Assembly (NCBI GenBank): GCA_028696075.1
Contig: JAQVHS010000002.1
Coordinates: forward strand, 37,701-101,700
Direction of reading: 5' to 3'
Origin: Candidatus Gastranaerophilales bacterium
GTDB lineage: Bacteria; Cyanobacteriota; Vampirovibrionia; Gastranaerophilales; JAILCC01
Length of the DNA: 64,000 bases
Shown here piece after piece: positions 1 through 64,000 of this stretch (within the stretch, counting starts at the first letter, position 1; the number at the start of each line of letters is the position of its first letter). The notes below the pieces were generated by a model, which was given only the letters and a program-made list of their open reading frames with translations, was not told where the DNA came from and did no database searches. Both the position numbers and the translations under genes were made by a program.

Positions 1-277
1 CGAACCCAGCCCGTAAGTCGGAGGTAAACGAAGAGTTTTCCGACGACCCGAAAATACAAGACAGCGGATTTTCGGTAGGGCGCCGAGTGAGGCGAAAGCC
101 GAACCCAGCCCGTAAGTCGGAGGTAAACGAAGAGTTTTCCGACGACCCGAAAATACAAGACAGCGGATTTTCGGTAGGGCGCCGAGTGAGGCGAAAGCCG
201 AACCCAGCCCGTAAGTCGGAGGTAAATGAAGAGTTTTCCGACGACCCGAAAATACAAGATAGCGGATTTTCGGTAGG
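1..277. repeat. Tandem repeat array, 99-bp unit, 2.8 copies, left edge of window
   Basis: Units start at 1, 100 and 199; the third stops matching at about 277. Copies are almost identical (a few substitutions in copy 3, for example AAACGAAG to AAATGAAG). Each unit holds several inverted repeats: GTCGGA (17-22) with TCCGAC (39-44), CCGAAAAT (48-55) with ATTTTCGG (68-75), an enclosing GCCC (9-12) with GGGC (78-81), and CGCC (81-84) with GGCG (91-94). A transcript could fold into an outer stem with two inner hairpins. The array may continue left of the window. Confidence 0.95.
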
Positions 278-281
278 CTGA
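3..281 (+). CDS. Open frame of 33-residue repeats, 3' end only (uncertain coding)
   Basis: Because 99 is a multiple of three, one frame stays open through the whole array and repeats the same 33 residues (basic start with RRKPNPARKS, then an acidic stretch ending DSGFSVG). It stops at TGA 279-281 and is open at the left edge, so it could be the C-terminus of a gene that starts outside the window. A GTG at 87 is the only start-like codon seen and has no convincing ribosome binding site. I do not recognise the peptide. The palindromic content argues equally well for a non-coding element that is open by chance. Confidence 0.2.
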   Translation, partial: NPARKSEVNEEFSDDPKIQDSGFSVGRRVRRKPNPARKSEVNEEFSDDPKIQDSGFSVGRRVRRKPNPARKSEVNEEFSDDPKIQDSGFSVG

Positions 282-390
282 CCGATAATTTGAGCCAATA
301 GGTAGTAGCCCACAAAGAGCCACTTGGGTGCTGTATAGTACAGGTAAGTCCCTTGTGAAATTAAGAAAAAAGAAAGCTTAGGTGAATGAA

Positions 391-762
391 ATGATTAAAA
401 AGAAAAATGCAAAAGAACAAGCAAGAAGAGTACACAAAAGAATCAGAGTGAAGCTTGAAGGTTGCGCAGAAAGACCAAGATTAGCCGTTTACAAAAGCGG
501 CAAGCATATTTATGCCCAGCTGATTGATGATGTAGCTAAAGTTACATTGGCAAGCGCGAGTACTTTAGATCCTGAATTGAAAGGTAAATTCGATAAAAAC
601 GGCGGTAATGTTGAAGCTGCTAAAGCGGTTGGTGAATTGGTCGCCAAAAGAGCCAAAGAAAAAGGCGTTGAATGTGCAGTATTCGACCGCGGCGGATTTG
701 TATACCACGGAAGAGTTAAAGCCCTTGCTGATGCAGCAAGAGAAGGCGGATTATTCTTCTAA
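391..762 (+). CDS. rplR: 50S ribosomal protein L18
   Basis: Binds 5S rRNA and helps attach it to the large ribosomal subunit. The 123 residues match the family along the whole length: basic N-terminus, the core [29 protein letters not shown], and the end [10 protein letters not shown]. The wording is close to cyanobacterial L18. A GTG at 382 is in frame, but AGGTG at 380-384 sits six bases before ATG 391, so 391 is the better start. Normally rplR is followed by rpsE, rpmD, rplO and secY. Here a strong terminator follows at once, and the next gene is unrelated and on the other strand. Upstream lie about 110 bases without a recognised gene, then the 99-bp repeats, so the usual cluster is interrupted on at least the downstream side. 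Confidence 0.95.
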
Positions 763-777
763 TTTTAAATTAATTGA

Positions 778-814
778 AAAGAGGTGGAAAAATTATTGTT
801 TTTTCCACCTCTTT
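778..814 (+). terminator. Rho-independent terminator after rplR
   Basis: AAAGAGGTGGAAAA at 778-791 pairs with TTTTCCACCTCTTT at 801-814 around a short loop, giving a 14-bp stem. Runs of A and T on either side mean it could work for both rplR and the convergent gene at 838-1206. Confidence 0.85.
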
Positions 815-837
815 CAATATTTGCTAATAATATTATA

Positions 838-1206
838 TTAATATGTAACGATTCCTTTGTCTTTTAATTTGCTTTCAATCCCTTTTGCAAGACCAATAGG
901 CTCTTCTGAGCCGATAATTGCCTTTCGGAGCGCTCTATGGGCACTTATTTCGTAAGGTAGCGATGGAATGTCAGGGTTATATGCACCATATGTAATGTCT
1001 TTTACGCTTTGTTTGTGTCCATTTACAAGTGCAGTTCCTATTGATTCCTCAAAAACAAACATTCTTAAGAGAGGGGTCGTATTTACTATCCCCGTCCCAA
1101 TGTTTCCGAGGGTTTCTTTTTGTGCTTTCCAAATGGCTGCTGCCACATCTTTTACACTGCCTACAAGTCCTTTGTTGTTTACTTGACCTACTGTTAAATC
1201 TGACAT
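838..1206 (-). CDS. Hypothetical protein, 122 aa
   Basis: I do not recognise this protein. It is probably real: the start codon is preceded by a strong AGGAGG (1215-1220 on the complementary strand), the composition is ordinary, and it sits alone between a terminator and a divergent gene. The sequence has no signal peptide or clear membrane segment. The middle (SVKDVAAAIWKAQKETLGNI) looks like an amphipathic helix, and the C-terminus has charged helices (HRALRKAII, GIESKLKDKG). Function cannot be proposed. Confidence 0.6.
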   Translation of the reverse strand: MSDLTVGQVNNKGLVGSVKDVAAAIWKAQKETLGNIGTGIVNTTPLLRMFVFEESIGTALVNGHKQSVKDITYGAYNPDIPSLPYEISAHRALRKAIIGSEEPIGLAKGIESKLKDKGIVTY

Positions 1207-1363
1207 AATTTTTTCCTCCTAATTTTGTGCCTCAATTTGTAACGTTTTTATTTCTCTTTTAAGTTTTTTGCTATGTTCTAATGAAAAAAATATTTAAAGA
1301 AAAATTGCGTATTTACGCTGTTTTTATTAAGAAATATTAACAATAACGTTACTTTAATTAGTC

Positions 1364-1369
1364 TATAAT
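1364..1369 (+). promoter_or_regulatory. Probable -10 box upstream of the XRE regulator gene
   Basis: TATAAT lies about 75 bases before the ATG at 1444. A small palindrome, TAACGTTA at about 1344-1351, lies in the -35 area and could be an operator. Otherwise 1207-1443 is plain AT-rich intergenic sequence between divergent genes. Confidence 0.4.
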
Positions 1370-1443
1370 ATAAACGCTTATAGAGTTTACACCGGGATGA
1401 GATTTATTCATTATAAAGGTAACATATTTGTGGGATTTTAAAT

Positions 1444-1782
1444 ATGAATAAAAGTTTTGTCGGTAAAAAAATAAAAGAAGTGCGAAGAATAAAAGGTTTT
1501 ACGCAAGCTCAACTTGCCGAAATGGTTGATATGCATGAAAAACATATTTCAAGAATTGAGATGGGCAAATATTTGCCAACATTTGAAAATTTGGTGAAAA
1601 TTTTTAAAAGCCTTGATATAAACTTAAATGAAGTTGGTTATGAATTTGATTTTGAAGTTCATGCAAACCCGTTAAAGACAAAAATTATAAAAATTATAAA
1701 CAATGCCAATGAAATTGAGTTAAATTTTTATCTTGGGCTGCTTGAACAAGCACAAAGAAGTATAAAATTGTTAAAGAAATAA
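1444..1782 (+). CDS. XRE-family helix-turn-helix regulator
   Basis: A 112-residue DNA-binding protein of the Cro/C1 type. Residues about 5-65 form the five-helix HTH fold: IKEVRRIKGFTQAQLAEMV, then the recognition helix HEKHISRIEMGKYLPTFENL. The remaining 45 residues are a charged helical tail (ELNFYLGLLEQAQRSIKLLK), possibly for dimerisation. It stands alone, divergent from the unknown gene at 838-1206, so either that gene or its own promoter could be the target. No phage or toxin gene is next to it. No good Shine-Dalgarno sequence is seen. Confidence 0.8.
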   Translation: MNKSFVGKKIKEVRRIKGFTQAQLAEMVDMHEKHISRIEMGKYLPTFENLVKIFKSLDINLNEVGYEFDFEVHANPLKTKIIKIINNANEIELNFYLGLLEQAQRSIKLLKK

Positions 1783-1850
1783 GCCTTTGCTTTTTGTGGG
1801 TATGCTTTTAAATTTGTGCTAACATGTAATGTATCGTTTATAGGGATAAT

Positions 1851-2720
1851 TTGTTTACTATGAAAAAAGTAATTGTTTGTTATATATTATTGGTTTTTCT
1901 TACTTCTTTTACGGTGATACCCAGTGCAAATGCTTTTTCTTTATTTAAAAAGAAAGAAGTTCAAGAACAGGAGCTTGAAGAAGTTGATTTGCAGATTAAA
2001 GAAACCGAAAAACTTCAGGTAAAGAAAACTGATGATATCAAAGATATAACAGCTGAAGTGAATGAAAAAACCATTGAAGCTCAAAAGCAGGCTTTTGAAA
2101 TTCAAAAAAAGCAGGATGTAGAAGATATTACAAACCTTTGGAACGCTACAGTTGAGCGCAACAGCGTTATTAAATTCGCCATTAACAAGATAGATATGAA
2201 CCCCGAACAGCGCAAAAAGCACTCTTCTAAAATGGCGAGAACTCTTGCTACATTAATTAATGGTGCAGCTATATTGCCGTACGTTTTCGGAATGGACGCA
2301 TATCTTGCTACTTCTACGCTTGCGGGTGCTTCGCTTGCTACTCAGGCGACAAAAAACAAACTTGGCTACGGGATAGGTTCTGCTCCTATTTCAGATACGG
2401 AGCTTATCCAGCTTGCCGGTTTGGTTGAGGATTTGCAAAACCGCTTGATTAAAAATTATTATAATTATAAAGGCTCAATTGAAGCGCTTAAAGATTGCCG
2501 TGCTAAAATAGCGCTTTATCGCAAAAATTACAATAAAGCAGCTGCAGAAAAAAGTGAATCTAATACTATTTTGGCTCAAATGATGCTTGATAAACAGCTT
2601 TTAGAGGAAGTAAGGCTTAAAAATCAAATTAAACTGGCAAGAATAGAGCTTGAGCGTTTTGCGGGGGAAGAGGCTCTGAATAGTTTAAATTTAGCTAACA
2701 TTAAAATGGTGAGTAAGTAA
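1851..2720 (+). CDS. Secreted coiled-coil protein, first of two tandem paralogues
   Basis: Unknown family. The N-terminus is a signal peptide (MKKVIVCYILLVFLTSF, likely cut after SANA). Residues about 35-90 are very rich in E, K and Q and predict a coiled coil. The middle has the phrase NLWNATVERNSVIKFAINKI and a small-residue stretch around LATSTLAGASLATQ; the C-terminal third is helical. The next gene repeats this plan, including ILWVNAVERSETIRYAIMKL at the equivalent place, so the two arose by duplication. The TTG at 1851 has AGGG at a good distance; the ATG at 1860 gives a cleaner signal peptide and may be the true start. The gap to the next gene is 2 bases. A periplasmic role is inferred only from the signal peptide. 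The helical end weakly recalls TolC-type helices, but I would not assign it. Confidence 0.7.
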   Translation: MFTMKKVIVCYILLVFLTSFTVIPSANAFSLFKKKEVQEQELEEVDLQIKETEKLQVKKTDDIKDITAEVNEKTIEAQKQAFEIQKKQDVEDITNLWNATVERNSVIKFAINKIDMNPEQRKKHSSKMARTLATLINGAAILPYVFGMDAYLATSTLAGASLATQATKNKLGYGIGSAPISDTELIQLAGLVEDLQNRLIKNYYNYKGSIEALKDCRAKIALYRKNYNKAAAEKSESNTILAQMMLDKQLLEEVRLKNQIKLARIELERFAGEEALNSLNLANIKMVSK

Positions 2721-2722
2721 CT

Positions 2723-3556
2723 ATGCAAAAGATTTTTTGGATTATTTTAATATTTGTTTTATTTTTGCAAGCGGAGAGTTCGTTTGCGGCTGCTTCTAAT
2801 GTATTAAAACAGCCGATGGGAAGATTTGGGGTTAAAGAAACCACTTTTGAACCTTATTTTACAAAGGAAGAAGTAAACAATATTATTTCTCAAGAAAAAA
2901 AACAGCAGAAGCGTATTTTTGATAAAGAAAACAGAGCGATTGCCGTTGAAATTGAAAAAGAGCTGGAAAAACAAAGACCCGAAGTTCTGGCGGATTTAAA
3001 CATATTGTGGGTTAATGCCGTTGAGCGCAGTGAAACTATCCGTTATGCAATTATGAAACTATCAAATCCTAACGGCGAAGAGGTCAAAAAATCGGGCATT
3101 AAAAAAGTTCTGGCGCCTATCGCCGGTGTTATGCCAATGGTTGGGCAGGCGGCTATGAACCCTGCACTCAGTGCAAGTTCAATCATAGGCGGTGGATTAT
3201 TGGGAACGGTTTTAAGCGACGATATTAACGCTAAATTATCTAAAGTTAACGATGCTGACTTGATTATTCTGGCTAAAGCGGTGGATAATTTGCAGCAGGA
3301 TTTGATTTACAATTATTTTGGTTACATTAATGCTTACAGGGAGTATGATTACTCTGTTAAATTATCAGACAAAGCGCAAAAAAAATACGAAGAAATGAAC
3401 AGAAAAAACTCTTCTAACATAGAATTAGCGGATTCTTTTTATCGTGAAGCATTGGACAATCAATATAAATTGCGGCAGGAATTTCTTATGAAACGGGTTG
3501 TTCTTGAACAAATGGTCGGCAACGAGGCGTTGCTGGAAGTAGAAAAACGATTATAG
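2723..3556 (+). CDS. Secreted coiled-coil protein, second of two tandem paralogues
   Basis: 277 residues, same architecture as its upstream neighbour: hydrophobic signal peptide (IFWIILIFVLFLQAESSFAA), a K/E/Q-rich coiled region (about 45-95), the shared core ILWVNAVERSETIRYAIMKL, a glycine/alanine-rich segment (about 145-170, SSIIGGGLLGTVL) that could touch or insert in a membrane, then long helices to the C-terminus. It follows the first paralogue after 2 bases and is surely co-transcribed. Function unknown. A pair of different but related helical periplasmic proteins suggests a heteromeric structure, which is inference only. Confidence 0.7.
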   Translation: MQKIFWIILIFVLFLQAESSFAAASNVLKQPMGRFGVKETTFEPYFTKEEVNNIISQEKKQQKRIFDKENRAIAVEIEKELEKQRPEVLADLNILWVNAVERSETIRYAIMKLSNPNGEEVKKSGIKKVLAPIAGVMPMVGQAAMNPALSASSIIGGGLLGTVLSDDINAKLSKVNDADLIILAKAVDNLQQDLIYNYFGYINAYREYDYSVKLSDKAQKKYEEMNRKNSSNIELADSFYREALDNQYKLRQEFLMKRVVLEQMVGNEALLEVEKRL

Positions 3557-3583
3557 TCAAATAATCAGGCTGGTTTTATTAAT

Positions 3584-3620
3584 TGACCTTTTGGACTAGT
3601 TTCTTTAATCCAAAAGGTTG
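3584..3620 (+). terminator. Probable terminator after the paralogue pair
   Basis: CCTTTTGGA pairs perfectly with TCCAAAAGG (3609-3617) across a 13-base loop; the T tract after it is weak (GATTTATTCAT). Confidence 0.5.
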
Positions 3621-3625
3621 ATTTA

Positions 3626-3654
3626 TTCATACGCTCAAACCCTTAAAATATAAT
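3626..3654 (+). promoter_or_regulatory. Promoter of the TPR gene at 3692
   Basis: TTCATA (3626-3631), 17-base spacer, TATAAT (3649-3654). The same -35 word with the same spacer occurs before the amidase gene at 13018. Confidence 0.55.
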
Positions 3655-3691
3655 AGTAGGCATTGTTGTTTGCGGGATTAAGGGGAGAGAT

Positions 3692-4468
3692 ATGCTGATT
3701 TATGAATCTTCTAAAGAGAAGCTTGATAAACTGAATAATAAAATTAATAAGCCTAAAACTAATGAGGCTTATGAGTGCTGCGTAAGAGCGTATGCGCTGC
3801 GTATTAATGAAAGATTTATTGAATCTGTCAATGAATATAAAAGAGCGCTGCAGGTAGAGCCTGAAAATATTGATGCATTGAACGGATTAATTTTTTGCTG
3901 TCAAAAAGCACAGGAGCAAGAAGAAGCGTTGAAATATTGCAATAGATTGCGCCGCTTAACTCCTTTCGATAAAAAAGTTTATTATCAAATGGGTTGTTTG
4001 GAATATGAGCTTGAGAACTATGTCAGTTCTATCAAATGTTTTATCAAGGCGATTAAGCTTTCGCCGCAGTATTATGAAGCTGTTTATGCCTTGGGGCAAT
4101 CACATGAAGCTATTGAAGAGTTTGAAATGGCAAGTATGATTTATTCCAAGATTATTGAGGAGCGCCCGTCCTATATAAAGGCTTATAATAATTTAGGCAA
4201 TTTATATGTAAAAATGAAAGAGTATAAAAAGGCTATAGAAGCTTATAAAAAGCTTATTTCCATTAATCCTGAATTCTACAAAGCATATTTGGGTATGGCG
4301 ATTGCTTATGATAAAGCGGGTGTTAATTTTGAAGCGCGGAAATATTATAAAAAATACTTGAAATTAAAGCCGTTTTCAGGTCAGAGAGAATTTGTACAAA
4401 CAAGGTTAAGGGATTTAAGACCTTCGTCTTCAGGCAGGTCTACGGCTAATTTACAGTTGGTAAGGTAG
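3692..4468 (+). CDS. TPR repeat protein, 258 aa
   Basis: A cytoplasmic-looking protein (no signal peptide) made of about six tetratricopeptide repeats between residues 20 and 245; typical lines are ALNGLIFCCQKAQEQEEALK, AVYALGQSHEAIEEFEMASM and AYNNLGNLYVKMKEYKKAIE. TPRs form a helical scaffold for protein-protein contacts, so no specific reaction can be assigned. AGGGGAG lies at ideal distance before the ATG. It is monocistronic: its own promoter is upstream and a strong terminator follows. This window has three TPR genes. Confidence 0.8.
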   Translation: MLIYESSKEKLDKLNNKINKPKTNEAYECCVRAYALRINERFIESVNEYKRALQVEPENIDALNGLIFCCQKAQEQEEALKYCNRLRRLTPFDKKVYYQMGCLEYELENYVSSIKCFIKAIKLSPQYYEAVYALGQSHEAIEEFEMASMIYSKIIEERPSYIKAYNNLGNLYVKMKEYKKAIEAYKKLISINPEFYKAYLGMAIAYDKAGVNFEARKYYKKYLKLKPFSGQREFVQTRLRDLRPSSSGRSTANLQLVR

Positions 4469-4484
4469 GTTTTTAATCATATAT

Positions 4485-4521
4485 AAAAAAGGAGCTTCTC
4501 TTTGAGGGAAACTCCTTTTTA
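4485..4521. terminator. Bidirectional terminator between the TPR gene and hup
   Basis: AAAAAAGGAG (4485-4494) pairs with CTCCTTTTT (4512-4520) across the loop; A and T runs on both sides suit both converging genes. Confidence 0.85.
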
Positions 4522-4542
4522 TTTATAAGTATATAAATATTT

Positions 4543-4818
4543 CTATTTATTTACCAATTCTTTGAATTTTTTACCTGCAGAGAAAGCCGGAACTGTTTTA
4601 GCAGCGATTTTGATTTCTTTGCCTGTTTGAGGATTTCTGCCTTTTCTAGCAGCTCTTTTGCGAGCTTCAAAAGTTCCGAATCCTACTAAAGTAACTTTTT
4701 TACCTTTAGATACAGATTTTTGAACTGTTTCTACGAAAGCGCCTAATACTTCAGCGGCTTCTTTTTGAGTACATTTTGCTTTTTTTGAAATTTCTTGTAC
4801 TAATTCTTCTTTATTCAT
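4543..4818 (-). CDS. hup: DNA-binding protein HU
   Basis: A 91-residue histone-like protein that bends and compacts DNA. The dimer body is residues 1-50 (MNKEELVQEISKKAKCTQKE to VTLVGFGTFE). The DNA-gripping beta arm is residues about 52-75, with the family signature ARKGRNPQTGKEI and the proline of TVPAF. Full length for the family. GGAG lies well placed before the ATG. The arm is of interest here because the antitoxin at 45189-45623 carries a look-alike tail. Confidence 0.97.
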   Translation of the reverse strand: MNKEELVQEISKKAKCTQKEAAEVLGAFVETVQKSVSKGKKVTLVGFGTFEARKRAARKGRNPQTGKEIKIAAKTVPAFSAGKKFKELVNK

Positions 4819-4897
4819 GGAAAACTCCTTCCAGTAAATGTAACAGAATTATTATACTCTAAAATTCAGGCATGGCAAGTATTTTAATAAAATTCGT

Positions 4898-5671
4898 TTA
4901 TAAATCGAATCTTGTATAGAAGCCGAATTTACTGCGCGGATTTTTTTTGTCAGCTTCTTCCACAAGCGATGCATCCACACCCAGTGAGAAACGTTTATTG
5001 GTTGGCGCATATTCAATAGAAACTTTATTTTCATTCCAGCTTTGTTCAAGCTTTTGGGTAAAAGAAGTACCTACATAAATATCTTTTGTAATACCTACTT
5101 TCCCCCCGACAGTATAGGTTGGTGAGGTTCTTGTAACTGCTGTCCCGTCGAATTGGTTGTTATTATTTATCTGCCCTTTTAACTGATAGCGTTTGAATTT
5201 GTATTCGCTAAAAATACCCAACGAAGAATTACTTTCGTAAGCATTTTTCTGCTTTGCATTTAACGCAGAACCTATGTTAATCAATCCGTACTTTGATTGT
5301 ACAAGTGTATTTGAAAGAAGCAGGCTGCTTTCTGACTGATTTTTTGTTATGGGCTTGTGAGAGCTTTCGATTTTTGTATTTGTATTTTTAAATTCTTTTT
5401 TCATATTAAATTGGTTTGAGCTGTCAGCAGATTTTTTGGCGTTATTTTCGCCTTTAATATTTTTGGGCTTATGGAGTTTGTACCTGTTTTTATTGGAGGT
5501 ATCAAACAAAATCTCATCTATAGGTTCAGTTTCTGCTTCTTCTGCGGTTTCATCATAGACAGTTATTTCTTCAACAGGAATTTTCGCAGATTTTTCCGCT
5601 TCCTGCGCTGATACAAGCGGCGTAGCAAACCACACCATTAACATGGATATTATTAGAATTGATTTTTTCAT
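4898..5671 (-). CDS. Secreted protein with probable outer-membrane beta-barrel C-terminus
   Basis: 257 residues. Signal peptide at 1-22 (LMVWFATPLVSAQ), then an acidic, low-complexity stretch (about 25-100, many E, K, N and S). From about residue 110 the sequence alternates polar and hydrophobic residues in short strands (YGLINIGSALNA, SSLGIFSEYKFKRYQLKGQI, YTVGGKVGITKDIYVGTSFT, KVSIEYAPTNKRFSLGVDAS) and ends KFGFYTRFDL. This pattern suits a small outer-membrane barrel whose last strand ends in an aromatic segment. No family is recognised. It lies 12 bases after ileS on the same strand and probably shares its transcript. Confidence 0.65.
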   Translation of the reverse strand: MKKSILIISMLMVWFATPLVSAQEAEKSAKIPVEEITVYDETAEEAETEPIDEILFDTSNKNRYKLHKPKNIKGENNAKKSADSSNQFNMKKEFKNTNTKIESSHKPITKNQSESSLLLSNTLVQSKYGLINIGSALNAKQKNAYESNSSLGIFSEYKFKRYQLKGQINNNNQFDGTAVTRTSPTYTVGGKVGITKDIYVGTSFTQKLEQSWNENKVSIEYAPTNKRFSLGVDASLVEEADKKNPRSKFGFYTRFDL

Positions 5672-5683
5672 GACAATAATATT

Positions 5684-8512
5684 TTAACCCGAAATTGCCT
5701 CAATACAATCATTGCAAAGTGTAGGATGATAAACATTTTGGTTTAGTTCCCTATATTTCCAACAACGTTCGCATTTTTCGCCTTGAGCTTTTGTCACGTC
5801 TATCTTGATTTCATCTTCTTCATAAGAACTTAGAACCTCAACATCCCGGGGAGTGGTTAAAAATACCTGTGAAGTAATAAAGATGCTTGAAAGTTCGTCT
5901 TTTTCACTTTCAAGGTAGTTTTTGATGGACTGGTTAGAGGTGTTTACATATACTGCAACTTCAAGCGAACTGCCCGCTTTTTTGTCCGCTCTTAAAGGCT
6001 CAATTGCTTTGTTTGTAATTTCTCTGACTTTTAATATACTGCTCCATTTGTCGTCAAGTTCATTGTTAAGCCATTGTTCGCTGCCTTGACACCAGTCAGA
6101 GAGCAGAATACTCGTTAGCCCTTGTCTTTGATTTTCAGGTACAAAACTCCAAATATCTTCCGCTTGGTGAGGGGTTACCGGCACAAGCATTCTGATTAAG
6201 GCTTGCATAATTTCATACAGAACGGTTTGAGTAGCGCGCCTTGAAAGTGATTTTTTACCTGCGGTATATAATCTGTCTTTTACAATATCAAGGTAAAAAG
6301 CGCTCAAATCCACTGCCGCAAAGTTTTGCAGGAATTGAAAATATTTATAAAATTCATAATCGTTAAATGATTGCGTTACGTTTTGGATTAGAACCTGAAG
6401 TTTATGCAAGGCAAACTTGTCGATTTCTTTTAAATCTTCATATTGTACGTAGTCTTTTGCCGGGTCAAAGTCGTATAGGTTTCCGAGTAGAAATCTTGAT
6501 GTATTTCTTACTTTTTTAAAGACTTCAACAAGCTGTTTAATAATATTATCGCCGATTTTAACGTCGTTTCTATAATCAACACTTGCAGCCCAAAGCCTTA
6601 AGACATCCGTACCAAAGACGTTAATGACTTTTTGGGGTTCTACAAAATTTCCCAAACTTTTACTCATTTTGCGCCCTTCGCCGTCAAGCACGAAACCATG
6701 GGTTAGGACTTCTTTATAAGGAGCTTCGCCTTTGGTTGCGACACTTGTTAAAAGCGAAGACTGGAACCAGCCTCTATGCTGGTCTGAACCTTCCAGATAC
6801 ATATCGGCGGGCGCGCCTAAAAGCTCGTCTTTTCTGGCATCAACAACCGCTTTGTGTGTAACTCCGCTGTCAAACCAAACATCCATAATGTCTGTTTCTT
6901 TGGTAAGGCTTTTGCTTTGGCATTTAGGGCATACGAAGTCTGCTCCTAAAATATCAGCGGCAGAATTTTCGCACCATGCATCAGAGCTTTTTACCGTAAA
7001 TAAATCCGCTGTTTTTTTAATAGTTTCAGAGGTAACGATAGCTTCGCCGCAGTCCTCACAGTAGAAAACAGGGATGGGTACTCCCCACGCTCTTTGCCTT
7101 GAAATACACCAGTCAGAACGGTTTTCTACCATGTTACCTATTCTTTGCTCGCCGCTTTTGGGTATCCATTTTACTTTTTTTATTTCCGCCATTGCTTTAT
7201 CGCGAAAAGCGCCTACATCTACAAACCACTGGGCTGTAGCCCTGTAAATAACAGGCTTTTTGCAGCGCCAGCAATGAGGATAGCTGTGTGTGATTTTTCT
7301 CTCAGTAATAAGTGCGTTTTCTTCTTTTAGGCGCTCTATTACTTTTTTGTTGCCTTCTGTATATTTTAGCCCTTCAAATTCACCTGCTTCTGCCGTAAAG
7401 ACTCCTTTGTTATCAAGCGGAGATAAGACAGGGATTTTGTATCTTTGGGCTACTTCATAGTCTTCAAGCCCATGCCCCGGTGCTGTATGAACACAGCCTG
7501 TACCGGCTTCCAAGGTAACGTGGTCGCCCAGGATTATTAAACTGCTTCTGTCATATAGAGGGTGCTTTGTATTTAACTTTTCAAGGTCTTGACCTGTGCA
7601 GGTTCCTAAAATAGTTATGTTTTCTTCTTCTATTTCGGTGTCTTTAAGGAAATCGCCCAAAAGGTCTGTTGCTATTACATAAACTTCGTTGTTGTGTTTT
7701 ACAAAGCTGTATTCAAATCTTGAATTTAGAGAAATAGCTAAATTGGCGGGAATTGTCCAAGGGGTTGTAGTCCAGATTACTGCATACAATGGCAGGTCGC
7801 TTGATATGCCTGCTTTTGAGTAAGCTGTTTTTTCATCATTCTGAACAAAACGGAATTTTACGAATATGCTTGAAGAAGTATGGTCATCGTATTCAACTTC
7901 CGCTTCTGCAAGCGCTGTTTCGCAATCCGCGCACCAATATACGGGCTTTAACCCTTTGTAAATGTAGCCGTTTTCGTACATTTGCCCGAAAACTCTTACC
8001 TGTTCCGCTTCAAAATCAGGTGCGATTGTTAAATAAGGGTGTTCCCAATCCCCCCATACGCCTAAACGCCTGAAGTTTGCTTCCTGACCTTTTAAGTTTT
8101 TAGCCGCAAATTCTCTGCACAGTTTGCGAAGCTCACTTTGCGTAAGGGCTTCTCTTCCGCCTTTGATTGATTTTACAACGGCATTTTCTATAGGAAGACC
8201 GTGCGCATCGTACCCGGGGATGTAGGGTGCGTAGTAGCCCGAAAGTGATTTATACTTTATTAAAATATCTTTTAAAATTTTATTTAAAGCTGTACCGATG
8301 TGAATTTTATCAGAACTTAAATATGGCGGTCCATCGTGCAGAATAAAGGCTTTTGATTTATTTCTTTGGGCTATGTTTTTTTCATATATTTTGTTTTCTT
8401 CCCAAAACGATTGGATTTCGACTTCTCTGACGTTAGCGTTGGCACGCATCGGAAGGTCTGTTTGCGGTAAATTTAAGCTTGTTTTATAATCTTTTTTCTC
8501 TACTTCTGTCAT
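5684..8512 (-). CDS. ileS: Isoleucyl-tRNA synthetase
   Basis: Charges tRNA-Ile with isoleucine in the cytoplasm. 942 residues, the usual bacterial length. Class I signatures: the HIGH element appears as KIHIGTALNK (fourth position T instead of H), and KMSKS is exact in GRKMSKSLGNFV. The CP1 editing domain lies between them (TTTPWTIPANLAI). WCISRQRAWGVPIPVFYCED and SDQHRGWFQSSLL are family hallmarks. The C-terminal zinc finger is present (CERCWKYRE, CNDC). GAAGGCAG precedes the ATG. The upstream 190 bases hold an AT-rich palindrome (GAACAAAA/TTTTGTTC near 8553-8569), but no T-box leader is recognisable. Confidence 0.97.
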   Translation of the reverse strand: MTEVEKKDYKTSLNLPQTDLPMRANANVREVEIQSFWEENKIYEKNIAQRNKSKAFILHDGPPYLSSDKIHIGTALNKILKDILIKYKSLSGYYAPYIPGYDAHGLPIENAVVKSIKGGREALTQSELRKLCREFAAKNLKGQEANFRRLGVWGDWEHPYLTIAPDFEAEQVRVFGQMYENGYIYKGLKPVYWCADCETALAEAEVEYDDHTSSSIFVKFRFVQNDEKTAYSKAGISSDLPLYAVIWTTTPWTIPANLAISLNSRFEYSFVKHNNEVYVIATDLLGDFLKDTEIEEENITILGTCTGQDLEKLNTKHPLYDRSSLIILGDHVTLEAGTGCVHTAPGHGLEDYEVAQRYKIPVLSPLDNKGVFTAEAGEFEGLKYTEGNKKVIERLKEENALITERKITHSYPHCWRCKKPVIYRATAQWFVDVGAFRDKAMAEIKKVKWIPKSGEQRIGNMVENRSDWCISRQRAWGVPIPVFYCEDCGEAIVTSETIKKTADLFTVKSSDAWCENSAADILGADFVCPKCQSKSLTKETDIMDVWFDSGVTHKAVVDARKDELLGAPADMYLEGSDQHRGWFQSSLLTSVATKGEAPYKEVLTHGFVLDGEGRKMSKSLGNFVEPQKVINVFGTDVLRLWAASVDYRNDVKIGDNIIKQLVEVFKKVRNTSRFLLGNLYDFDPAKDYVQYEDLKEIDKFALHKLQVLIQNVTQSFNDYEFYKYFQFLQNFAAVDLSAFYLDIVKDRLYTAGKKSLSRRATQTVLYEIMQALIRMLVPVTPHQAEDIWSFVPENQRQGLTSILLSDWCQGSEQWLNNELDDKWSSILKVREITNKAIEPLRADKKAGSSLEVAVYVNTSNQSIKNYLESEKDELSSIFITSQVFLTTPRDVEVLSSYEEDEIKIDVTKAQGEKCERCWKYRELNQNVYHPTLCNDCIEAISG

Positions 8513-8686
8513 AATACTGCCTTCTTTAAATAAAAACTATAACAATAGTATAGAACAAAAATTTTGTTCCGTTAATACATTTTGAAATGACAAGACTGTT
8601 TTGCCAAAGCTTATTCTATTTGTTTAGCTATATGCAGCACAAGATTAAAATGCCTTATTTTTCTAGACAAAAATTATCGAATTTTG

Positions 8687-8695
8687 TGCTAAAAT
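8687..8695 (+). promoter_or_regulatory. Extended -10 promoter of the TPR gene at 8705
   Basis: TGCTAAAAT is an extended -10 box that ends nine bases before the ATG at 8705. The transcript would have an untranslated leader of only a few bases, and no ribosome binding site is seen. Confidence 0.45.
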
Positions 8696-8704
8696 AGTGA
8701 TGTT

Positions 8705-10183
8705 ATGAAGAAATTTTTTACGGAATTTTTAGCAAAGATAAAAAACCTCGATAACTTTGTAAATGACTACAAGGTTAATACCAATGCTGTTTTTATGCCG
8801 TCTAAGGCATACTTGAACTGGGGAATGAACCTTGCTCTTTCGGGAAGTATTAATGAAGCTATAGAAAAGTTTGAAATGTCTGCTTCTATGGCATATTCCG
8901 ATGCGGAAAGCTACCTGAACTGGGGAATAGCGCTGGCAAAATTAAAGCGGTTTGAAGAAGCGTTGGATAAATTTGACGAAGCTTTAAGAATAGATAAGCT
9001 TTATACACGGGCTTTTTCTTTAAAAGGAGCGGCTTTGGTAGAATTGAACCGTATTGATGAAGCTCAGGAAGCTTATGATAATGCTATCCGATTATCACCT
9101 GACGACCCTGAAATTTATACAAACTGGGGGATAGTTCTTGCCCGTTTAAATCAAAAACAAAAAGCACAAGAGCAGTTTAAAAAAGCTATAAAGGTAATGC
9201 CTCTGAATGTTAATGCAAGATTTTTGCTTGGGGTTGTTCTGTATGAGCAAAATAAACTTAAAGAAGCTATAGATGAATTTCTTTTTGCGGTAAAGCTGGA
9301 ACCTAAGCATTCTATGGCTTTTTATTATTTGTCTTTGAGCTATACCAAAACCGAAAAGTTTCAAGATGCGCTTAACTGTGCGCTTAATGCACATCGTTTA
9401 GAACCATACAGGGTTGATTTTTTGGTAAATCTTGCGGAGTGCTACTATGACTTGGGGCAAATAAGGAATGCTTTGCGCAGCTATAAAATTGCAAAATCAT
9501 ACAACCCTCACGACTATACATTGTTGATTTCTTCAGGCATTTTTTATCAGAAAGTTGCTAAATACCCTAAATCCATAAATAATTTGAAAAAGGCTCTGCT
9601 TTTGCAAAGTAATGATATTTTGGCAAAATATTATCTTGGAATTTCATACCTGGGTAATGGACAGTACGATAAGGCAAAAGCTATTTTTGCAGGAATTTTG
9701 GAGGAGGATTCCGGATTTTTGGATGCGCTTTTGCAGCTGGCGCTTGTTTATGAAGCTTGCGAAGACTGGGATAATGCTATTAAAGCGTTTCTTGAGCTTT
9801 TTTCAAAGTCCAAAAGATTTACGAATAATTTTATAAATATTGCAAACTGTTATGCTCAAACAGGTAACTATGAAAAGGCAATAGAATACTATAAATTAGC
9901 TTTTGAATATAACAATCATGATTATAAACCTCATTATGAGCTTGCAAAACTTTATCTTGAGCGGCTAAATGACGTTAGAAATGCCCTGCGCTCAATCAGG
10001 GCGGCTAATAAGTTAAAAGTTAATGATGCGAAAATCAATGCGCTGTACTCTGATGTTTTGTTTGCAGACAAGGATGTTAACGGTGCGATTGAAAAAATTG
10101 ATATTGCTATAGATAAAGATGAAAATAACAGCGAATATCACCAAAAGAAAGCTTTTTTTCTGGAAAAGAAAGCGTCCGGTTAG
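8705..10183 (+). CDS. Large TPR repeat protein, 492 aa
   Basis: About twelve tandem TPR units fill residues 35-490. Examples are AYLNWGMNLALSGSINEAIE, SYLNWGIALAKLKRFEEALD, IYTNWGIVLARLNQKQKAQE and FINIANCYAQTGNYEKAIEY. The first units share an unusual YLNWG or YTNWG word. There is no signal peptide or membrane segment, so it is probably a cytoplasmic scaffold; the partner is unknown. It converges on the secreted protein gene at 10217. The start is set by the first ATG, with almost no leader. Confidence 0.8.
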   Translation: MKKFFTEFLAKIKNLDNFVNDYKVNTNAVFMPSKAYLNWGMNLALSGSINEAIEKFEMSASMAYSDAESYLNWGIALAKLKRFEEALDKFDEALRIDKLYTRAFSLKGAALVELNRIDEAQEAYDNAIRLSPDDPEIYTNWGIVLARLNQKQKAQEQFKKAIKVMPLNVNARFLLGVVLYEQNKLKEAIDEFLFAVKLEPKHSMAFYYLSLSYTKTEKFQDALNCALNAHRLEPYRVDFLVNLAECYYDLGQIRNALRSYKIAKSYNPHDYTLLISSGIFYQKVAKYPKSINNLKKALLLQSNDILAKYYLGISYLGNGQYDKAKAIFAGILEEDSGFLDALLQLALVYEACEDWDNAIKAFLELFSKSKRFTNNFINIANCYAQTGNYEKAIEYYKLAFEYNNHDYKPHYELAKLYLERLNDVRNALRSIRAANKLKVNDAKINALYSDVLFADKDVNGAIEKIDIAIDKDENNSEYHQKKAFFLEKKASG

Positions 10184-10216
10184 GGGTTTTAACAGGTGAA
10201 AGGTGAAGATATTAAG

Positions 10217-11098
10217 CTAATTAGCCCCGATTATACCGATGTTTGTTATCATAGTGGATTTTTGGTTTAGAGTCGCGACAAAATTCGGATATTCAAAAAA
10301 TACTATATTAGGATTGCTGCTGCGAACGAGCTTCCCGTTGCCGTAAATGGTTTTGAGTTCTGTAATACTAAGGTTTTTGGGTTCTAAGTTGATGAAATTC
10401 AATATCCCGTTATGAAATACCAAAGATGCGCTTTTATATAACGGGTGCGCAACCATATATTCAGGCGGGATTTTGTATTCTGTTTTATCGGTTTTGACAG
10501 AGGCATTTGTCGGCTGAAATTTGGAGTATGATGCCTTAAAGTCATTTTCAAGATATTTCCCCGGAATGAATTCATTTATAAAATTGAATGATTTATAGTC
10601 AGGCAGTTTATTTATTACGGCGCCTATACTGGAATTGTAATCGGAAGTTCCGTAGAGAGTTATGCTGAAAACACTGACGTTATTTTTGTCCGTTACTATA
10701 TTATAAAAATTGTAGTCGTGGTAATTGTACTTCTTGCTGTATTCAGTATTGACACTTAGCGGTTTGCCGTAAGTTTTTATGAATTTAGAGTAAGTTTGAG
10801 GTACGGCAAAATCAAACTCAATCCAGTCTAAATAATTGTCCTTAAAGCCTATTCTCACTGATTTATAAGTTGTGTCCAAGTCTTTTTCTTTAAAAATCGC
10901 ATATATACCTTCGTATTCGGGGGTCGGGTATTTTGGTGCAATTTGTTGGAATTGGGCTATGGTTGTATTTTGAAATTTAATTTTTTCCAGTTGAAATCTG
11001 TTTAAGTCGTAGGCTTCAGGGAGTTTTTCAGGGAAAGCATAGGCGCTTAAAAGTATTGCAAAAACGGCTATTAATACTGTAGAAGTTATTTTGTGCAT
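10217..11098 (-). CDS. Hypothetical secreted protein, 293 aa
   Basis: Signal peptide at residues 1-21 (ITSTVLIAVFAILLSAYAF). The rest is a soluble, Y/N/K-rich domain with no repeat or motif I recognise. Two similar-looking halves are possible: YGKPLSVNTE (about 110) and YGNGKLVRSS (about 260) sit in comparable beta-rich settings, so an internal duplication may exist. AAGGGGGAAAC precedes the ATG. It lies 24 bases after ispG on the same strand and may be co-transcribed with it. Location is periplasm or envelope by inference. Confidence 0.6.
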   Translation of the reverse strand: MHKITSTVLIAVFAILLSAYAFPEKLPEAYDLNRFQLEKIKFQNTTIAQFQQIAPKYPTPEYEGIYAIFKEKDLDTTYKSVRIGFKDNYLDWIEFDFAVPQTYSKFIKTYGKPLSVNTEYSKKYNYHDYNFYNIVTDKNNVSVFSITLYGTSDYNSSIGAVINKLPDYKSFNFINEFIPGKYLENDFKASYSKFQPTNASVKTDKTEYKIPPEYMVAHPLYKSASLVFHNGILNFINLEPKNLSITELKTIYGNGKLVRSSNPNIVFFEYPNFVATLNQKSTMITNIGIIGAN

Positions 11099-11122
11099 TG
11101 TTTCCCCCTTTTTTGTTTAAGT

Positions 11123-12172
11123 TTATAATTTTTCGATTTCTTTTTCAAGAATGTTTAAAATTTCATTTTCCTGAACTTGCGCTATTACCTCGCCTTTTTT
11201 AAAAATATACGCAAACCCCGCTCCGCCGGCTACTCCTATATCAGCATGTTTGGCTTCTCCCGGTCCGTTCACGGGGCAGCCCATAATTGCCAGTGTAAAG
11301 GTTTTTTCCGTGTGCTTGAATTTATCTTCTACCGTTTTTGCAAGAGTTATGAGGTCATATTGACACCTTCCGCAGGTCGGGCAGCTGACAAAGTTAATCC
11401 CTTTTTTGCGCAAACCCAGAGATTTTAGGATTTCAAACCCTGCGTAGACTTCTTCTTCGGGCTTATCTGTAAGCGAAACTCTTATAGTATCGCCTATGCC
11501 CTGATATAAGAGTGTTCCTATGCCGACCGCTGATTTTATAAGCCCGCCTTTTATTGTACCGGCTTCTGTTACACCTAAATGCAGCGGATAATCTATCTCT
11601 TGCGCAAGGAGTTCGTAAGCTTTTATCATCGTTACTACGTTTGAGGATTTTAGCGAAACTTTTATCAGGTCAAAATCTAAATCCTCAAGGATTTGTATGT
11701 GTTTTTTTGCGCTCAAAACCATTTTTTCATATAGCGGCAAATTCAACGCTTGAAACTCTTTCTCTAACGAGCCTGAATTTACGCCTATCCTGATGGGGGT
11801 TTGTCTTTCTTTTGCAAGATTGACGACTTTTTCGACAAATTCTCTGCGCCCTATGTTTCCGGGGTTAAGCCGCAATGCGTCTACTCCCTGATTTATGGCT
11901 TCTGTGGCAAGTCTGTAGTCAAAATGTATATCAGCAATCAGAGGGATTTTTATATGTTTTTTTATTTCTCCGATGGCTTCTGCTGCCTGCTTATCAAGTA
12001 CCGCCACTCTTACAAGCTCACATCCTGCTTCCGCTAGTCGTGAAATCTGCTCTACCGTTGATTTAACATCTCTTGTATCGGTGTTGCACATTGATTGGAC
12101 ACTGACAGGAGCGTCAGACCCTATTTCAACCCCGCCGATATTTATCTTTTTCGTAGTTCTTCTTGTAATCAT
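11123..12172 (-). CDS. ispG: 4-hydroxy-3-methylbut-2-en-1-yl diphosphate synthase (GcpE)
   Basis: Sixth step of the MEP isoprenoid pathway: reduces methylerythritol cyclodiphosphate to HMBPP using a [4Fe-4S] cluster. 349 residues, the short bacterial form. The N-terminal TIM barrel starts RRTTKKINIGGVEIGSDAPV and has VQSMCNTDTRD. The C-terminal cluster domain supplies cysteines in FVSCPTCGRCQYDL and IMGCPVNGPGE, and the end is typical (HADIGVAGG). It is the only MEP gene in the window. The ATG at 12172 fits family starts, although the ribosome binding site is weak. Confidence 0.96.
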   Translation of the reverse strand: MITRRTTKKINIGGVEIGSDAPVSVQSMCNTDTRDVKSTVEQISRLAEAGCELVRVAVLDKQAAEAIGEIKKHIKIPLIADIHFDYRLATEAINQGVDALRLNPGNIGRREFVEKVVNLAKERQTPIRIGVNSGSLEKEFQALNLPLYEKMVLSAKKHIQILEDLDFDLIKVSLKSSNVVTMIKAYELLAQEIDYPLHLGVTEAGTIKGGLIKSAVGIGTLLYQGIGDTIRVSLTDKPEEEVYAGFEILKSLGLRKKGINFVSCPTCGRCQYDLITLAKTVEDKFKHTEKTFTLAIMGCPVNGPGEAKHADIGVAGGAGFAYIFKKGEVIAQVQENEILNILEKEIEKL

Positions 12173-12206
12173 TTTATTCTAATCTCTGTCAATAGTGTAT
12201 TTATGT

Positions 12207-12212
12207 TATAAT
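12207..12212 (+). promoter_or_regulatory. -10 box of the phosphoesterase gene at 12241
   Basis: TATAAT, followed by a leader of about 22 bases carrying AGGAGGG (12228-12234), an example of a normal leadered gene here. Confidence 0.5.
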
Positions 12213-12240
12213 CTTACCACAAAAAACAGGAGGGTTTTTT

Positions 12241-12978
12241 ATGGTTTTAGCAGCGGTTATCTCTGATATTCACGGTAATATGGAGGCTCTGGAAGCGGTT
12301 TTTGCAGATATCAGGGCGCAGGAAATTAAAAATATTTTTGTGCTTGGAGATTTGGCGCTTTTTGGCGGCGAACCCAACGAAGCCATTGATTTTATCAGGG
12401 GTTTATCAAACGAATACAATACAAAAATTATTCAGGGAAATACCGACTTAATGCTTATTCAAGGTGCAAGCCTGCCTTCTGTTATGCAAAATGCGCTTGA
12501 TTATGACAGAAAGATTTTGCGCTCCGATAACGTAGAATTTTTAGCGGGGCTGCCTGAGACCATGAGCGTTATGCTTGGCAAAACGAGTATTCTTCTGGTC
12601 CATGGCTCCCCGAGAAAAAACGACGAAAGTATTTTACCCGGCAAAGATATAAAAGAAATAATTCCTATGATAGAGGGAGTAAAAGAGGCGCTGATTTTAT
12701 GCGGACATACACATTTTCCCGCGGGATATCAAATAGAGGATAAAACCGTCGTCAATGTCGGCAGTGTAGGCAGACCTTTTACCCAAGACCAACGCTCGTG
12801 CTATCTGGTCATCAATGCTGATGAAGAAAAAGAAAATTCCTTCTCGCTTGAGCACAGGTTTATCAAATACGATGCGCAAAAAGCTGCCGAAAAACTTGCT
12901 AAACAGGATTTTGAAGGTGCCAAAGCGCTTGCTGAAATGCTTCGCAAATCAACAAATAAATTTGTTACGAACTCTTAA
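12241..12978 (+). CDS. Metallophosphoesterase (YfcE/DNA-repair-exonuclease-like superfamily)
   Basis: A 245-residue calcineurin-like phosphoesterase. All five metal-binding blocks are visible: SDIHGN (8-13), GDLALFG (about 37-43), GNTD (about 66-69, NH-variant), VHGSP (about 118-122) and CGHTHFP (about 156-162). The set matches predicted phosphodiesterases with two metals; the substrate cannot be read from sequence. AGGAGGG before the ATG gives strong initiation. It sits 39 bases before the amidase gene, which has its own promoter. Confidence 0.85.
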   Translation: MVLAAVISDIHGNMEALEAVFADIRAQEIKNIFVLGDLALFGGEPNEAIDFIRGLSNEYNTKIIQGNTDLMLIQGASLPSVMQNALDYDRKILRSDNVEFLAGLPETMSVMLGKTSILLVHGSPRKNDESILPGKDIKEIIPMIEGVKEALILCGHTHFPAGYQIEDKTVVNVGSVGRPFTQDQRSCYLVINADEEKENSFSLEHRFIKYDAQKAAEKLAKQDFEGAKALAEMLRKSTNKFVTNS

Positions 12979-12982
12979 GAAA

Positions 12983-13011
12983 TTCATATTCAGCTAAGCT
13001 TGTAGTAAAAT
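12983..13011 (+). promoter_or_regulatory. Leaderless-type promoter of the amidase gene
   Basis: TTCATA (12983-12988), 17-base spacer, TAAAAT (13006-13011), then six bases and the ATG at 13018. Transcription would be expected to start at the A of the ATG. There is no Shine-Dalgarno sequence. Confidence 0.6.
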
Positions 13012-13017
13012 CTTCTT

Positions 13018-14778
13018 ATGAGAAGAGATTGTTTAATAAAATTCATAATCTTGGTTTGGTGTGCATTATTTTCTTTTATGACTCCATCTTTCTGTGCGGA
13101 CTTAAAGATAACTAATATTCTGGTGGATGATTCTTCCAACTTAATATTTTTAAACTCTAATCAAGACGTAAGAGATGCCGAGTACAAAGTTGATATCCTT
13201 CAAAACCCCAAAAGAGCTTATATTGATATTAAAGATACCGTCTTGAGTATTCCCAAGCAAACATTGGATTTTGAGACCGGACCTATTTCAAGGGTGATTA
13301 TTGCCCAGAATTCCACCGATACTGTAAGAGTGGTGTTTTATACAGATGACGATAAAGTTATCAAAGATATTAAGCTGTTTAAGTTTCAAAACTCTTTGGT
13401 ATTCAGGTTAAAAGACGTGGAATTTATTGATAATAAAACCCCTGTAATATACAGCGATATCCTCCCAAAAGAGTACGAACAGCAAAAAATTGAAATACCT
13501 ATAGAAAAGGCAAAGTATTCTAAATATATTCTTACTAATATTGTCGACCGTAAATCACAGCTTTTGGTGAGCGGCGTGGGTACTTTGAAGCTTAATCGCC
13601 CGTTTATCCTGATTAATCCGATGAGACTTGTTTATGACATTCCTAATGCCATTGTAAAAGATAACTCCTTTTATGGTGATTATGAGCTTGAGAACGGAGA
13701 TAAAATCAAGGTAGGACAGTTTGAAAGCGACATACTCAGAATAGTTATTACAACCTCAAAACCTGATAATTATAAGGCTTTTGTATCAACGGATTTGCAG
13801 TCTGTGTTGTTTGCGGACGTCCTCAATATAGACAACAAAGATTTGCTGGATGCCAATACTCCGTCTAAGCTTGAGAATATTACGGTTAAGCAGCCGAATT
13901 CCAATGATACTATGATGACGCTTAAATTTAATAACCCCACTATTCATTCGCTGAGACGTACTTATAACAAATTTATTATTGATTTGTTGAATGTGGATTA
14001 TGAAACCAATAAAAATTTGTTTGATTGTCCGAAGTCAAACCAGTTTAAAGGTTTTACCGTGCAAAAACTTAACGGCAGCGCTAACTCAACAACCTTAACG
14101 TTTCCTGTCAGAGAAAGCTTAAAAATCGATACGGGTATGACAAGAGATGCCCAAACAATCGCGTTAAAAATCTCGGGAACCTATGAAAGCCCCAAACCTG
14201 TTCAAAATAAAGCACCTGCCTTGGCGCCCAAACCGCTGGACGGCAAAGTTATCATTGTTGATGCAGGACATGGGGGCAAAGATGCCGGCGCGTGTGCAGG
14301 TAAGTGTTATGAGAAAATTCCTGCGTTGTCCATATCCCAAATGCTTGCACAAAATCTGCAAAATCAGGGAGCAAAAATCATTATGACACGTGATGATGAT
14401 ACGTTTGTTACACTGCAAGACAGGGTTGCTATTTCTAACTATGAGAATGCGGACTTTTTTATAAGTATCCATCTCAATTCCTCGGAAAAAAGCCATATTA
14501 ACGGGATAGAAACCCATTGGTATAAGCCCGACAGTAAAGAAGCGGCAGGTATTATACATCAGGCTTTTGCCGAGGCTGTTCCTGCAAATGACAGGGGCTT
14601 ATTTAATTCTTGTTTTTATGTTATAAATCATACTAAAGCACCTGCCATTTTAGTCGAGGTAGGATTTATTTCAAACCCTGCGGAAAGAGAACAGCTGTTT
14701 GCGCAAAAGCGGCAGCAGGATACGGCAAAGGCACTTACCGAAGGTATAGTTAAATATTTTAAAGTGAAAGATAAATAG
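13018..14778 (+). CDS. N-acetylmuramoyl-L-alanine amidase with AMIN domain
   Basis: Cuts the bond between MurNAc and the stem peptide in periplasmic peptidoglycan, usually during cell separation. 586 residues: signal peptide (about 1-27, ending SFCA), an AMIN domain that targets the enzyme to the wall (about 30-130), a second AMIN-like beta region (about 160-385), then a catalytic Amidase_3 domain (about 405-582). Zinc and catalytic residues are visible: VDAGHGGKD, YEKIPAL, SIHLNSS and ILVEVGFISNP. The order is that of AmiC-type enzymes. It is four bases from murI, so wall turnover and D-glutamate supply are on one transcript. Its start has no ribosome binding site, only a -10 box six bases upstream. 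Confidence 0.92.
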   Translation: MRRDCLIKFIILVWCALFSFMTPSFCADLKITNILVDDSSNLIFLNSNQDVRDAEYKVDILQNPKRAYIDIKDTVLSIPKQTLDFETGPISRVIIAQNSTDTVRVVFYTDDDKVIKDIKLFKFQNSLVFRLKDVEFIDNKTPVIYSDILPKEYEQQKIEIPIEKAKYSKYILTNIVDRKSQLLVSGVGTLKLNRPFILINPMRLVYDIPNAIVKDNSFYGDYELENGDKIKVGQFESDILRIVITTSKPDNYKAFVSTDLQSVLFADVLNIDNKDLLDANTPSKLENITVKQPNSNDTMMTLKFNNPTIHSLRRTYNKFIIDLLNVDYETNKNLFDCPKSNQFKGFTVQKLNGSANSTTLTFPVRESLKIDTGMTRDAQTIALKISGTYESPKPVQNKAPALAPKPLDGKVIIVDAGHGGKDAGACAGKCYEKIPALSISQMLAQNLQNQGAKIIMTRDDDTFVTLQDRVAISNYENADFFISIHLNSSEKSHINGIETHWYKPDSKEAAGIIHQAFAEAVPANDRGLFNSCFYVINHTKAPAILVEVGFISNPAEREQLFAQKRQQDTAKALTEGIVKYFKVKDK

Positions 14779-14781
14779 ATA

Positions 14782-15555
14782 ATGAGCATTGGGATTTTTG
14801 ATTCCGGAGTGGGCGGCTTAAGTGTTCTTAAGAAGATGGTTGAAATTCTGCCTGACGAAAATTACATTTATTTAGGCGATACAGCCCGCGTCCCATACGG
14901 TGAAAAGACAAAAGAAGAACTCACGGCATTTTCGAGAGAAATTCTTGATTATTTTAAGCAAAGACAAGTAAAGCTGGTTTTGATGGCATGCAACACCTCA
15001 TCAGCTAACACGCTTGATGTGGTGAAAGGCGAATACGACTTTAAAATCTTCGGGCTTATCAAGCCTACGGCTGAATATATAAGTACGCTCCCCGATAAAA
15101 GAATAGGGCTTATGGCTACGTCGGCCACCGTTAATTCAAAAGCCTATCCAACAGCGATTGAAGTGTTTGGCAAAGAAGTCTTTGACCTTGCCTGTCCGCC
15201 GTTAGTCGGTATAGTTGAATCAGGCATGATTTTTGATGAACAGAATAAAAAAACAGTGAAACAATACCTTAATCAACTTCTTGCGAAGGATATTCAAAGG
15301 TTGATTTTAGGCTGCACACATTATCCGTTTTTAGTTCCTGTTATGAAAGAAGAAGGTTTAAGGGATGAATTTTTTATTGACCCTGCGGATTGTATCAAAA
15401 ATGATGCTAAAAAATACCTCGAAGATAATAAACTGCTTTTACAGGGCAAAGGAAGCATTGAATTTTTAACAACGGGCGATGCTGATGTTTTTGAAACAAC
15501 AGGCAAGTTGTTCTTTGATAAAGTATCAAATGTTAAACATATTGAGCTTGTTTAG
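14782..15555 (+). CDS. murI: Glutamate racemase
   Basis: Makes D-glutamate for peptidoglycan in the cytoplasm. 257 residues, normal length. Both catalytic cysteines are in place: ACNTSSAN (about 73) and LGCTHYPFL (about 182). The N-terminal GIFDSGVGGLSVLKKM and GDTARVPYGEKT are diagnostic. It follows the amidase gene directly and converges on the gene ending at 15557, two bases away, so the two transcripts probably overlap. Confidence 0.96.
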   Translation: MSIGIFDSGVGGLSVLKKMVEILPDENYIYLGDTARVPYGEKTKEELTAFSREILDYFKQRQVKLVLMACNTSSANTLDVVKGEYDFKIFGLIKPTAEYISTLPDKRIGLMATSATVNSKAYPTAIEVFGKEVFDLACPPLVGIVESGMIFDEQNKKTVKQYLNQLLAKDIQRLILGCTHYPFLVPVMKEEGLRDEFFIDPADCIKNDAKKYLEDNKLLLQGKGSIEFLTTGDADVFETTGKLFFDKVSNVKHIELV

Positions 15556-15556
15556 T

Positions 15557-17092
15557 TTATGAAAATATTGCCGATGTTGTTGCGGCACTGAAAAAATTAA
15601 TTGCAGCTATTTCAAAATCATTATCAAGCAACCTGCCGCTTGATGCAATATCATAATCTTCCCAATAGGCAAGCTCTTTGGATGATAGTGCATTTTGCCT
15701 TTCGGCAAATAATTCAGGGGCAAGAGCCTTTAAATCTTCATCTTTTAATACATAGGATTGCCCCATTTTTTTTGTCATTTCACTTATGAAGGCATAAATT
15801 TTTCTTGCTACAAGCCAAATTTTCCATTTTGCATTTTCCAAATTAGTTTTAGAAATTTTACGTTCTTCTTGTTGTTGTTCTTTTTTTATTGTTATTTTTC
15901 TTAATTCTTCCGCATAATGAATTTTGTCTTCTTCTGCCCTTTCTCTTAGTGTTTGCACCAATGCGGAAGAATTGGCTTTGATAGCGGCTCTTGTTTCTGC
16001 AATGCTATTTAGGAGTTTTTGTTTAAAGCTTTCGGGGCATCTGTCGCTTTTTGCAAAAACTTCAACAGAATCTAATACGACTTCACTGGTCTTTTCGCTT
16101 GAAGTTACAAATATTTCACGCATTTCATCGCTTATTTTGTCTTTTTGCATTTCTTCCGCCAAAGCTTCGATAGATGCTTTTCTTAGCTCTTCTGTATCTT
16201 TTGAGGCTTGAAGATAAACTTCTGCCGCTTCTTCGTTGGTGCAGTGCAAAGTTGCTCTTCTTAAAGCTACTTTTTCCAAGGCGCCGTCTATGCTAAACTG
16301 ACGTTCCAGCTGTTTTTTCTGTTCTTCTGTCAGGTTAGGGTTCTTAGCGATAAATCGTTTATAATTTTGTCTTGTTACTTCAGTTCTTAAGTCTGCACGG
16401 CGACCTTTGACGGTTTTGTGGTCCAGATTTTGGAATTGCATTATTTTGACGAAGGCGTCGAATTTTTCTTCGGTAAGTTCGTTGACATTAATGCCCATTT
16501 CCGTCATTTCCGCGATAATTTCTTTTCTTAACTCAACTTTTTGTTCGTCTGTTAAACTATCGCTTGCTTTTATCTTTGCTGCCAATTCGCTGCTGATTTC
16601 TTTATTTTTAAGTTGTGATATTTCGTTTAAATCAACGGCCGGTTTGACGGCTAAATCATTTGAAACGCTTTTATCGGAAGAAATACCGGTAGTTTCAGCT
16701 TTGGTATTATTGCCGAATAGTATATCTTTTAAATTGCTCCAAAACCCCTTCTCTGTTTGTTTTTCTTCGGTCTTTGGTTTTTCGGTTTCTGTTGCGGCAG
16801 GCTTTTTGGAAGAACCCAAAAAGAACTCTTTTGTTCTTTGCCACCAGCTTTTTTCTTCCTTCTTTTCTTCTGTTTTAGCTTCTTCTTTTTTCTTGGCTAT
16901 CTTTAGAGAATCTTCCGCAGGAGCGGCACTTCTATCTCCGTGGATAGAGATAGGGTCTGTTGCGGCAGGTTTTTTAGAAGGTTCTTCATGAATAGAAACT
17001 TTTTCTTCCGCAGATTTTGCAGGAGCGGTCTTTTCTTGTTCTTCAAGATATTCTATTTCATCTGACGATAAAGATACTTTTGAAATTTCCAT
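15557..17092 (-). CDS. Large charged, helical hypothetical protein, 511 aa
   Basis: Not recognised. No signal peptide. Residues 1-150 are low-complexity and rich in E, K, A and P, with repeated phrases: KKPAAT occurs twice, and KSWWQRTKEFFLGSSKK is echoed by KGFWSNLKDILFGNNTK, a paired aromatic amphipathic helix that could bind a membrane or a partner. Residues 170-440 are mainly long charged helices, with phrases such as LTDEQKVELRKEIIAEMTEM and NLTEEQKKQLERQ that look like degenerate helical repeats. GAGGG precedes the ATG. It is monocistronic on the minus strand. A scaffold or surface-tethering role is possible but unproven. Confidence 0.6.
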   Translation of the reverse strand: MEISKVSLSSDEIEYLEEQEKTAPAKSAEEKVSIHEEPSKKPAATDPISIHGDRSAAPAEDSLKIAKKKEEAKTEEKKEEKSWWQRTKEFFLGSSKKPAATETEKPKTEEKQTEKGFWSNLKDILFGNNTKAETTGISSDKSVSNDLAVKPAVDLNEISQLKNKEISSELAAKIKASDSLTDEQKVELRKEIIAEMTEMGINVNELTEEKFDAFVKIMQFQNLDHKTVKGRRADLRTEVTRQNYKRFIAKNPNLTEEQKKQLERQFSIDGALEKVALRRATLHCTNEEAAEVYLQASKDTEELRKASIEALAEEMQKDKISDEMREIFVTSSEKTSEVVLDSVEVFAKSDRCPESFKQKLLNSIAETRAAIKANSSALVQTLRERAEEDKIHYAEELRKITIKKEQQQEERKISKTNLENAKWKIWLVARKIYAFISEMTKKMGQSYVLKDEDLKALAPELFAERQNALSSKELAYWEDYDIASSGRLLDNDFEIAAINFFSAATTSAIFS

Positions 17093-17261
17093 CTTTTTCC
17101 CTCTGTTAAACCAGTTTCCTTTTCATTTCGCAAGGAGTTTATTTCATTGCAATACAATAAAATAGTTTATTAGTTGTGATAAAAATCTTTTATCCTTCTC
17201 TATTTTTCTCCATGCTTAAACAAGTTATATTAAAATAAAAACAATCAATGTTAAATAATTG

Positions 17262-17282
17262 CCTGATTTTATTGCAATCAGG
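17262..17282 (-). terminator. Possible hairpin downstream of or between minus-strand genes
   Basis: CCTGATT (17262-17268) pairs with AATCAGG (17276-17282), seven base pairs, lying about 30 bases beyond the stop of the WYL gene. The following tract is only moderately T-rich on the minus strand. The rest of 17093-17312 shows nothing else. Confidence 0.4.
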
Positions 17283-17312
17283 GATGAAAACAGTAGGTGT
17301 TTTACGAGTTTT

Positions 17313-18209
17313 TTAATACATACTTTGAATTTTCTTAATATACAAATAAAAATCTTTTCTTAAAAAATCGGGTGAAATAATTTCACAGTTTTTGCCATAC
17401 CTTAAAACTCTGTTAAAAAAGAGTTTTTTATCATTGAATTTCCCCTGAACCGAAGTATATGAAGGTGTTTTTTCAAGGAATTTTTCGCCTTTTTTAAGAG
17501 TATAGGAGTTTGCAAGTTTTCCGTAAAGTTTAAATTCAACCGTAACTTTATATTGGGAAAATTTGTTTTTAACAGGCAAACGTACTACGCTTTTTATGTC
17601 AGAGATATCAATAAGCATATTTGATTTTTCTTTGAGACACATACCTGCGCAGTATAAACGGTTTTTCAGCACCGTAAGTCCGACAGGTTCAAATTCCATC
17701 CGGGTACCATCAGATTTTGTAACAAACAGTCTTTGGTTAGCTTTGCACAAATCCTTGAGCTTAGCTAACAATACATTATTAAAATTATCTGCTCTTAGGG
17801 CTTGCTGCATTTTTGGTTCAAAAACCAATTTATCAGCCTCCAGAAACAGCTTTATTCTGTCAGCAAATTCCTCAACATTATAATCATTCGGGCTAAAGTA
17901 AAAACTCTTAAGAGTAGTAAAAATATCTTCTAAAATATCGACTTCACCGTTATTGAAGCGGATTTTGACGGGGAAATCAACAAGCTTATAGCTTTTATTG
18001 AAATTATTTTCAGCATTTTTACGTTTTATATCTATTCCGAAAAGTTTAAATGTTCTGATATATTTTAAAATCGTTTCTTTAGAATAAAAAACATCGTTGG
18101 ATTTTTCTAAAAATTCCGATACCTCATCTATATCAAAGTCAGGATGCTCAAGCATATAATCAAGACATAACAGCGCGTTATAAGAAGTTTGATTATAATT
18201 ATTCACCAT
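17313..18209 (-). CDS. WYL-domain transcriptional regulator (second of pair)
   Basis: 298 residues. The N-terminal 80 residues look like a winged helix-turn-helix (ILKYIRTFKLFGIDIKRKNA). The middle (about 140-215) is a WYL-type beta domain, with FEPVGLTVLKNRLYCAGMCL standing where WYL proteins usually have a W-Y-L run. The C-terminus (about 220-298) fits the WCX extension (KVTVEFKLYG, VLRYGKNCEIISPDFLRKDF). WYL regulators sense ligands or nucleic acids and often control DNA-damage or defence genes. It overlaps the end of the upstream WYL gene by 11 bases, so the two are translationally coupled, as in PafBC pairs of actinobacteria. Assignment rests on pattern, not a search. Confidence 0.75.
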   Translation of the reverse strand: MVNNYNQTSYNALLCLDYMLEHPDFDIDEVSEFLEKSNDVFYSKETILKYIRTFKLFGIDIKRKNAENNFNKSYKLVDFPVKIRFNNGEVDILEDIFTTLKSFYFSPNDYNVEEFADRIKLFLEADKLVFEPKMQQALRADNFNNVLLAKLKDLCKANQRLFVTKSDGTRMEFEPVGLTVLKNRLYCAGMCLKEKSNMLIDISDIKSVVRLPVKNKFSQYKVTVEFKLYGKLANSYTLKKGEKFLEKTPSYTSVQGKFNDKKLFFNRVLRYGKNCEIISPDFLRKDFYLYIKKIQSMY

Positions 18210-19119
18210 AAAACGCCCCTGTTTCTTTTAAAATATTGGCATAGGTGTTTACCAGATTTTCAGGTGCAATAATTTTGACATCATCACCTAATGAGGAAAG
18301 ATACTGCAAAAAATGAAATTCATTTTCATAATCAATTTGCGCCACTATTTTTTGCGGGGTTTCTTCCGTGATTTTTTTGCCTTTAACTCCCGTAAATAAA
18401 ATAGCCTGTTTTTTATAAAATTCACAAACAGCGCTTTGCAATTTATATTCCTTTCCGCAGTTAATATCTGATTGCTTAATATCTAAAATTCTGTCTGTTC
18501 TCAAATACTGTATCTGTTCGGATTCAATGTTATAACACCAAAAGTAAAGTTTATCGTTTTCAAGTTTTATAGAAATTGCTTCAACTAAAAATTTTTTATG
18601 CCCTGAATTTGGTGAAAGATAATTAACTTCAAGCACAAATTTTGACTTTAAAAATTCTTCAATCATTTCTATTTTTTGATGCAATTCAAGCCCGAACGGT
18701 TCCGTGTTAATGACTTTTGTATAAAGCAGGTTTTTGGTTTGAGGGCTGCTTATATCAGCTATTTTCTTTGCAAGATTATTGAAATGGTAAATTGACTTGT
18801 ATTCTCTGAAGTTCGCTATTATTTCTTTAATCCCGATTAAAAATTTGACATCTTCAACAGTGATTTTTAATAAGTCGATTTGCTCCCGCAGGGAATATTC
18901 GCGGCAGGATTTGTTGGGTGATTTTATCTTGAAGCCGAGTTTTCGCAAAGAATTAATATAAATCCCCAGCATATCATCGGATAATCCGTTTAGAAGCTCT
19001 TCTTTTTCAGCAGGCGAATCAAGCAGCTTGAACATTGTTCTGATAACAAAAGCAGCGCCTGATGAAATGTTTTTATCTTTTAGTAAGTCAAACTCTCGTG
19101 AGGTTTTATTATCCGGCAT
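18199..19119 (-). CDS. WYL-domain transcriptional regulator (first of pair)
   Basis: 306 residues. N-terminal HTH-like region (about 20-75: FVIRTMFKLLDSPAEKEELL, SLRKLGFKIKSP), a middle domain, then a WYL-like section at about 165-235 (EVNYLSPNSGHKKFLVEAIS, KLYFWCYNIESEQIQYLRTD) and a WCX-like tail (EFHFLQYLSSLGDDVKIIAP, LVNTYANIL). The tail resembles that of the next gene, so the two are diverged relatives that may form a heterodimer. Its start lies 40 bases inside the upstream hydrolase gene. The operon order is sigma-like protein, UPF0173 hydrolase, WYL, WYL. Confidence 0.75.
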   Translation of the reverse strand: MPDNKTSREFDLLKDKNISSGAAFVIRTMFKLLDSPAEKEELLNGLSDDMLGIYINSLRKLGFKIKSPNKSCREYSLREQIDLLKITVEDVKFLIGIKEIIANFREYKSIYHFNNLAKKIADISSPQTKNLLYTKVINTEPFGLELHQKIEMIEEFLKSKFVLEVNYLSPNSGHKKFLVEAISIKLENDKLYFWCYNIESEQIQYLRTDRILDIKQSDINCGKEYKLQSAVCEFYKKQAILFTGVKGKKITEETPQKIVAQIDYENEFHFLQYLSSLGDDVKIIAPENLVNTYANILKETGAFYGE

Positions 19120-19763
19120 TTGGAATTGGTTTCGCTTTCAATTTTGAATTTAAAGTCATTAACATCGGTTTTTATGGGCGCAAAAGTATCATAATGCATG
19201 GGGATTATTTCTCCTGCATTGAGCCATTTTGCAGCCTGCAAAGCTTCTTTTTGCCCCAATGTAAAGTGTCCGCCGATAGGAAGCATACAAATATCGGGAG
19301 CAAAAAGCTCTCCTACCATTTTTAATTCGGCGCTAAGTCCGGTATCACCGGCATGGTAAATTTTTTTGCCTTGAATTTCAAGCAATATACTTGTTGCAAT
19401 TCCGCCATAATCACCTTCCGGCGTGCTGCTTGAATGGTTTGCAGGTAAAAATAGGGCTGTTCCCCAGTCAAAGTTCAAAGTCCCGCCGGTATTTACAGGG
19501 TTAACGTTCGCGCCTTTCTTTTGGCAGTACAAAGCCAGCTCAAATATGGCGGTGATAGTTGCACCTGTTGATTTTGCAATCGGAATAGCATCACCTGTAT
19601 GGTCTGAATGTGCGTGCGTCAGCAAAATATCCACAGGGCGGATTTTGCTTATATCACCTTTAAAATGAGGGTTCTGAGATAAAAACGGGTCAATCAGAAT
19701 ACTGCCTTGAGGAGTTTCTATTTCAAAAGCACTATGCCCAAAGTAAGTTATCTTAAAAGTCAT
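19080..19763 (-). CDS. UPF0173 metal-dependent hydrolase (metallo-beta-lactamase fold)
   Basis: 227 residues, the full length of the UPF0173 family. Metal ligands: THAHSDHTGDA (HxHxDH), PANHSSS, HAGDTGLS and the final PMHYDTFAPIK. YFGHSAFEIE at the start and LPIGGHFTLG are family marks. The substrate of this family is not established. GGAATAAAAT precedes the ATG; the gene starts 10 bases after the sigma-like gene and overlaps the WYL gene by 40 bases, so it is inside one operon. Confidence 0.9.
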   Translation of the reverse strand: MTFKITYFGHSAFEIETPQGSILIDPFLSQNPHFKGDISKIRPVDILLTHAHSDHTGDAIPIAKSTGATITAIFELALYCQKKGANVNPVNTGGTLNFDWGTALFLPANHSSSTPEGDYGGIATSILLEIQGKKIYHAGDTGLSAELKMVGELFAPDICMLPIGGHFTLGQKEALQAAKWLNAGEIIPMHYDTFAPIKTDVNDFKFKIESETNSKCRIIKPHESLTY

Positions 19764-19773
19764 ATTTTATTCC

Positions 19774-20331
19774 TCAATCTGTATTTACAATCAAGTTTAT
19801 TTTTTTTGTCAACTGAAAAAGCCTTTTGCTGACTTCACCTTGGCTTATTCCTAAAAAATCCGCTATGAATTTTTGTCTTTTGTGTTTTAGATATTTGAGT
19901 TCAAAAATCTTGTAATAATATTCATTTGGTTCTTGGCTGTCTATTTCAATCACTTTGTCATAAATTTCTTTGAGAGTTTCGCGTGCGCTAATTGTTTCAA
20001 CGAAATTAACCGCGGGGTCTTGCAGTTCTAAAATCCCGTTGTCAGAAGGATTTTCGCCTGTTTCAATCGGAGCGGTTATGATTTTTTGATAGCTGCCCGC
20101 TGCTTTTGTTAATCTTCCCGATGTGCGCAAAACGTGGATAATAGAGGTAGATATTACTTTGTTTAAGTAGTTGTTAATTTTTTGAGGGTCTTTGATATTT
20201 TTGATAATACTAAAAGAGCGCTTTAAAGTTTCGGCACAAAAATCCTCAAATAAGTCCTCATTGCCTGAAAACCTCTTATTTGCCGTTACCAACTTTTCGA
20301 TTAATTTTTTATAATCCTCGGCGACAATCAA
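19774..20331 (-). CDS. Sigma-70-like RNA polymerase sigma factor (small, ECF-sized)
   Basis: 185 residues. Residues about 25-85 resemble a shortened region 2 (DLFEDFCAETLKRSFSIIKN and the following helix), and about 125-180 a region-4 helix-turn-helix (YYYKIFELKYLKHKRQKFIADFLGISQGEVSKRLFQLTKK). The spacer of about 40 residues and the total size suit an ECF-type factor. Region 2 is weakly conserved, so promoter melting ability is uncertain. The start is TTG. It heads the operon with the UPF0173 hydrolase and two WYL regulators, so the operon carries three putative transcription regulators. Confidence 0.7.
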   Translation of the reverse strand: MIVAEDYKKLIEKLVTANKRFSGNEDLFEDFCAETLKRSFSIIKNIKDPQKINNYLNKVISTSIIHVLRTSGRLTKAAGSYQKIITAPIETGENPSDNGILELQDPAVNFVETISARETLKEIYDKVIEIDSQEPNEYYYKIFELKYLKHKRQKFIADFLGISQGEVSKRLFQLTKKINLIVNTD

Positions 20332-20439
20332 TTTTCTACTCTCTTAAACGCATAATATCTAAGTATAGTATATCAAGAATTTTATACGTTAGGCAATAAT
20401 TATATAAAAATCATCTTTTTGAAGGGGTATTAAAAGCAA

Positions 20440-20667
20440 TCACTTAATTATCCTTCCCAAAGAGCGCAAGTGTTCATACGAGAGCCCTGCTTCACCCAGT
20501 TCATCAGCTGTCAGTCCAAATAACATAATAAATTCTTTGGCATTATCATAGTTGTTGTTAATAATAAGCTCACTAACAACAAAATCAACCGCCTGTTCTC
20601 TTGTCATATCGTATTTTTTATAACTGTTTCTGGCTCTTGCGAAACTTCTTTGCTTTGCTTTACCCAT
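20440..20667 (-). CDS. Small hypothetical protein, 75 aa
   Basis: Not recognised. Basic N-terminus (GKAKQRSFARARNSYKKYD) followed by a helical, acidic part (TREQAVDFVVSELIINNNYD, LTADELGEAGLSYEHLRSLG). The shape suggests a small nucleic-acid-binding or regulatory protein, which is inference. It lies eight bases after rpiB in the same direction and ends about 110 bases before the next gene. Confidence 0.6.
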   Translation of the reverse strand: MGKAKQRSFARARNSYKKYDMTREQAVDFVVSELIINNNYDNAKEFIMLFGLTADELGEAGLSYEHLRSLGRIIK

Positions 20668-20675
20668 TTATACCA

Positions 20676-21131
20676 CTATTGTTCAATCATAGACACTCTG
20701 ACCTGATGCCTGCCGCCTTCAAACCCCGTTTTTAACCAGGTAAGGGCTACTTCCTTTGCCAAATCAACACCGATTACACGAGCGCCCATAGTCAAAATAT
20801 TGGCATCATTGTGAGTTCGGCTGACTCTTGCTGAATATGTGTCATGACAAGTTACGGCTCTTATTCCTACAACTTTATTAGCGGTAATACAAACACCCAA
20901 TCCGCTTCCGCAAAGAATTATTCCTTTGTCAAATTCGCCATCAGCAACCGCAAGTGCAACTTCTTTTGCTATAGAAGGATAATCGGAAGGTGATTTTTCA
21001 TAAACACCGAAGTCATAATACTCTATGCCCAGTTTATCCAACATGGCAACTAACTCTTGCTTTAGCTCAAAACCCGCATGGTCAGTACCAATTGCAACTT
21101 TTTGCTTTTTAAAATCAAAACTCTCAGACAC
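20676..21131 (-). CDS. rpiB: Ribose-5-phosphate isomerase B
   Basis: Interconverts ribulose-5-phosphate and ribose-5-phosphate in the pentose phosphate pathway. 151 residues, full length for the RpiB/LacAB family. Signatures: IGTDHAGFELK, DYPSIAKEVA, the catalytic-cysteine loop ILCGSGLGVCI, and RTHNDANILTMGARVIG. It overlaps tsaC by eight bases, so translation is coupled. Confidence 0.95.
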   Translation of the reverse strand: MSESFDFKKQKVAIGTDHAGFELKQELVAMLDKLGIEYYDFGVYEKSPSDYPSIAKEVALAVADGEFDKGIILCGSGLGVCITANKVVGIRAVTCHDTYSARVSRTHNDANILTMGARVIGVDLAKEVALTWLKTGFEGGRHQVRVSMIEQ

Positions 21132-21726
21132 TAACTGCTCCTTGTCTTAATACATGCCATCCGTCAGTATACTTTATTATAGTAGATTCCAAGCCTTCTG
21201 CATAGTACCCGTAATCATCAATTATAAAATCAATTTCATCTCCAAAATAATTTATCACATCTTCTTTGCATAGCGGTGATTTTTGGGTGGAAATATTGGC
21301 GCTTGTGGTAGCAAGCAGGTGCAAAGGCGAAGCAAATTCCGCAAGCTCCGCAAAAACTCTATGGTTTGGAATTCTAATACCAACGGTATCCATATCAGAG
21401 GTCATATAATCCATGGTTAAACCGGACTTTTGTGTAATCAGGGTCAAAGCCCCGGGGAAATGCTTCCCGATTATTCTTTTTTCTTCTTCATTCAATCCTT
21501 TAACGTACGGCAGCAAATAATCCAATTGGCTGCTCATAAGAATTAAGGGTTTTTGGGGGTCGCGCTTTTTCAATTCATAGATACGCATAACACCTTTTTT
21601 ACTGGACGGGCAGCAGCCGAGTCCCCATACCGTATCGGTAGGAAATGCCACTACTCCTCCGCTCAGAAGTATTTCTTTAATTTTTTTGTGGTTGTGCCGG
21701 AACAAGTGTTGAGGGTTCTTTTTCAT
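21124..21726 (-). CDS. tsaC: Threonylcarbamoyl-AMP synthase, YrdC/Sua5 family
   Basis: First step of t6A37 tRNA modification: makes threonylcarbamoyl-AMP from threonine, bicarbonate and ATP. 200 residues, the short YrdC form without the Sua5 C-terminal domain. Motifs: GGVVAFPTDTVWGLGC, KKRDPQKPLILMS, FPGALTLI, TVGIRIPNH and TSANIS. Its first 50 bases overlap the end of the upstream gene, whose stop lies inside it. It sits in a long minus-strand run: response regulator, secreted protein, tsaC, rpiB, small protein. Confidence 0.92.
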   Translation of the reverse strand: MKKNPQHLFRHNHKKIKEILLSGGVVAFPTDTVWGLGCCPSSKKGVMRIYELKKRDPQKPLILMSSQLDYLLPYVKGLNEEEKRIIGKHFPGALTLITQKSGLTMDYMTSDMDTVGIRIPNHRVFAELAEFASPLHLLATTSANISTQKSPLCKEDVINYFGDEIDFIIDDYGYYAEGLESTIIKYTDGWHVLRQGAVSV

Positions 21727-22573
21727 CTTCTTTTTTCTGCTGTTTTTCTAAATCACTCATATCTTTTAAGAACTTCAAACAAAAACCGTTTGAAGAAACG
21801 GGAGGGTCTTCTTTTGTAAGAGAAATGAGTTTTGTTTTTGTGCCTTGATAATCTATAGACCAGGCTCCCAAAAACTTGCGCTCATCGCCATGATATCCGT
21901 ACGCAAGAGCAACTATCTGCTCCTGGCTGACAGAATCAAAACCAAGAGGTTTAATATCCCATTTGTAATCGTCAAGGAATATTTTTCTGTTTTCCCAAAA
22001 ATATTTTACGGCTTCGCGCAAAGGATTTAAATCATATAACTGTGCTGTAGTGAGGTCATAAACGTATATTCTTGTTTCATAAACTTGGTCCCTGTTTTTG
22101 CCCATTTTTTCCTTGATTAAAATTTTATCTGATGCGCCGTTCCAATCAACAACCGTAAAAGTGTTGAATTTATACGGTATCGCAGCAATCATATTCGTTT
22201 TTATAACAGGGTCAAGTTCTTTATCAGCCGTAGATACGCTTAAAATCGCATCCTTTTGTGACAGAGCGGTATCAAGTACGATTAAATAAAGGCTTGAAGC
22301 GGTGATTTCAGGCTGACCGTAGTAGTAAATTTCGCTGTAAGCCAAGTACTGAAAATCAGGCGAAGCGACAGCATTAAGATTATACTGCCCTGCGTTTCTA
22401 AGTCCGAAAAGGTTCAATTCCCTTGAACCCGGCGGAAAATTATACTTAACAACCTCATAGTTGGAAGCATCAAGAATTTCGTCATAAATTATATTTTTGT
22501 CATAAGCCTTATCTTTGGCTAAACAAGGCGATATAAGCATTATCACCATTATAAAAGCCAATAAATATCTCAT
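21677..22573 (-). CDS. Hypothetical secreted protein, 298 aa
   Basis: Signal peptide at residues 1-19 (LLAFIMVIMLISPCLA). The mature part has repeated short beta-strand blocks that name a state and a value (NLNAVASPDFQYLAYSEIYY, FTVVDWNGASDKILIKEKMG, TRIYVYDLTTAQLYDLNPLR), reminiscent of a beta-propeller of the WD40/TolB type. The last 35 residues are charged and proline-rich (EKQQKKEDEKEPS). Family not recognised. It begins exactly where the response regulator ends, and tsaC begins inside it. Confidence 0.65.
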   Translation of the reverse strand: MRYLLAFIMVIMLISPCLAKDKAYDKNIIYDEILDASNYEVVKYNFPPGSRELNLFGLRNAGQYNLNAVASPDFQYLAYSEIYYYGQPEITASSLYLIVLDTALSQKDAILSVSTADKELDPVIKTNMIAAIPYKFNTFTVVDWNGASDKILIKEKMGKNRDQVYETRIYVYDLTTAQLYDLNPLREAVKYFWENRKIFLDDYKWDIKPLGFDSVSQEQIVALAYGYHGDERKFLGAWSIDYQGTKTKLISLTKEDPPVSSNGFCLKFLKDMSDLEKQQKKEDEKEPSTLVPAQPQKN

Positions 22574-23244
22574 TAAACAATACCTTCTTTCATAGCGGTA
22601 ACAGCAGCTTGCGTTCGGTCATTGACGCATAGTTTTTGCAAAATACTATGGACATGAGCTTTTGCCGTTGCCCTTGAAATTATTAAACGCTCTGCAATCT
22701 CAGGGTTGTTAAGCCCTTCGACAATCAAAGCCAAAACTTCTATCTCCCTTGCAGTCAGTCCGCAGGCCTTAACAAACTGGGTAGGGTTTTTTTCTTGCGC
22801 CGCGGTTGTGTCTACGTTTACAACTTTATTCAAAACAAGCTTTGCAATAGCAGGGTCAAGCCATGCCGTACCGTCATTAACCGCAATGATTGCATTGGCA
22901 AGCTGAGCAGCATTAGCGCCTTTCATAATATAGCCGTCCGCGCCCGCGCCTAAAGCCGCAAAAACATCTTCTTCCGACTCTCTTGATGTAAACATAAGAA
23001 TTTTTGTATCAATATTAAGCGCACGAATACGTTTTGTGGCTTCTATACCGTCAATTTCAGGCAGACCTATATCCATAAGGATTACATTAGGGATGAGCTT
23101 GCGTGCTTTTTCAACACCCTGCACGCCGTTAATCGCTTCGTCTATAAGAGTAATACCTTCAGCTTTTTCAAGGGCAACCGATAATCCCATTCTGGTCATT
23201 TCATGGTCTTCTACCAAAAGAACTTTAATATTACTCATTTTCAC
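22573..23244 (-). CDS. NarL/FixJ-type response regulator
   Basis: 223 residues. Receiver domain at about 5-120, with acidic pocket VEDHE, phospho-acceptor in LMDIGLPEIDG (about D56), the T of MFTSRES and a lysine in YIMKGAN. The LuxR-type HTH is at about 158-220 (LTAREIEVLALIVEGLNNPE, RLIISRATAKAHVHSILQKL). It is coupled to the kinase-like gene 26 bases upstream, which probably phosphorylates it. The target genes are unknown; genes of the same operon are candidates. Confidence 0.93.
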   Translation of the reverse strand: MKMSNIKVLLVEDHEMTRMGLSVALEKAEGITLIDEAINGVQGVEKARKLIPNVILMDIGLPEIDGIEATKRIRALNIDTKILMFTSRESEEDVFAALGAGADGYIMKGANAAQLANAIIAVNDGTAWLDPAIAKLVLNKVVNVDTTAAQEKNPTQFVKACGLTAREIEVLALIVEGLNNPEIAERLIISRATAKAHVHSILQKLCVNDRTQAAVTAMKEGIV

Positions 23245-23270
23245 TCCTTCTTATAACCTTATTATACTAT

Positions 23271-24359
23271 TTATTTGCGTAATTTGAAATAGAAAGTACT
23301 GCCTTTATCAACTTCACTTTCAAGCCAAATTTCGCCGTTATGCGCATCTATGATTTGTCTGCTTAAATATAGCCCCAAGCCTGTACCGCTGGAGCGTTTT
23401 GCGGATGTTCCCTGCGAAAATCTGTTGAAAATTTTGTGGATATCTTCTTTGGGGATACCTCTGCCGGTATCTTGAATACTAAAAGTTAAATATTTGGATT
23501 CCTCCTGAATTTTAGCCGTCACAACACCGTCTTCCGGGGAATGAACGATAGAGTTGCCTAAAAAATTCGCTATAACTCTTCTTATTTCCTGTTTATCCGC
23601 ATTTACGGTAATATTATCGGGAAAATCCTTAATAAGTTTAAGATTTTTCTTTTCTAAAAGTGATTTAACTTCTTCGCAGCAATGCAGCGTAAGCTCTGAC
23701 AAGTTGAATTTATCCTTGTATAATTTAAAATTCCCCGATTCATACCTGTAAACCTCTAAAAGGGCGTTAACCAGCCCCAACATATCCTGATTGGAATGAA
23801 GCATTGTACTTAAGAATTTGGTTTGTTTTTCCGTAACAGTATCAATCGACCCGTCTAAAAAATACTCCAAAGTTTGAATTGCCGCCAAAAGCGGGGTTCT
23901 TAAATCATGGGTAAGCGTAGCAATAAAATCGTTGCGCAGTCTTTCTATTTCTTTCTGCATTTTAATCGTTGCAACAAGCTCACTGCGCTCCAGTCCGTTT
24001 TTAATATTAATTAAAAGCTCGTCATTATCCCATGGTTTTTCTATGTATTTGTAAAGCCCGACCTCGTTAATTGCTTTAATGGCATTTTCTTTGTCGGCAT
24101 ATCCGGTCAGGAGTATCATAGTAACAGAAGGTCTGATTTTTTTAACTTCGCTTAAAAATTCTATGCCGTTAAGCTCGGGCATTAAAAAATCGGAAATAAT
24201 TAAGTCTACATCATTTTCCTGAACGTAACTCAAGGCTTCAAAAGGTGAATTAAAAACGAAAATTTCATAATCAGTCTGGGATTGGAGCAGAAATGAAAGC
24301 GTTGTTGTTACAAGCTTATCATCATCTAATATCAAGACTTTGCTCTTTTCTCTATCCAA
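23271..24359 (-). CDS. Receiver-histidine kinase hybrid (REC-HisKA-HATPase)
   Basis: 362 residues, cytoplasmic (no membrane segment). Receiver at 5-125, with LDDDK, phospho-acceptor in ISDFLMPELNG (about D57), T in LLTGYAD and K in YIEKPWD. HisKA at about 145-210, with H box TLTHDLRTPLL. HATPase at about 250-362, with N box ANFLGNSIVHS, G1 DTGRGIPKED and G2 GTGLGLYLSR. The order REC first, kinase second means its kinase is likely controlled by another kinase. It forms an operon with the NarL-type regulator downstream. Confidence 0.93.
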   Translation of the reverse strand: MDREKSKVLILDDDKLVTTTLSFLLQSQTDYEIFVFNSPFEALSYVQENDVDLIISDFLMPELNGIEFLSEVKKIRPSVTMILLTGYADKENAIKAINEVGLYKYIEKPWDNDELLINIKNGLERSELVATIKMQKEIERLRNDFIATLTHDLRTPLLAAIQTLEYFLDGSIDTVTEKQTKFLSTMLHSNQDMLGLVNALLEVYRYESGNFKLYKDKFNLSELTLHCCEEVKSLLEKKNLKLIKDFPDNITVNADKQEIRRVIANFLGNSIVHSPEDGVVTAKIQEESKYLTFSIQDTGRGIPKEDIHKIFNRFSQGTSAKRSSGTGLGLYLSRQIIDAHNGEIWLESEVDKGSTFYFKLRK

Positions 24360-24458
24360 AACTCAATCCCCGCTGAACTAATAACAGCTTATACCATATA
24401 TTTTAAATATACAAATAGATTAATTTTGTAAAGTGTCGACTGCTTAATCATCAGACTA

Positions 24459-24487
24459 TGGCAAAAAAGCATTTATGCACATATAAT
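24459..24487 (+). promoter_or_regulatory. Leaderless-type promoter of the OppD-like gene
   Basis: TATAAT (24482-24487) is followed by six bases and ATG 24494. The -35 (about 24459-24464, TGGCAA) is weak. If transcription starts there, the longer frame from 24458 cannot be used. Confidence 0.5.
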
Positions 24488-24493
24488 AAACTT

Positions 24494-25450
24494 ATGGAGC
24501 TTTTAGAAATAAAAAACCTGAATATTTCCTTCAGGGTGGATGAATATATTCTGCCTGCGATATTTAATGTGAGTTTTTCCCTAAAAAAAGGCGAGTCGTT
24601 AGCTTTAGTGGGTGAGTCAGGCTGCGGCAAATCAATAACGGCAATGTCAATTCTTAACCTGCTTCCGCCGAATGCAATAGTAACTCAAGGCGATATAATG
24701 TTTGAAGGTCAAAACATACTGAAAATGTCGGACTTCCTGCTCCGCCAAATAAGAGGAAAGAAAATAGCCTTTATCCCTCAAGACCCTATGACAGCGCTCA
24801 ATCCTCTATACACAATAGGCGAGCAAATAAAAGAAGTGGTAGAGCTTCATCAGGGGTTAAAAGGTAAAGAAGCGCAAGAAACCGTCATAAGCGCATTGAA
24901 AAGCGTAAAAATCCCCGATGCGTACGAAAAATATTATTCTTACCCGCACCAGCTTTCGGGCGGAATGAGGCAAAGAGTAATCATCGCAATGGCATTGAGC
25001 TGTGAACCTGATTTATTAATAGCGGATGAGCCGACAACCGCCCTTGATGTAACTGTTCAGGCGCAGATTTTGAATTTAATTAACCTTATTCAACAGGAGA
25101 GAAAAACCGCCCTTATCTTAATTACGCATGATTTGGGCGTCGTGTATAACGTTTGTGAAAATATTTGTGTAATGTATTCAGGCAGTATTGTTGAACAAAC
25201 ATCAACGAGAGAACTTTTTGCCAATCCTCTTCACCCTTATACGCAAGCTCTTTTAAATTCTCTGCCTACCGATAAAAACACTCAAATTAAAGCTATTTCA
25301 GGGCAGCCGCCATCAATTAAAGAATTAATCACGGGCTGCAAATTCCATCCCCGCTGTAAACACGCAATGCAGATGTGCGAACATCACATCCCCGTTTTAA
25401 CGGAAATTGAACCTAATCACTGTGCAGCCTGTTTTTTGTACAATAATTAA
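24494..25450 (+). CDS. Oligopeptide/dipeptide ABC transporter ATPase (OppD/DppD-like)
   Basis: Hydrolyses ATP to power import of short peptides. The protein from ATG 24494 has 318 residues: Walker [10 protein letters not shown]-loop [15 protein letters not shown] signature LSGGMRQR, Walker [14 protein letters not shown]-loop ITHDLG, then the oligopeptide-type C-terminus with a cysteine cluster ([23 protein letters not shown]). An upstream in-frame ATG at 24458 would add twelve residues, but [13 protein letters not shown] is the normal family start. The usual permease, binding-protein and OppF genes are not adjacent; the next gene is convergent and overlaps the stop by four bases. It may be an orphan or serve permeases elsewhere. 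Confidence 0.92.
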
Positions 25451-25989
25451 TCAACAATTTCCGCATCAACAATAACATCTTCCTGTTCTTCAACGGGAGG
25501 TCTGAGGGCTTCATCATAAGGCAATATCTCAGGAATTATTGCATCTTTGGAAATTGCAGGTCTTTTTAAAGGGGTGTTGCTTTCTGAAATAATTTCCGCA
25601 TCTATAATAGTTTCAGGTCGTTTATGACTTAACTCTTCAATAATAGTTTTTCTCGAAATATCATCGGTCTGACCTGCCAGCATTTGGAATACATCTTCGC
25701 TTGTAGAATTATCTTTTCTGTCAACTGTTTCTACAGACCAAAGACATTTCTTGTTTTTTCTCAAAATAAAAACATCGTATTGGTTAAGCCGTGCTTTTTG
25801 AATTGCCAGCATATATATGTCAGGCAGAAAATTACGCAGCGTTTCAATATATGCCCTTGAGTCTTCTTTACCATGCCCGTGAATTGATTCTTTCAAAAAA
25901 TACTCCATCTCGGGCGATTGCTTGAACTTCATCCCGAATGATTGGGCAGACTTGGCAGAGCAATGTGATGAAACTGAATTTATTTGCAT
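25447..25989 (-). CDS. Hypothetical protein, 180 aa
   Basis: Unknown. The N-terminus MQINSVSSHCSAKSAQSFGM has the form I associate with many Gastranaerophilales proteins (short polar lead then FG), but that is recollection. The middle (about 28-110) may be a small alpha/beta domain (FLPDIYMLAIQKARLNQYDV, VFILRKNKKCLWSVETVD). The C-terminal 60 residues carry acidic repeats: IDAEIISE and VDAEIVD frame a proline-rich stretch. Convergent with and overlapping the transporter ATPase gene by four bases. Confidence 0.55.
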   Translation of the reverse strand: MQINSVSSHCSAKSAQSFGMKFKQSPEMEYFLKESIHGHGKEDSRAYIETLRNFLPDIYMLAIQKARLNQYDVFILRKNKKCLWSVETVDRKDNSTSEDVFQMLAGQTDDISRKTIIEELSHKRPETIIDAEIISESNTPLKRPAISKDAIIPEILPYDEALRPPVEEQEDVIVDAEIVD

Positions 25990-26044
25990 AATAAGCTCCT
26001 GTACTTTTTAGTATTTATATTAAACCCTATAAAAGAGGAATTTG

Positions 26045-26677
26045 CTACATTATTGAGTTTTGTTGCACCTCAAAGCAGTAGCGCATTATTCTTTTTCTGT
26101 CATTTTCCGAAATTGTAGTGAATTGCGTTATAATTTCGAACTCATTATCATCGTTTAAAGCGGTATTAAGAACTTTAACAACCGCCTGAATAGGCCAGGT
26201 ATTGTCTGTCAGGGTAAGCTTGATTTTAAGTTCATCGGCAATATTGAATTTTTCCGATGTAATGAATTTAATACCGTTACCGCTTAGGTTAATTGTTTTC
26301 GCCTTTATAGAAAATTTACCCGTTTCAATCTGCATGTTAAGACGGGCATTAACCCTTAAAAACTGCCTTTGTTGAACAACAGAATCTTCATCCTCATAAT
26401 ACTCTACGATTATCACCCCGTCTTCATCGGGAGCAGAAATAATTATAGAGTTAAGAACCAAAGTTCCGTTAATAGTTTCTAAACGAACTTTTATTTCTTT
26501 ACCTTCATAAAAGTATTGGGAATACCCGCGTTTATCTACAGGGAATTTCAAAAAAAGCCTGTCATATTCCGCATCAACAAAAAGAGTTTTAATGACATTT
26601 TCAGTGCCGTCTCGCAAAGTGTCATATACAATAACATCTTTATTTAATATCAGGGATATTTTTTGGGCTTTTATCAT
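26045..26677 (-). CDS. PilZ-domain protein (probable cyclic-di-GMP receptor)
   Basis: 210 residues. An N-terminal beta domain (about 1-95), YcgR-N-like in position, precedes a PilZ domain (about 100-205). The ligand-binding signatures are present: RQFLRVNAR (RxxxR) and NLSGNGIKF (N/DxSxxG). Such proteins adjust motility or secretion when c-di-GMP rises. The cellulose synthase at 61489 has a second PilZ, so this organism probably uses the messenger. It is 3 bases after pyk in the same direction and likely on the clpC-pyk transcript. Confidence 0.85.
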   Translation of the reverse strand: MIKAQKISLILNKDVIVYDTLRDGTENVIKTLFVDAEYDRLFLKFPVDKRGYSQYFYEGKEIKVRLETINGTLVLNSIIISAPDEDGVIIVEYYEDEDSVVQQRQFLRVNARLNMQIETGKFSIKAKTINLSGNGIKFITSEKFNIADELKIKLTLTDNTWPIQAVVKVLNTALNDDNEFEIITQFTTISENDRKRIMRYCFEVQQNSIM

Positions 26678-26680
26678 CCG

Positions 26681-28126
26681 CTATACTCCGGGGATTTCAT
26701 GCAACCTTATAAAGTTTGTTGTTTTGCCTCTTGCAAGTTCAGGGATAGAACCCGTGATAATAATTTTGTCATTGGATTTGTATCCCAGCGTCTTAACCAG
26801 TAAATTATTAATAAGTTTAACAGTTTCGCGGTTCATTTCAATCTTACAGTCAAATAATACAGGGAATACATCTCTGTATAAATTCATTTGCCGGCAAGCT
26901 GCTTCATTTTCACAAAGCGCATATATCGGTACAGACGGCTTCCCTTTTGAAAGTAAACTTGGAGTGTACCCTGAAGCTGTAAACGCCAGGATTGCTTTTA
27001 TGTCAATTTTTTCAATCATCTTCATAATAGCAGAGCAAATTGCTTGTGCATCAGGGTTATTAATCTGCCGCATTTCGGCAGGGTAATAGTTTCTGCTGAT
27101 AACATCGCTGTTTTCAACGTTTTTAGCAATCTGTGCCATCATCTCCACTGCTTTAACAGGGTATTTGCCGATGGTTGTTTCTTCACTCAACATCACGGCA
27201 TCAGTACCGTCAATAATAGCATTTGCAACGTCAGAAGCTTCTGCCCTTGTCGGCATAGGCTGCTCTACCATTGATTCAAGCATTTGGGTTGCTACAATAA
27301 CTACTTTTTTCTGCGCATTAGCTGCTTTGATAATCTTTTTTTGTACCAAAGGCACCTTTTCGGGTGAAATTTCTATGCCAAGGTCACCCCTTGCCACCAT
27401 AATACCTTCAGATACGGTGATTATAGAGTCAAGATTGTCTATTGCCTGCGGTTTTTCAATTTTTGATATGATGGGAATGTTTTTACCAAAAACCTCCAGT
27501 ATATTTTTAGCCTTAATTACATCGTCTTTTGAGCGGACAAAAGAAAGCGCAATATAATCGACTTCATTATCAACCGAGAATTTAATATAATCTACATCAC
27601 GCTTTGTAATAGCTGAAATACTCAAAGTAGAACCCGGGATATTAAGCCCTTTCCTTGATTTTAAAATACCGCCGTTAACGACAACGGCTTTTGCATAATC
27701 AGGCTCTGTACCGGTAACTCTGAATTCAAGCCTGCCGTCATCAAGCAATAATCTATCACCGGATTTTACGTCTTTTACAATACCTTCATAATCAACCGGA
27801 ATTATATTTTCACCTTTTTGTTCCATCTGGGGTTTTATAATCAATTCCTGATTAACCTTAAGTTCGATAGGATTGTCAAGATTTCCGACTCTGATTTTAG
27901 GTCCTTGTAAATCCAATACAACCGGAATAAACCTTCCGAGTTCTTTTGATATTTTTCTTATGGTTTGTAATCTGTGTAAATGTACCTCAGGAGTTTCATG
28001 CGATGAATTCAGGCGGAACATCGTAGTTCCCGCCAAAATTAATTCTTTAATCACCTCTTCGCTATCGCTGGCAGGACCTATGGTTGCCACGATTTTTGTC
28101 TTTATAAATTCTTCTTTTTTAATCAT
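26681..28126 (-). CDS. pyk: Pyruvate kinase
   Basis: Last step of glycolysis: phosphoenolpyruvate plus ADP to pyruvate plus ATP. 481 residues, typical length, without the extra C-terminal PEP-utiliser domain. Motifs: [29 protein letters not shown] (the usual MNFSHG-type loop is altered), the signature with catalytic lysine in [25 protein letters not shown], and ATQMLESM with [13 protein letters not shown]. It overlaps clpC by eight bases (ATGATTAA). Confidence 0.96.
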
Positions 28127-30674
28127 TCTTCTCTTCTGCCATTTCTGCTTCTTTTATCTCTTTTTCCTTCTTTTTCTTTTCTGCAGTGACAGGCTCCGAC
28201 TCTGATTCGGAATATATATGTCCGAATTTAATCATATCGTCCTCAATGTTTAAACCGATACAGTCCCCATGCCTGTAATGCCCCGTCAATATCTCCTCTG
28301 CAATGGGGTCTTCAATTTTCTTTTGAATAACCCTTCTTAAAGGTCTTGCACCGTATGTAGGACTATAGCCCTTTTCTGCAAGCCAATCTTTTACTTCATC
28401 AGGAACCTGCAGGCAAAGCTCTTGTTCGCCCAAGCGTTTAACAAGGTCTTTAAGCATAATCTCAACAATTTTCCTGATTTCTTCTTTTGTTAAGTGAGCA
28501 AATACAATAGTATCATCAAGCCTGTTTAAAAATTCAGGTTTAAAGAACTTCTTCATTTCTTCGCTTACCGTATCTTTAAGTCTTTCATAGCGGCTCTTAG
28601 CCTCATCGTTTGCAACGGCAAAACCAAGCTGTGAATTATTTTCTATCATTGTTGCACCAACGTTTGAAGTCATAATAATAATAGTATTTTTAAAGTTAAC
28701 GTGTCTTCCTCTTGAATCGGTCAATCTGCCGTCATCAAGAATTTGCAGCATTAAGTTAAACACATCGGGGTGTGCCTTTTCAATTTCGTCAAATAAAATA
28801 ACGCTGTAAGGTTTTTTCCTGATGGTTTCTGTTAGCTGTCCGCCTTCGTTGTAGCCGACATAACCCGGAGGAGAACCGATAAGTTTGCTGGTAGAGTGTT
28901 TTTCCATAAATTCTGACATATCAACCCGCACCATATTATCTTCAGAGCCAAACATTGCTTCTGCCAAAGCTTTTGCAAGTTCTGTTTTACCAACCCCCGT
29001 AGGACCGGAGAAAATAAAGCTTCCGATTGGTCTGTTAGGACTTTTTAAACCGACTCTGGCTCTTCTTATGGCTTTGGCAATAGAAATAACAGCCTGGTCT
29101 TGTCCGATAACTCTTTGGTGGAGGGTATCTTCAAGTTTAAGCAATCTTTCGCCTTCGCCCTCGGTAATTTTTTGGACGGGAATACCTGTCCAGGTGCTTA
29201 CAATATTGGCAACCTCTTCTGCCGTAACCGTAGCTTTATTTTGTTCCTGCTCCAGTTTCCATTTTGCCTGCAAATCTCTTATCTGTTCTTTTAAATCAGC
29301 TTCTTCATCACGCAGCTGGCTTGCCCTGTCAAATTCCTGATTTCTGATTGCAAGTTCTTTTTGTCTTGAAATATCTTTTAATTTTTTCTCAAGTTCCCTG
29401 CCTTCAGGGGGAAGCCCCGAAGCTCTCAATCTTACTCTTGAGCTTGCTTCGTCAATCAAATCTACTGCCTTATCGGGCAAAAATCTGTCAGTAATATATT
29501 TATCGGACAGAACAGCTGCCGCAATAATGGCTTCGTCGGAAATATATAATTTGTGGTGTTCTTCGTATTTGGATTTTAATCCTCTTACAATCTCGATAGT
29601 ATCATCGACAGAAGGCTGCTCTACGTAAACAGGTTGGAATCTTCTTTCCAAAGCAGCATCTTTTTCAACGTACTTTCTGTATTCATCAAGAGTAGTTGCC
29701 CCGATAACCTGCAGTTCGCCCCTTGATAACACGGGTTTCAAAATATTAGCGGCATCAATGGCGCCTTCTGCAGCGCCTGCGCCTATTAAAGTATGCATTT
29801 CATCTATAATCAAAATAACGTTGCCGTTAGCTCTGATTTCATCCATTATTTTCTTTAAACGTTCTTCAAATTCGCCGCGGTATTTTGTACCTGCAACCAA
29901 AAGCCCCATATCAAGCTGGATAAGCTTCTTATCTTCCAAAATATCCGGTACTTCATGGTTTACAATTCTAAGTGCAAGCCCTTCTGCGATGGCAGTTTTA
30001 CCTACGCCGGGCTCACCGATAAGAACGGGATTATTTTTTGTCCTTCTGCCCAGAATTTGAATAACTCTTTCTATCTCTTTTTCTCTGCCGACAACAGGAT
30101 CTAAACGCAATTCCTGTGCAGCTAATGTAAGATTAGTTCCAAACTCGTCCAAAGAAGGTGTCTTTGCCTTGCCTCCGGATACGGTGGCAGCCGTTGCAGG
30201 ACCTGAACCCTGAGAACCGCCTCCTGCTGAAGTTGATTTTGTTTCACCAAGCATTTTAACAACATTACTTCTGACTTTATTCAGGTCAAGCCCGAGATTT
30301 TCTATAACTTTTGCAGCAACCCCTTCGCCTTCCCTTATTAATCCTAAAAGCAAGTGTTCCGTTCCTATATAGCTATGCCCAAGCTGTCTTGCTTCATCCC
30401 AGGACAATTCCAAAACCCGTTTAGCACGAGGGGTAAACGGAATTTCAACGGCAACAAAGCCTGACCCTCTGCCGATAATTTTTTCAACTTCGGCTCTGGC
30501 ATCTTTAAGGGTAACTCCCATTGCTTTAAGTGTTTTAGCGGCAACACCCGTGCCTTCGCCTATTAAACCGAGTAAAATTTGTTCTGTACCAACGAAATTA
30601 TGACCTAAATGCCTCGCTTCTTCCTGCGCTAACATTATCACTCTTATTGCCTTTTCGGTAAATCTTTCAAACAT
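28119..30674 (-). CDS. clpC: ATP-dependent Clp protease ATPase subunit ClpC
   Basis: AAA+ unfoldase that feeds ClpP. 851 residues from ATG 30674; GGAGA before it favours this start over the ATG at 30686. Order: two Clp_N repeats (1-145, [20 protein letters not shown] and [20 protein letters not shown]), AAA1 with GEPGVGKTA and IDEMHTL, a UVR/middle domain (about 420-470, [19 protein letters not shown]), AAA2 with [13 protein letters not shown] and LFDEIEKAH, and the ClpP-engaging VGY region. The Clp_N half is close to cyanobacterial ClpC as I remember it, which is a main reason for the lineage call. No CIRCE or CtsR-type operator is seen upstream. Confidence 0.96.
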
Positions 30675-30822
30675 GATAATCTCCATTGAAATATATAGTT
30701 AATTTAATTATACAAGGAAAGTAATAATTTTCAAAAGTTTAATTAATCCTCTTTGAAAAAATACACCAAAACATCCCTTGAATTTAAACCATGTTTTTGT
30801 TAACTTATTATCAAAGGTTAAT

Positions 30823-30846
30823 CGTGAAAAAAATCACATATAAAAT
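30823..30846 (+). promoter_or_regulatory. Promoter of hydCBA with Rex/FNR-type palindrome
   Basis: CGTGA (30823-30827), six A, TCACA (30834-30838) is one base off the perfect TGTGA-N6-TCACA palindrome used by Rex and CRP/FNR proteins. It sits directly before the -10 box TAAAAT (30841-30846), where a bound repressor would block polymerase. A Rex-like half site TTGTTAA lies at 30797-30803. Rex senses the NADH/NAD ratio and controls hydrogenase genes in several anaerobes, so Rex is the favoured reader, by inference. Confidence 0.55.
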
Positions 30847-30880
30847 AAAAATATCACGAAGTATATGAAAAGGAGAAATA

Positions 30881-31381
30881 ATGACACAATTGAAGTCTGC
30901 TGCAACAGTTGATTTCGACCTGATAGATAAAATTTTATCGGAATGCGGGACAAAAAAATCCAATCTTATTGCAGTACTGCAAAAAATTCAAGAAGCTTAT
31001 AAGTACCTTCCTGAAGATGCCATGACTTATGTAGCGGGAAAGATAGGACTTTCGCCTGCAAGCGTCTATGGTGTCGCAACATTTTACAGCTTGTTCAGTC
31101 TTGACCCTAAAGGAAAATACGAAGTAAAAATCTGTGACGGAACAGCATGCCACGTTAGGGGAAGTCTTCCTGTTTTAGATGCAGTAAGAGGCAAATTAAA
31201 TTTAACGGATAAAAAAATCACCACGGACGACGGCAAATTCACGGTAGAAACAGTGAGTTGTCTTGGGGCTTGCGGTCTGGCGCCTGTAGTAGTAATCAAT
31301 GAAAAAGTTTACCCTCAAATGACAGCCGAAGCAATAAAAATAGTTATAGATACTCTTATTAAAGAAGACAGTGAGGGTTAA
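30881..31381 (+). CDS. hydC: Electron-bifurcating [FeFe] hydrogenase, NuoE-like subunit
   Basis: 166 residues, thioredoxin-like [2Fe-2S] subunit of the trimeric hydrogenase that oxidises NADH and ferredoxin together to make H2. N-terminal helices (about 10-70, IGLSPASVYGVATFYSLFSL) and the four cluster cysteines in CDGTACHVRGS and VSCLGACGLAPVV. AAGGAG precedes the ATG. First gene of a three-gene operon; the stop lies one base before the hydB start. Confidence 0.95.
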   Translation: MTQLKSAATVDFDLIDKILSECGTKKSNLIAVLQKIQEAYKYLPEDAMTYVAGKIGLSPASVYGVATFYSLFSLDPKGKYEVKICDGTACHVRGSLPVLDAVRGKLNLTDKKITTDDGKFTVETVSCLGACGLAPVVVINEKVYPQMTAEAIKIVIDTLIKEDSEG

Positions 31382-31382
31382 A

Positions 31383-33239
31383 ATGGCAGTTATGACGGAT
31401 ATAAAAAAAGAAGCACAAAAGGCAAAAGAAAAAATCAATGCAATGCCTACAAGGGTATTGATTTGTGCAGGTACGGGCTGTGTAGCTAACGGTTCAAAAA
31501 ATGTTATTAAAAAGTTTCAGGAATTAGGATGCGAATGTGCAGACAGAGAGTGCAATTGCAGCAGCAATACTTTCTCAACGGTTATAACAGGATGCCACGG
31601 TTTTTGTGAACAGGGCGTACTGGTTGTAATCCCAAGCCTTGATGTTACTTATGTTAAGGTCAAAGTTGAAGATGTTGAAGAAATTGTAGAAAGCCACATA
31701 AAAGGCGGAAAACCTGTTGAAAGGCTTCTTTATACAGACCCAAAAACAAACGAACACGTGTTTAAAAATGAAAATATTAATTTTTACGCAAAACAAACAA
31801 GAACATCATTGGCAAACTGCGGTGAAATCAACCCCGAATCGGTTGATGAATATCTGGCGGTAGGCGGATACGAAGCGTTAGCGAAAGTTCTTGAAGAAAA
31901 CAATCCTCAAAATGTTATCAAAACCGTAGCGGATAGCGGATTAAGAGGTCGCGGCGGCGGCGGATTTTCTACCGGACGAAAATGGGGATTAATGGCAGCA
32001 GGCGATAAAAAATACGTAATCTGTAACGGTGATGAAGGCGACCCGGGCGCTTTTATGGACAGAAGTATTATGGAAGGCGACCCTCATAAATTAGTGGAGG
32101 GTATGGCTATTGCCGCTTTTGCAACAGGAGCGGACGAAGGTTATATCTATGTCAGAGCGGAGTATCCTCTTGCTATCGCAAGGTTAAGAACCGCTATACA
32201 AGAAGCCGAGGAAAGAAACCTGCTCGGTAAAAATATAATGGGTACAGGGTTTTCATTCGACCTTCACATTAAAGAAGGTGCAGGAGCATTTGTTTGCGGA
32301 GAAGAAACAGCTCTTATCGCTTCAATAGAAGGCGAAAGAGGTATGCCAAGACCCAAACCCCCGTTCCCTGCGGTAAAAGGGTTATTTGGAAAACCGACTA
32401 TTATTAACAACGTAGAAACTTTAGCAAACGTACCTTTGATTATAAAAAAGGGCGCAGGTTGGTTTAAGAGTTTCGGAACATCAACAAGCGCAGGAACGAA
32501 AACGTTTGCGCTTACAGGCGAAGTTAACAATACAGGCCTTATTGAAGTACCTATGGGTACAACTTTAAGGGAAATCATATTCGATATCGGCGGCGGAATC
32601 AGAAACAACAAAAAATTCAAAGCCGTACAAATCGGAGGACCTTCGGGCGGGTGCTTGACAGAAGAGCATCTGGATTTGCCCCTTGATTACGATTCACTTA
32701 TCAGAGCAGGCGCTATGGTAGGTTCCGGCGGATTGGTTGTAATGAATGAAGATACTTGTATCGTAGAAGTCGCAAGATTTTTCATGAATTTCACCCAAAA
32801 CGAATCTTGCGGCAAATGTGTTCCTTGTCGTGAAGGTACAAAAAACATGTTAAGACTTCTTGAGAAAATCGTTGGCGGTCAGGCTGTAATGGAAGATTTG
32901 GCGCTGCTTGAAGAGCTTGCTCTTGCGGTAAAAGACGGTTCTTTATGCGGTTTGGGCAAAACTGCTCCAAACCCCGTTTTATCAACGCTAAAATATTTCA
33001 GACATGAATATGAAGCGCATATTTTGGAAAAACGCTGCCCTGCAGGGGTTTGCAAAGCCTTCAAAACTATAATAATAGAAGAAGACCTTTGCAAAGGCTG
33101 TACAAAGTGCGCTCGTGTATGCCCTGTAAATGCAATCGAAGGTAAAGTTAAAGAAGTTCACAAAATCAAACAAGAAGCTTGTATCAAGTGCGGCTCTTGT
33201 CTGGCGGCTTGTCCGTTCAAGGCCATCAAGGAGGTTTAA
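31383..33239 (+). CDS. hydB: Electron-bifurcating [FeFe] hydrogenase, NuoF-like flavin subunit
   Basis: 618 residues from ATG 31383 (a GTG frame start at 31371 lies inside hydC and is unlikely). Order: N-terminal thioredoxin-like [2Fe-2S] domain (about 15-100, ICAGTGCVANGS and ITGCHGFCEQG), NADH/FMN-binding core (RGRGGGGFSTGRKWG, NGDEGDPGAFMDRS, VCGEETALIASIEG), the [4Fe-4S] site SCGKCVPCREGTKN, and a C-terminal ferredoxin domain with two [4Fe-4S] clusters (CKGCTKCARVCP and CIKCGSCLAACP). This fits bifurcating hydrogenase beta subunits rather than plain NuoF. Overlapping context with hydC and hydA fixes its role. Confidence 0.96.
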   Translation: MAVMTDIKKEAQKAKEKINAMPTRVLICAGTGCVANGSKNVIKKFQELGCECADRECNCSSNTFSTVITGCHGFCEQGVLVVIPSLDVTYVKVKVEDVEEIVESHIKGGKPVERLLYTDPKTNEHVFKNENINFYAKQTRTSLANCGEINPESVDEYLAVGGYEALAKVLEENNPQNVIKTVADSGLRGRGGGGFSTGRKWGLMAAGDKKYVICNGDEGDPGAFMDRSIMEGDPHKLVEGMAIAAFATGADEGYIYVRAEYPLAIARLRTAIQEAEERNLLGKNIMGTGFSFDLHIKEGAGAFVCGEETALIASIEGERGMPRPKPPFPAVKGLFGKPTIINNVETLANVPLIIKKGAGWFKSFGTSTSAGTKTFALTGEVNNTGLIEVPMGTTLREIIFDIGGGIRNNKKFKAVQIGGPSGGCLTEEHLDLPLDYDSLIRAGAMVGSGGLVVMNEDTCIVEVARFFMNFTQNESCGKCVPCREGTKNMLRLLEKIVGGQAVMEDLALLEELALAVKDGSLCGLGKTAPNPVLSTLKYFRHEYEAHILEKRCPAGVCKAFKTIIIEEDLCKGCTKCARVCPVNAIEGKVKEVHKIKQEACIKCGSCLAACPFKAIKEV

Positions 33240-33244
33240 TTAAA

Positions 33245-35011
33245 ATGTCAGAAGATAAGAAAATTTTATACATAGACGGCAACCCTGTTGAATTCACTAA
33301 TGAAAAAAACTTGCTTGAAGTAATAAGGAAGGCAGGTATTGAAGTTCCAACATTGTGTTACCGCCCCGACCTTACACTATATGGTTCTTGCCGTATGTGT
33401 GTTGTAGAAATCGAAGGCAGAGGAATTCAATCGAGCTGTACAATGCCTCCCGAAGCCGGTTTAAAAGTCCACATTAACACAGAAAGAACAAGACGTGTAA
33501 GAAAAATCTCTTTAGAACTTTTGCTTGCAAACCATAACAGAGAATGTACAATGTGCGAAAAATCGGAAGACTGCGAGCTGCAAAGTCTTGCAAAAAAATA
33601 CGGTATAAGAGATATCAGGTTTGAAAAACAAAAAGAACTTGTGCCTATCGATGCAAGCAGCCCTTCTATAGTAAGAGATGTAAATAAATGTATTCTTTGC
33701 GGCGCTTGTGTAAGAGCTTGTGAAGAAATTCAGGGTTTAGGAATTTTGGGTATTGCAAAAAGAGGTTCAAACTCTGTTGTAACACCCGCCTTTAATAAAA
33801 CAATGCCCGAAGTCGACTGCGTTTACTGCGGACAATGTGTAGCAGTATGTCCTGTAGGCGCATTAACAATTAAAAATGATGTAGAGCAGGTTTGGAATGA
33901 AATTACCAACCCTAAGAAAAAAGTAGTTGCCCAAATAGCGCCTGCCGTAAGGGTTGCAATAGGTGAAGCTTTCGGATTTAACCCCGGTGAAGATACAACC
34001 GGTAAAATTGTTGCCGCACTGAGAAAAATAGGGTTTGACAGAGTATATGATACAAACTTTGCCGCGGATTTAACGATTATGGAAGAAGGCACAGAGTTCG
34101 TAAACCGTTTCAAAAATGGGGGGAAACTTCCTCTGTTCACGAGCTGCTGTCCTGCATGGATAAAATTTGCAGAAACAAAATATCCTGAACTTTTACCATA
34201 TCTTTCAACCTGTAAATCACCCCAACAAATGTTCGGCTCCGTAACTAAAAAGCTTATTTCGGAAGAATTCGGCATAGACAGAAAAGACCTTACGGTTGTG
34301 TCCATCATGCCTTGTACCGCTAAAAAAGCTGAGGCAAAACGTCCTGAATTTGCGGTTGATGATGACCCTGATATAAATTATGTTTTAACTACACAAGAAG
34401 CAGTCAGGATGATTAAAGAAGCAGGGATTGACTTCCAGCACGTTATGTGTGAACTTCCGGATAATCCTTTAGGCTTGTATTCAGGTGCAGGTGTGATTTT
34501 TGGAACATCAGGCGGTGTTTTGGAAGCCGCACTCAGAACAGCATACAAAATTATCACGGGAACAGAGCTTGAAAGTATTGATATCACACCCGCAAGAGGA
34601 CTTGATTTTGTTAAAGAATTTTCTGTTGATATAGCGGGCAATAATTTGAAATTTACTGTAGCAAACACATTAAGTGCGGCAGATAAGGTAATTAAAGATA
34701 TCCTTGCAGGCAAAGCGGATTATGCGATGGTAGAAGTAATGGCTTGTCCGGGCGGATGTATAGCAGGCGGCGGACAACCCGTAAGCTGCAAAAATCCAAA
34801 CATCAAGAAACAACGCTCCGAAGGCTTATATTGCTGCGACCAAAAGTTAGCTATACGCCGCTCCCATGAAAATCAGGATGTTCAAACTGTTTATGAAAAA
34901 TGGCTTGGCGCTCCAAACAGCGAAGAAGCCCACCACAATTTGCATACACATTATCTAAACCGTAAAGAAACATCTTATATGAACGTAGGAAAACAGTTAA
35001 AAACAACATAA
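33245..35011 (+). CDS. hydA: [FeFe] hydrogenase catalytic subunit
   Basis: 588 residues from ATG 33245, which has AAGGAGG upstream; longer frames are not needed. N-terminal plant-type [2Fe-2S] domain (CYRPDLTLYGSCRMCVVEI), a His-Cys3 [4Fe-4S] site (HNRECTMCEKSEDC), two ferredoxin [4Fe-4S] clusters (CILCGACVRACEE, CVYCGQCVAVCP), then the H-cluster domain with all three motifs: TSCCPAWIKF, MPCTAKKAEAKRPEF and MACPGGCIAGGGQP. A small C-terminal domain follows (YEKWLGAPNSEEAHHNLHTH). The full three-gene set implies NADH/ferredoxin-linked H2 production. The HydEFG maturases are not in this window. Confidence 0.97.
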   Translation: MSEDKKILYIDGNPVEFTNEKNLLEVIRKAGIEVPTLCYRPDLTLYGSCRMCVVEIEGRGIQSSCTMPPEAGLKVHINTERTRRVRKISLELLLANHNRECTMCEKSEDCELQSLAKKYGIRDIRFEKQKELVPIDASSPSIVRDVNKCILCGACVRACEEIQGLGILGIAKRGSNSVVTPAFNKTMPEVDCVYCGQCVAVCPVGALTIKNDVEQVWNEITNPKKKVVAQIAPAVRVAIGEAFGFNPGEDTTGKIVAALRKIGFDRVYDTNFAADLTIMEEGTEFVNRFKNGGKLPLFTSCCPAWIKFAETKYPELLPYLSTCKSPQQMFGSVTKKLISEEFGIDRKDLTVVSIMPCTAKKAEAKRPEFAVDDDPDINYVLTTQEAVRMIKEAGIDFQHVMCELPDNPLGLYSGAGVIFGTSGGVLEAALRTAYKIITGTELESIDITPARGLDFVKEFSVDIAGNNLKFTVANTLSAADKVIKDILAGKADYAMVEVMACPGGCIAGGGQPVSCKNPNIKKQRSEGLYCCDQKLAIRRSHENQDVQTVYEKWLGAPNSEEAHHNLHTHYLNRKETSYMNVGKQLKTT

Positions 35012-35014
35012 CTT

Positions 35015-35043
35015 CAAAAGCGGGGCATTTGCCCCGCTTTTTA
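35015..35043 (+). terminator. Rho-independent terminator of hydCBA
   Basis: AAAGCGGGGCA pairs with TGCCCCGCTTT, followed by T residues: an 11-bp GC-rich stem directly after the hydA stop. Confidence 0.9.
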
Positions 35044-35059
35044 TTGAGTAAAATCTTCC

Positions 35060-35183
35060 AAGCTTCCCTAAGCTCTTCACCCCTTCACCTCTTCAACTTA
35101 ATCCTAGCCCTCTCAGCTTCCCAGCCTCCCGGCTGCCAAGCTTCCTTAAGTTCTTCACCCATTCACCTCTTCAACTTAATCCC
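35060..35183. repeat. CT-rich intergenic repeat, two tandem copies
   Basis: Copies at 35060-35104 and 35138-35183 share AAGCTTCC-TAAG-TCTTCACCC-TTCACCTCTTCAACTTAATCC with a few changes. A third copy lies at 39121-39190. Between the two copies is TCAGCTTCCCAGCCTCCCGG. No frame is open. Function unknown; it fills the hydA to CMP-sugar synthetase gap. Confidence 0.75.
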
Positions 35184-35203
35184 GGCTTCTTAATTTAATC
35201 CTC

Positions 35204-35232
35204 TTGTATCAACCTGAAAAATAGATTAAAAT
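35204..35232 (+). promoter_or_regulatory. Leaderless-type promoter of the CMP-sugar synthetase gene
   Basis: TTGTAT (35204-35209), 17-base spacer, TAAAAT (35227-35232), six bases, then ATG 35239. No ribosome binding site at a usable distance. Confidence 0.6.
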
Positions 35233-35238
35233 AAAGGT

Positions 35239-35922
35239 ATGAACATAGTAGCAATAATTCCTGCAAGAGGTGGGTCTAAAAGACTTCCGCATAAGAATAT
35301 CAAGTTGTTGCTGGGCAAGCCCTTAATTGCCTGGTCTATTGAATCTGCCCTAAAATCAAAACTTATCAATAAAGTAGTGGTTTCGACAGATAGCCCTGAA
35401 ATTGCCGATACAGCTAAACAGTACGGAGCACAGGTTCATATAAGACCCGGGGAACTTGCGCAGGATACTACTAAAACAGCCCCTGTCTTGGTTGATGTTG
35501 TTAATATGCTGGAGATAAATTCTTACAAGCCTGATATTATTATTCTTTTGCAGCCTACTTGTCCTGTCAGAGAAGGCGGGCTTGTTGATGAAGCGTTAAG
35601 GATTTTACTTGAAAATAAACAATATGACAGTATTTTCACAGGGTTTCAAAAATGCTATACTATGGCATTATGGAAACTCACACATTCAAATGAAGCTTTG
35701 AATTTGTATGATTATCATTTGCGCCCGAGATGGCAGGATGTTGAAACCAACGAAAAAATAATGGCGGAAGACGGGGCATTTTATGCAATAAGATATGATT
35801 CATTCAGAAAGTATAGTGATTTTATAGGAGAAAAACCATTTATATTAGAAATCCCTAAAACCGTTGATATAGATACACAGGCTGATTTTGACAAAGCCCG
35901 GGAATTATTATTGAAAGGATAA
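35239..35922 (+). CDS. Acylneuraminate (CMP-sialic-type) cytidylyltransferase
   Basis: Activates a nine-carbon or related acidic sugar with CTP for surface glycan or pilin/flagellin decoration. 227 residues, full length for the NeuA/PseF/LegF group. Motifs: IPARGGSKRLPHKNIK (nucleotide loop), VVVSTDSPEIAD, ILLQPTCPVREG and DGAFYAIR. Which sugar it uses cannot be told here; no NeuB-like synthase is in the window. It leads an operon with surE, a pilin-like protein and ruvB. Confidence 0.9.
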   Translation: MNIVAIIPARGGSKRLPHKNIKLLLGKPLIAWSIESALKSKLINKVVVSTDSPEIADTAKQYGAQVHIRPGELAQDTTKTAPVLVDVVNMLEINSYKPDIIILLQPTCPVREGGLVDEALRILLENKQYDSIFTGFQKCYTMALWKLTHSNEALNLYDYHLRPRWQDVETNEKIMAEDGAFYAIRYDSFRKYSDFIGEKPFILEIPKTVDIDTQADFDKARELLLKG

Positions 35923-35924
35923 GT

Positions 35925-36701
35925 ATGAAAATATTAATAGCAAACGATGACGGAATACAGGCATTAGGGATTGCGACCCTTGCAAAAGCGTTATGTAAAG
36001 AACATGAAGTTTATATAATAGCACCGGACCAGGAACGCAGTGCGGCAGGGCATGCATTGACGCTTAATATGCCTTTGAGGGTAGTCGATGTCAATATTGG
36101 TATAGATGTAAAAAAAGCCTGGGCAATATCAGGAACCCCCGGCGATTGCGTAAAAATAGGAGTTACAGCCATTTTGGATGAGAAGCCGGATTTGATTATT
36201 TCAGGTATCAACCATGGTCCCAACCTGGGTTCGGATGTTTTATATTCAGGCACGGTAAGCGCTGCTATGGAAGGCGCTGTGTTGGGCTTCCCCAGTATTG
36301 CGGTTTCTTTGGCGGATTTGTACGGCAATTCTTATAACTTTAACCCTGCAGCTGAATTTATGGCAAAGTTTATTAACAAAATAGACAACATTAACTTCCC
36401 TAAAAAAACCATTCTCAATATTAACATTCCTGCTGCAGAGCTTGAAGATATGAACGGGATAGAAGTTACCAGACTGGGTACAAAAGTTTATACCGATGAA
36501 TATGAAAAACGACTTGACCCGAGAGGTAAAGTATATTACTGGCTTGCAGGCGAAGTTAAGCACGACAGCCAGGAAAAGGGTACTGATATTTATGCCGTAA
36601 GAGATAACAAAATATCAATTACTCCTGTAACATTTGAGATGACTTATACAAGCATTTTGCCCGATTTGGAAGTTGCTTTTTGCAAGTCAAACTGTACTTA
36701 A
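35925..36701 (+). CDS. surE: 5'/3'-nucleotidase SurE
   Basis: Removes phosphate from nucleoside monophosphates, with survival roles in stationary phase. 258 residues. Metal site NDDGIQA at the N-terminus, then APDQERSAAGHALTL, SGTPGDCVKIG, SGINHGPNLGSDVLYSGTVS and AMEGAVLGFPSIAVS, all standard. Starts two bases after the synthetase stop. Confidence 0.96.
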   Translation: MKILIANDDGIQALGIATLAKALCKEHEVYIIAPDQERSAAGHALTLNMPLRVVDVNIGIDVKKAWAISGTPGDCVKIGVTAILDEKPDLIISGINHGPNLGSDVLYSGTVSAAMEGAVLGFPSIAVSLADLYGNSYNFNPAAEFMAKFINKIDNINFPKKTILNINIPAAELEDMNGIEVTRLGTKVYTDEYEKRLDPRGKVYYWLAGEVKHDSQEKGTDIYAVRDNKISITPVTFEMTYTSILPDLEVAFCKSNCT

Positions 36702-36713
36702 GGTGATTGGATT

Positions 36714-37604
36714 ATGAAAAAATACAACAAAAAAGCTTTTTCTCTGATTGAAATTATGCAGACGGTTATTCTGCTTGGGATTATAGCAGGGTTGTCTATT
36801 TCATTTTTCAGACGGCTGGATACTGATTCTAAGCTGGAAGCCCCTACCAGAGATGCAATTCAAAAAGCGGTAGACCAGACAATTAAAGATGTATGTAATT
36901 CTACAGTACCTATATGTGAAGCTTATGCAGCGCCTGTTTGCCCCGACGGATATACACACAATACAACTGCAGATACTTGTGTATCTAATGTTACGACAAC
37001 CCAAGCTGAGTGTACGCTGGGGGTTATTAATTCCGCAGGTTTTTGTGAAACTCCGATGTTATGTAATTGCCCTACAACCCCTGCGGAATATGGTTGGTAT
37101 ATTACAGGCTCTGAAGTTGTTTGCGGCAGGAAAGTTGCACAAGGTACTCCTTGTAATACGGATGAAACTTACGCAGCAAGAAAAACAGGCGCAGGAGAGG
37201 ATATTTATACATGCGATATTCCTATGCCGGTGTTAAAAGAGTCTTTACAGGGCGAAGCTTGTCCTGACGGAAATATTGATTTGTCTTATAAGGAAAGGAT
37301 AAACGCAGAGTCAGAACTTTGTGTAGGTATATTTAAAAATTTAAACCATGTAACGCCTGATAATCCGGAAGTAATCGCAGACTGTAATTCGATTGCTACT
37401 GCTGAAGAAAAGTGGCGATGTCAGGTTTGCAGAGCCCAGGGTAAACTAAGATTGACTAATGGTGTCATGCTTACTGTACAAGGCTATGTCGCAGACCAAG
37501 CAATAATAAAAATGGATTTAGATAGAAATGCAGATACCATCAATGATATTAAGTGCATTAGTATCACTAAGCAAGGTGAAATTGCCACAATCGCTTGCCC
37601 TTAA
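36714..37604 (+). CDS. Prepilin-type protein, cysteine-rich
   Basis: 296 residues. The class III signal is exact: short basic leader, then FSLIEIMQTVILLGIIAGLS with the conserved glutamate at +5, so it is cut by prepilin peptidase and inserted by a type IV pilus or type II secretion system. The remainder is an extracytoplasmic domain with about 20 cysteines (CPDGYTH, LCNCPTTPAEYGW), suggesting many disulphides or an adhesive head. AAGGTGA precedes the ATG. No other pilus gene is beside it; a second prepilin is at 42122. Confidence 0.8.
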   Translation: MKKYNKKAFSLIEIMQTVILLGIIAGLSISFFRRLDTDSKLEAPTRDAIQKAVDQTIKDVCNSTVPICEAYAAPVCPDGYTHNTTADTCVSNVTTTQAECTLGVINSAGFCETPMLCNCPTTPAEYGWYITGSEVVCGRKVAQGTPCNTDETYAARKTGAGEDIYTCDIPMPVLKESLQGEACPDGNIDLSYKERINAESELCVGIFKNLNHVTPDNPEVIADCNSIATAEEKWRCQVCRAQGKLRLTNGVMLTVQGYVADQAIIKMDLDRNADTINDIKCISITKQGEIATIACP

Positions 37605-37623
37605 TTAACCAAGGAAAATAAAA

Positions 37624-37971
37624 ATGACAGAAGATATAAATCAAAAAGTTATAAATATTTTTTCAAAACATAAAGCGCAAAAGCCGCTTGAAGATGAGAG
37701 CCAAGTTGTTGATTGCGGCGACGGGGTACAATGTATCACCATCAAACTTGATAAATACGGCAAAACCTTTGACAAGGATGAGATTATAAAAAATGCCAAT
37801 GATTGTGAATATATTGTAAAAGTTTTGGTTGATGCGCAGCCTCATCCATATATCAAGAATTATAAAATCACAGGCAAAAAACTCATTTCTTTTATCCATA
37901 AATTCATCAAAAAGAAAAAAGAAGGCATAATTATTGAAGTGGATAAATATTTTCCCGAAGATTTAGCTTAA
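37624..37971 (+). CDS. Hypothetical protein, 115 aa
   Basis: Not recognised. No signal peptide. Mixed alpha/beta pattern (VVDCGDGVQCITIKLDKYGK, CEYIVKVLVDAQPHPYIKNY), ending in a basic helix and acidic tail. AAGGAAA stands before the ATG. It lies between the pilin and ruvB in the same direction. Confidence 0.6.
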   Translation: MTEDINQKVINIFSKHKAQKPLEDESQVVDCGDGVQCITIKLDKYGKTFDKDEIIKNANDCEYIVKVLVDAQPHPYIKNYKITGKKLISFIHKFIKKKKEGIIIEVDKYFPEDLA

Positions 37972-38034
37972 TAAATTTTCATTATCAAATTATACTTGTT
38001 ATAATTAAATATAATGAATTTATGGGGATAAAAA

Positions 38035-39093
38035 TTGGCTATAGTAGAGGGGAATTCTAAATACAAACAGCCTGCGTCAAGATTGGCTGTTGACGCTCAA
38101 GAAGCTGTCAGTGATAAAAGTTTTGAACAGTCTATAAGACCGCAGAAGTTCTGTGATTATATAGGTCAGGCTCATTTAAAAGAAACTCTGCAAATCACCA
38201 TTACATCAGCTCAAAAACGTATGCAGTCAATAGACCATATGTTATTTTACGGTCCCCCGGGACTTGGCAAAACAACCCTTGCTTCCGTTGTTGCTAATGA
38301 AATGGACGTTAATATAAAAATTACATCAGCTCCGGCGCTTGAGCGTCCTCGTGATATTATAGGGATTTTGATGGGGTTAAAATCAGGTGAGATATTATTT
38401 ATAGACGAAATTCACAGGCTTAGCAAGATAGCGGAAGAAATCCTTTATCCCGCTATGGAAGATTTTTTTATTGATATGACAACCGGCAAAGCACAAACAG
38501 TTAAAAACTTGAGGGTGCCTGTTCCAAAATTCACTCTTATAGGCGCAACTACAAAAGCGGGAAGTTTGTCAGGTCCTTTACGTGACAGATTTGGTATCAT
38601 CCACAGAATGGAGTTTTATACCGTACAAGAACTTATGCGGGTTATTAAAAGAACTGCCGATATTCTGACGATTGGGATTGATGATAAAGGTCTGGAATCA
38701 ATTGCAATACGTTCGAGAGGTACCCCTCGTATAGCAAACAGATTAATAAAAAGGGTTCGTGATTATGCGATTGTGCGCTATGACGGCAAAATTGACGGCA
38801 AAATTGCAAATGAAGCACTCGATATGCTCAGGATAGATAAATTCGGGCTTGATACGACCGATAGAGATTTGATGAAACTTATCATAGAAAAATACGACGG
38901 TGGACCTGTAGGTATCGAAACATTGGCAACTGCACTCGGCGAAGATGCTAAAACCATAGAAGATGTTTATGAGCCGTACTTGCTTCAGTCGGGTTTGATT
39001 TTAAGAACAGCAAGAGGACGCAGAGTTTCACCCGAAGGTTACAGAATGCTGGGCTTCAAACAGTTCTCATCACAAATAAGCTTGGAGTTTTAA
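38035..39093 (+). CDS. ruvB: Holliday junction DNA helicase RuvB
   Basis: AAA+ motor that drives branch migration with RuvA. 352 residues: RPQKFCDYIGQ, Walker A YGPPGLGKTTLA, Walker B LFIDEIHRL, sensor 1 GATTKAGSLSGPLRDRFG, arginine finger RSRGTPRIANRL, and the winged-helix C-terminus with GRRVSPEGYRMLG. The start is TTG, supported by GGGGAT at 38024-38029. RuvA and RuvC are not nearby. Confidence 0.96.
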   Translation: MAIVEGNSKYKQPASRLAVDAQEAVSDKSFEQSIRPQKFCDYIGQAHLKETLQITITSAQKRMQSIDHMLFYGPPGLGKTTLASVVANEMDVNIKITSAPALERPRDIIGILMGLKSGEILFIDEIHRLSKIAEEILYPAMEDFFIDMTTGKAQTVKNLRVPVPKFTLIGATTKAGSLSGPLRDRFGIIHRMEFYTVQELMRVIKRTADILTIGIDDKGLESIAIRSRGTPRIANRLIKRVRDYAIVRYDGKIDGKIANEALDMLRIDKFGLDTTDRDLMKLIIEKYDGGPVGIETLATALGEDAKTIEDVYEPYLLQSGLILRTARGRRVSPEGYRMLGFKQFSSQISLEF

Positions 39094-39120
39094 GCAGAGG
39101 AAAACCGTAGGACTGGGCTA

Positions 39121-39190
39121 TCAACCCTTAAGTTCTTCACCTCTCCAACTTAATCCCAGCCGCCTAGCTTCCCAGCTTCTTATTAAATCC
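39121..39190. repeat. CT-rich intergenic repeat, third copy
   Basis: CCCTTAAGTTCTTCACC, CCAACTTAATCCCAGC and TAGCTTCCCAGCTTC match the two copies at 35060-35183 and the spacer between them. Confidence 0.7.
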
Positions 39191-39259
39191 ATGCCCGCAA
39201 TTTTTTATATCAAATTGTTTTTATTAAGATAAGATAATTAAGAACAAAGGAGAAATGTC

Positions 39260-39670
39260 ATGGCAGTGCCTTCATGTAATCGTTATTCAGGATTTCCCGG
39301 TACTAATTTTTATTCTATGAAGTTAGATAATATTATGGCTAATGATATGATGAGATTTAGCCATAATCCTCAGTTTAGCGGGGCTTCAAGCCTATGGGGA
39401 ATAGGTGGCGGTATCCCAAACTATTGCGGCGGTTTTGCCGGAGGTGGCGGCGGTTGCTTCCCTATTTTTGGCGGCGGCGGTTATGGATACGGCGGCGGTT
39501 ATGGCATAAATAGAGAAATGAATCAAGTTGCATTTCTGTCAGGTTTTGGTCCTCGTTCAGCTAATTCTGCGGATAGGTACGGATCGAGCGAAATTGCCGG
39601 AAATACCGGATGGGGGAATTTCTTCAAAGACAAAGCATTTGGTTTAGTTGATGCATTTCTTCCATTTTAG
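39260..39670 (+). CDS. Glycine-rich protein, 136 aa
   Basis: Not a known family. The middle (about 48-82) is a glycine tract broken by aromatic and cysteine residues (FAGGGGGCFPIFGGGGYGYG). The ends are ordinary: VPSCNRYSGFPGTNFYS at the start and NFFKDKAFGLVDAFLPF, an amphipathic helix, at the end. No signal peptide. AAAGGAG precedes the ATG and a clean terminator follows, so it is a single-gene unit and probably well expressed. Such tracts often build fibres, coats or phase-separating assemblies, which is inference. Confidence 0.65.
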   Translation: MAVPSCNRYSGFPGTNFYSMKLDNIMANDMMRFSHNPQFSGASSLWGIGGGIPNYCGGFAGGGGGCFPIFGGGGYGYGGGYGINREMNQVAFLSGFGPRSANSADRYGSSEIAGNTGWGNFFKDKAFGLVDAFLPF

Positions 39671-39689
39671 TAAAAATTCAGATTCTATA

Positions 39690-39722
39690 CAAAAAAAGAC
39701 TCTCATTCGAGGGTCTTTTTTA
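39690..39722 (+). terminator. Rho-independent terminator after the glycine-rich gene
   Basis: AAAAAGACTCTC pairs with GAGGGTCTTTTT across ATTC, then T residues. Confidence 0.85.
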
Positions 39723-39778
39723 TATGAATTAACTTGCAGATTTGCCCGTTTATCCGATTACAAATATCAATAATCGGT

Positions 39779-39784
39779 TAAAGT
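39779..39784 (+). promoter_or_regulatory. Leaderless-type -10 box of the sensor kinase gene
   Basis: TAAAGT, six bases, then ATG 39791. The -35 is unclear. No ribosome binding site. Confidence 0.4.
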
Positions 39785-39790
39785 TGTGGT

Positions 39791-42094
39791 ATGAAGAGTG
39801 CATATCTTTATATTTTACTGATTTTTTTATTATCTCTGAGCTCGTTATTGCTTGGTTATCTTGCCGTGCTTTACAGGCAAAACAGCTTTAACTCGTTATT
39901 GCGGAATATTCAATCAAAATTTGAGAATATATTTGATAAAGAAAAATTATCTTTTATTCTTATGAAAGAAACAGAAGAAATGTTTAATCCGTCAGATTGT
40001 GTTTTAGTTGAATATTCTTATACCGGTACCAAGGTTATTGCTTCTACAAGAACGATAGACAGCTATACAAAAAATCAGTTTCATAAAGAAAGCTATATGA
40101 TTTTAAAGAATTTGTTAAAATCGGTTACACATATTCTTGACCACAATGCTTTCAAAAATGAAACAGTCAGAAAATACTTGAATTTTTTAAACTACGAAAA
40201 TTTTTATGTAGTGCCTGTGTTTATTGATGACTATCATATAATGGTAATGGAGCTTTATTATGACAACAAACCCGGCAAGTTTGATAAAAAACTGTTAAGG
40301 CATATTATATATCTTTTCGAAAAAGCTTACCGCAGCTTGAACTATATTTCTAAATCAAATGCCCGTATAAGACGTGATGAGCTTGTTATCAAAGTCCTCG
40401 ATAAAATCCGCAACACTTTGGATGAAAAAGAAATCAAACGTCAAATATTGGAAGAAATAGGCAGAGCGTTTAAAGCAGACAGAGTTGTCCTGATAGAATA
40501 TGATAAAAAAAATACCGAAAATATCCCCTCTTTTATCAAGGAATATATAGGAAATCCTTATCTAAGACCTATCAAGGAATCCGGATATGATATTAAAAAA
40601 ATTTGGGAAGTCTTATTAAAAGCAATACCTCAAAGACCTCCTATATTTGTCGTTGAATCCGCAGAAAAGTTTCTTAAGGATAATAAGCTTGAAGGCAGTG
40701 AACTTGAAGAATTTTTTATAAAAACACAGGTCAAGTCCAGTTATCCGTTTAGAATTCGTGAAAATGACGATAAAGTCTTGTATCTTTTTCTTCAATATAT
40801 AAGTGAAATAAATATAATGGATGAGCACGATTTAAAAATACTTGAACTGCTTGCTAAACAAATAAATATAGCTCTAGAGCAGGCTGAATTATATTCCAGG
40901 ATGAAAATGCTTATGGAAAAAGAAAAGACGCTTAGAGGCATAATTTCTGAAACTAAAATTTTACCCAACACTACACAGATTTATAAATACCTGCTTGAAA
41001 AAATTACCGATTTGTTTAAGGCAACAGGTACTATTATAGTAGAATTTCACCCTGAAAGCCCTTCATTGGATTATAAAATATACAATTATTACAAACCTAA
41101 TACAGTAAACATTAAAGAAGATACATTTCCTGACCGTTTATTTAAGCTTTTTTATGATGTAAGTGTTAATCAGCGCCCCTGTTTTATAAAAGAAATCAGA
41201 GAATATTTAAAGGCGAATAATTTAGAGGCTGTTTTTGAAGAAAATAATATAAAACTTGCTGCAATATTTCCTTTTATAACACGCAATCCCAAACATTACA
41301 GTGCGTTGGGGCTTATTTATCAGCGGGATGTTGTGCTTTCCGCTTATCAAAAAGATTTGCTCTCAAATATTATAGACAGTACCTCTCATATTGTTAAAGA
41401 ATTAACCAGAAACTCTGAAATTATCGAACTTAGAGAGGCGTTCCTGTCTACTTTGGCGCATGATTTACAAATCCCTTTGATTGCTCAAAGAAATGCTATC
41501 GAATATCTTCTCAAGAAAGAAAAACAACATAACGGTGAATACAGAATTGTTGAAGAATTGCTTGAGACAAACCAAAACCTTACTAATATGCTGAAAAATT
41601 TGCTTAGTATTTATAACTTTGAGGCAGGCAAATATAAACTTTATAAGCGCCATTTTAACCTGCTTGACGTTATTAATGAAATAGAGGCAAAATATGCGCC
41701 ACTTATAAAGGAAAAACATTTGAACATAAAAAAAGAGATGCGCACGGATGAACTTATAGTCCATGGGGATATGGCGGAGATTCAAAAGGTTTTTGAAATT
41801 ATATTTATGAATGCTATTGACCATACACGATATGCCAGCGATATTGTAATATCATTTGAACGTAAAGATAATGTTCTGATTACCTGTATTACCGACCAGG
41901 GCGAGGGGATTTCTGAAGATATTAAAAAGATAATCTTTCAGCGAAATGCAATGTCTAATTTTCTTGAAAGAAAAATTGGTGCGGGCATGAATTTGTATTT
42001 AGCGAAGTTGATTATTAGCGCCCACCACGGAAAAATTTACTTTAATACCCAAAAAAGCGAAGGCTCAAGCTTCTGTGTAGCCTTGAGCGGGTAA
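39791..42094 (+). CDS. Membrane sensor histidine kinase with GAF-like domains
   Basis: 767 residues. One N-terminal membrane segment (LYILLIFLLSLSSLLLGYLA), three GAF-like sensory blocks (about 40-190, 200-370 and 385-540), a HisKA domain (about 545-610) with H box STLAHDLQIPLIAQRN, and a HATPase domain (about 640-767). N box NAIDHT and G1 TDQGEGIS are clear; the G2 loop reads GAGMNLYLAK, where family members usually have GLGL, so ATP-lid behaviour may differ. It has no response regulator beside it. The start at 39791 is backed by a -10 box six bases upstream. It converges with the pilin gene at 42122. Confidence 0.88.
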   Translation: MKSAYLYILLIFLLSLSSLLLGYLAVLYRQNSFNSLLRNIQSKFENIFDKEKLSFILMKETEEMFNPSDCVLVEYSYTGTKVIASTRTIDSYTKNQFHKESYMILKNLLKSVTHILDHNAFKNETVRKYLNFLNYENFYVVPVFIDDYHIMVMELYYDNKPGKFDKKLLRHIIYLFEKAYRSLNYISKSNARIRRDELVIKVLDKIRNTLDEKEIKRQILEEIGRAFKADRVVLIEYDKKNTENIPSFIKEYIGNPYLRPIKESGYDIKKIWEVLLKAIPQRPPIFVVESAEKFLKDNKLEGSELEEFFIKTQVKSSYPFRIRENDDKVLYLFLQYISEINIMDEHDLKILELLAKQINIALEQAELYSRMKMLMEKEKTLRGIISETKILPNTTQIYKYLLEKITDLFKATGTIIVEFHPESPSLDYKIYNYYKPNTVNIKEDTFPDRLFKLFYDVSVNQRPCFIKEIREYLKANNLEAVFEENNIKLAAIFPFITRNPKHYSALGLIYQRDVVLSAYQKDLLSNIIDSTSHIVKELTRNSEIIELREAFLSTLAHDLQIPLIAQRNAIEYLLKKEKQHNGEYRIVEELLETNQNLTNMLKNLLSIYNFEAGKYKLYKRHFNLLDVINEIEAKYAPLIKEKHLNIKKEMRTDELIVHGDMAEIQKVFEIIFMNAIDHTRYASDIVISFERKDNVLITCITDQGEGISEDIKKIIFQRNAMSNFLERKIGAGMNLYLAKLIISAHHGKIYFNTQKSEGSSFCVALSG

Positions 42095-42121
42095 AAAGCT
42101 TAGGCTCTGTACTCAGTGACA

Positions 42122-42829
42122 CTACCAAGTTGTTGAATAATCCATATTTCCACGTTCAATTACCCACCGCGCACAACCGTAGGTGCTATGGTAGTCATCT
42201 GTTTTTTGGCAAAAAGAATGAGGATATGTCGTGCCGCTGGAATTTGCTCCTCCCAAGGGGAAAATACCTTGTTTTGTGAGATAAAAAACGAAAGTATCAA
42301 CCCCCCATTGATTTGGTGGTTTACTTCCGTTAATATCCACATTTAGCCAAACGCAGTAAGGTAAACCATTAACAGTGTAGCTACCTTGGCAATTATTTGC
42401 ACGAAAATTTGTAGAAAAAGAAATTCCAACGTTATCATTGGTCAAATATTTATAATTGGTAGCTCCTGAAGGTTCGACAGCAGTGGCATAAACATTACCT
42501 GAAAGGGATTTGTACGTGGAACTACCAAAACAGCCCTGTTTTGTCGTACCACATTCTTCAATAATATTAATGTTTTTAAACAAGTGTTTCCAATCACCAT
42601 TCCAATTGGTTGGATCACCATTTTCTATTTCGGCTAGCTTATAAGCTTGCTGAAGTATAGAATATGTCTTTTTTAACTTAGTGACAGTTTCTCTTTCTTG
42701 CCAAGATTGCAGAAGGCTTGGTATGGTTACTACGGCAATAACACCTATAACCATAAGGGTTATAAGAACTTCCGCTAATGTGAAGGCCTTATGGAGTTGG
42801 GGGATTGTTGATACTTTTAATTTTTTCAT
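42122..42829 (-). CDS. Prepilin-type (pseudopilin) protein
   Basis: 235 residues. Class III signal near residue 15: AFTLAEVLITLMVIGVIAVV, with the conserved glutamate. After about 50 residues of helix (QSWQERETVTKLKKTYSILQ), the extracytoplasmic domain carries eight cysteines, including EECGTTKQGCFG and CQGSYTVNGLPYC. FTLAEVLITL-type prepilins occur in many copies in Gastranaerophilales as I recall, which supports the lineage call. It lies alone next to the tRNA island. Confidence 0.85.
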   Translation of the reverse strand: MKKLKVSTIPQLHKAFTLAEVLITLMVIGVIAVVTIPSLLQSWQERETVTKLKKTYSILQQAYKLAEIENGDPTNWNGDWKHLFKNINIIEECGTTKQGCFGSSTYKSLSGNVYATAVEPSGATNYKYLTNDNVGISFSTNFRANNCQGSYTVNGLPYCVWLNVDINGSKPPNQWGVDTFVFYLTKQGIFPLGGANSSGTTYPHSFCQKTDDYHSTYGCARWVIERGNMDYSTTW

Positions 42830-43088
42830 AAACAGTTCAATTTAATTTTAGACTTTAATTTATATAAACCAGTATAAATCAAAACTCGATACATGACCAG
42901 TAAGTAACTAGTAATTAAGCTTGACGAGGACAATATATCTGTTAGAAATGTCTTTAAAATCCTATGCTTGTTAGATTTAGAACCTAATATTATCTTTAGG
43001 ACTTTAAAACGTGAAAGCCTCAAAGGTGTTTGTGTGACTGATTGAAAACCTTGTTGCATTTTCTTTTTTTATGCTACAATTTCTTTAA
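42830..43088. other. Intergenic stretch before the tRNA repeat array
   Basis: A 77-codon frame exists on the minus strand (42826-43059), but its start lacks a ribosome binding site and its composition is poor. I see no convincing gene, hairpin or terminator. Confidence 0.5.
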
Positions 43089-43478
43089 GCCTCGGTAGCT
43101 CAGCTCCGGCGAGCCAGCGGCGAGGGCTATAAATATAGCTCTATCCGGCTGAGGTAATTGAAAAAAGAATAATAATTAAAACTATGCCTCGGTAGCTCAG
43201 CTCCGGCGAGCCAGCGGCGAGGGCTATAAATATAGCTCTATCCGGCTGAGGTAATTGAAAAAAGAATAATAATTAAAAACTATGCCTCGGTAGCTCAGCT
43301 CCGGCGAGCCAGCGGCGAGGGCTATAAATATAGCTCTATCCGGCTGAGGTAATTGAAAAAAGAATAATAATTAAAAACTATGCCTCGGTAGCTCAGCTCC
43401 GGCGAGCCAGCGGCGAGGGCTATAAATATAGCTCTATCCGGCTGAGGTAATTGAAAAAAGAATAATAATTAAAACTAT
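43089..43478 (+). repeat. Four tandem repeats made from the 5' half of tRNA-Arg, sense plus antisense
   Basis: Units start at 43089, 43186, 43284 and 43382 (97, 98, 98 and 97 bp) and are nearly identical. Each begins with the first 15-16 bases of the tRNA (GCCTCGGTAGCTCAG), continues with a unique GC-rich part and a hairpin (CTATAAATATAG), then GCTCTATCCGGCTGAG, the reverse complement of tRNA bases 11-26, and ends with an AT-rich spacer. The intact tRNA takes the place of a fifth unit. CTCAG-CCGG can pair with CCGG-CTGAG inside each unit. Confidence 0.95.
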
Positions 43479-43552
43479 GCCTCGGTAGCTCAGCCGGATA
43501 GAGCAACCGCCTTCTAAGCGGTAGGTCATGCGTTCGAATCGCATCCGAGGTA
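43479..43552 (+). tRNA. tRNA-Arg (anticodon TCT)
   Basis: 74-base cloverleaf: acceptor GCCTCGG/CCGAGGT (one G-T pair), D arm GCTC/GAGC, anticodon arm ACCGC/GCGGT with loop CTTCTAA (anticodon at 43513-43515), variable AGGTC, T arm ATGCG/CGCAT with TTCGAAT, discriminator A. CCA is not encoded; six T residues follow. It reads AGA. Derived repeats lie on both sides. Confidence 0.95.
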
Positions 43553-43742
43553 TTTTTTATGCAAAAAATTGCGAACGCCTGACCTACGGTCGAACAGAAT
43601 TTATAATGCCTCCGCAAAGCTGCGGCTGGCGAATCGCATCCGAGGTATTTTTTATGCAAAAAATTGCGAACGCCTGACCTACGGTCGAACAGAATTTATA
43701 ATGCCTCCGCAAAGCTGCGGCTGGCGAATCGCATACGAGGTA
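43553..43742 (+). repeat. Two tandem repeats made from the 3' half of tRNA-Arg, antisense plus sense
   Basis: Units 43553-43647 and 43648-43742, both 95 bp and almost identical. Each holds CGAACGCCTGACCTAC, the reverse complement of the tRNA variable/T-stem region with one mismatch, then a hairpin CCGCA-AAGC-TGCGG, then the last 18 bases of the tRNA (CGAATCGCATCCGAGGTA; the second copy has one change). TGCGA-CGCC and GGCG-TCGCA can form an outer stem. The layout mirrors the upstream array. Confidence 0.95.
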
Positions 43743-45187
43743 TTTTTCTTGGCAAGAGTCAAAATTAACGAAGTAAGCAAACGGCAAAGTATAGTCATAG
43801 CTTACTTTTTTGTCTTTTATGGTACAGTTCGATAATAAAAATTTAAGCATTCTCCCCTTTTCTTTATTATTTTGGGATAAATACTTACCATAAGCGTTTT
43901 TCAAAAATTCTAAAATTTTAACTCCTTCATCGTAATATTTTTTATCGGCATTATGAAATGCTTGCAATGAATTTTCTATTTCTTCAATTTGATTTGTCCA
44001 TTCTTGTTTTTTCTCAAGCCAAAATTCATTATCAACAATACCGTCAAGCTTGTCTATGTATAATTTATCTAATCTGCCTTTGATTTTTTTATGTTGTATC
44101 TGCAGACTGGTAATTCTTTCTTCGCTAAATTTTATTTTGTCAGCTAAACTTTCTTTTAAGCCTACTTTGATATATTCACGGTGTTTATCATCTAATGTAA
44201 CGGCTCTGACGGCAGTATCAAATTGTTTTTCAAGTTCTTCTTCTCTGATATAGTTTTTCTTTTGGGAACAGGTTTTGTCGTGTCCTGTGCAATGATAATA
44301 AATATATTTCCCCTTTTTTATTTCCGCTGTTATTGCACATCCCCATTCTGCACACTTTAATAAGCCTGCAAATGCAAAATCATGGTCATTTCTATATAAT
44401 GGCTTGTTATCTTTCTTAAACGCTCTTTGAACATCATCAAATAGTTTTTCTGAAATAATCGCATCATGCCTGCCCCTATAAATTTCATCCTTGAATTTTA
44501 ATACTCCTGCATAGTTAATATTTTTAAGAATTTGTTCAAGTTGTCCTTTGGAAATTTTTGGAGAACTTGGAGTATAAGTATATTTTTCATCAACTAGAAT
44601 TTGTCTTACTTTTTCTAAAGATAAATCACCTTGAGAATATAATTCAAAGGCACGTCTTCAAAGGGAGCTTTTTCTTCATCAACAATGGTTGTCTTGGGGT
44701 CAATCTTTTTATAGCCGTATGGAACTTGCCCAATAAAATAACCTTCTTGTGCTTTTTTTAATCGTCCTTTTTGGGTTTCTTCTCGTAAGTTATCAATAAA
44801 GTTCTTTGCCATTAAGACTTTAATGCCATGAACAAACTTTTGGTGTGAAGTTGCATTTTTGCCAATTACTTCATTTTCTTTGACTAAATGAATTATAAAA
44901 TCATCTTCGCCAATTTCCACATAGTCTTTAAAGTTCCTGTAAAATCTATCAGTTTTTTCTACAAGTATCGTTTTGACGTCTTTGCTAGACTGTAAAAATT
45001 TAATCATTTCATTGAATTTTATTCGTCCGGCTTGCTTTGCTGTTTGTGATTCTTCAAAGGTTTTTACTATTTCAATATTGTTTTTCTTAGCGTAATTTTT
45101 AAGCAAATCAATTTGAGCAGGAATAGAAAACCCTTCCTTTTCCTGTTCTTCTGATGAAACTCTTGCATAAATTATGGCTTTAATCAT
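43584..45187 (-). pseudogene. Large serine recombinase, single frameshift
   Basis: Reads from ATG 45187 as a resolvase catalytic domain (IYARVSSEEQ with the nucleophilic serine; KTDRFYRN). The recombinase domain starts well (EGYFIGQVPYGYKKI), but the frame breaks near 44650, after KAPFEDV, and stops at 44615. In the next frame the protein continues without a break: AFELYSQGDLSLEKVRQIL, a zinc ribbon (LLKCAEWGC, HCTGHDKTC), a coiled coil and the C-terminus. One base deletion explains it. The last 53 or so codons lie inside the tRNA-derived repeats, so the natural end has been replaced or extended. It overlaps the higA stop closely. Sequencing error cannot be excluded. Confidence 0.85.
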
Positions 45188-45188
45188 A

Positions 45189-45623
45189 TTATCCTCGTTT
45201 TAAATTTAATGCTTGGATATTAACATTATTTACCTTATTTTCAGGGCTTTTTATGCTTTCGCCATTTGAAGGATTTCTTCCAACTCTTGCTGTCCTTTTT
45301 GCTGTTTTTTTGCCAACATCCATGTTTGTGGATTTAAACGGAATAATCTTCGCCAAATCTTTTTCAATCTTACGATTTTGCTCAAGTAATTCAAGATTAG
45401 CTTGCAAACGCAAAAAGTAACCTTTTGAAAGCCCAAAATATTTTGTAAGTCTTAGGTCTGTATCGGCTGTAATATTTCTTTGTCCTCTTACAATAGCATT
45501 AATTCTATTTGAAGGAACATTGATAGCAACTGCAAGGGCATTTTGAGAAATATTCAAAGGCTCTAAAAACTCTTCAAATAAAACTTCTCCAATATGTGGA
45601 ATCGGAATTAATTCTTCTTTCAT
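45189..45623 (-). CDS. higA: HigA-family antitoxin with HU-arm-like basic tail
   Basis: 144 residues. N-terminal XRE domain of the HigA/VapI type (about 5-75: HIGEVLFEEFLEPLNISQNA, VPSNRINAIVRGQRNITADT). Residues about 105-131 read KKTAKRTARVGRNPSNGESI then KSPENKV, close to the beta-arm signature of HU (ARKGRNPQTGKEI in this organism's HU). AGGAG precedes the ATG. It is expected to neutralise the HigB toxin encoded just upstream and repress the pair. Its stop is one base from the recombinase start, so recombinase expression may be tied to antitoxin translation. Confidence 0.85.
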   Translation of the reverse strand: MKEELIPIPHIGEVLFEEFLEPLNISQNALAVAINVPSNRINAIVRGQRNITADTDLRLTKYFGLSKGYFLRLQANLELLEQNRKIEKDLAKIIPFKSTNMDVGKKTAKRTARVGRNPSNGESIKSPENKVNNVNIQALNLKRG

Positions 45624-45655
45624 AATAATTTCTCCTATTTTAATTATATATTTAT

Positions 45656-45684
45656 ATTATACACTACGTACAACATATAATCAA
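45656..45684 (-). promoter_or_regulatory. Promoter of the antitoxin gene
   Basis: On the minus strand: TTGATT (45684-45679), 17-base spacer, TATAAT (45661-45656), then a leader with AGGAG. It lies between the toxin and antitoxin genes and would let the antitoxin be made independently. Confidence 0.6.
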
Positions 45685-45721
45685 CCCCTTGCATGAAGTT
45701 TTTTGAAGAAGTATTTGGAAA

Positions 45722-46003
45722 TTAGTGATAGTCTATTATTTCTACATTAATAGCGTCATTGTCAACCCAATTAAAACAAATTCTGTACTGCTGATTAACC
45801 CTAATAGAATATTGCCCTTTTCTATCACCTTGAAGCTGTTCCAAAAAATTTGCCGGTGGAGTTGTCAAATCATCAATACTTTCAGCAGCATCAATACTAT
45901 ATAGTTTTATTAAAGCCCTGCGTTGAATTTCATGCGGAATTTTTTTTGAAAATTTACCATTATAAATTTTTTCAGTTTCTTTACATTTAAACGATTTAAT
46001 CAA
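45722..46003 (-). CDS. higB: HigB/RelE-family toxin
   Basis: 93 residues; an mRNA interferase of the HigB group that cuts mRNA on the ribosome. Diagnostic phrases: IKSFKCKETEKIYNG, IQRRALIKLYSIDAAESIDD, LEQLQGDRKGQYSIRVNQQY, RICFNWV. The ribosome binding site AAGGGG (46016-46011) is seven bases before the TTG at 46003 and too close to the TTG at 46009, so 46003 is preferred and gives MIKSF, the normal family start. It precedes higA, as in standard higBA loci. Confidence 0.88.
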   Translation of the reverse strand: MIKSFKCKETEKIYNGKFSKKIPHEIQRRALIKLYSIDAAESIDDLTTPPANFLEQLQGDRKGQYSIRVNQQYRICFNWVDNDAINVEIIDYH

Positions 46004-46202
46004 TTTCAAACCCCTTAGTAAATTCTTATTACAATTATTTTACAATAAAAATGGACTTTTAATTCCAAGTTATAATTCTTCATGGAATTAACGAGTGGCT
46101 TAGTGGTACCAAAAGGATAATTATTTGGAACAAACTTCTTGGCTTTTGTTCTTAAAATATTTGGAAGAATTGGCGTCGAGTCGAAAAAACTTTGTCTGGT
46201 CA

Positions 46203-46229
46203 GTAAATTATAAATTTACATGATATAAT
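46203..46229 (+). promoter_or_regulatory. Promoter and operator-like inverted repeat before the helicase gene
   Basis: GTAAAT (46203-46208) and ATTTAC (46214-46219) form an inverted repeat with a five-base centre, directly before TATAAT (46224-46229). Five bases later is an ATG (46235). Bases 46010-46200 show no gene. Confidence 0.45.
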
Positions 46230-46257
46230 TTGTTATGAAGTTTACGAAAGAAAAATT

Positions 46258-49200
46258 GTGCATTTGAATTCTTCCAACATAAAAGATAATAGAAAAAGAG
46301 GTTCTGTTGCTAAGTTTCTTGAAGAAAAAATGATAGAAAATTCTAAGCTCTGCATTGTTACAGCTTATTTTACAGTTTATGCTTTTGATGCATTAAAAGA
46401 TAAGCTTGGAAGTTTAAAACAAGTCGAATTTTTGTTTGGTGAACCTGCTTTCATAAAAACTGTAAAGCCTGAAAATGCGGAATCTAAAGTCTACAAAATA
46501 GAAAATGACCAAATACAATTAGCAAGCAAATTAACACAAAAAAATATTGCAAAAGAATGCGCTATGTGGATAAAGGAAAAGGTAAAAATAAAATCAATAA
46601 AGCAAAGCGGTTTATTGCATGGAAAAATGTATCATATTACAACTCCTCAAGAACAAGAAGATGCTATTTTAGGAAGCTCTAATTTTACAATGAAAGGATT
46701 GGGGTTAGCACAAAATTCTAACATTGAACTAAATCTTGAAATTGATAGCAAAAGAGATGTCGTTGAGTTAAAAAAATGGTTTTATGAAATATGGAATGAT
46801 TCTAATTTAGTTACTGATGTTAAATCTGAAGTATTAAAACATCTAGAATTATTATATAAAAATAATTCTCCTCAAATAGTATATTTTAAAACTCTTTACC
46901 ATCTTTTTGAAAATTTTTTAAATGAAGAAAGTAGCCTAAAAGATTTAGAGAACCAAAAACAATTTACCGAAACAATGATATGGAAAAAATTATATCAATT
47001 CCAAAAAGATGGTGTAAAAACAGCTATCAATAAAATAAATAAATATAATGGTTGCATAATTGCTGATAGTGTTGGATTAGGAAAAACTTTTGAAGCTCTA
47101 GCTGTCATTAAATATTTTGAACAATATGGAAATCAAAATGTTTTAGTAATTTGTCCCAAAAAACTCAGGAAAAACTGGACTAAATATCAGGTTCAAAATA
47201 ACGATAGAACCAATCCGTTTTTGGGAGATAAATTTAGATACACAGTACTAAGCCATACCGATTTAAGTAGAGAAACAGGTTGGGTAGATAGCATTAATTT
47301 AGAAAATTTTTACTGGGAAAATTATGATTTAATAGTAATTGATGAATCGCATAATTTTAGAAACAATACAAAAGGCAGAAAGGATGAATACGGTGAAGTT
47401 AAAAAAAGCAGATATGAAAGACTTCTAGATGATGTTATTACAAAAGGTATAAATACAAAGGTTTTGTTATTATCTGCAACTCCTGTAAATAATACTCTTG
47501 ATGACTTACAAAATCAGTTATATTTCATAACAGCAGGTAAAGATGGTGCTTTTAAAGAAAATCTTGAAATTTTGAATTTAAAAAGCCTAATATCACAATC
47601 TAAAAGAGAGTTTTTAGAATGGTCAAAACAAGAAAATAAAACACAAATGACCTTACTTGACAAATTAAATCCTTCCTTTTTCAAACTTTTAGATGCTTTG
47701 ACAATTGCTCGTTCTAGAAAACATATCAAAAATCATTATCCTGAGTCTTTGAAAGAAATAGGAGCTTTTCCTAAAAGAAAAAAACCTCAGTCAATTTATT
47801 CCAAAATAGATTTATTGGATGAATTTCCCCACTACGATGATATTAATGATACTATATTGAATTATAAATTATCTTTGTTCACACCCGCAGTTTTCTTAAA
47901 AGAAAAGCATAAAAAAGAATATGCAGAACAGTCTAAGATAGCTCAATTTACTCAAGAGAGTAGAGAAAAATTTCTAATTGGGATGATGAAATCGAATTTT
48001 TTGAAACGGTTAGAAAGCTCTGTATATTCTTTTAAAATAACTCTTGGTAACACAATTCAGAAAATAGATAATTTAATTGGAAAAATTGATAAGTTTGAAA
48101 AATATGATTTTGATGACTTCGTTTTTGAAGATTATGAAGATAATGAATTAAATGAGATGTTAAGAGTTGGTAAAAAATTAAAATATGACTTAAAAGATAT
48201 CGATTTAGACGACTGGAAATATGCTCTAAATAAAGATAGAAATGAATTAGAAAAATTATATAGAAAAGCTTTAAAAATAACTCCCGAAAGAGATGCAAAA
48301 TTAAATGAGTTAAAGAACTTAATTTCTGAAAAAATTAAAAATCCTACATTAGATAAATTTAACAAAGGAAATAGAAAAGTTGTTGTTTTTACAGCATTTA
48401 GTGATACTGCAAAATATATTTATGACAACATAAAAGATTATATAAAAAATGATTTAAATGTTAATATAGCTTTAGTTACTGGCAGTGACTCAAATACAAC
48501 TTTGGGCAAAAATGATTATGATGAAATTTTAATTAATTTTTCACCTATTTCAAAAGAAAGAGCCAATCACAATATATTAGAAGAAATTGATATTTTGATT
48601 GCAACTGATTGTATTTCAGAAGGTCAAAATTTACAAGATTGTGATTATTTGATTAATTATGATATTCATTGGAATCCGGTTAGACTTATTCAAAGATTTG
48701 GACGTATAGATAGGATTGGAAGTATTCATAATGAAATTCAACTTGTTAATTTCTGGCCCACTGATGACTTAAATAAATATATAAAATTAAAAAACCGGGT
48801 TGAAGAAAGAATGACATTAGTTGACGTATCAGCAACCAATGCAGATAACATTCTTAGCCCTGATGAAATTGAGGAGGTAATTAAATCGGATTTAAAATAT
48901 AGAGACAAACAATTAAAAAGAATGAAAGATGAAATTCTTGATTTGGAAGATTTTGAGGAAGGAATATCCTTAACCGATTTTACCCTGGAAGATTTCAGAT
49001 TAGAATTAATAAGTTTTATTCAAACCAATAAAGAATTATTAGAAAAAATGCCTCTAGGAATAAATGGTGTTACTTCACGAGAAATCTTATCGTTAAGTGG
49101 CGATAAGCACAATTTATCACAAGGAGTTATTTTCTGTTTGAAACAATTAAACAAGCCTAAAGACAAAGAAAATATAAATCCATTACAACCGTATTTTTTA

Positions 49201-49524
49201 GTTTATATAACTATGGAAGGGGTAATAAAATACACTTTTGTTAATACAAAAAAAATATTAGAGATATATAGAGCATTATGCTCCAACAGAACTGAACTCG
49301 ATGAATCCTTATATGAATTGTTTGATGAACAAACTTCCAATGGTCAAGATATGGAACTTTTTAACGATTTATTAAACAAAGCCTTAAGAAAAATAAAAGA
49401 AAAATTTGAACATAAAATGTATGATAATTTGTTTAATGTAAGAGGAGGGAAAATCCCCAAATTCAATGAACTAATAAATAGTAACGAGGATTTTGAACTA
49501 ATCACGTGGCTTGTAATTATTTGA
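46258..49524 (+). CDS. PLD-nuclease-like / SNF2-type helicase fusion
   Basis: 1088 residues. N-terminal phospholipase-D-like domain (about 15-200): LCIVTAYFTVYAFDAL, then the HxK motif LLHGKMYHI (121-123) with DAILGSSNFT. A superfamily 2 helicase follows: LYQFQKDGVKTAI, Walker A DSVGLGKT (270-277), IDESHNFRNN (about 361-370), LLLSATPVNN, and the C-terminal half with ATDCISEGQNL and LIQRFGRIDRIG (about 778-825). The last 200 residues are helical. GTG 46258 is the first in-frame start. However, ATG 46235 lies just after a -10 box and would read straight into the protein (MKFTKEK-IVHLNSSN) if one A were added in the A5 run, so the true start may be 46235. Six bases separate it from the sigma-fusion gene. 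Similar PLD-helicases accompany restriction and defence systems. Confidence 0.85.
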   Translation: MHLNSSNIKDNRKRGSVAKFLEEKMIENSKLCIVTAYFTVYAFDALKDKLGSLKQVEFLFGEPAFIKTVKPENAESKVYKIENDQIQLASKLTQKNIAKECAMWIKEKVKIKSIKQSGLLHGKMYHITTPQEQEDAILGSSNFTMKGLGLAQNSNIELNLEIDSKRDVVELKKWFYEIWNDSNLVTDVKSEVLKHLELLYKNNSPQIVYFKTLYHLFENFLNEESSLKDLENQKQFTETMIWKKLYQFQKDGVKTAINKINKYNGCIIADSVGLGKTFEALAVIKYFEQYGNQNVLVICPKKLRKNWTKYQVQNNDRTNPFLGDKFRYTVLSHTDLSRETGWVDSINLENFYWENYDLIVIDESHNFRNNTKGRKDEYGEVKKSRYERLLDDVITKGINTKVLLLSATPVNNTLDDLQNQLYFITAGKDGAFKENLEILNLKSLISQSKREFLEWSKQENKTQMTLLDKLNPSFFKLLDALTIARSRKHIKNHYPESLKEIGAFPKRKKPQSIYSKIDLLDEFPHYDDINDTILNYKLSLFTPAVFLKEKHKKEYAEQSKIAQFTQESREKFLIGMMKSNFLKRLESSVYSFKITLGNTIQKIDNLIGKIDKFEKYDFDDFVFEDYEDNELNEMLRVGKKLKYDLKDIDLDDWKYALNKDRNELEKLYRKALKITPERDAKLNELKNLISEKIKNPTLDKFNKGNRKVVVFTAFSDTAKYIYDNIKDYIKNDLNVNIALVTGSDSNTTLGKNDYDEILINFSPISKERANHNILEEIDILIATDCISEGQNLQDCDYLINYDIHWNPVRLIQRFGRIDRIGSIHNEIQLVNFWPTDDLNKYIKLKNRVEERMTLVDVSATNADNILSPDEIEEVIKSDLKYRDKQLKRMKDEILDLEDFEEGISLTDFTLEDFRLELISFIQTNKELLEKMPLGINGVTSREILSLSGDKHNLSQGVIFCLKQLNKPKDKENINPLQPYFLVYITMEGVIKYTFVNTKKILEIYRALCSNRTELDESLYELFDEQTSNGQDMELFNDLLNKALRKIKEKFEHKMYDNLFNVRGGKIPKFNELINSNEDFELITWLVII

Positions 49525-49530
49525 GGTTTT

Positions 49531-51534
49531 ATGGAAACATCAAACTTAGAAATTGAAAAAATAAAACAAGCTTTGTCTGATTTTGATAAAGCTACTTTAT
49601 TTGATGCTAGTATTAAATTGCTTAATTCTTTAGGATATTCATCAGAATATAAAATATCGCACCTGAATAACCCACAAGTAATATATCAAAAGTTGAATTT
49701 TAATAAAGAAAAAGCTTTGTATTATAAATGGCAAAAAGCAAGTTTTTTATTTCAATATACAGAAGAAGCCTTAAATGAAAAGTTAAAAGAATACAAGTTA
49801 AAAATCTCAAAAGAATATGACCAAAATTATATTTTTATGAGTATTAAATTATCAGGTTTTTTCTATAAAGAAAATGAGTTAAGAGCTATTTCAAAAGAAA
49901 TAAATAAATATTCTTTAAATCCGATAATTATTTTATTTAAGTATGGAAGAAATCTAGCTCTTACTTTTATAGAGCGTAGAAAAAATAAGATTAATGAAGA
50001 AAAAGATGTTTTTGGTGATACTTATTTTGTAATAACTGAGTTTAAAAATGCAACTGATGTTGATGCTAAAAAATTATATGAGTTTTCAGTTGATAAAAAA
50101 CCGCGTACTGTTTCTATTACAGATACTCAAATATCCAATGTAAACAAACCTATTAAGCAAAAACTTAATATTGAAGAATCTAAAGAAAAATATGTGCAAC
50201 AAAAATTTGATTTTGACATTGAATTAGAAAAAAAAGATGAACAAGAGAATCAAAATAAAGAAATTAATGAAAAAGATTTCTACAAAAAACAAGTCATTGA
50301 AGATAAAATAGATGCGGAAATTAGCATAAAGACCTTGGAAGAATATATTAAAAAGGCTGCTGAAAAGCAGGCTTATGACTTTGATGAAGAAAAAGACTTT
50401 TATACACAAGAACAAAAATCATATATAGATGATGTTGTTAAGACCTATTTAAAAAATATAGGCAAATACAAATTATTGTCACCAGAAAAAGAAATTGAGC
50501 TAGCCAAATATATTGAAAATGATGGAAAAATATCAAATCTTCAAGAATTAGAATTATTTCACAGTAATTTACGTTTAGTTATTTATGTAGCTAAAAAATA
50601 TGATTGGCAATTAAAACACATGGACTTTATTGATATTATTCAAGAAGGCAATTTAGGGCTTTTAAAGGCTGTTGAAAAATTTGACTATACAAAAGGTTGT
50701 AAATTCAGCACTTATGCAACTTGGTGGATAAAACAAGCTGTAACTAGAGTTATTGCTGACCAAAATAGAATAATAAGATTACCTGTTCATATAGATGAGA
50801 AGATAAATAAAATCAGAATAATTTCAAGTAAAATGGAGTTTGATTTACAAAGAAAGCCGACAAATGAAGAGCTGGCTCTTCATTTGGGTATATCAGTAGA
50901 AAGATTAAATGAATTAAAAACTTATGATTTGTCAGTATACTTATTGGGAGATAACTTGGGTAATACTGATTTAACTATCGAAGATAATCTAGACGCTAAA
51001 AATAATTCTATATATGATTATGAACTTAAAGTTCGAAGAGAGACATTGTATAAATTATTAGGCTGTTTATCTCCTAGAGAGCGTGATATTTTAAGATTAA
51101 GATTCGGTCTGGACGATAGTAGAGAAAGGACTTTAGAAGAGATAGGTAAACTTTTTGGTGTAACTAGAGAAAGAATAAGACAAATAGAAGCTAAAGCTTT
51201 AAAAAAATTGAGACATCGTAGAAGATTAAGTTATTTAAAAGATTTCGTAGAAGAAGAATACTTGCATGAGAAATTATGCCCCACAATATTGTTTAAGACA
51301 AAAAATAATGCTACGTATATCCCTAGCGTTAAAGAAATTTTAGAAAAAATTATTGAAAATAAACCTGAAATTAAAAATCAAAAAGATGCAGTTTTTCAGG
51401 AATTTGAAAAAATAGCTTTAGAATGTGGATATGCTTATGAAGATTTCCCATCTTTATCAGCATTACAAAAACTATACGATAGGCTAACTAATCCTCAAAA
51501 AAAAAACGCAATTCAAAGGTTTTGGTATCTCTGA
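49531..51534 (+). CDS. Sigma factor with restriction-methylase-like N-terminal domain
   Basis: 667 residues as read. Residues about 1-190 resemble the N-terminal domain of Eco57I-type methylase/restriction proteins that sit next to PLD-helicases: KASFLFQYTEEAL, ELRAISKEINKYSLNPIIIL, FKYGRNLALTFIERRKNKIN, EEKDVFGDTYFVITEF. Residues 190-295 are a charged linker. Then a complete RpoD-like sigma: region 1.2 DDVVKTYLKNIGKYKLLSPE, region 2 at about 340-420 (IIQEGNLGLLKAVEKFDYTK, YATWWIKQAVTRVIADQNRI), region 3 at about 430-495, region 4 at about 505-570 (LSPRERDILRLRFGLDD, GVTRERIRQIEAKALKKLRH). Residues 570-667 are an extra helical tail. The catalytic methylase domain is absent. GAGG lies before the ATG. 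It probably acts with the helicase, as the genes are coupled. The end may be frameshifted (see 51496-51649). Confidence 0.85.
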   Translation: METSNLEIEKIKQALSDFDKATLFDASIKLLNSLGYSSEYKISHLNNPQVIYQKLNFNKEKALYYKWQKASFLFQYTEEALNEKLKEYKLKISKEYDQNYIFMSIKLSGFFYKENELRAISKEINKYSLNPIIILFKYGRNLALTFIERRKNKINEEKDVFGDTYFVITEFKNATDVDAKKLYEFSVDKKPRTVSITDTQISNVNKPIKQKLNIEESKEKYVQQKFDFDIELEKKDEQENQNKEINEKDFYKKQVIEDKIDAEISIKTLEEYIKKAAEKQAYDFDEEKDFYTQEQKSYIDDVVKTYLKNIGKYKLLSPEKEIELAKYIENDGKISNLQELELFHSNLRLVIYVAKKYDWQLKHMDFIDIIQEGNLGLLKAVEKFDYTKGCKFSTYATWWIKQAVTRVIADQNRIIRLPVHIDEKINKIRIISSKMEFDLQRKPTNEELALHLGISVERLNELKTYDLSVYLLGDNLGNTDLTIEDNLDAKNNSIYDYELKVRRETLYKLLGCLSPRERDILRLRFGLDDSRERTLEEIGKLFGVTRERIRQIEAKALKKLRHRRRLSYLKDFVEEEYLHEKLCPTILFKTKNNATYIPSVKEILEKIIENKPEIKNQKDAVFQEFEKIALECGYAYEDFPSLSALQKLYDRLTNPQKKNAIQRFWYL

Positions 51535-51649
51535 AAATAACAAAGCATATAAAGCACCTACGATATCTGTAAAAGAATTGGTTGAAATAATTGCCAATTT
51601 AGAACCTGAACTAATAGATGACGATAGACTTTTCTGTCATAGTAAGTAA
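51496..51649 (+). other. Ten-A tract and out-of-frame continuation of the sigma-fusion gene
   Basis: The tract is at 51497-51506. In the annotated frame the protein ends 15 codons later. With one A fewer, translation runs on as KTQFKGFGISENNKAYKAPT, then ISVKELVEIIANLEPELIDD, DRLFCHSK, and stops at TAA 51647-51649. That extension has normal protein composition. Options are a sequencing/assembly error, phase variation, or slippage by RNA polymerase. Confidence 0.6.
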
Positions 51650-51815
51650 CCGCTTGGATTATAATTGTCGTGCATTATTTCAGATTTGATAATTGTTTTG
51701 CATTTTTCGGTGTCTTTTTTGAGTTGTAGCACTTTTGCAAGCACGCTCATAGCGAATGCCGTCTATTTAAAACCTACAAAACCACTTATTTTCCTTTTTC
51801 TGACGGTCATTTACG

Positions 51816-52157
51816 TTATCCTAATTTTTCAAAAATATAATCCCTGATTTTGGCAAAATTATCTTGGTTATTTTGGTCAAAAAGAACAGTGTTTTCATCT
51901 TTTCCTGCACCAAAAAGACCGCCTTTAGACTCATCACTGCCCGAAAAGATAAACTGAATAAAGCCTGCTGTAATATTGCCTGCCTCTTTGAATTGTAAGC
52001 CTGAAAGCTTATTTATAAAGATAGTCTTAGTACCGTCAAAGCCATGTTGCATAAATCCACCGAAGCCTTTTCTCGTTATATTAATTCTGTTCCCATAAAC
52101 CGTAATTTGCCCGTTTTTGCCTTTTGCGTCTAATTGTTCTAAAATCAGTTCTTTCAT
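51816..52157 (-). CDS. Small protein with PH-like/DUF4429-type domain
   Basis: 113 residues forming a compact beta-rich domain: GQITVYGNRINITRKG, GTKTIFINKLSGLQFKEAG, AGFIQFIFSG, ENTVLFDQNNQDNFAKIRDY. The layout fits the PH-like domains of the DUF4429/SHOCT group (strands, then a C-terminal helix). No SHOCT tail follows in frame. Function unknown. AGAGG precedes the ATG. It lies between the island and adenine deaminase; 51650-51815 shows no other gene. Confidence 0.65.
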   Translation of the reverse strand: MKELILEQLDAKGKNGQITVYGNRINITRKGFGGFMQHGFDGTKTIFINKLSGLQFKEAGNITAGFIQFIFSGSDESKGGLFGAGKDENTVLFDQNNQDNFAKIRDYIFEKLG

Positions 52158-52245
52158 TTTTACCTCTTTCCTTTAAAAACAGTACTATACCCTAACTGTT
52201 TTTTTGTTGTAATTAACCTCCATTTCTTTAGCCTGACCTACCTGT

Positions 52246-53961
52246 CTAGCCAACTTCGAAAATATCTATGAACTCTGATTTCGCGAAATCGAAGACGCCC
52301 TTATCCGTTATTTTTAATTCAGGTATCACTGACAGAGACAAAAACGCCATGGTCATAAAAGGATTTGGCAAGGTACAGCCGATAGATTTTGCTGCGTGGT
52401 TGAGTGATTTTGATTTTTCAAGTACAACTTCAAGGCTTTCATCTGACATAATCCCTGCTATCGGCAGGGCAAGTTTGGAGATTACTTTGCCTTCACTTAC
52501 AACGACTTTGCCACCCTGTGATTTAACCAGTTCAACTGCGGCAGTCAGCATATCGTTGTCGTTTGTGCCTATAATTATCATATTATGGGAGTCGTGGGCG
52601 ACGGTTGAGGCTATAGCCCCGTTTTTAAACCCGAAACCTTTCACAAAACCTTTTGCAATATTGCCGCTTGCCCTATGTCTTTCTATTACAACTATTTTTA
52701 AAATATCATTATTCGTGTCGCTTTGTGCTAAACCCTTTTCTGTTTTAATATTGCATATTTCAGACTTTGTAATAAGTGAATTTTTTATTATTTTTATAAC
52801 TTTGGCTTTTTTATTTTTTGCCTCCATTTTAAAGTCCTCGGGCTCAATCCACTTTACATTTACAGAACCTCTTATTGAGGGTGTTTGCAGAGTATCTGTT
52901 TCAAAGATCAGTTTTCCTTCTTCGGCAACAATTTTACCGTCTTTTAAGACTATTTTAGGTTCAAAGTTCTCTAAATCATCAAATAGCGCTAAATCCGCAC
53001 GATATCCCGGAGCTATTGCGCCTAAATTAGGAATTTGAAAATACTCTGCTGTGTTTAAACTTGCCATCTGTATTGCCTTAATAGGGTTTAAACCTGATTT
53101 TACAATGCTTTTTACCATTCCGTTTATATGAGGGGACAAATCTTCAGGGTGTCTGTCATCCGTTACAAGTATACACTTTCTTGTGTTTGAAGATAACAGC
53201 ACAGGGGTCAAGGCTTCAAGGTCTTTGGCGGCGCTGCCTTCTCTTACCATAAGATACATCCCTTTTCTTATCCGCTCAACAGCTTCTTTGGGAGTGGTGC
53301 ATTCATGGTCTGATGTTACACCGCTTGCGATATATGCACATAAGTCTTTGTCTTCAAGATAAGGTGCATGTCCGTCAATCCTTTTGTTTTTATCTTGTAT
53401 CATTTTGATTTTTGCCATCACATCTTTGTCCATATTCAAAACCCCGGGAACATTCATCATTTCCGCCAGCCCCAAAACCCAAGGGCTGTCTATTAACATG
53501 GATAAATCATAAGGTGTAAGGTCAAACCCCGAAGTTTCATAAGGTGTGGCAGGAACGCATGATGGTAGCATTGTATAAACACTTAGCGGCAGTCCTTTTG
53601 TGGCTTCATGCATGAAACTTATACCATGAAGCCCAAGCACATTTGCTATTTCATGCGGGTCTGTGATTACCGTTGTTGTCCCTGACGGAACAACTGCTTT
53701 TGCAAATTCTTTCGGCAAAAGCATAGAGCTTTCTATATGAACGTGTCCGTCTATGAAACCGGGTGATAAGTATGCGCCTTTTGCATCTAATACGGTTTCG
53801 CCTTCATAGTTTGCGCCGACGCCGGCAATAATTCCGCCGAATATTGCAACATCATCTTCATGAATTTCTTCGGAAAGCACGTTTATTATTTTGGCATTTT
53901 TGATAACTAAATCTGCCTTTTTTTCGCCTTTGGCGACTCGTATAATTTTTTCTTTTAGCAT
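52246..53961 (-). CDS. ade: Adenine deaminase
   Basis: Converts adenine to hypoxanthine and ammonia in purine salvage. 571 residues, the standard length for the Ade family (amidohydrolase fold). Metal and family motifs: SPGFIDGHVHIESSML, VVPSGTTTVITDPHEIANV, RIDGHAPYLEDKDLCAYIAS, SDHECTTPKEAVERI, VTDDRHPEDL, and the C-terminal DSHNMIIIGTNDNDMLTAA and LPIAGIMSDE. No purine riboswitch is seen before it. Confidence 0.95.
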   Translation of the reverse strand: MLKEKIIRVAKGEKKADLVIKNAKIINVLSEEIHEDDVAIFGGIIAGVGANYEGETVLDAKGAYLSPGFIDGHVHIESSMLLPKEFAKAVVPSGTTTVITDPHEIANVLGLHGISFMHEATKGLPLSVYTMLPSCVPATPYETSGFDLTPYDLSMLIDSPWVLGLAEMMNVPGVLNMDKDVMAKIKMIQDKNKRIDGHAPYLEDKDLCAYIASGVTSDHECTTPKEAVERIRKGMYLMVREGSAAKDLEALTPVLLSSNTRKCILVTDDRHPEDLSPHINGMVKSIVKSGLNPIKAIQMASLNTAEYFQIPNLGAIAPGYRADLALFDDLENFEPKIVLKDGKIVAEEGKLIFETDTLQTPSIRGSVNVKWIEPEDFKMEAKNKKAKVIKIIKNSLITKSEICNIKTEKGLAQSDTNNDILKIVVIERHRASGNIAKGFVKGFGFKNGAIASTVAHDSHNMIIIGTNDNDMLTAAVELVKSQGGKVVVSEGKVISKLALPIAGIMSDESLEVVLEKSKSLNHAAKSIGCTLPNPFMTMAFLSLSVIPELKITDKGVFDFAKSEFIDIFEVG

Positions 53962-54307
53962 GAGGGAATTATATCATATTTAAACGAATTTTAATAAATA
54001 AAAACCTTCTTATAGGTACTATTAATCGGTTACAATAGGTGCTTTTGAGCCAAGGACAACGCTTTTAGACTTCCATTTGTCTTGACTGACGGCAATTTAT
54101 GTGCAATAATAGAGTTGTCGGATGTATTTTTAGTGTTATAAAAACCGACGCTTTTATATTTTTTATTGAAAATTTGATTTTGATTTTTATTGATAAATCA
54201 TTTATAAGGTAACAAAAAGTTTGTATATATTAATGCAGTGGTAAATATTGTAAAAACAATATTCCATTTTGCTTACTAAAAAATTGTGGAATATAAGGAA
54301 CGAATAA
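53962..54307. other. 346-base intergenic region between ade and ablA
   Basis: Divergent promoters of ade and ablA must lie here. GTCGG and CCGAC (about 54117-54151) with inner TTTTTA and TAAAAA could form an imperfect hairpin. AAGGA precedes the ablA ATG. I see no gene, riboswitch or repeat of the types found elsewhere in the window. Confidence 0.5.
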
Positions 54308-55639
54308 ATGCTCAAAGACGTAATTATCCGAAGTAAAAACAGTAAAATCGAGAAAATTGTGAAAAAGATTTCTCCGAATGAAAACTTTGAGGTGTGGTTT
54401 GATTGGAGATGGCAGGTTAAAAATACAATTAAAACCGTAGATGATTTTGAAATGGTTTTGGGGATAGAATTTGCCCCTTATGAAAAATTTGAACTGATGA
54501 AAACGGCGCAGCAGTTTCCATTATCAATTACACCGTATTACTTGTCGCAGATAGATATAAATGACTATAAAAATGACCCCATATTTAAACAGGCATTTCC
54601 CAGCCCTGAGGAATTAAACATTACTTCTGCCGATATGCAAGACCCTTTGTACGAAGATGCGGATAGCCCTGTAAAAGGAATTACACACAGGTATCCCGAC
54701 AGAGTCCTTTTTCATATAAGTAATAAATGTGCAATGTATTGCAGACATTGTACAAGAAAAAGAAAGGTCGGGGATGTTGATTTTATCCCTACAAAAGATG
54801 AAATTTTAGAGGGAATTGAATATATAAAACACACTCCTGCAGTGAGAGATGTTTTGCTCTCGGGCGGTGACCCTTTTATGCTGCCCGATGCTTTTTTGGA
54901 CTGGATTTTGACAGAGCTTAAACAAATTTCGCATGTAGAGGTTGTAAGGATAGGTACGAGAGTTCCCGTTGTATTGCCATATAGAGTTACGGATGAGCTT
55001 ATTGAAGTTTTTAAAAAGCATAAGCCTATCTGGATTAACACGCATTTTAATCACCCTAAAGAGCTTACATCAGATGCAAAAATAGCTCTAGATAAGTTAT
55101 CTGATGCCGGTATTCCGCTTGGAAACCAGTCCGTTTTGCTTGCAGGGGTTAATGATTGTGTTCATATCATGAAAAAATTGGTACGCAAACTTGTGCAAAA
55201 CAGGGTACGGCCTTATTATCTTTATCAATGTGATTTAAGTATAGGGTTATCCCATTTTAGAACCCCTGTTAGCAAAGGTATTGAAATCATAGAAGGCTTA
55301 AGGGGGCATACAAGCGGATTTGCTGTGCCTACTTTTGTTATTGACGCCCCGGGCGGCGGCGGCAAAATCCCGATTATGCCGAGTTATATGATTTCCTGCT
55401 CCACTAATAAAGTTATTTTGCGCAACTTTGAGGGTATAATCACTTCTTATCAAGAGCCTGATAAATATGAGCATAAATACTGTAATCTGGATTGTGATAA
55501 TTGTGTTTTATCTCTAAAAATGGACCCGCAGGAAGAAGTTGATGCCGTAGGGATAAACAAATTATTATTTGATTCTAATGAGGTTATATCTTTGATTCCT
55601 AATGATATGGAAAGGATTGAAAACAGAAATAATGACTGA
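54308..55639 (+). CDS. ablA: Lysine 2,3-aminomutase (KamA family radical SAM)
   Basis: Moves the alpha-amino group of L-lysine to the beta carbon, giving beta-lysine, with PLP, SAM and a [4Fe-4S] cluster. 443 residues. Radical SAM cysteines in [12 protein letters not shown], then [30 protein letters not shown], the PLP-lysine region in [15 protein letters not shown], and a C-terminal cysteine set (YCNLDCDNC). The downstream acetyltransferase makes the pair an N-acetyl-beta-lysine pathway rather than lysine fermentation. Confidence 0.93.
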
Positions 55640-56465
55640 TGAAATCATAAAAGTCCGAAACTCCGTAATACAGTACGGGAAAGAAAACAATCGTGTTTAC
55701 CTTATGAAATTATCAAAGTCTGACTGTTCGTATATTTTAAAATATGTGAATAATTTGGCGTTGGAGGAAGGACTTACTAAAATTTTTGCAAAAGTTCCGA
55801 CCTCTTTGCAGGGCGATTTTTTTAATGACGGTTATATACAAGAAGCCTTTGTTAAAAAATTTTTCAAAGGTGAAGAGAACTGCCATTTTTTGTGCAAATA
55901 TTTTTCATCTGACAGACAGGAGTTTTATGACAAAGAAGAGATTGAAAAAATAAAGAAAATTTGTTTTGAAAAAGAGAGAGATTTTCAACCATTGAAACTT
56001 GATGGCAAATTTTCCATAAAACAGCTTGCAAAAAATCACGCAGTGAAAATGACTAAAATTTATAAGACAATTTTCAAAAGCTACCCGTTTCCGATTTTTG
56101 ACCCCGGTTATATAAAAAAGACAATGGCGGAAAATATTGATTATTTCGGGGCTTTTTGCGGTAATTCACTCGTTGCCGTTTCATCCTGCGAAATGGATTT
56201 AGAAAATCTTAATTCGGAAATGACAGATTTTGCCGTTTTACCCGAATACAGGGGGCATAATATTGCTTATTACCTGCTGCAAAGTATGGAAGCAGCGGCA
56301 AAATCAAAAGGGATAAAAACTTTTTATACAATAGCAAGGGCAAAAAGCGCGGGAATGAATATTACTTTTGCTAAGAGCAATTATACATACAGCGGTGCTT
56401 TGGTAAACAATACCAATATTTCGGGAAGCATCGAAACAATGAACGTTTGGTATAAAAATATTTAA
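55632..56465 (+). CDS. ablB: Beta-lysine N-acetyltransferase
   Basis: Acetylates beta-lysine to N-epsilon-acetyl-beta-lysine, an osmolyte. 277 residues from ATG 55632, which overlaps the ablA stop (ATGACTGA). The C-terminal half is a GNAT fold, with [20 protein letters not shown] as the acetyl-CoA loop. The N-terminal half is the AblB-specific part (about 1-120: [20 protein letters not shown]). Tight coupling with ablA supports the assignment. Confidence 0.88.
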
Positions 56466-56468
56466 AAA

Positions 56469-57098
56469 TCAGCTGACTTTTAACAATTCCATGATAGCTA
56501 AGTAATGCATTGCAGCGCCTGCTATAACAAACAAATGCCAAATACTGTGCATGAATTTGTATTTCAGCAAGTAAAATACTGCGCCCAAAGAATAAAGCAA
56601 CCCGCCGCCTAACAGGAACCATACAACTAAATGACTTGTTGTTGTCCAGATTTGGTAGCACATAAATAATGACAGCCAGCCCATAAGCAGGTATAGTCCG
56701 GTTGACAGGTATTTAAACTTCAATGTCATGCAGGAAAAGACTATACCTATAATTGCCAGATACCAAACTATGGCAAGAAGCGCTATAGAGTGGGGAAACG
56801 GGAATACCAAAAGCAAAAACGGGGTATATGTTCCCGCTATAAGCATAAATATTGAACTGTGGTCAATTCTGCGGAATACTTTTTTAGCTGTTTCATTCAC
56901 CATTGCATGGTAGCAGGTTGATGATTGAAACAGGATAAACATTGTTGCTCCAAATATGGTAACAGATGCTGTTTGTACGGGAGTTTTAGACGCAGCTGCC
57001 AATAAAACTATCCCGTATATAGCAAGCAAGGCTCCTATCGCATGAGAAAATGCATTGGCAAATTCTTCCATAGGGGTATATTTAGGTTCTTCTTTCAT
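56469..57098 (-). CDS. trhA: Hemolysin III family / TrhA membrane protein
   Basis: 209 residues, seven membrane helices, related to PAQR receptors. Motifs: EEFANAFSHAIGALLAIYGI, STCYHAM, RIDHSSIFMLIAGTYTPFLL, and HSIWHLFVIAGAAMHYLAIM with metal-ligand histidines. The family is linked to membrane fluidity control; no haemolysin role should be assumed. Convergent with ablB, three bases apart. Confidence 0.92.
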   Translation of the reverse strand: MKEEPKYTPMEEFANAFSHAIGALLAIYGIVLLAAASKTPVQTASVTIFGATMFILFQSSTCYHAMVNETAKKVFRRIDHSSIFMLIAGTYTPFLLLVFPFPHSIALLAIVWYLAIIGIVFSCMTLKFKYLSTGLYLLMGWLSLFMCYQIWTTTSHLVVWFLLGGGLLYSLGAVFYLLKYKFMHSIWHLFVIAGAAMHYLAIMELLKVS

Positions 57099-57303
57099 TT
57101 TAAATCTCTTATATCAGCTATTCCAACCATTATAACCCGCTAAAAAAGATTTTACAAAGGATTAATAATATATCAAATACGTTTTCGGCAGGTTTAGAAT
57201 ATGCTGCAATTTCTATTACTTGCTATAAAGGATAGTAAATCGGGCAATTGTTTCAATACTACAAAATTCTATGATGGTTATATATCTTAAAGTTGGGGAT
57301 TCT

Positions 57304-60300
57304 ATGAGGTATTTTTTTATTTGTTTACTTATATGTTTTTCTTTAATTCAACCTTGTAGAGGGGCAAATCAACTGTTTGAAAAAGATTTGGAACAACAAA
57401 TAATCAATCAGGCATTAGCCGCAGAAAAGCATAAAGATTACAAATCCGCATTTTTTAATTTTGAAAAATTAATGTTCTACTATCCTGAGGACATAAATGC
57501 CATTAAAATTTATGCGGAATTTTGCGAACGGCATAACTATAACGAAAAGGGTTTTTTGCTATATTCAAAACTTTATGAAGTTACTTCAAAATATGAATAT
57601 TTAGAAAAAAAATATTTAATGCAGGTCAGAATTTCGACAAAGCTTGATGTAACCTACTCTAAAATTATGAGTGATAAAAAACTTTCAAAATACTCAAAAA
57701 CCCGGCTGGCAAAAGAAATTATTAAAATACTTGCCGGCTCCAAAAAATGGAACGAAACTGATAAAGTTTGTATGTCTGTTGAAGTTAAGGACCTGGATTT
57801 GAAAACTTTGCAAGAGTGTATGAATGCCGCTTCTTATGTTAAAAATGACCGTAGGAAATCAGCATATTATCAGCGGCTTGTTGATTTTGAACCCTATAAT
57901 ATCGAAGCCGTAAAAATTATTTTAGATTTAGAACCTGCATCCAAATCCCCTGCCACCCACGAGAAATATTTAAAAAAATTCCAATCGCTCAGCCCGAATG
58001 ATTTTGGTATCGGCTATAGGCTTGCAGGGTTTTATGAAAGTCAGGGACGTTTTAAAGAAGCTAAAAAAATTTATGAAGAGCTTATAAAAAAAGGAGATAA
58101 CAGTGAACATCTAAAGACAAGCTATGCAGCAGTATTAAGGATTTTAAACGAACAGCGCCTGAGAAAAAGTTCCAAGCCTCAGCCTGAAAACAACAAGCCT
58201 TATGTTCCGACCAAAGAAGACCTGATGTATAAAGCTATGGAAGATAAAGATTACAAAAAGGCCCAAAGTCTTGCAGATGAAATACTGCTAAAATCACCTG
58301 ATAATTTAAAGGTTCTTAAAGCCCGTTCCGATATAGCCTTGGAGCAGCAAGACTGCAAAAGCGCAATTATCTGTCTTGAAAAACTCAAATCACTTAACCC
58401 GTCCGGTTTGAATGAACATGATAAGATGACACTTGCCTATTGTTATTCTAAGACAGAGAATTTTAATTCCGCCCTTTTGATAATAGAAGAGCTGCTGCAA
58501 GAAGGAAAGAGCCAAAAGGCTTTGCTGCCTAAGGCGATAGAATATTCGATGGCGCAAAAAGATTATAAAAAAGCAAGGTCTTATCTGAATCAATTGCTGC
58601 AATCAGAACCTGATAATGAAGAAATACTTAAATTGTCAGGGGATTTGTATTCTATGGAAAGCAGGTATGACTTAGCAATTAATACATATTTGAAGTTGGT
58701 AAAATTATACCCCAAGTCTGAATATTATTTTAACCTCTCCGGTTTTTATATGGCGGTTAACGATTTTCCAAAAGCTAAAATTGCGATTGAAAAGGCATAC
58801 AATTCTCCTGAGCGAAATCAAAAAATCACTCGGGAGTATTTGCATATATTAATGACTTTGAAAGATACCCAATCAGCTTATAAAGTCGCTGTAGAAAATA
58901 ATCTTTTGCAAACAAAAGAAGGGTACGAAATTCAGGGTGATATAGCCTTCAGAGAAAAACAATATTCTCAGGCAGAGAATTATTATAAAAATGCCCTGAG
59001 CTTTTCCAAAGAGGATAAATTTTTAAAAAACAAGCTGGCAGATTCCTACAGAGCGCAAAAAAGACACAAAGAAGCAAAGGAAATATACCAATCTTTTTTG
59101 GAGGAAGATTTAACCGACAAAGAAGGTTTGATGGGAATGGGCTATGCCGGAGTGGAACAAAGGGAGTTTAACGAAGCCAGAGGATATTTTCAGAAAATTC
59201 TCGATGAAAGCCCCGAGGATATAGATGCCCATACCGGTATTATTAATTCTTACAGCGCTTACAATGATTTTTTAAATGCGCTTAAAGCAGCAAGGCAACT
59301 TCCTCAAAACGATGAAACTGATTTTTTAAAGGCACAAATTTATTATGATATGAGATTGTTTAATAAATCAAAAAGTTACATAAAAGATATCAATACTCCC
59401 GATGCCGAAAAACTAAAACAGGCTATAAAAAGGGAAAGAGCTTATATTATTACGCCAAGCTATTCATTCTTAATACAAACCCTGTCCGAAGAATTTAAGT
59501 TAAACGCGAATAAATGGGGTGTTCATGCTTCAGCGCCTATAGGCAAGAACCTTAACTTTTTTACTGATTATACTTTGTATTTATATTCGTCCGGAGTCTT
59601 CCCTCCATATAACAGAAGATATACTAATTTTACCAACGAAATCCGAATAGGCGCAGAAGGCAGAGTATCAGAGCATCTTGAACTTAAAGCCGATATAGGA
59701 GCTAAAATATTCCAAAATGCAGGTGCTATGTTAAACACAAACAGCTGGCTTAAATATTACGTAAATGACAAATTTAATCTTAAATTGGGTTTTTACAGAG
59801 ATAACCTTGAACAGTCATATCTTTCTGCGGTAGGTTTTGATATAGACGGCGCTTTTACGGGTCAGGTTGCGGATAACAGGCTTTATTTGGAATATGAATA
59901 CAGACTGCCTAAAGAATATTATGCATTTGGCAGACTGGGCTGCGGCATTATGGATGCACAAAATCTTCCAAATAACCCTTATTTGGAAGGAATGGCAGGT
60001 TTTGGAAAGCTGCTTTATCATGATTTTTCCAATCCGAAACATAAGAAAAAATTATCTTCAAATTTAGTATCTTATAATGCCGGCTGGAGAGATAATTTGC
60101 TCAATCTCTACGATAAGCGCGGTAATTTGTACGGCGGATATTGGAGTCCTGCTTTTTTTACGGCTAATACGGCAGATTTACGCTATGAAGGGATATATAA
60201 GAATAAATTAACTTACGGCGGCGGGGGATTTGCCGGCTGGCAGTACGCCCAAAGACCTTCCCAATCAATGTTCGTCTGGGGAGCGGAGGTTTATGTGGGT

Positions 60301-60408
60301 TACAGGCTAAATGACCATGTGGATTTTAATACAAACTACAGGTACTTTAATTATGCTGATGTCCAACGTAATCAATTCGGCGTTAATATGACGATAAGGG
60401 GGTTTTGA
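57304..60408 (+). CDS. bcsC: BcsC-like TPR/outer-membrane polysaccharide exporter
   Basis: 1034 residues from ATG 57304, supported by GGGG six bases before it and by a clear signal peptide (FFICLLICFSLIQPC). A longer frame from 57271 is unlikely. About 15 TPR units (about 25-710) are followed by a beta-barrel (about 720-1034: GVHASAPIGKNLNFFTDYTL, LKLGFYRDNLEQSYLSAVGF, KLTYGGGGFAGWQYAQ) that ends in phenylalanine, as outer-membrane barrels do. Proteins of this plan guide cellulose or poly-GlcNAc across the periplasm and outer membrane. The two following genes fix the product as probably cellulose. Confidence 0.82.
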   Translation: MRYFFICLLICFSLIQPCRGANQLFEKDLEQQIINQALAAEKHKDYKSAFFNFEKLMFYYPEDINAIKIYAEFCERHNYNEKGFLLYSKLYEVTSKYEYLEKKYLMQVRISTKLDVTYSKIMSDKKLSKYSKTRLAKEIIKILAGSKKWNETDKVCMSVEVKDLDLKTLQECMNAASYVKNDRRKSAYYQRLVDFEPYNIEAVKIILDLEPASKSPATHEKYLKKFQSLSPNDFGIGYRLAGFYESQGRFKEAKKIYEELIKKGDNSEHLKTSYAAVLRILNEQRLRKSSKPQPENNKPYVPTKEDLMYKAMEDKDYKKAQSLADEILLKSPDNLKVLKARSDIALEQQDCKSAIICLEKLKSLNPSGLNEHDKMTLAYCYSKTENFNSALLIIEELLQEGKSQKALLPKAIEYSMAQKDYKKARSYLNQLLQSEPDNEEILKLSGDLYSMESRYDLAINTYLKLVKLYPKSEYYFNLSGFYMAVNDFPKAKIAIEKAYNSPERNQKITREYLHILMTLKDTQSAYKVAVENNLLQTKEGYEIQGDIAFREKQYSQAENYYKNALSFSKEDKFLKNKLADSYRAQKRHKEAKEIYQSFLEEDLTDKEGLMGMGYAGVEQREFNEARGYFQKILDESPEDIDAHTGIINSYSAYNDFLNALKAARQLPQNDETDFLKAQIYYDMRLFNKSKSYIKDINTPDAEKLKQAIKRERAYIITPSYSFLIQTLSEEFKLNANKWGVHASAPIGKNLNFFTDYTLYLYSSGVFPPYNRRYTNFTNEIRIGAEGRVSEHLELKADIGAKIFQNAGAMLNTNSWLKYYVNDKFNLKLGFYRDNLEQSYLSAVGFDIDGAFTGQVADNRLYLEYEYRLPKEYYAFGRLGCGIMDAQNLPNNPYLEGMAGFGKLLYHDFSNPKHKKKLSSNLVSYNAGWRDNLLNLYDKRGNLYGGYWSPAFFTANTADLRYEGIYKNKLTYGGGGFAGWQYAQRPSQSMFVWGAEVYVGYRLNDHVDFNTNYRYFNYADVQRNQFGVNMTIRGF

Positions 60409-61502
60409 TGATTTTTTACTTCAGAAGAATTTTTTATATTTTTGTTATCTTTGCCGGTTTTTTCCTGTTTTCTGCCTGCTCAGGCTCCAAACAGTTATCT
60501 TTGAAAGAACAGTATGAAAGTTACAAACATCATTATATTACACGTGACGGACGTATTATTGACCCTTCAAGAAATAATGTTACTACTTCCGAAGGGCAGG
60601 CATATATGCTTTTGCGAAGCGTGCTTATGAATGATAAAAAAACTTTTGACCTTGTTTTAAAATGGTCTAACAATAATTTAAGACGCAGGGATGCTTTGTA
60701 CAGCTGGCTGTGGGGAGAAAATAACTACGGAAAATATACCGTTTTAGATTATAACAATGCATCAGACGCAGAAATGGACATATCTTTTGCGCTCATTTTG
60801 GCATATGAAAAGTGGAAATCCCCTTATTATTTAGACTTGGCGCGGCAAATTTTGTACAGATTATGGGATACACAGATAATCAATGTTAACGGTAAAAAGC
60901 TTTTAGCCCCCGGGATAGTTCAGGCTCAAAATCATGATATGGAGTTTAACCCGTCTTATTTTTCACCGTATTATATGAAAAAGTTTCAAATATACGATTC
61001 TCATCACAATTGGCGCAGTGTGGGAGATGATATGTATTATTATTTAACGGAAGTGATGAATGCTACTGCAACGGGTTTGCCGCCTAACTTTTTCAGCATA
61101 AAAGACGGGAAGGTTTTTATTTCATCGGACAAAAAAGGGGATTTTTCTTATGATGCAATAAGGGTATTTAACAGGATATTATTGGACTATAAGATGACAA
61201 AAGATAAAAGAGCCTTGCAGGTTTTGAAGAAGTCTAAATTCTTTATAGACAAATGGGAAAAAGGCAAGCCACTTTATATAAATTATCAGGCTAACGGAGA
61301 GCTTAGGGATAAGGACAAGTTTGTAGGCGCTGCGGCTATGATTTATCCTGCAATAAAGCTTTATGATGAACATACGGCAGAAGAGATTTATGAACAGGAA
61401 ATAAAATCTTATCTGGAAAACCCTTATTATTGGGCTTCTAATAATGATTATTACGGCAAAAATCTGTTATGGTTCGGAGAATATGTAGATGAAATCAAAT
61501 AA
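60408..61502 (+). CDS. bcsZ: Glycoside hydrolase family 8 endoglucanase (BcsZ-type)
   Basis: 364 residues from ATG 60408, whose A overlaps the bcsC TGA; GGGGG precedes it. The lipoprotein signal FFLFSACSGS has the lipobox cysteine. GH8 residues: acid glutamate in TTSEGQAYMLL, aspartate in DAEMDISFAL, then LYSWLWGENN and HHNWRSVGDDMYY. It trims beta-1,4-glucan during export. A lipid anchor is unusual relative to the periplasmic soluble BcsZ of enterobacteria. Confidence 0.9.
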   Translation: MIFYFRRIFYIFVIFAGFFLFSACSGSKQLSLKEQYESYKHHYITRDGRIIDPSRNNVTTSEGQAYMLLRSVLMNDKKTFDLVLKWSNNNLRRRDALYSWLWGENNYGKYTVLDYNNASDAEMDISFALILAYEKWKSPYYLDLARQILYRLWDTQIINVNGKKLLAPGIVQAQNHDMEFNPSYFSPYYMKKFQIYDSHHNWRSVGDDMYYYLTEVMNATATGLPPNFFSIKDGKVFISSDKKGDFSYDAIRVFNRILLDYKMTKDKRALQVLKKSKFFIDKWEKGKPLYINYQANGELRDKDKFVGAAAMIYPAIKLYDEHTAEEIYEQEIKSYLENPYYWASNNDYYGKNLLWFGEYVDEIK

Positions 61503-63402
61503 AGACAAACATAGACATCATTTTTTGGGGCACCATGGGTTTATATTTTTCTATATGCTTCTGGTTTTTGGTCTTTTTTATATAGGATGGCGCTGGCTTT
61601 TTACGCTTAATTTAATGACTTCACCGTTTACTACTTTTTGGAGTTATGCTCTTCTTTTTGCTGAAGCTGTAATTATGTTTGTTTTTACAGGTTTCAGTTT
61701 ATTAATGATTAAAGCCGATGAAGTAGAACCCGCTAAAATTGATAATAAGCTGCAGCAGGATTATTATAAAGATTTTTACCATAACGGAGAGCTTATATCT
61801 TTCAAAAATTATAAACCGTCTGTTGATATATTTATCTGTACCTATAACGAAGATGAATATATCCTTGTGCCTACTATTATGGCAGCGAATAATATAAATT
61901 ACCCCGACAAAAAAGTTTATGTTTTAGACGACGGAAACAGAAAAGAAATTAAAGAGTTATGTAAAAAGCTGGGGTGCAATTATATAACAAGAGATAAGAA
62001 TACGGATTATAAGGCAGGAAACATTAACAACGCTCTTGCCCAAACAAACTCTGATTTAGTTGTGGTATTTGATGCTGACCATAAGCCTGTATCTACATTT
62101 TTAAGGGAAACAGTTTATTATTTTGCTGATGAAAGTGTAGCGTTGGTACAGACTCCTCAATATTTTTTGAATTTGGATGCTGTTCAGAAAAATCTTAATA
62201 TGCCGAATTTTTTATCTAATGAACAGGATATATTTTATAATGTTATGCAGCCGGGATTAAGTAAATTTGATGCGGTTTTTTGCGGCGGAACCAATATTAT
62301 CATCAGAAGAAAAACACTGGAAGACATAGGCGGATTTCCTTCAGGCAGCGTTACCGAGGATTCTCTTTTAGGCTTGATTTTTCACGCAAAAAAGCTGAAA
62401 GTTATTTATTATAATAAGCCGTTAGCGGTAGGGATTGCCGCAGGAAGTTTTAACGAATATATGCAGCAGCGAAACAGATGGACAAAAGGCAACCTGCAGA
62501 TAGTTAAAAACCCTGCAAACTGGAAATATTATTTGCATTTGAATTTCGGACAGCTATTCTTTTATTTTTTAAGCGCGTTGTATTTTTTAAACCCTGTTGT
62601 AAGAATGATTTTACTTTTGACACCTGTTTTTTTTCTGGTGTTTAATGTTTCAACAATCTTGATAGTATTTTATCAGGTGTTTTTATTTCAGGTTTCTTAT
62701 CTTCTGCTCAAATTTATATTTCTTTTTACCGATAAAGTCAAAAGGGGCAATGTTTTATTAGCGGATATGTATGAGCTTATCGTTTCTATATTTAATTTGG
62801 GTGTGATTTTCAAGACTTTGTTCCTGCCTAAAAAATTGCAGGATTTATCTTTTAGGGTTACAAACAAAAATATAGAGTTTAAAAATAAAAATATCAAGTA
62901 CAAGGTAGTGTTAACTATTATTCTTTTTGTTTTGATTTATGCTCAGATACAGGGTGTTTATGACCTTATATACGGTAATGTATATAGCGTTCCTGCAGTA
63001 TATGTTAATTTATTTTGGAATTTAATGAATATTATTATGATTATTATGGCGCTCAGGGTTGTTTTTGACAGAGATGAAAGCCGCAAGTATATAAGGCTGC
63101 CTATTGATAAACGTATAGTGTTGACTGATTGCAAAGGCAACAAGTATGACGCAAGAGTGCTGAACGTTTCTTTGGGCGGTCTAAAGTTCGTCAGCGGCAG
63201 CGAATTCAAAGACCCTGCGGTTTGTGCGCTAAAAGTTGAAATGAACGGAATTACAAGGCGTGTCAATCTTTTAAGCAAGCGATTAGGCAGTTATAGAGGT
63301 GTTTATATGAAAAAAATCCTGTTTAGGAACTTAACAACAAGAAAAATTCATATATTAAATAAATTTATTAATTTTGCTTTTGAAAAACTTAATATATCAT
63401 AG
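61489..63402 (+). CDS. bcsA: Cellulose synthase catalytic subunit (BcsA) with PilZ domain
   Basis: 637 residues, inner membrane. Two N-terminal membrane helices, a GT2 domain (about 95-345) with VLDDGNR, VFDADHKP, VTEDS and QQRNRW (the D, DxD, TED and QxxRW motifs), four to five more membrane helices, then a PilZ domain (about 530-637) with SRKYIRLPIDKR and NVSLGGLKF, so it is activated by c-di-GMP. It starts 14 bases inside bcsZ. No BcsB gene follows: the next gene is a dehydrogenase with its own promoter. Confidence 0.92.
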   Translation: MKSNKDKHRHHFLGHHGFIFFYMLLVFGLFYIGWRWLFTLNLMTSPFTTFWSYALLFAEAVIMFVFTGFSLLMIKADEVEPAKIDNKLQQDYYKDFYHNGELISFKNYKPSVDIFICTYNEDEYILVPTIMAANNINYPDKKVYVLDDGNRKEIKELCKKLGCNYITRDKNTDYKAGNINNALAQTNSDLVVVFDADHKPVSTFLRETVYYFADESVALVQTPQYFLNLDAVQKNLNMPNFLSNEQDIFYNVMQPGLSKFDAVFCGGTNIIIRRKTLEDIGGFPSGSVTEDSLLGLIFHAKKLKVIYYNKPLAVGIAAGSFNEYMQQRNRWTKGNLQIVKNPANWKYYLHLNFGQLFFYFLSALYFLNPVVRMILLLTPVFFLVFNVSTILIVFYQVFLFQVSYLLLKFIFLFTDKVKRGNVLLADMYELIVSIFNLGVIFKTLFLPKKLQDLSFRVTNKNIEFKNKNIKYKVVLTIILFVLIYAQIQGVYDLIYGNVYSVPAVYVNLFWNLMNIIMIIMALRVVFDRDESRKYIRLPIDKRIVLTDCKGNKYDARVLNVSLGGLKFVSGSEFKDPAVCALKVEMNGITRRVNLLSKRLGSYRGVYMKKILFRNLTTRKIHILNKFINFAFEKLNIS

Positions 63403-63403
63403 G

Positions 63404-63409
63404 TATAAT
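63404..63409 (+). promoter_or_regulatory. -10 box of the dehydrogenase gene
   Basis: TATAAT directly after the bcsA stop; a leader of about 28 bases with AAGGAGG (63431-63437) follows. Confidence 0.45.
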
Positions 63410-63443
63410 AAAAGAATGCAATTAACTGTTAAGGAGGCATGGT

Positions 63444-64000
63444 ATGCTAAAGCTGGTATTTTTTGATGTAGAAGATTATGAAAAGGAATTTTTGCGGCAA
63501 GCTTGCGAGGGGAAGTATAACTACACGCTCATACATAACCCGCTTAACGACCTGGAAACAATACCTGATGAAATAAAAGACGCTGATGTGATTTCCTGTT
63601 TTACCACTTCGCGGGTTACAAGAGAAGTTCTTGAACAATTCGCACAACTAAGACTTATCGCCTTGCGCTCGGTCGGCTTTAACCATGTTGATACTGAATA
63701 TTGTCAGGCGAATGGTATTACGGTTGAGAATACACCAAACTATGGCAACAAAAGCGTTGCAGAATTTGCTTTCGGGCTTATGCTTGATGTTACAAGACGT
63801 ATCTCAAAAGCCTATTCGGCATTTAAAGAATTAAACGCCTGTCATAAATGTACAACAGGTTATGAACTTGGCGGTAAAACGATAGGTGTTTTCGGGCTTG
63901 GCGCTATAGGCAGGGAGTTTGCAAAACTTGCTTACGGTTTTGAAATGAATATTCTCGGTTTTGATATGTTTGAAAATCAGGAAATGAAGGAAAAATATAA
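63444..64000 (+). CDS. D-lactate dehydrogenase-like 2-hydroxyacid dehydrogenase, 5' part
   Basis: About 185 residues before the window ends; the gene continues beyond 64000. AAGGAGG lies six bases before ATG 63444. The substrate-domain start (MLKLVFFDVEDYEKEFL) and IALRSVGFNHVD, with NTPNYGNKSVAEFAFGLML, are typical of D-LDH. The NAD-binding loop GVFGLGAIGREF is present. Reduction of pyruvate to D-lactate would suit a fermenter with the hydrogenase and pyruvate kinase seen here. The catalytic histidine lies outside the window, so close relatives cannot be excluded. Confidence 0.85.
   Translation, partial: MLKLVFFDVEDYEKEFLRQACEGKYNYTLIHNPLNDLETIPDEIKDADVISCFTTSRVTREVLEQFAQLRLIALRSVGFNHVDTEYCQANGITVENTPNYGNKSVAEFAFGLMLDVTRRISKAYSAFKELNACHKCTTGYELGGKTIGVFGLGAIGREFAKLAYGFEMNILGFDMFENQEMKEKY

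Follow-up and report, generated by a model that had tools for sequence, protein, structure and literature searches.

The tRNA-Arg(UCU) gene of the window (the whole 64,000-nucleotide stretch of Candidatus Gastranaerophilales DNA analyzed here) is intact and is flanked on both sides by arrays of short repeat units, which carry pieces of this same tRNA in sense and antisense. We consider it probable (roughly 0.6) that such arrays are accretions of mobile units that are small (~95–215 bp), non-coding and palindromic and for which tRNA genes serve as safe sites. The whole array (43087–43747) comprises four units 5′ and two units 3′ of the tRNA, as follows:

43087–43183, + strand: 5′ unit 1, 97 bp; tRNA 5′ end in sense from 43089, hairpin core, then antisense, AT-rich linker
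43138–43156: antisense of tRNA bases 12–27 within 5′ unit 1
43184–43281, + strand: 5′ unit 2, 98 bp; antisense at 43235–43253
43282–43379, + strand: 5′ unit 3, 98 bp; antisense at 43333–43351
43380–43477, + strand: 5′ unit 4, 98 bp, tRNA-proximal; antisense at 43431–43449
43478–43553, + strand: intact tRNA-Arg(UCU) (ARAGORN; Rfam RF00005, 68.2 bits)
43535–43629, + strand: 3′ unit 1, 95 bp, in register with the tRNA 3′ end; its order is tRNA 3′ end, T-rich stretch, antisense T/variable arm (~43571–43587), hairpin GCCTCCGCAAAGCTGCGGC (43608–43626)
43630–43724, + strand: 3′ unit 2, 95 bp, identical to 3′ unit 1
43725–43747, + strand: displaced last copy of the tRNA 3′ end, 23 nt, with one substitution; adjoins a serine-recombinase remnant

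The four 5′ units are nearly identical, the sole differences being the length of one A-run and the outer edge of unit 1, and each of them carries tRNA bases 1–17 in sense and bases 12–27 in antisense (an exact match of 16 nt). In the 3′ units the antisense of the T/variable arm (43571–43587) is imperfect, with one mismatch in approx. 16 positions as judged by eye. The first-pass annotation of the window had described these sense/antisense arrays (four units of 97–98 bp on the 5′ side of tRNA-Arg and two of 95 bp on the 3′ side) and had placed them correctly. It had also proposed that each unit can fold; one 5′ unit is predicted to form a stable RNA structure on the tRNA strand (−33.6 kcal/mol, z = −3.7), but the predicted stability of the 3′ unit is not unusual (z = −0.6). 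Gaps of approx. 100 N are present within two more arrays of the same assembly (L051 and L053), and exact copy numbers of identical units are therefore unsafe.

Several other features were noted around this tRNA. A large serine recombinase (43750–45187, − strand), split by a frameshift so that the N-terminal resolvase domain lies in one frame and the remainder in another, directly adjoins the last copy of the tRNA 3′ end, and a similar-looking sequence is located downstream of tRNA-Arg in locus L013 (genome G049). Beside this remnant, an HTH protein and a HigB-like toxin (45189–46009, − strand) form a probable toxin-antitoxin pair on an island remnant, and the region 46258–51534 (+ strand) encodes a PLD-SNF2 helicase of 1088 aa and, behind it, a sigma-70 protein of 667 aa that carries a long extension at its N-terminus. 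The sequence GGAGGGAATATACAGATACCCC...CCCTCTGGATCCAA constitutes a conserved leader directly before tRNA-Arg(UCU) in several genera (L012, L013, L021 and L022). In L027, L068 and L012, the remains of a second version of tRNA-Arg(UCU) lie beside the intact gene, suggesting from sequence that one tRNA gene may have been replaced by another at this locus.

Units of a comparable kind are present at many other tRNA genes, as emerged from the search of related genomes that the first-pass annotation had recommended. For each of the 35 tRNA genes detected in the genome containing the window, copies of its ends were sought, a copy being defined as an exact match of at least 13 nt, in sense or antisense and no more than 450 nt away, to either half (5′ or 3′) of the gene itself. 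Such copies occur at 16 of the 35 genes of this gut bacterium, compared with 0.1 expected by chance when the flanks are swapped between the tRNAs of the genome. The pieces are tRNA-specific, i.e. every unit matches its own tRNA. Examples are provided by the tRNAs for Ala, Phe, Arg(CCG), Arg(ACG), Asp and Gly (5′ side) and for Lys, Met, Pro, Phe, Ala and Asp (3′ side), and the unit period is approx. 84–147 bp in most arrays and at least 200 bp in a few. Genome G002, which belongs to the same family, has no such copies at any of its 33 tRNAs. Copies were found at 9 of 25 tRNAs in G055, a representative of another family whose other members also contain many of them; no 5′ antisense was detected in G055 and G077 at the threshold used.

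The core of the 5′ units (class A) of family f2 consists of tRNA bases ~1–11, ACTCTGCCGA, a variable hairpin, GAGAGG, a piece of the D-arm and an AT-rich leader; many of these units (most of those inspected) have no antisense piece. The leader often contains TTGAAAATTnAATA, which is more frequent where the tRNA has a 5′ copy (29/92) than where it has none (15/206). The sequence GGCACTCTGCCGA occurs 38 times, in seven of nine genomes, and its reversed control 0 times. A scan of GTDB contigs for the class A motif (ACTCTGCCGA-hairpin-GAGAGG) yielded 153 sites, in loci that are nearly all from Gastranaerophilales. At 98 of these sites the motif is located upstream of a tRNA on the same strand, within 318 nt (median distance 60 nt), 36 sites are near the ends of loci or contigs, and the remaining 19, situated elsewhere, include several that lie, in mirror orientation, 3′ of tRNA-Gln, as well as a few chance matches in other phyla. 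The same ACTCTGCCGA...GAGAGG hairpin is thus used 5′ of tRNAs in one orientation and, inverted, 3′ of them, which agrees with the earlier suggestion of a palindromic element acting on both halves of the tRNA. The number of 5′ units is variable: four are present on the 5′ side of tRNA-Lys(CUU) in G080 and one in G087, and the numbers on the 5′ side of the Cys-Val locus differ between G050 and G058.

The 3′ units (class B) are built in the order terminator, GAGAAC with T-stem antisense, sense T-stem with TTCGA, structured core, AAGACA, and the tRNA 3′ end from the T-loop. For core class B1, analysis of 15 aligned sequences with RNAalifold gave 24 pairs, 14 of them with compensatory changes on both sides (one pair was seen as UA 7, AU 4 and GC 4 times). 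The B1 model matches 77 of 97 genomes, with no more than 26 matches per genome; the genomes lacking a match include G002, G004, G024, G030, G033, G088, G090, G092 and G094. A tRNA is located directly 5′, on the same strand and usually ~85–110 nt away, in 21 of the 30 best-match loci, and six of the nine others hold a tRNA according to Rfam. The last three (L386, L394 and L395) are orphan 3′ units, which end in an apparent tRNA-Asp 3′ end with no tRNA left nearby; they were probably displaced by an island entering the tRNA. In a third class of units the core is inverted.

Elements of the B type are also found away from tRNAs, where they form head-to-tail chains or are nested in one another. Chains of different class B elements (GCGGATTT...AAATCCAAGACA) were observed in L345, L353, L364, L354 and L366, and L181 (1504–1766), L322 (3635) and L363 provide cases of class B nested in the hairpin loop of class A and of class A nested in the core of class B. 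Terminators and cores differ between units located at a single tRNA. Within the 70 nt that follow the tRNA, a terminator-like hairpin is present at 45 of the 70 tRNAs that have a 3′ copy (and at 135 of the 228 that have none), and many 3′ units therefore lie beyond a terminator.

The breakpoints were analyzed in a set of 311 distinct tRNA genes, which is enriched for units by the way in which it was fetched; a 5′ copy is present at 97 of these genes and a 3′ copy at 72. Of the 97 5′ copies, 82 break off at base 11 or 12, a figure inflated by the motif used for fetching, and the 3′ copies start mostly 13–20 nt before the tRNA end.

The tRNA-Gly(UCC) gene, whose right flank is common to five species of genus g25, permits a comparison of closely related loci that differ in their units: one is present in G048, G064 and G084, two in G073, and three in G052. 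Compared with the one-unit state, G073 contains exactly 212 bp of extra DNA directly at the tRNA, and 289 of 290 bases outside this segment are identical. The segment is bounded by a 25-bp direct repeat (AGTCTCGTCTTCCGCTAATAAAGAA), which extends from the T-loop to just past the gene. In G052 a further unit, of 188 bp, likewise adjoins tRNA-Gly(UCC), and in G077, which also belongs to g25, this place is occupied by a unit of another class. From these sequence comparisons, units appear to be gained or lost as wholes at the edge of the tRNA, and one kind appears to be substituted for another. The 212-bp difference as such could reflect insertion or a deletion through the 25-bp repeat, which would look the same. 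Repeated gains are favored because varied units with their own terminators are present at one locus (tRNA-Arg in G050, G055 and G058), and gain rather than loss would mostly be behind the differences in units. A search for an empty site at the tRNA-Arg locus common to G050, G055, G058 and G070 revealed no unit-free relative. Since no close relative combines an empty tRNA-Arg locus with shared flanks, the event that gave rise to the array of the window is reconstructed from other loci.

We propose that a unit would enter beside a tRNA gene at a fixed point, i.e. (i) the D-stem/loop on the 5′ side, or (ii) the T-loop/T-stem on the 3′ side, a trans-acting recombinase or transposase joining it at the D- or T-arm. 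Since the unit itself would supply a copy of the tRNA end that is cut off, the gene would stay whole, with the old end pushed outwards. The units have no ORF and would therefore be moved in trans. Two copies of the tRNA end would then flank a unit, and unequal crossing-over between them could increase or reduce the number of identical units; such crossing-over fits the 4+2 array of the window, the units of which are almost identical. The hairpin arms hold antisense stretches matched to the target tRNA, and this match might come from copying of the target during insertion or from later correction of the palindrome, both of which are possible. The units would be selfish or neutral. Their opposite orientations on the two flanks of tRNAs, and the chains and nesting seen elsewhere, suggest DNA-level elements rather than one RNA function.

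Several candidates for the mobilization of the units were considered and rejected. Mobilization by RAYT/IS200 transposases is not supported, since Y1_Tnp (PF01797) was found neither in the genome of the window (G000) nor in the unit-rich G055, G077 and G080. Cas1 (PF01867) was detected in 23 of 97 genomes, including that of the window, and is absent from G055, G058, G010, G050, G063, G065, G093 and other unit-rich genomes; it is therefore not correlated with the units, which speaks against a Cas1/casposon system. An autonomous parent transposon was not seen in the loci read. In viral contigs, class A and class C gave two matches each, all by chance, and the class B core gave none. The pattern GATGAGAAC...GTTCGAGCG gave 37 matches in these contigs, of which 36 lack a tRNA and were read as coding sequence; the only real one is a tRNA-Ala unit (L423), apparently in the host flank of a provirus. 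Carriage of the units by phages was therefore dismissed.

Other explanations for the arrays have to be weighed against mobile units. Fold-back template switching within tRNA palindromes might generate sense/antisense chimeras that slippage then multiplies, without any mobile element, and would account for antisense pieces that are exact copies of the neighboring tRNA arm and for tandem, near-identical units. We regard such a mutational origin as unlikely, since cores that are not derived from tRNA are conserved between different tRNAs and genera, the breakpoints are constant, terminators and cores vary among units at one tRNA, and the same elements also occur away from tRNAs. Repeated template switching as the sole cause, offered as an option in the first-pass annotation, is likewise at odds with cores shared across species and with units that come and go as clean segments. 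About equally improbable is an origin as integrase scars, each unit being either a minimal att cassette that depends on an integrase or the leftover of a larger tRNA island from which the inside was lost. The 25-bp core, running from the T-loop past the gene end, does resemble an att core, site-specific integration would agree with the tRNA-proximal order, and the array of the window is bordered by a serine-recombinase remnant. Islands do enter these tRNAs: at tRNA-Ile of G055 (L336/L337) we found the remnant of an island, 2 kb long, which encodes a Fic-like protein and a fragment of an integrase and whose att core spans the anticodon loop to the 3′ end. However, this classical att duplication, starting at the anticodon loop, is separate from the unit located beyond it, no full-length parent with the 25-bp core was seen, and the 5′-side units would require a second, rare kind of integration. 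The earlier statement that plain att duplication is an insufficient explanation is, on balance, supported.

It is still less probable that the units are functional leader or trailer RNAs that control tRNA expression or maturation, e.g. by antisense pairing with the D- or T-arm. In favor of such a role, the 5′ units fold stably on the strand of the tRNA, covariation supports the B1 structure, and RtT of E. coli is annotated as a small RNA. Moreover, in the fold predicted for unit 4 together with the tRNA (z = −5.1), the antisense at 43431–43449 forms a 16-bp helix with the D-arm and the 5′ strand of the unit takes the acceptor stem, whereas a 5′ unit alone is predicted to fold on itself; these modeled alternatives could possibly act as a switch. 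Yet pairing with the D-arm is not general, and antisense pairing is not a common denominator, because many 5′ units of family f2 have no antisense and many 3′ units are located beyond a terminator-like hairpin. The mirror orientation on the two sides of tRNAs, the lack of units at all 33 tRNAs of G002 and the undetected 5′ antisense of G055 and G077 also argue against this role. The remaining concern, raised in the first-pass annotation, was an artefact of assembly or amplification. Contigs do break in arrays, some of which contain N-gaps in the assembly of the window, but the same architecture, with different sequences, is present in many independent assemblies from several projects, which makes an artefact extremely improbable.

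Mobile units are the explanation that we prefer, and the closest known case is, by analogy, the tyrT/RtT system of E. coli, which appears to work alike and to have a similar architecture. The 178-bp repeats of tyrT/tyrV (RtT, RF00391; rttR) are, like the units described here, tandem, non-coding and located 3′ of a tRNA. Each of them ends with 19 nt of the tRNA 3′ end (bases 67–85) from the T-loop (AATCC...), as do the 3′ units of Gastranaerophilales, and starts with GATGAGAA, T-stem antisense and AAGGTTCGA, which resembles the class B head. In the one tRNA operon of E. coli examined, the repeats are confined to the 3′ side, whereas the units of Gastranaerophilales occur on both sides of many tRNAs. 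The sequence similarity is only suggestive: in direct comparisons of RtT with units, from 1 to 180 of 500 shuffles were as good, depending on the pair and the masking, and the B1 model gave no match above noise in E. coli. The RtT model, which matched E. coli as a positive control, had no match in the window or the unit loci at the gathering score, nor in six unit loci at E ≤ 5. At the gathering score, Rfam recognized only tRNAs in the window and unit loci, the other matches being below-threshold chance.

Other systems were also compared with the units. REP/REPIN sequences, moved by RAYT (Y1) transposases, are short palindromes that form chains of copies; the units differ in targeting tRNAs with matched ends and in being hosted by genomes (G000, G055, G077 and G080) without Y1_Tnp. 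Casposons use tRNA genes, and casposon/CRISPR Cas1 adds DNA beside a fixed end with target duplication, but the units are non-coding and most unit-rich genomes lack Cas1. The 25-bp duplicated core might correspond to an att duplication by a tyrosine or serine integrase, but the units encode nothing and the island att at tRNA-Ile of G055 is distinct. The B1 core CGTTTAA does not, by eye, fit GTTRRRY of the integron attC core (GTTRRRY/RYYYAAC). The nearest general kind is represented by MITE-like palindromic repeats (PMC2229807) and the SMRs of Haloquadratum (PMC3119063). Rickettsia palindromic elements and other bacterial MITE-like repeats are ~100–200 bp in length, palindromic and also found in RNA genes; they are reported as insertions inside genes, whereas the units leave the tRNA intact by means of a duplicated end and have arms that match the target (PMC2229807). 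The SMR-A elements (~110 bp, with inverted repeats and no known transposase) form nested clusters and target palindromes of other elements, namely PATEs/IS605, reportedly without target duplication, in contrast to the units, which target tRNA genes and duplicate their ends (PMC3119063). Like MITEs, the units are short, non-coding, palindromic and repeated. No report of such repeats in Gastranaerophilales/Melainabacteria was found in the open-access literature, and the units have the appearance of a family of tiny mobile elements, large and for the most part undescribed, with tRNA genes as safe landing sites. More tentatively, and with less likelihood than mobility itself, they might constitute a distinct class of non-coding, tRNA-parasitic elements, whose palindromic arms copy or read the target tRNA and whose single design enters the D- or T-arm of almost any tRNA and returns an intact gene; the enzyme would recognize tRNA-like DNA hairpins, and tyrT/RtT of E. 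coli would be a stray member.

tRNA genes are classic docking sites of phages and islands, which are large and carry an integrase. In much of a bacterial order, tRNA genes are flanked on either side by sub-kilobase, coding-free units that leave the tRNA intact and are matched to it in antisense. These units point to a new recombination activity on tRNA-like DNA, they explain the frequent breaks at tRNA genes in draft genomes of Gastranaerophilales, and they may offer a general account of how the tyrT repeats of E. coli, long known but isolated, arose.
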